Positions 1 to 12,126 of a DNA stretch of 12,126 bases are shown here, piece after piece; the first letter of the stretch is position 1; every line of letters starts with the position of its first letter. This stretch comes from Stephanodiscus triporus (lineage: Eukaryota > Bacillariophyta > Thalassiosirophyceae > Thalassiosirales > Thalassiosiraceae). The stretch lies in contig JALLAZ010000789.1 in assembly GCA_036939755.1 (NCBI GenBank), forward strand, positions 1 to 12,126. The letters are read 5' to 3'. A program made the position numbers and the translations under genes. The notes beneath the pieces were generated by a model, which ran no database searches, was not told the origin of the DNA, and saw nothing but the letters and a program-made list of their open reading frames with translations.

Positions 1-344
1 CGCGTCTGGCCTCGTTCGCCACCTCCAGACCAGCTTAGCCAGTGGGCACGCGGCGTGCTTAAACCCCGGCCAATACGGTAAACCAAGAGGTGAAGAAAAA
101 AGGGGGGCCGAACACAAAATCTCAGGGCGTTACGAGTTACGATATCGCATCCGTCGATGATCCAGAGGTGGCGATAACGCCGTTCCAGGTCTTCCTCCTC
201 GCCGAGGCCTTCTTCCTTTCCGCCGCCGACGCCAACGCCAACGCCGACGTCGACCGTCGTCGTCGTCGAGATCGCCCGTCCGCCGCCGTCTCCCTCCCTC
301 CCTTTCTTCCCTTTCCTCGTCGTCGAATTCGTCGTCGTCGTCAT
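1..344 (-). CDS. Possible partial hypothetical protein, N-terminal part, running off the left edge
   Basis: On the minus strand an ATG at 344-342 opens a frame with no stop for 114 codons to the window edge. The predicted start is Thr-rich (MTTTTNSTTRKGKKG), followed by Gly/Val and Glu-rich stretches (VDVGVGVGVGGGKEEG, then GEEEDLERRYRHLW). Such low-complexity N-termini are common in protist proteins. The part nearest the edge (about 1-130) reads less like protein and could be intron: a GTAACT donor-like site lies near 140 and a pyrimidine-rich tract follows it. The opposite strand of the same register is also open but starts only with GTG and is Arg-rich. The GC-rich trinucleotide composition makes frames stay open by chance. 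No family is recognised and the gene call is weak. Confidence 0.28.
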   Translation of the reverse strand, partial: MTTTTNSTTRKGKKGREGDGGGRAISTTTTVDVGVGVGVGGGKEEGLGEEEDLERRYRHLWIIDGCDIVTRNALRFCVRPPFFLHLLVYRIGRGLSTPRAHWLSWSGGGERGQT

Positions 345-526
345 GGTAACCGCCTTATGATGGGGCGCAATCGGCTCCTCGTGCCGTCGACGAAGAGATA
401 TTCACATGTTCCAGGGGGGGGGCGATTATTAGACTTGACTGATCGGGTGACCACTTCTGTCGAAATAAAATGTGACTGAAACACTTTACCTCCATACATT
501 CACCAATACACACAATTCAAACAACG

Positions 527-1407
527 ATGCGATTCTCTTTTGCACCCAAGGAACCCAATTTGGCGGTTGCCAATGATCGCCTTGCTACCGGGCCAAAACC
601 CGATGGCTTATCTCAGAAGATCACAAGGAAGACACATCTGGAAGAAGAGGGAGAGCTCTTGCCTGAGCATGACAAAAGTCCGAGGATGCTCGGCGAGGAC
701 TTCAGCGAGAAGCCGAAGTTGAAGGAGGAGATGCCTGGATGTGACGTGTCCTACACCAAGATCGTCGTGTGGGAAGAGATCAATTCACAATAACAGGAGG
801 AGGAGAAGCTGAGGATGCTTGGCGTGGACGAGGACCATGCCTATCAGGACTACAGCGATTCGCTCAAACGAGAGGATGGGGATTTTGGGCCTGCGCTTGC
901 CCAAGAAAAGCTGAGGATGCTCGGCGTGAACGGAGAGCCGAAGTCGAATAGGATAAGGCCATTGTGAAACGAGAAAGTGAGGATAAGGATTTCGCGCTTG
1001 AGATTGATCTCCTTCAAATACCACACACTCCAGGGCGCATCAAAATATTTGACGACGTCCCTAGTATTTTCATTTTCGTCACTTCGGAGCCTATGCCCAA
1101 GATATTTGACGACGACCTCACTATTGACATCACTCCTGGCCGGTATCCCCCCTCCCCATATCCCTACGACGAATTGAGAGCTTTGAACGCCAATATGGAC
1201 GAGAGCGAGAACGACGAAAAGGAGGAGACGTGGAGGAGCATTCGCATCCGTGGTGATATATGCGTGGTCCAACGGGGGACAATAGCCCCAGTTACATGTT
1301 GGCGATTGCTTGTGTTTAGAGGCAGTCGTAGAAATATTAGACTCGAGCATTTGAATCTACTAGCGAAGTCTCTAGCTCAGAACACTCTTACTCTTGACAA
1401 GCTTTAG
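527..1407 (+). pseudogene. Hypothetical repeat-containing gene, disrupted or unusually spliced
   Basis: An ATG at 527 follows a CA-rich leader (ACAACG just before it), which resembles a protist 5' UTR. The 88-codon frame (MRFSFAPKEPNLAV...) ends at TAA 791-793, yet the same frame resumes at once with EEEKLRMLGVDEDHAYQDY and continues to TGA 965-967. Charged coding-like sequence then continues in another frame (DKAIVKRESEDKDFALEID) through to TAA 1405-1407. Repeated peptide motifs span the breaks: RMLG three times, KIFDD twice, TPGR twice. The TAA could be removed by splicing into an AACAG acceptor ending at 796 (a GTGTCC donor at 746 keeps phase but gives only 51 bases). The second break near 945-960 looks like a one-base indel. 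It may be a decayed gene, a gene with assembly errors, or a poorly predicted spliced gene. The family is not recognised. Confidence 0.4.
680..935 (+). repeat. Three diverged copies of a GAGGATGCTYGGCG-type coding repeat
   Basis: The core GAGGATGCT(C/T)GGCG occurs with its ATG at 686, 815 and 917. The last two copies share a longer AAGCTGAGGATGCT context. Spacings are 129 and 102 bases, both multiples of three, so all three stay in one reading frame and encode (L)RMLG followed by acidic residues. Selection on a repeated peptide unit, or in-frame duplication, would explain this. It supports the idea that 527-965 was, or is, coding despite the stop at 791. Confidence 0.6.
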
Positions 1408-1778
1408 CAAAACTGCAGCAATTTGCGCATGGCTTTTTCCTCATATTGCTAACCTTATTGGGATGGAGTTGAGTTCCTTCATGTCGGATTGTCATCATGC
1501 CAATGTCAAACCACCTCTATGCGGTCAATGAAAGATTGTGGGCTCACTTATATGGTACTCATTCAATATTTTAGTCTAGAAAATGATGACTAGAGCCCCC
1601 CTTCAGTCCATGCCAACAATATGAATAACAGCAACTTCGATATCTGAACGCTCATTCCTAATCCACGAATACCTCCTTGACATCATTTTTTTTGAAGAAC
1701 AGCTCATTGACGAGACACACATGCAGCATGCAACACCAAGATTTTTTTGCATTCAATGAAACTCACTGCCTCTCCACG
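1408..1778. other. Convergent intergenic gap
   Basis: About 370 bases lie between the end of the plus-strand hypothetical frame and the end of the minus-strand GRDP gene. The stretch is AT-richer than the flanks and contains a T-run (about 1684-1692). It should hold the 3' UTRs of both neighbours. No RNA gene, repeat or convincing open frame was seen. Confidence 0.5.
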
Positions 1779-3611
1779 TTAACCACCACCGCATCCACCG
1801 CATCCACCGCATCCACCGCCCCCGTCACCGCCCCCGCATGCACCGGCCCCGCATCCACCGCCCCCGCATCCACCGCCCCCGCATCCATCGCCCCCACCAC
1901 CTCCACCACCCCCACCACCTCCACCACATCCACCAGCTGTCACGCAGACAATGGTCGAGTACCACTCATAACCATATCCAGAAAGCAGCCGCTCGTCCAC
2001 TTTGTTCCCATGGCGCTCACGAAGGTGCTTATCGAACTCCGCGGGGTCTGGGTTAACGGAGGGACCAGCACAATCGCATTTGGCAGTGACAAAAGCTACC
2101 TGCCACTCAAGTTCAACCCATTTCCTGATCAAAATTTCTTTTTCCAGCATATGTCTCTTACTTGGTTTACCAAAGCACAAGCAATTACGACACTCGAACC
2201 AATCCGCATCAGTTTTCGCAATACGTGCCTTTCTAACAAGACGACTACGTAAGATCTTCCACGCATCCAAAGTCTGCGTAGAATAATATCCAAGGCCCAA
2301 ACTTCCTCCACCAAAAACATATTCATCCTTGACAGGATTGTTGTTCACATGACGTGTTTTACTTTTGCTAGCAGCGGCAATGAAAAGGTTAAAACCACTT
2401 GGTTCGTGCCACGGCGAGGCATCAACCACACTCAAACCAGCAGAGGAGGAACCACCTACCAAGATACCAAGACGAGTCATAGAAGGAGGAGAAGACGCGC
2501 TGGCCAAAGGAATAATGGCCATGTGATTGCTGGCATCTATGCCAGCCGTGACAGTCCAATTGGCTGCATCGTAAAATTCTAATGGGGGCTCTCCACGATA
2601 CATGCCGCCATCGGCATAATAATCTGTGCCGTATGTTTTCTTCCACAAGTAACTGGTAGCAACAAAAGCTTGATCAAGCTTAGCACCAGGTGTACGATCA
2701 TTCAGCGAATCGTCATGATGGAATGGACCGCCACGGATACAAGTGCAATCCGCCAGATACTGACTACAACTGATGAGGATGTGCGTGTGCCACATCAAAT
2801 CAATTTGATACGTCGGTACCAAGGGCAATGACTTGCAAGTGTCCTTCAACTGCAAGAACTTGTAGTAATTCTTCAATCCTTCTTTGAGAAAGTCGTCATC
2901 AGAAAATCGCGGGCCAGAGACTTGCCACAAAAAGCTGGCTTGACATGCAGCCGACGCAATCAGATCATAACCATCCAGCTTCTTGCTCCAGTTGACTACC
3001 CCACCTGGAGGCTTTACGCCTAATTCTTCATCGAATCGTAGATTGTTCGCATTCGGATCCTTAGGAAAATGAGATTCTTCGACGGCCTCTTCGGGAGGTA
3101 AGAAAAAGGGATCATTCGGAAACATCCCTGTCCACTGGTTCCTTGTCAACGCTGCTGCTTCTGCCTTGTTGAACGACGTAAACTCTATACCAGCTTCGGT
3201 CTTCAACGAGTTGGATTCTTCATCTTGTGCTTGATTTGCTGCATCATCATCTAGCTGGTACAGGAAGCTAGGACAAGGCTCCACCATGAATCCAAAATGG
3301 AGCATAGTATATGCTTCATAGTGTTTCGGGGCCAGGCGATGACAGTGCCACAGCCAGGCCACGTCGGGAGGTGGTATCATCACTATCGAGGAAGACGTCT
3401 TGGTATCCACTGCACCTTTCTGATGATCAGCCAGCAATGGCAGCCATTTATTGATGTACCGTTCTATCATGTTGTTCGTAATTGGTCTCATGGACACGCC
3501 CAGCGTGTGAAGGCCTTGCAAGAACTTGAGGTGCTTTTTTGCTTCGTCTATCGTCAAATTTAACGAGGGGGGTGCATCATCGCTCGACGGCGCCGACTTC
3601 AGCTTCATCAT
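1779..3611 (-). CDS. Glycine-rich domain-containing protein-like (GRDP/DUF1399 family)
   Basis: A single-exon, 610-residue protein. The start has tandem ATGs (3611 and 3608); the upstream one gives MMKLKSAPSSDDAPP. Residues about 20-345 match the GRDP family: the hallmark PPPDVAWLWHCHRLAP lies at 80-95, and the second His-rich motif YQIDLMWHTHIL at 268-279 is followed by LW-K and DGGMYRGEPP stretches. The two W-H-x-H motifs are the conserved core of the family, whose plant members are linked to development and stress responses; their biochemistry is poorly known. Later residues include a Cys-containing segment (ECRNCLCFGKPSKRHM). The last 50 or so residues are almost entirely Gly with regularly spaced Cys and a few Asp/Ala, ending at TAA 1781-1779. 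No signal peptide or membrane segment is evident. It is divergently arranged with the large fusion gene. The reading frame is intact throughout. Confidence 0.9.
   Translation of the reverse strand: MMKLKSAPSSDDAPPSLNLTIDEAKKHLKFLQGLHTLGVSMRPITNNMIERYINKWLPLLADHQKGAVDTKTSSSIVMIPPPDVAWLWHCHRLAPKHYEAYTMLHFGFMVEPCPSFLYQLDDDAANQAQDEESNSLKTEAGIEFTSFNKAEAAALTRNQWTGMFPNDPFFLPPEEAVEESHFPKDPNANNLRFDEELGVKPPGGVVNWSKKLDGYDLIASAACQASFLWQVSGPRFSDDDFLKEGLKNYYKFLQLKDTCKSLPLVPTYQIDLMWHTHILISCSQYLADCTCIRGGPFHHDDSLNDRTPGAKLDQAFVATSYLWKKTYGTDYYADGGMYRGEPPLEFYDAANWTVTAGIDASNHMAIIPLASASSPPSMTRLGILVGGSSSAGLSVVDASPWHEPSGFNLFIAAASKSKTRHVNNNPVKDEYVFGGGSLGLGYYSTQTLDAWKILRSRLVRKARIAKTDADWFECRNCLCFGKPSKRHMLEKEILIRKWVELEWQVAFVTAKCDCAGPSVNPDPAEFDKHLRERHGNKVDERLLSGYGYEWYSTIVCVTAGGCGGGGGGGGGGGGDGCGGGGCGGGGCGAGACGGGDGGGGCGGCGGCGGG
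1781..1935 (-). repeat. Gly/Cys-encoding minisatellite in the GRDP tail
   Basis: The plus strand is a run of CCACC/CCGCCCCC units. It includes a 9-base unit (CACCGCATC, about 1787-1820) and a 15-base unit (GCATCCACCGCCCCC, about 1850-1890). On the coding strand this gives GGT/GGC/GGG and TGC codons for the Gly/Cys tail. The coding strand is strongly G-rich, with many GG-GGGGG runs, so G-quadruplex formation is possible. Such tracts change length easily, so the tail length probably varies between strains. Confidence 0.85.
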
Positions 3612-4484
3612 GGTCGTTTATGTTCTGGTTTTTCTACCTGATGTATGGTCTCTAAGTTGTGCTTTTTTTAGTGTGCATGTACGGGAGTTGGGGGCGGGCG
3701 TGCAGTGAACTCGTTAGGGATCGCCGGGCGCAGAAGAGAGAGGACGGATTTTGGTTTTTATGAAATCAATGTTTGTTGGACTTTTTGAGAGAGCAAGCAA
3801 ACAAAGCGGGTGCAGGAGCACGGTGGCCTTCGTCTCGTGGGTCTGGTGGGGTGACCACGACCACGAATGGACTGAAGGGGGTACAGACAGTCGAAGCGGC
3901 ATGCAAGGTTCGATACTGCGTGCCCTAATTTAAGCCTGTCACAGTCTGATTTGGTTGTTCGTTTGGAGGATCACCCGTCACATCGGAAGAAAATGTGTGT
4001 ATTATTAAGCACTTTATGTTCGGCTGGCGGCGGTGCAGCTGACACGGCCTTCTGGCATCGGGAATGACATTCGTTTTCGAAGCGGCATGCAAGATTCGAT
4101 ACTTTTTCAGGCTATCATTCGTTCGGAGGATCACCCGTCACATCACATGGGAAGAAAATAATCTACAGAACGCAAGCGGAGAATCACATAGGGAGATAAC
4201 AGGTACCATAAGCTACGGAGGAGTCCGTAGGAGCTTGCGTTTGCACCAGTGCATAGTGTAGTAATACTTACTCTAATATTCAGCGACACCTTACCTTCTG
4301 GGGAGTTCGGATGGCGGGACCGCGACGAGAGTACGACGAAAAATACTGTACGATATGATACAATGAACACAATGACAACAACATCACGGCCAATGCCACA
4401 TGTAATACCCGCCATCAAGAGAGAACACGCCGTTTGAAGGCTTCCCTCCTCTCTCACCCAAACCCATCGAGCATCCTATTCCAC
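3612..4484. promoter_or_regulatory. Divergent intergenic region (putative bidirectional promoter and 5' UTRs)
   Basis: About 870 bases separate the ATG of the minus-strand GRDP gene from the chosen ATG of the plus-strand fusion gene, so promoters and leaders of both must lie here. No TATA box or initiator could be assigned with confidence. The region holds two duplicated sequence blocks (see the repeat entry). The alternative upstream ATG of the fusion gene at 4434 also lies here. Small open frames on either strand have no recognisable family content. Confidence 0.5.
3891..4144. repeat. Pair of direct repeats (two blocks, same order) in the divergent promoter region
   Basis: Block A, beginning TCGAAGCGGCATGCAAG and continuing to CGATACT, is at 3891-3917 and again at 4077-4103 with one mismatch in 27 bases. 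Block B, GGAGGATCACCCGTCACATC, is at 3965-3984 and again at 4125-4144, identical over 20 bases, with TTCGTT and one variable base before both copies and GAAGAAAAT shortly after both. The order A then B is kept but the A-B spacing differs by 26 bases, and unrelated sequence fills the rest. This fits an old segmental duplication with later indels, fragments of a dispersed repeat, or paired cis-regulatory elements. Confidence 0.8.
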
Positions 4485-7400
4485 ATGCCGACCGTCCATT
4501 ACGTCTCTCGTAAGTCCCTCGAGCGGGAGTACGGCATAATTTTTCCGCGTTCGCGGCGGGCGGACTCGTCCCCCCCCGATCTCGCGACCCTATTGCGACA
4601 CCACGCCTCCAACGCCGATGCCGCCCGCCTCCTGCCTCCGCGATCGGTGATGACGAAGGCGCATCGAGGCCGCGATGCGGGAAAGGAGTCGTATGACTCG
4701 CATCGCCCGGGCTCGTCGACGGCGGCGAGGACACCGTCGACGGCGCGGACCGCCGACGGGGCGGGTGGGCGCGATGACGGCGATGGGCCGCCCGCCGGGC
4801 GCGACGATGACGGCGGCGACGGTGGTTTGCGTTCGAGGGAGGGCATTAGCTCCATGAACGTCATGGACCTCCCGGAGGACAAGTCCGCCCACGGCACGAT
4901 AGGCACGGAAGCGAGAGCTGAAACGCGGATCGATTCAACGCGGGAAACACCACGACGCAGAGATGATATCGACGCCGAGGAGAAAGGACGCGATGGAGGG
5001 AACAGGGACGGTCGAATCGAGGAGTATGATCGCGTGGACGGCAGTGGCGGCATGGTGGACGACGACTTTGACGACGATGTGGACTCTGACGACGATGTGA
5101 GCATGCGCCCATTCTGAATGCAGCCCGGATGGATGATACATCGTTTTAATATACCCTCGATTTTCCCTTCCTCTTCGTGTCCCCCAATCATCGCAGGCGA
5201 ACGACGACGGCCTCTGCGAGTACGAGCGCCTGCGCCTCGAGCGCATTGCCCGGAACAACGCCCGACTGGCCGAGCTCGGATTCGACGACAGTAAAGCGGA
5301 GAAGAAGCAAATTAAGAGGAGCGCCCCCCCCGCGCAGCGCCGATCCGTTATCTTGGACGGGCCGAGGAGGCAGAATCCCGTCAGGGTGGGGAGAACCACC
5401 AGGCTCAACGAGTTGGAGCTGTTGTTCGAACTTGGATTGAAGAGGAAGAGCGAATGGGTGTGCCCGCCCTCTGGTAGGAATCCTACCGGGAAGGCGCGTC
5501 GCGTCGCCTGCGGTAAGTGCGACGGATGCAAGCGCGACTTCGATTGCCTCACGTGCGTGGCCTGCGCAGCCGGGAATGCAAGGTGCATGTTACGAAAGTG
5601 CCAATGCTTGCAATCGATCCAAGGCCACGCAGGAGCACTGATCGACGAAGTACACGATCACTCTCTCCCAGGTCTTGAACATTACAGCAACGACGCCGAA
5701 TTCCTTACTGCAGCTGAAATATCTAATCGTGCTTTCAACAATATCGTCGACCACCACCAAGAACGGGGTACCATTGCGGAGGCTGGTACGCACAATTCAA
5801 CGAATGAATATACCACAAGGGAAGTCGTCGAGCGCCCTTGCCATCATCATGGAGTAAAACCAAACGACGAGAGTGAGAGGAGTCAAAATTTACTCGACAA
5901 GCTGACGCATCGCCGCAAGCTGCTGGCATGTGTGCGACACAGTCGCATTGCCGCCGAGGAACGGATTCGTGATATTTGCCAGAGCAATGAATGGATTCGT
6001 GATATTTGGCACGAAGAGAGTGAACCGTCATTACCAATTTTTCTTCACGATGTGGTCGATGTTGAGACTTCAACTGTGTTAGATGAGGCTTGTCCGATGT
6101 CAAATGCTGGCACTCACCCAACGCACGGTGTTCATATGTCATCTGGAGGATTATCTGAATCGCCTACACCTGGACGTTTGAGTGATATGGGTACGGCTAG
6201 CGAGAAGACATGCGAAGAATGTGAAGAGAGTTCAATCGGGACGACCGCCGCAGATCCTGCTAGAGACCCCCATCATATCATTGTCACCTGTAATGGAAAA
6301 CAACTGCCCATTGAGGTAGAATCAAGTGAGACCTTGTTAGATCTTCGCAATGAGATTTTAGACCGACAAGGCACACTTGATATTCCAAAGGATGATTTCT
6401 TCTTTCTGCTTGGAAAGAATATCATATCGAAGAAACTTGAGCAACGCCATCTTATTGACGACGTCTTGGAGCAGAACATTTCTGTAGCATTGATCTCGAG
6501 GTCAAACTTGGAGGAGGCAGTCTGTGCTGTTGAAGATGCAGTCGCATTAGTCACCCCCGAAAACACAGTGGCAACCAAGAGACAACTTATCCGACACAAC
6601 ATGACAAACGTCAGAATCACTTGCGAATGCTCAAAGTCCAGATGCCTCAAGTTGTATTGCGACTGTTTCCAACATAGCAAGGTACGAACGCCTTTCTTCG
6701 ATGGCATGCATTATTATCTTAGTTGATACTCATCTAAAAAACTTCTTTCTCTTCATCAGATCTGTTCACCAGAATGTAGCTGCGTTGAATGCCGGAATTC
6801 AGAGGCAGAGAGCGGCCCTCACGGAAATCGAACCATGGCGATAAGTGCCATATTGAAACGGCGACCCGATGCATTTCAAAAGCGAGAGAAGAAACATGAA
6901 GGCTGCAATTGCAAGAAAACTAGGGAAGATTTGCACTGTGCTCTGACTGTTGCAATTCTATCAGACAAGAATGAAGCTAGGTATTAACCTCTTCATTTTG
7001 CGTAGGTGCATCAAGAAGTATTGCATCTGCTACAATGCGGGAATAAAATGCAATCGCAGTTGCGGGTGCAAACAATGTTTAAATCGAGATGATGAGGTCA
7101 GTGGAGAAACATCACTGCAGGTTCAAGAGCCTACCCCCAAAGTGCTGACCAAGTCTTTTTTGCAGGTTGAGGAAGGGCAGCCAGATGCAGCTGGGCATCA
7201 GAGGGCGATGAGAGCGCAAGCAAATAATGAATCTGATGGAGAGTCTCGTGCTTGTTTGACTTGGGACGATGGATTGGGGCAGCTCATGGATTTCAAGGTC
7301 GAATTCGGTCATGTTGACCCTATCGTCGCGCGCGAGGGGAGAGGGCAATGTGTCGACGCGGCGTCGTTGGCCACAACCATGTGCAAGCGATCTGGGGTGG

Positions 7401-10400
7401 CGGGGCCATACGACGAAGTAACATCGATGGCGACGGCGATGAGGGCAACAACGACGACGACGACGACGACGACAACGACGGGGAAGCAGCATCAACCTCC
7501 TCCGCGGCCGAGCCTACACGCGAAGCCGCCGTCGCAACAAAAACAGCAGCAAACGCAACAGCCGACTGATAAACCCCCGCAGGGCAAGGCGATCGAGGCC
7601 GGAAACGAGCACACGGGACGATGGACAAAGGAGGAACACGGGGCGTTCCTGTTGGGGTTGCAGATGTACGGGAAGGAGTGGAAGAAGGTCGCCGCGCGGG
7701 TCAAGACGCGCACGGTCGTGCAGACGAGGACGCACGCACAGAAGTACTTCCAGAAGTTAGCGAAGGGAGAGGTTAGCTTTTTTTTATCTCGACGTGTTCC
7801 TTTTTCGTTGGTTGTTTTTGGTTGGTTGCGATGCGTTTATCAATCGTCATTTAAATCTTTTTCTTGTTTTTGTATCGTAAAAGGGCGGGGGAGAAAGCGA
7901 CGCGAATACTAGTATGTGTGTTGTCGGGTCTATGTCAACGATGCCCCTTGGAGGAGCTGAGATGCCCGTGGCTCAACAAGCCCCATCCGCGAAAATTGCA
8001 AACTCCGCCATGGATCTGGGAGGTCTGGGGGGAGGAGGCTATCCATCGGTGGAGAAGAAACCTAAGAAACGTGTATCGAAAATGTTGGCGACTGCTTCGG
8101 TATCTTCTATACTGCAGGATAAGCAACAGCAGCAGCAGTGTCAACCGCCTGTGGTGACCGGGCAATCGCAACCCCTAATATCTAGGTCGTATTCATCGGA
8201 GGCCGCCTCGGGGTTGTTGAACATGTTCAACGATCGAAGGGTTTCGGCCACAACCCTTGGGTCACCAAGCGCAACTGCTGCTGCTGGTCCATCGTCGCAG
8301 CAGCAACACGGTCTTANACCGAGCCCCGCGGCATGCGGAAAGCGCAAAATGGACGAGATTGCCGCGGCGCAGATGCTTGCTGGAGTCGTCGGTCGGGAAA
8401 CCGGCGCGATAAATTCGACCTCGATCGGCGAAGCACCGTCGCCGAAAAAGCGGCCGAGTGTTATTAGTGGTTCAGCTGCCATCTCTTCGGCTTCGACAAT
8501 GCCAGCGGAGGGTGCCAATCGACAATTGTCTCTTACAGAGTATTTGGCCGGAGTTTTCGAGGACGAGGACATGGCCACGCCGCCCCCTCCTCCTGCAGAG
8601 AATTTTGCCCCAGACTCCCCTTTCTCTGCCGCAGCTGCTGCGATTGCTGGCGCTGATTATACCTCACTATCCGGAAGCACAATGGTAGGGCGTGGACTAG
8701 CACTGCAAATTGTCAACCCAGACACTTTCGGTGGTCATGTCAACAGTGATTTCAAGAGGCTATTCATGAACGGACAGGCTTCTCCTCTAACTCCATGGGA
8801 TGGCCAACTAGAAGCGCTTGTGAGGTAAGTGTCCGGGGTGACGGGTGACAACTTCGATGAATTCATTGATCACTTAAAGTGAAAAACCCTGCCTCCTCCT
8901 CAAATTACAGTCAAGTGAAAAGTCAAGAACCACATCCGCCGCCGGCATTTGCTGACACCGACATCACCGAAGCAGAGTTAGACTCTCTCATTACACCCAT
9001 CATTCTCCCACTACCCCTACGCAATCCACGATCCGATTTCCAATTGGCCATATGCAGAGGCTCGGTGGCTGAGGTGTCAAAAATATGCTCTAATCTTTCT
9101 CATTTGAAATCTTCCGTGATCAACCAGCGCGATGAGGCAGGATTTTTCCCTCTTCACTCTGCAGTTGCATTAGGTCTGTTAGATGAATTCGGATTGAATT
9201 GCCGGGAATCATTGGAGATATGCCAAGTGCTGATTGACAATGGCGCAGATGTGACGTGTCGGGACAAGGATGGAAATACTCCCGTGCACTGGGCGTCGCG
9301 TGCTGGTCACGTCGGAGTTCTGGGACTGCTCCTCGTGAGAAACTGTCCTCTCGACGTTCAAAACAATGCCGGAGAAACCGCCCTCCATTGGGCAATGCGG
9401 GCCGGAGAGAGGGGTGCCGTTGCCGTGAAAGTTCTTGTTGAAAATGGTGCGCGGGTCAACGTCTTCAATCGAAACTTTAGGCGCCCCCTTGACGTTGCGG
9501 CCGAGGGATTCGGGGGCCTGCATGAGGGGTCAGAAGGAAATGGTTCGGCCAAACATGATGATTCGGCTTGTTGCATTAAGCCTAATATCAGGGAAAGGAG
9601 GACGTCACGATGGAACCTCATGAGATTTTCCTCGCAATGTAGAACACTGGTCCTGTATCATCAAGAATGTCTTGATCACTTGGCTAAGTCAGATGCAGAT
9701 TGGGAGGTGCCGGACAGGATTGAAAATATCATGTCAACTCTGACGACTAGGACTACCGAATCATGTGTACCAGACGACGAGCTGAGCTTCAAACCATGTG
9801 AAGTAACAATCTCAAATGAATTCGAGAGAGCAACGCTGGAATTGCTCAGTAGAATACACAGCGCTGAATATTTGGCGTTTATTAATGACTTGAGTAAAGA
9901 GTTGGAGCGAAAACGGAAGCAGCAGCTCATTGAAGAAACTCAGTACAATACTGAGGGTGTTGTTCAAGAAAAACCAAGTAATGTTGTTCCATTCACTCCA
10001 ATGGTACGTGAAACAGTTTCAATCTGGTCCATGTAGCCCTTCAGGTCTTCCCACGGTGAAACTTATTTCCAATATTTTTACATTATTATAACCTTCAGGT
10101 TCAACGCAAAATAATGAAGGATGTGACAACGAAAGAGGATTTACATTCAGATACTGCTTTTAGTGCCGGATCACTGAAAGCAGCAAGACGAGCAGCAGGT
10201 GCAGTTCAACATGCTGTCGATTGGTAAGGATTCGGTGATTTATCTGTGTTTACCATCATTAAGCACTATCTCATTATGTCTGCAATTCATCTGCAGTGTG
10301 CTTGTTGGTAGAAATCGCAATGCATTTTGCATTGTTCGCCCCCCTGGCCATCATGCTGGTATTAACGGCCTTTTGTCTGATGCGGAATCTTGCGGTTTTT

Positions 10401-11556
10401 GTCTATTTAACAACGTCGCCGCTGGAGCCATGCATGCCCTCTCAGACGAAAAGCATCGACCAAGATGCGAACGTTGTGCCATTGTTGATATTGATGCTCA
10501 TCATGGCAATGGTACAGAAGAAATTGTGAGGAAATGCCACGATTCTGGGAGGCTTTTATTTTTCTCTGTTCACCTCTATGACCACGACAAACCGACGAAG
10601 GGAAGTTTTCAATATAAGTTCTATCCCGGGACAGGCGCTGAAGATGAAGTCGCTCACAATATAATCAATGTGCCTATAGCACCACTGTGGAGAGAGAAAG
10701 ATGTGGCGAAAAGTTTATCCCTAGCTTCGAATGGAGGGACAGCAACCACACAACCTAGGCAAACAAGGCAAACGAGGCTAAGATCCAAGGAGGACGCAGC
10801 ACCACAGAGACTTCCTTCTCTTCCTGATCTTAGTAAATACAAAAATGAAGAAGCAGTGCCCGATGCCACATTGAAGCCTGTCAGCGTTAACAACAGTTCT
10901 TTGGAGACAGCTAGTGTGGCATCAGATTCAAGCCAATCGTCCAAGCCTCGAGCGCCCTTGCCATCAGCATCGCCTCATTACCCCCCACACTATCTTATGG
11001 GGGTAGGAAGACTTGCATATAGACGCGCAATTCAACATCGTTTGTTACCAGCATTGCGAGCTTTCAACCCAGACTTAATTATTTTGAGCACAGGTTTCGA
11101 CGCAGCTCGTGGGGATGTCGGGAACGCACGCCACTATGTTAACGGTACTGAAGCTATGGGTTTAGACCTTGAGCCCGAGGACTATGCATGGACAGCCAGA
11201 AAGGTAAGTTTATTCAAAGCATATCATCACATCTAGCCATGTTTTTTTCTCACCCCTGCAGTTCTTTGATGTCATTTTATCAGGTCTGTGAAATAGCGGA
11301 TATTTGCTGTAATGGGCGGGTTGTATCAGTCTTGGAAGGCGGTTACGGGCGTACACCTCCTCCTGTACCATCGCCTCAACATTCTGCACCAACGCCGCCA
11401 CATTCTGGCAACAAACCTGCCTCAGTATCAATTCGACAAAAGCTAGACAAGTCGTTCTTTTCTGAGTGTGCGATTCAACATCTCAAAGGATTGATTGATC
11501 CATACTACACAGACGAACAAGAACAGACAGACTCTTCCGATAGAAAGCGTCCCTAA
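4485..11556 (+). CDS. Multidomain chromatin protein: CXXC zinc finger - Ubl? - CRC - Myb - ankyrin - histone deacetylase
   Basis: Nine exons are inferred: 4485-5096, 5197-6681, 6760-6923, 7006-7771, 7884-8824, 8911-10003, 10099-10223, 10297-11203 and 11284-11556 (TAA). Phase is kept at each junction, giving about 2,121 residues. Introns are 100, 78, 82, 112, 86, 95, 73 and 80 bases; all are GT-AG except 6924-7005 (GG-AG). Start: ATG 4485 (MPTVHYVSRK) was chosen; ATG 4434 in the same frame would add 17 residues. Exon 1 is disordered, charged and ends in an acidic DDDFDDDVDSDDD run. Module positions are: motif YERLRLERIARN 213-224, CXXC 305-343, Ubl-like 563-639, CRC 676-780, Myb 958-1002, ankyrin 1397-1520, HDAC 1567-2055. 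Linkers are Ser/Gln/Thr-rich. The ankyrin/HDAC exons have no ATG before the ankyrin repeats, which argues against a separate gene there. The expected role is a nuclear, DNA-targeted deacetylase that represses transcription. The alternative is two or three adjacent genes; the weakest links are exon 1-2 and the CRC-to-Myb stretch. Confidence 0.62.
5097..5196 (+). other. Intron 1 of the fusion gene
   Basis: The donor GTGAGC at 5097 follows GACGAT-type acidic codons, and the acceptor ATCGCAG ends at 5196. It is 100 bases, phase 0. Splicing joins the acidic run of exon 1 to ANDDGLCEYERLRLERIARN. Unspliced, exon 1 would read only VSMRPF before a TGA at 5115-5117. The joined sequence, acidic residues then a YE-R-x-R-I-x-R-N helix, resembles a short motif seen in plant and algal nuclear proteins, which supports the junction. 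Confidence 0.7.
5497..5613 (+). other. CXXC-type zinc finger module
   Basis: The frame reads RRVACGKCDGC, then KRDFDCLTCVAC, AAGNARC and MLRKCQCLQ. The spacing is C-x2-C-x2-C-x5-C-x2-C-x2-C, then C-x4-C, with CGxCxGC and the closing RKCQ, which is the layout of zf-CXXC domains (MLL, DNMT1, CFP1) that bind unmethylated CpG DNA. All eight zinc-ligand Cys are visible. The loop between the sixth and seventh Cys is only six residues and lacks the KFGG motif of many animal members, so CpG specificity cannot be assumed. The preceding basic stretch (GPRRQNPVRVGRTTR) could add DNA contact. It may instead be a lineage-specific Cys-rich finger. Confidence 0.75.
6271..6507 (+). other. Possible ubiquitin-like domain
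   Basis: About 77 residues alternate hydrophobic strands and a helix: HIIVTCNGKQLPIEV, then ETLLDLRNEILDRQG, then DDFFFLLGKNIISKKLEQ and a closing ISVALISR. The pattern of strand, turn, strand, a T-x-x-D-L-R helix and a FxFLL-GK strand resembles ubiquitin-like folds. There is no Gly-Gly tail, so a fused interaction domain rather than a processed modifier would be expected. It lies between the CXXC finger and the CRC. The assignment rests on pattern only and could be wrong (PB1 or another beta-grasp fold). Confidence 0.4.
6610..7084 (+). other. CRC (Tesmin/TSO1-like CXC) DNA-binding domain, two halves split by introns
   Basis: First half: TCECSKSRCLKLYCDCF, then HSK joined across an intron to ICSPECSCVECRN. 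Second half: GCNCKKTR joined to CIKKYCICYNAG, then IKCNRSCGCKQCLN. Each half shows C-x-C-x4-C-x3-Y-C-x-C followed by the C-x3-C-x-C-x2-C end expected of the family. A basic spacer of about 34 residues links them. In LIN54, TSO1 and CPP proteins the paired halves bind zinc and insert a Tyr each into the minor groove of TTYGAA-like sites; both Tyr are present. The second half fits the family spacing only if the 82-base intron 6924-7005 is removed, and that intron has a GG donor. Confidence 0.92.
6924..7005 (+). other. Intron 3, with a non-canonical GG donor
   Basis: The exon ends ACTAG and the intron begins GGAAGA where GTAAGA would be a standard donor; the acceptor TTTTGCGTAG at 7005 is good. 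Removing these 82 bases joins KKTR to CIKKYC and restores exact CXC spacing. No other GT donor upstream is in the right phase except 6981, which would leave a 25-base intron and insert 19 residues between KKTR and CIKKYC. Full retention hits TAA at 6985-6987. A T-to-G change, real or from sequencing, is the simplest reading. Confidence 0.7.
7097..7165 (+). other. Candidate in-frame (69-base) intron between CRC and Myb
   Basis: The donor GAG|GTCAGT at 7097 and acceptor CTTTTTTGCAG ending at 7165 flank 69 bases with no stop in frame. Splicing or retention both keep the reading frame; the difference is 23 residues (785-807). A second possible acceptor, CACTGCAG, ends at 7120. It could be a constitutive intron, an alternatively used one, or coding sequence with chance splice signals. 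Confidence 0.45.
7448..7480 (+). repeat. ACG trinucleotide tract encoding 11 consecutive Thr
   Basis: Eleven Thr codons (ACA or ACG) occur in a row, at least seven of them uninterrupted ACG. They sit in the disordered linker before the Myb repeat, next to Gln/Pro-rich sequence (KQQQQTQQP-like). The tract is a microsatellite likely to vary in length, and the surrounding segment is unlikely to be folded. Confidence 0.85.
7616..7750 (+). other. One-repeat Myb DNA-binding domain, (S/T)HAQKYF class
   Basis: The frame reads GRWTKEEHGAFLLGLQMYG, KEWKKVAARV, KTRTVVQTRTHAQKYF. The first two Trp of the Myb helix set are present, and the third helix carries R-T-x-x-Q-x-R-T-H-A-Q-K-Y-F. This is the signature of plant REVEILLE/CCA1-like and protist one-repeat Myb factors; here the usual S is T. 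It sits 19 bases upstream of the donor at 7772, after a Gln/Pro/Thr-rich linker. A Lys/Gly tail (QKLAKGE) ends the exon. On its own it would be called a Myb transcription factor. Confidence 0.92.
7772..7883 (+). other. Intron after the Myb repeat
   Basis: The donor GAGAG|GTTAGC at 7772 is followed by a T-rich body, and the acceptor ATCGTAAAAG ends at 7883. It is 112 bases, phase 0. It joins AKGE to GGGESDANTSMCVVG, after which a long Ser/Ala/Gln-rich exon runs to 8824. Retention would add VSFFLSRRVPF... and end at a stop at 7910-7912, giving a protein that finishes soon after the Myb repeat. Confidence 0.75.
7884..8824 (+). other. Disordered linker exon between Myb and ankyrin modules
   Basis: About 314 residues, rich in Ser, Ala, Gln and Pro, with a poly-Gln run (KQQQQQC), a basic patch (EKKPKKRVSK) that could serve as a nuclear localisation signal, and a second one (PKKRPS). 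Later parts have short conserved-looking segments (LSLTEYLAGVFEDED; SGDFKRLF-like and SPLTPWDGQLEALV). No enzyme family is recognised. The undetermined base at 8317 leaves one unknown residue. The exon ends in phase 2 at donor GTAAGT. Confidence 0.6.
8825..8910 (+). other. Intron whose donor overlaps a stop codon
   Basis: The donor is GAG|GTAAGT at 8825 and the acceptor AAATTACAG ends at 8910. It is 86 bases, phase 2, joining GTG AG to T CAA to give V-S-Q. If unspliced, the frame reads V-R-stop, the TAA being at 8826-8828 inside the donor. Splicing thus decides whether the ankyrin and deacetylase half is made. Confidence 0.75.
9131..9502 (+). other. Ankyrin repeats
   Basis: Three clear units are seen: DEAGFFPLHSAVALG...ICQVLIDNGADVTC, then RDKDGNTPVHWASRAGH, VGVLGLLLVRNCPLDVQ, then NNAGETALHWAMRAGE...VKVLVENGARVNV, with a start of a fourth (NRNFRRPLDVA). 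A preceding helix pair (DFQLAICRGSVAEVSKIC) may be a degenerate cap. The motifs G-x-T-x-L/V-H-W-A and L-x-x-x-G-A-x-V are standard. Ankyrin stacks bind proteins; next to a deacetylase they probably recruit partners or substrates. The first unit has a longer loop (LDEFGLNCRESLE). Confidence 0.93.
10004..10098 (+). other. Intron within the deacetylase domain (95 bases)
   Basis: The donor ATG|GTACGT is at 10004 and the acceptor ACCTTCAG ends at 10098, phase 0. It joins FTPM to VQRKIMKDVTTKEDLHSDTA, restoring the expected deacetylase order. Confidence 0.85.
10224..10296 (+). other. Intron within the deacetylase domain (73 bases)
   Basis: The donor TTG|GTAAGG is at 10224 and the acceptor CATCTGCAG ends at 10296, phase 2. 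It gives AVQHAVD-C-VLVGRNRNAFCIVRPPGHH, a contiguous family match. Confidence 0.88.
11204..11283 (+). other. Last intron, before the catalytic-Tyr exon (80 bases)
   Basis: The donor AAG|GTAAGT is at 11204. The acceptor TTTATCAG ending at 11283 gives YAWTARK-VCEIADICCNGRVVSVLEGGYG, the expected family spacing. An earlier CCCTGCAG ending at 11261 would be a weaker protein match. The final exon ends with a Pro/Ser-rich tail at TAA 11554-11556. Confidence 0.85.
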
Positions 11557-12126
11557 TCATATCAGAGTTGTACAAATTTGTGTTGTCGCTTGCTTTATTT
11601 ATTTATACCATCGGGTTTTCCTGTTCATCGATTGAATACTAATGATATTACTTGGTTTTCAGCCAGACAACGAAAACCAGTGCCAGCATAACATTAAATG
11701 ATCCACACAACATGGTGGCATGCCACTGTAAATTGTGATCCTGTTAAGGCATGATAGGTCTCTAGGGCTGGCGACACATACGGCATATTCCCTTGTCAGT
11801 GTGAGTGAATGACGTCGACTACTTTAATGCATTTAGTTTAAAGTGAACTTCATCTATTCCTAAACTTCCCTGTGCGGCAACATACTGCCATAGCGTCTAC
11901 CTCTAGAGAGGTACAGCGTTGACTTCACTCTGCCAGAGCGGATTCAGATAATTCAGATAATTAGCTCTTTGCTTCGTATGTAGTCAGCCTCAACTCAAGT
12001 GTATCAATCAGCGTTCTAGTGTACTTAGTTGAAACAACGAATAAGTTTTTTTGGCCTCGGAAATGTATTACTTTACTAGGTGCCACAAAACAGGTGAGAT
12101 ATCTACTATCAACAATACACTCTATT
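11557..12126. other. 3' flank of the fusion gene, no gene recognised
   Basis: About 570 AT-rich bases. TTTATTTATTTATA-like sequence at about 11594-11607 may belong to the 3' UTR. A 10-base unit ATTCAGATAA is tandemly repeated at about 11942-11961, and a perfect 16-base palindrome centred on TCTAGA lies at 11898-11913. No open frame of note, RNA gene or mobile element was seen. Confidence 0.5.

Follow-up and report, generated by a model that had tools for sequence, protein, structure and literature searches.

The contig analysed here is probably a chimera of two loci of one diatom (we put the probability at roughly 85%, judging from sequence comparisons), and the five-module protein that can be read across it is probably not real. 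The window, by which we mean the whole stretch of 12,126 nucleotides from Stephanodiscus triporus, is an entire contig (C781). A sequence-only reading had proposed that nine of its exons encode a single chain with CXXC, CRC, Myb, ankyrin, and class II histone deacetylase (HDAC) modules. Our verdict concerns that chain and not the two genes behind it. Locus A carries a CXXC-like and CRC gene; locus B is, on the evidence of its predicted protein, a Myb-ankyrin-HDAC gene that is conserved in ochrophytes. We favor a chimera because in a predicted protein of S. triporus (P0153) the same 5' half is followed by a degenerate Myb domain and by exons from a second contig (C828), because the flanks of locus A belong together, and because the 5' part of locus A is, as far as we tested, single. 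A spectacular and probably false protein is thereby kept out of the annotation, and the window is a case in point of two chromatin genes being linked in a draft assembly through an exon segment that both of them carry as a duplicate.

The joined gene model and its domains

The proposed read-through of about 2,120 residues was reproduced: joining the nine exons (Table 1) gives 2,121 residues in a frame that is free of stops, and phase is kept at 8 of 8 junctions. Seven of the eight introns are GT-AG. Intron 3 starts with GG, and if it is retained, then the frame ends at a stop at 6985-6987. This GG may be a base error, a base change, or a rare splice site. P0153 is spliced at the equivalent borders despite the GG donor in the window. 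We also considered a CRC gene on contig C31 as a guide to the ancestral donor, but its second intron lies elsewhere (as judged by eye), and we draw no conclusion from it. In the joined model, exon 4 runs from 7006 to 7771, and as had been claimed, the second half of the CRC and the Myb domain lie in one open frame (6947-7909). We do not accept the open frame and the kept phase as proof of one gene, as the frame is also open across the switch between the loci and the homologues disagree. The window contains one N. Upstream of these exons and divergent from them is a glycine-rich GRDP-like gene (PF07173; 1779-3614, minus strand).

A domain search of the joined protein bore out the CRC, Myb, ankyrin, and HDAC modules, with TCR/CXC (the CRC), Myb, Ank, and Hist_deacetyl all passing the Pfam cut-offs, but it did not bear out the CXXC module: the zf-CXXC profile (PF02008) had no match at E ≤ 1 in either the window or P0153. 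A ubiquitin-like stretch scored below its cut-off. The CXXC call rests partly on the spacing of the cysteines, which we take to follow the pattern of such domains. It also rests on a match at 55% between residues 196-340 of the window's protein and P0125, a Cyclostephanos protein with CXXC and PHD domains; P0125 has two PF02008 stretches, and the best one (455-494) falls outside the part that aligns to the window. The CRC (tesmin/TSO1 type) has two CXC motifs, and P0153 likewise has two such stretches. The deacetylase is predicted to be catalytically intact, as had been proposed, since its catalytic and zinc-binding motifs RPPGHH, DIDAHHGNGT, GFDAARGD, and EGGY are all there. By sequence, its best solved relative is HDAC6. 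The class II label and the roles that we assign to the motifs are our assumptions.

Table 1. Features of the two loci in the window and of the zone where they meet
Feature	Position	Strand	Basis or remark
Locus A exon 1	4485..5096	+	P0153 begins at the ATG at 4650
Locus A exon 2: CXXC-like (5509-5607), ubiquitin-like (6283-6399, below cut-off), start of CRC	5197..6681	+	
Locus A exon 3: middle of CRC	6760..6923	+	Pfam, exon joining
Intron 3, GG donor	6924..7005	+	exon joining
Locus A part of exon 4: end of CRC (to 7087); to ~7318 common to HA-domain proteins P0121-P0123	7006..7570	+	
Putative contig switch zone, locus A to locus B, residues 942-965	7568..7639	+	identity break against P0153
Myb domain (HAQKYF type), canonical locus B copy	7616..7750	+	Pfam, homologue residues
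Segment duplicated on contig C828 (11701-10860, minus strand)	7801..8420	+	
Locus B exon 5	7884..8824	+	exon joining, homologue alignment
Single N; C828 has 192 more in-frame bases there	8317..8317	+	
Locus B exon 6: ankyrin repeats (9206-9466), start of HDAC domain	8911..10003	+	Pfam, homologues
Locus B exon 7, HDAC	10099..10223	+	
Locus B exon 8, HDAC catalytic motifs	10297..11203	+	Pfam, motifs
Locus B exon 9: end of HDAC with EGGY motif, stop	11284..11556	+	Pfam, motifs

The break between the two loci

P0153 (ACHAW5_006364) is a predicted protein of 1,524 residues from a 77,641-bp contig of S. triporus. Its CRC and a degenerate Myb domain lie on one predicted chain, and its CXXC-like stretch is recognized by identity to the window only. 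Against the joined model it has 1 mismatch in 886 over residues 56-941 (within exon 2, only residue 626 differs) and then 7 mismatches in 68 over residues 942-1009 (Fisher p = 5e-8), so that it departs from the window at residues 942-965. At the Myb sites H965, K977, E978, and R995, the residue in the window is found in 15 of 15 homologues, which were a set chosen from the matches of the ankyrin-HDAC and full-length searches; R985 is found in 9 of 14. At each of these sites, the residue in P0153 is found in none of them.

Beyond the break, P0153 continues onto C828 across introns (97.7% identity over 258 residues, 100% over 149, and 87.8% over 188). C828 repeats a segment of the window and then diverges from it, and the duplicated part, from Myb to PSPAACGKRK, is common to the two loci. 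Base identity between the window and C828 is 395/432 in the exon to the left of the N, 96/101 to its right, and 60/80 in the intron. The 192 extra in-frame bases of C828 include the code for ISIVAPTYEDM...KFPE, which is slightly different in P0153. In P0001-P0008, this middle stretch (ISIVAPT.EDM..KFPEPSPAACGKRK) takes variant forms. The window has PSPAACGKRK, and the portion of the middle stretch before it falls in the gap marked by the N, apparently a second scar of assembly within this segment. C828 ends within the intron that follows the Myb exon, and the degenerate Myb exon was not found elsewhere in the window's own assembly. We considered whether C828 is the other allele of this locus, and we reject this because it has different 3' exons and matches P0153. 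The C-terminal part of P0153, which is encoded on C828, has no Pfam domain at E ≤ 1; to us it looks Tudor-like, presumably.

These observations suggest the following account. Locus A would hold a CXXC-like/ubiquitin-like/CRC gene, which in relatives is followed by HA domains. Its HA part would have been replaced by a duplicated piece of locus B (the degenerate Myb through PSPAACGKRK...GAINST), and the gene would then run into the 3' exons that are now on C828. The assembler would have switched from locus A to locus B within the shared segment, at about 7568-7639, with the second scar at 8317. We infer that this crossing was an assembly error rather than recombination in the cell.

Several observations count against a chimera. 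There is no N at the switch zone, the frame stays open across it, and P0153 is not fully identical to C828, with a few differing residues around ISIV..TYEDM and QM/QL. We did not find another 5' end for gene B in the window's own genome, nor was there a Myb-ankyrin-HDAC protein from S. triporus among the matches listed (120 of 328 for the ankyrin-HDAC part and 120 of 219 for the full length). Also, the S. triporus assembly is reported as fragmented, with 15,611 sequences and an N50 of 7,327 (PMC12159174), so P0153's contig could be the wrong one. As for the sequences that we failed to find, the assembly that we searched has 21.65 Mb in 1,324 contigs, and the same source gives 56-73 Mb for Stephanodiscus and Cyclostephanos assemblies (PMC12159174). 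All of the own-genome contigs whose length we looked at exceed 10 kb. Because this assembly looks length-filtered, the absence of a sequence from it is weak evidence.

The open frame with phase kept at 8 junctions, the lack of an N at the switch, the fragmentation of the S. triporus assembly, and our failure to find another 5' end for gene B would also fit a contig that is right. An old fusion, or a crossover between the duplicated copies of the shared segment, would then really have united the CXXC-CRC gene with the Myb-ankyrin-HDAC gene. All of the modules would sit on one chain, a single-chain repressor that binds DNA through three kinds of module. We think that this is improbable, given that in P0153 this 5' half leads into the degenerate Myb and then the C828 exons, that the flanks of locus A recur together in relatives, and that the N scar lies within the same segment. 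Furthermore, no homologue among the matches listed has this architecture. Within the 120 listed of the 219 matches to the full-length protein, only P0153 has TCR at all, alongside Myb, and it has neither Ank nor HDAC. The claim of five modules in one gene was not confirmed: P0153 leaves the window at the break, and the Myb-ankyrin-HDAC homologues begin near Myb. Taken together, P0153, C828, and the homologues come close to placing the modules in consistently separate genes among orthologues, which the sequence-only reading had named as a refutation. Parts of the claim survive: Myb, ankyrin, and HDAC do share a chain in 64 of 120 listed proteins, as do the CXXC-like stretch, CRC, and Myb in P0153, but P0153, C828, and the homologues speak against the union of the two.

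Alternatively, the order of the DNA might be right and the window might hold two neighbors: a truncated and decaying CXXC-CRC gene, and then a Myb-ankyrin-HDAC gene that has a promoter and an ATG to itself (the latter near 7424, for example). The GG donor of intron 3, whose retention ends the frame, would fit a decaying gene, as would the HA part being cut off near 7318, and the homologues of gene B do begin near Myb. Nevertheless, we consider two neighbors to be very improbable: the same 5' half is intact and nearly identical in P0153, where it runs into C828; the CRC and Myb share one frame; and no N-terminus of the gene B family was found ahead of Myb. We return to the chimera below.

The CXXC-like and CRC gene and its relatives

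A search with the CXXC-CRC half found 32 relatives, and it covered only proteins of about 430-1,370 residues. By Pfam labels, CRC is joined to Myb or HDAC in none of the 32. Three relatives with HA domains (P0121-P0123) track the model over about residues 466-658 and 784-858 and then continue into their HA domains. Another, P0126, has half a CRC and HA domains and is 56.5% identical to residues 360-519 of the model. The tail of P0126 matches C828 immediately beyond the shared segment (E = 4.4e-9 when the genome was searched and 5.8e-11 against C828 alone). P0122 and P0121 also match C828, the former with its tail (E = 0.005) and the latter with its head (E = 6e-5); each of these two matches is weak singly, and the three lie in three different frames. 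Against the window, the tails of P0126 and P0122 gave E = 0.24 or worse. Because the sequence of C828 beyond the shared segment is similar to that of relatives with the 5' half of locus A, we argue that the flanks of locus A belong together, and if so, then it was the HA part that was replaced by a piece of gene B.

As far as we tested, the 5' part of locus A occurs once in this assembly: we found no second, near-identical place for the 784-residue protein that represents it, and window 7090-7620 had no other match in its own genome except short ones in its repeat-rich part. On contig C84 (L049, 4249-4664), the stretch from the last part of exon 1 through intron 1 into exon 2 has a counterpart at 72% DNA identity, in a gene that is PHD/ADD-like by eye and that has a close relative in S. 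triporus (P0139). HA-domain sequences are numerous in the window's genome (27 matches with P0122, of which two are in the window), and several have stops, as in an expanding and decaying family.

Gene A would combine a CXXC-like stretch, a CRC, and a degenerate Myb on one predicted chain, with the Myb copy as a putative DNA binder. This composite gene of Stephanodiscus would be a second and narrower case of domain shuffling.

A Myb-ankyrin-deacetylase family

With the ankyrin-HDAC part as the query, we found 328 proteins. Among the 120 matches listed, 64 have Pfam labels for Myb, Ank, and HDAC (we counted these by eye). Many of the 56 listed proteins without a Myb label are short pieces, but they also include the two closest matches (P0001 and P0002) and P0010 from Cyclotella cryptica. 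All three labels are found, among the matches listed, in Thalassiosira, Skeletonema, Nitzschia, Amphora, Fistulifera, Mayamaea, Epithemia, Triparma, a chrysophyte, and Ectocarpus (partial). Some of the holders are transcriptome proteins (MMETSP), so in those organisms Myb and HDAC are on one assembled transcript. When P0001-P0066 were aligned to the 2,121-residue model, none reached upstream of residue 894 (the alignment was tabulated for P0001-P0066 and P0121-P0152; P0067-P0120 were also compared, with their rows not printed).

Locus B in the window has the same layout as the family. Its frame, once spliced, runs from a Myb domain of the HAQKYF type through the ankyrin repeats to the HDAC domain, and introns 4 and 5 both keep the phase. 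The ankyrin and HDAC exons lack an ATG of their own, which had been offered in support of the five-module chain; the Myb exons upstream explain this, and the CXXC-CRC exons do not.

Several members of the family from Thalassiosira have their own N-terminus (MDGSANPPP or MSALTAAA). We did not find this N-terminus in the window's own genome at E ≤ 1 with that of P0154, a low-complexity query. This search gave 8 matches, which were the Myb part of the window, six other Myb places (C299 twice, C11, C468, and C530 twice), and C37 (E = 0.2). We considered contig C11 as the missing 5' half of gene B and rejected it, as its Myb copy, the third, is decayed and has other open frames on either side. This copy (C11:9308-9595, L033) comprises the Myb exon, the next intron, and the start of exon 5. 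It implies that the segment from Myb to exon 5 has been copied more than once.

From what is known of such domains, we expect that the Myb of gene B would bind DNA and bring a class II-like deacetylase to chosen promoters, where it would deacetylate nearby histones. Partner binding would fall to the ankyrin repeats, and the whole would be a one-chain repressor. The idea of a self-targeting deacetylase may thus hold for Myb, but not for CXXC or CRC. If Myb-ankyrin-HDAC proteins do recruit deacetylation to chosen sites alone, then they are natural one-chain repressors. In any case, a Myb domain fused to ankyrin-HDAC in diatoms, a bolidophyte (Triparma), a chrysophyte, and a brown alga is worth attention, and our searches of open-licence papers turned up none on such a fusion.

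A related protein from an oomycete is HDA2 of Phytophthora infestans (PITG_08237), which has ankyrin repeats and HDAC (PMC4030286). Ankyrin and HDAC are common to HDA2 and locus B, but the table row for HDA2, which gives the ankyrin repeats in square brackets, names no Myb (PMC4030286). In another oomycete, Lagenidium giganteum, a predicted protein of 2,789 amino acids (P0172) has Ank, HDAC, and DUF2428-type labels; it may be a merged gene model.

The tesmin/TSO1 CRC proteins resemble locus A in their CXC motifs, with PF03638 over the cut-off. Unlike the five-module model, those among the 32 relatives have no Myb or HDAC label from Pfam. P0153 resembles the window in that 885 of 886 residues are identical over model residues 56-941 (including the CRC and the CXXC-like stretch), but it ends with the degenerate Myb and then the C828 exons, and it has no ankyrin repeats or HDAC. 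The ochrophyte proteins differ from the five-module model in the other direction, as each has an N-terminus of its own, starts near Myb, and is labeled for neither CXXC nor CRC. What they share with locus B is Myb, ankyrin, and HDAC on one chain. Examples are P0003 and P0007 (from Thalassiosira transcriptomes) and P0006 (T. exigua), which are 73-77% identical to the ankyrin-HDAC part of the window, as well as P0011 (Skeletonema menzelii), P0066 (Triparma), P0100 (a chrysophyte), and P0090 (Ectocarpus fasciculatus, partial).
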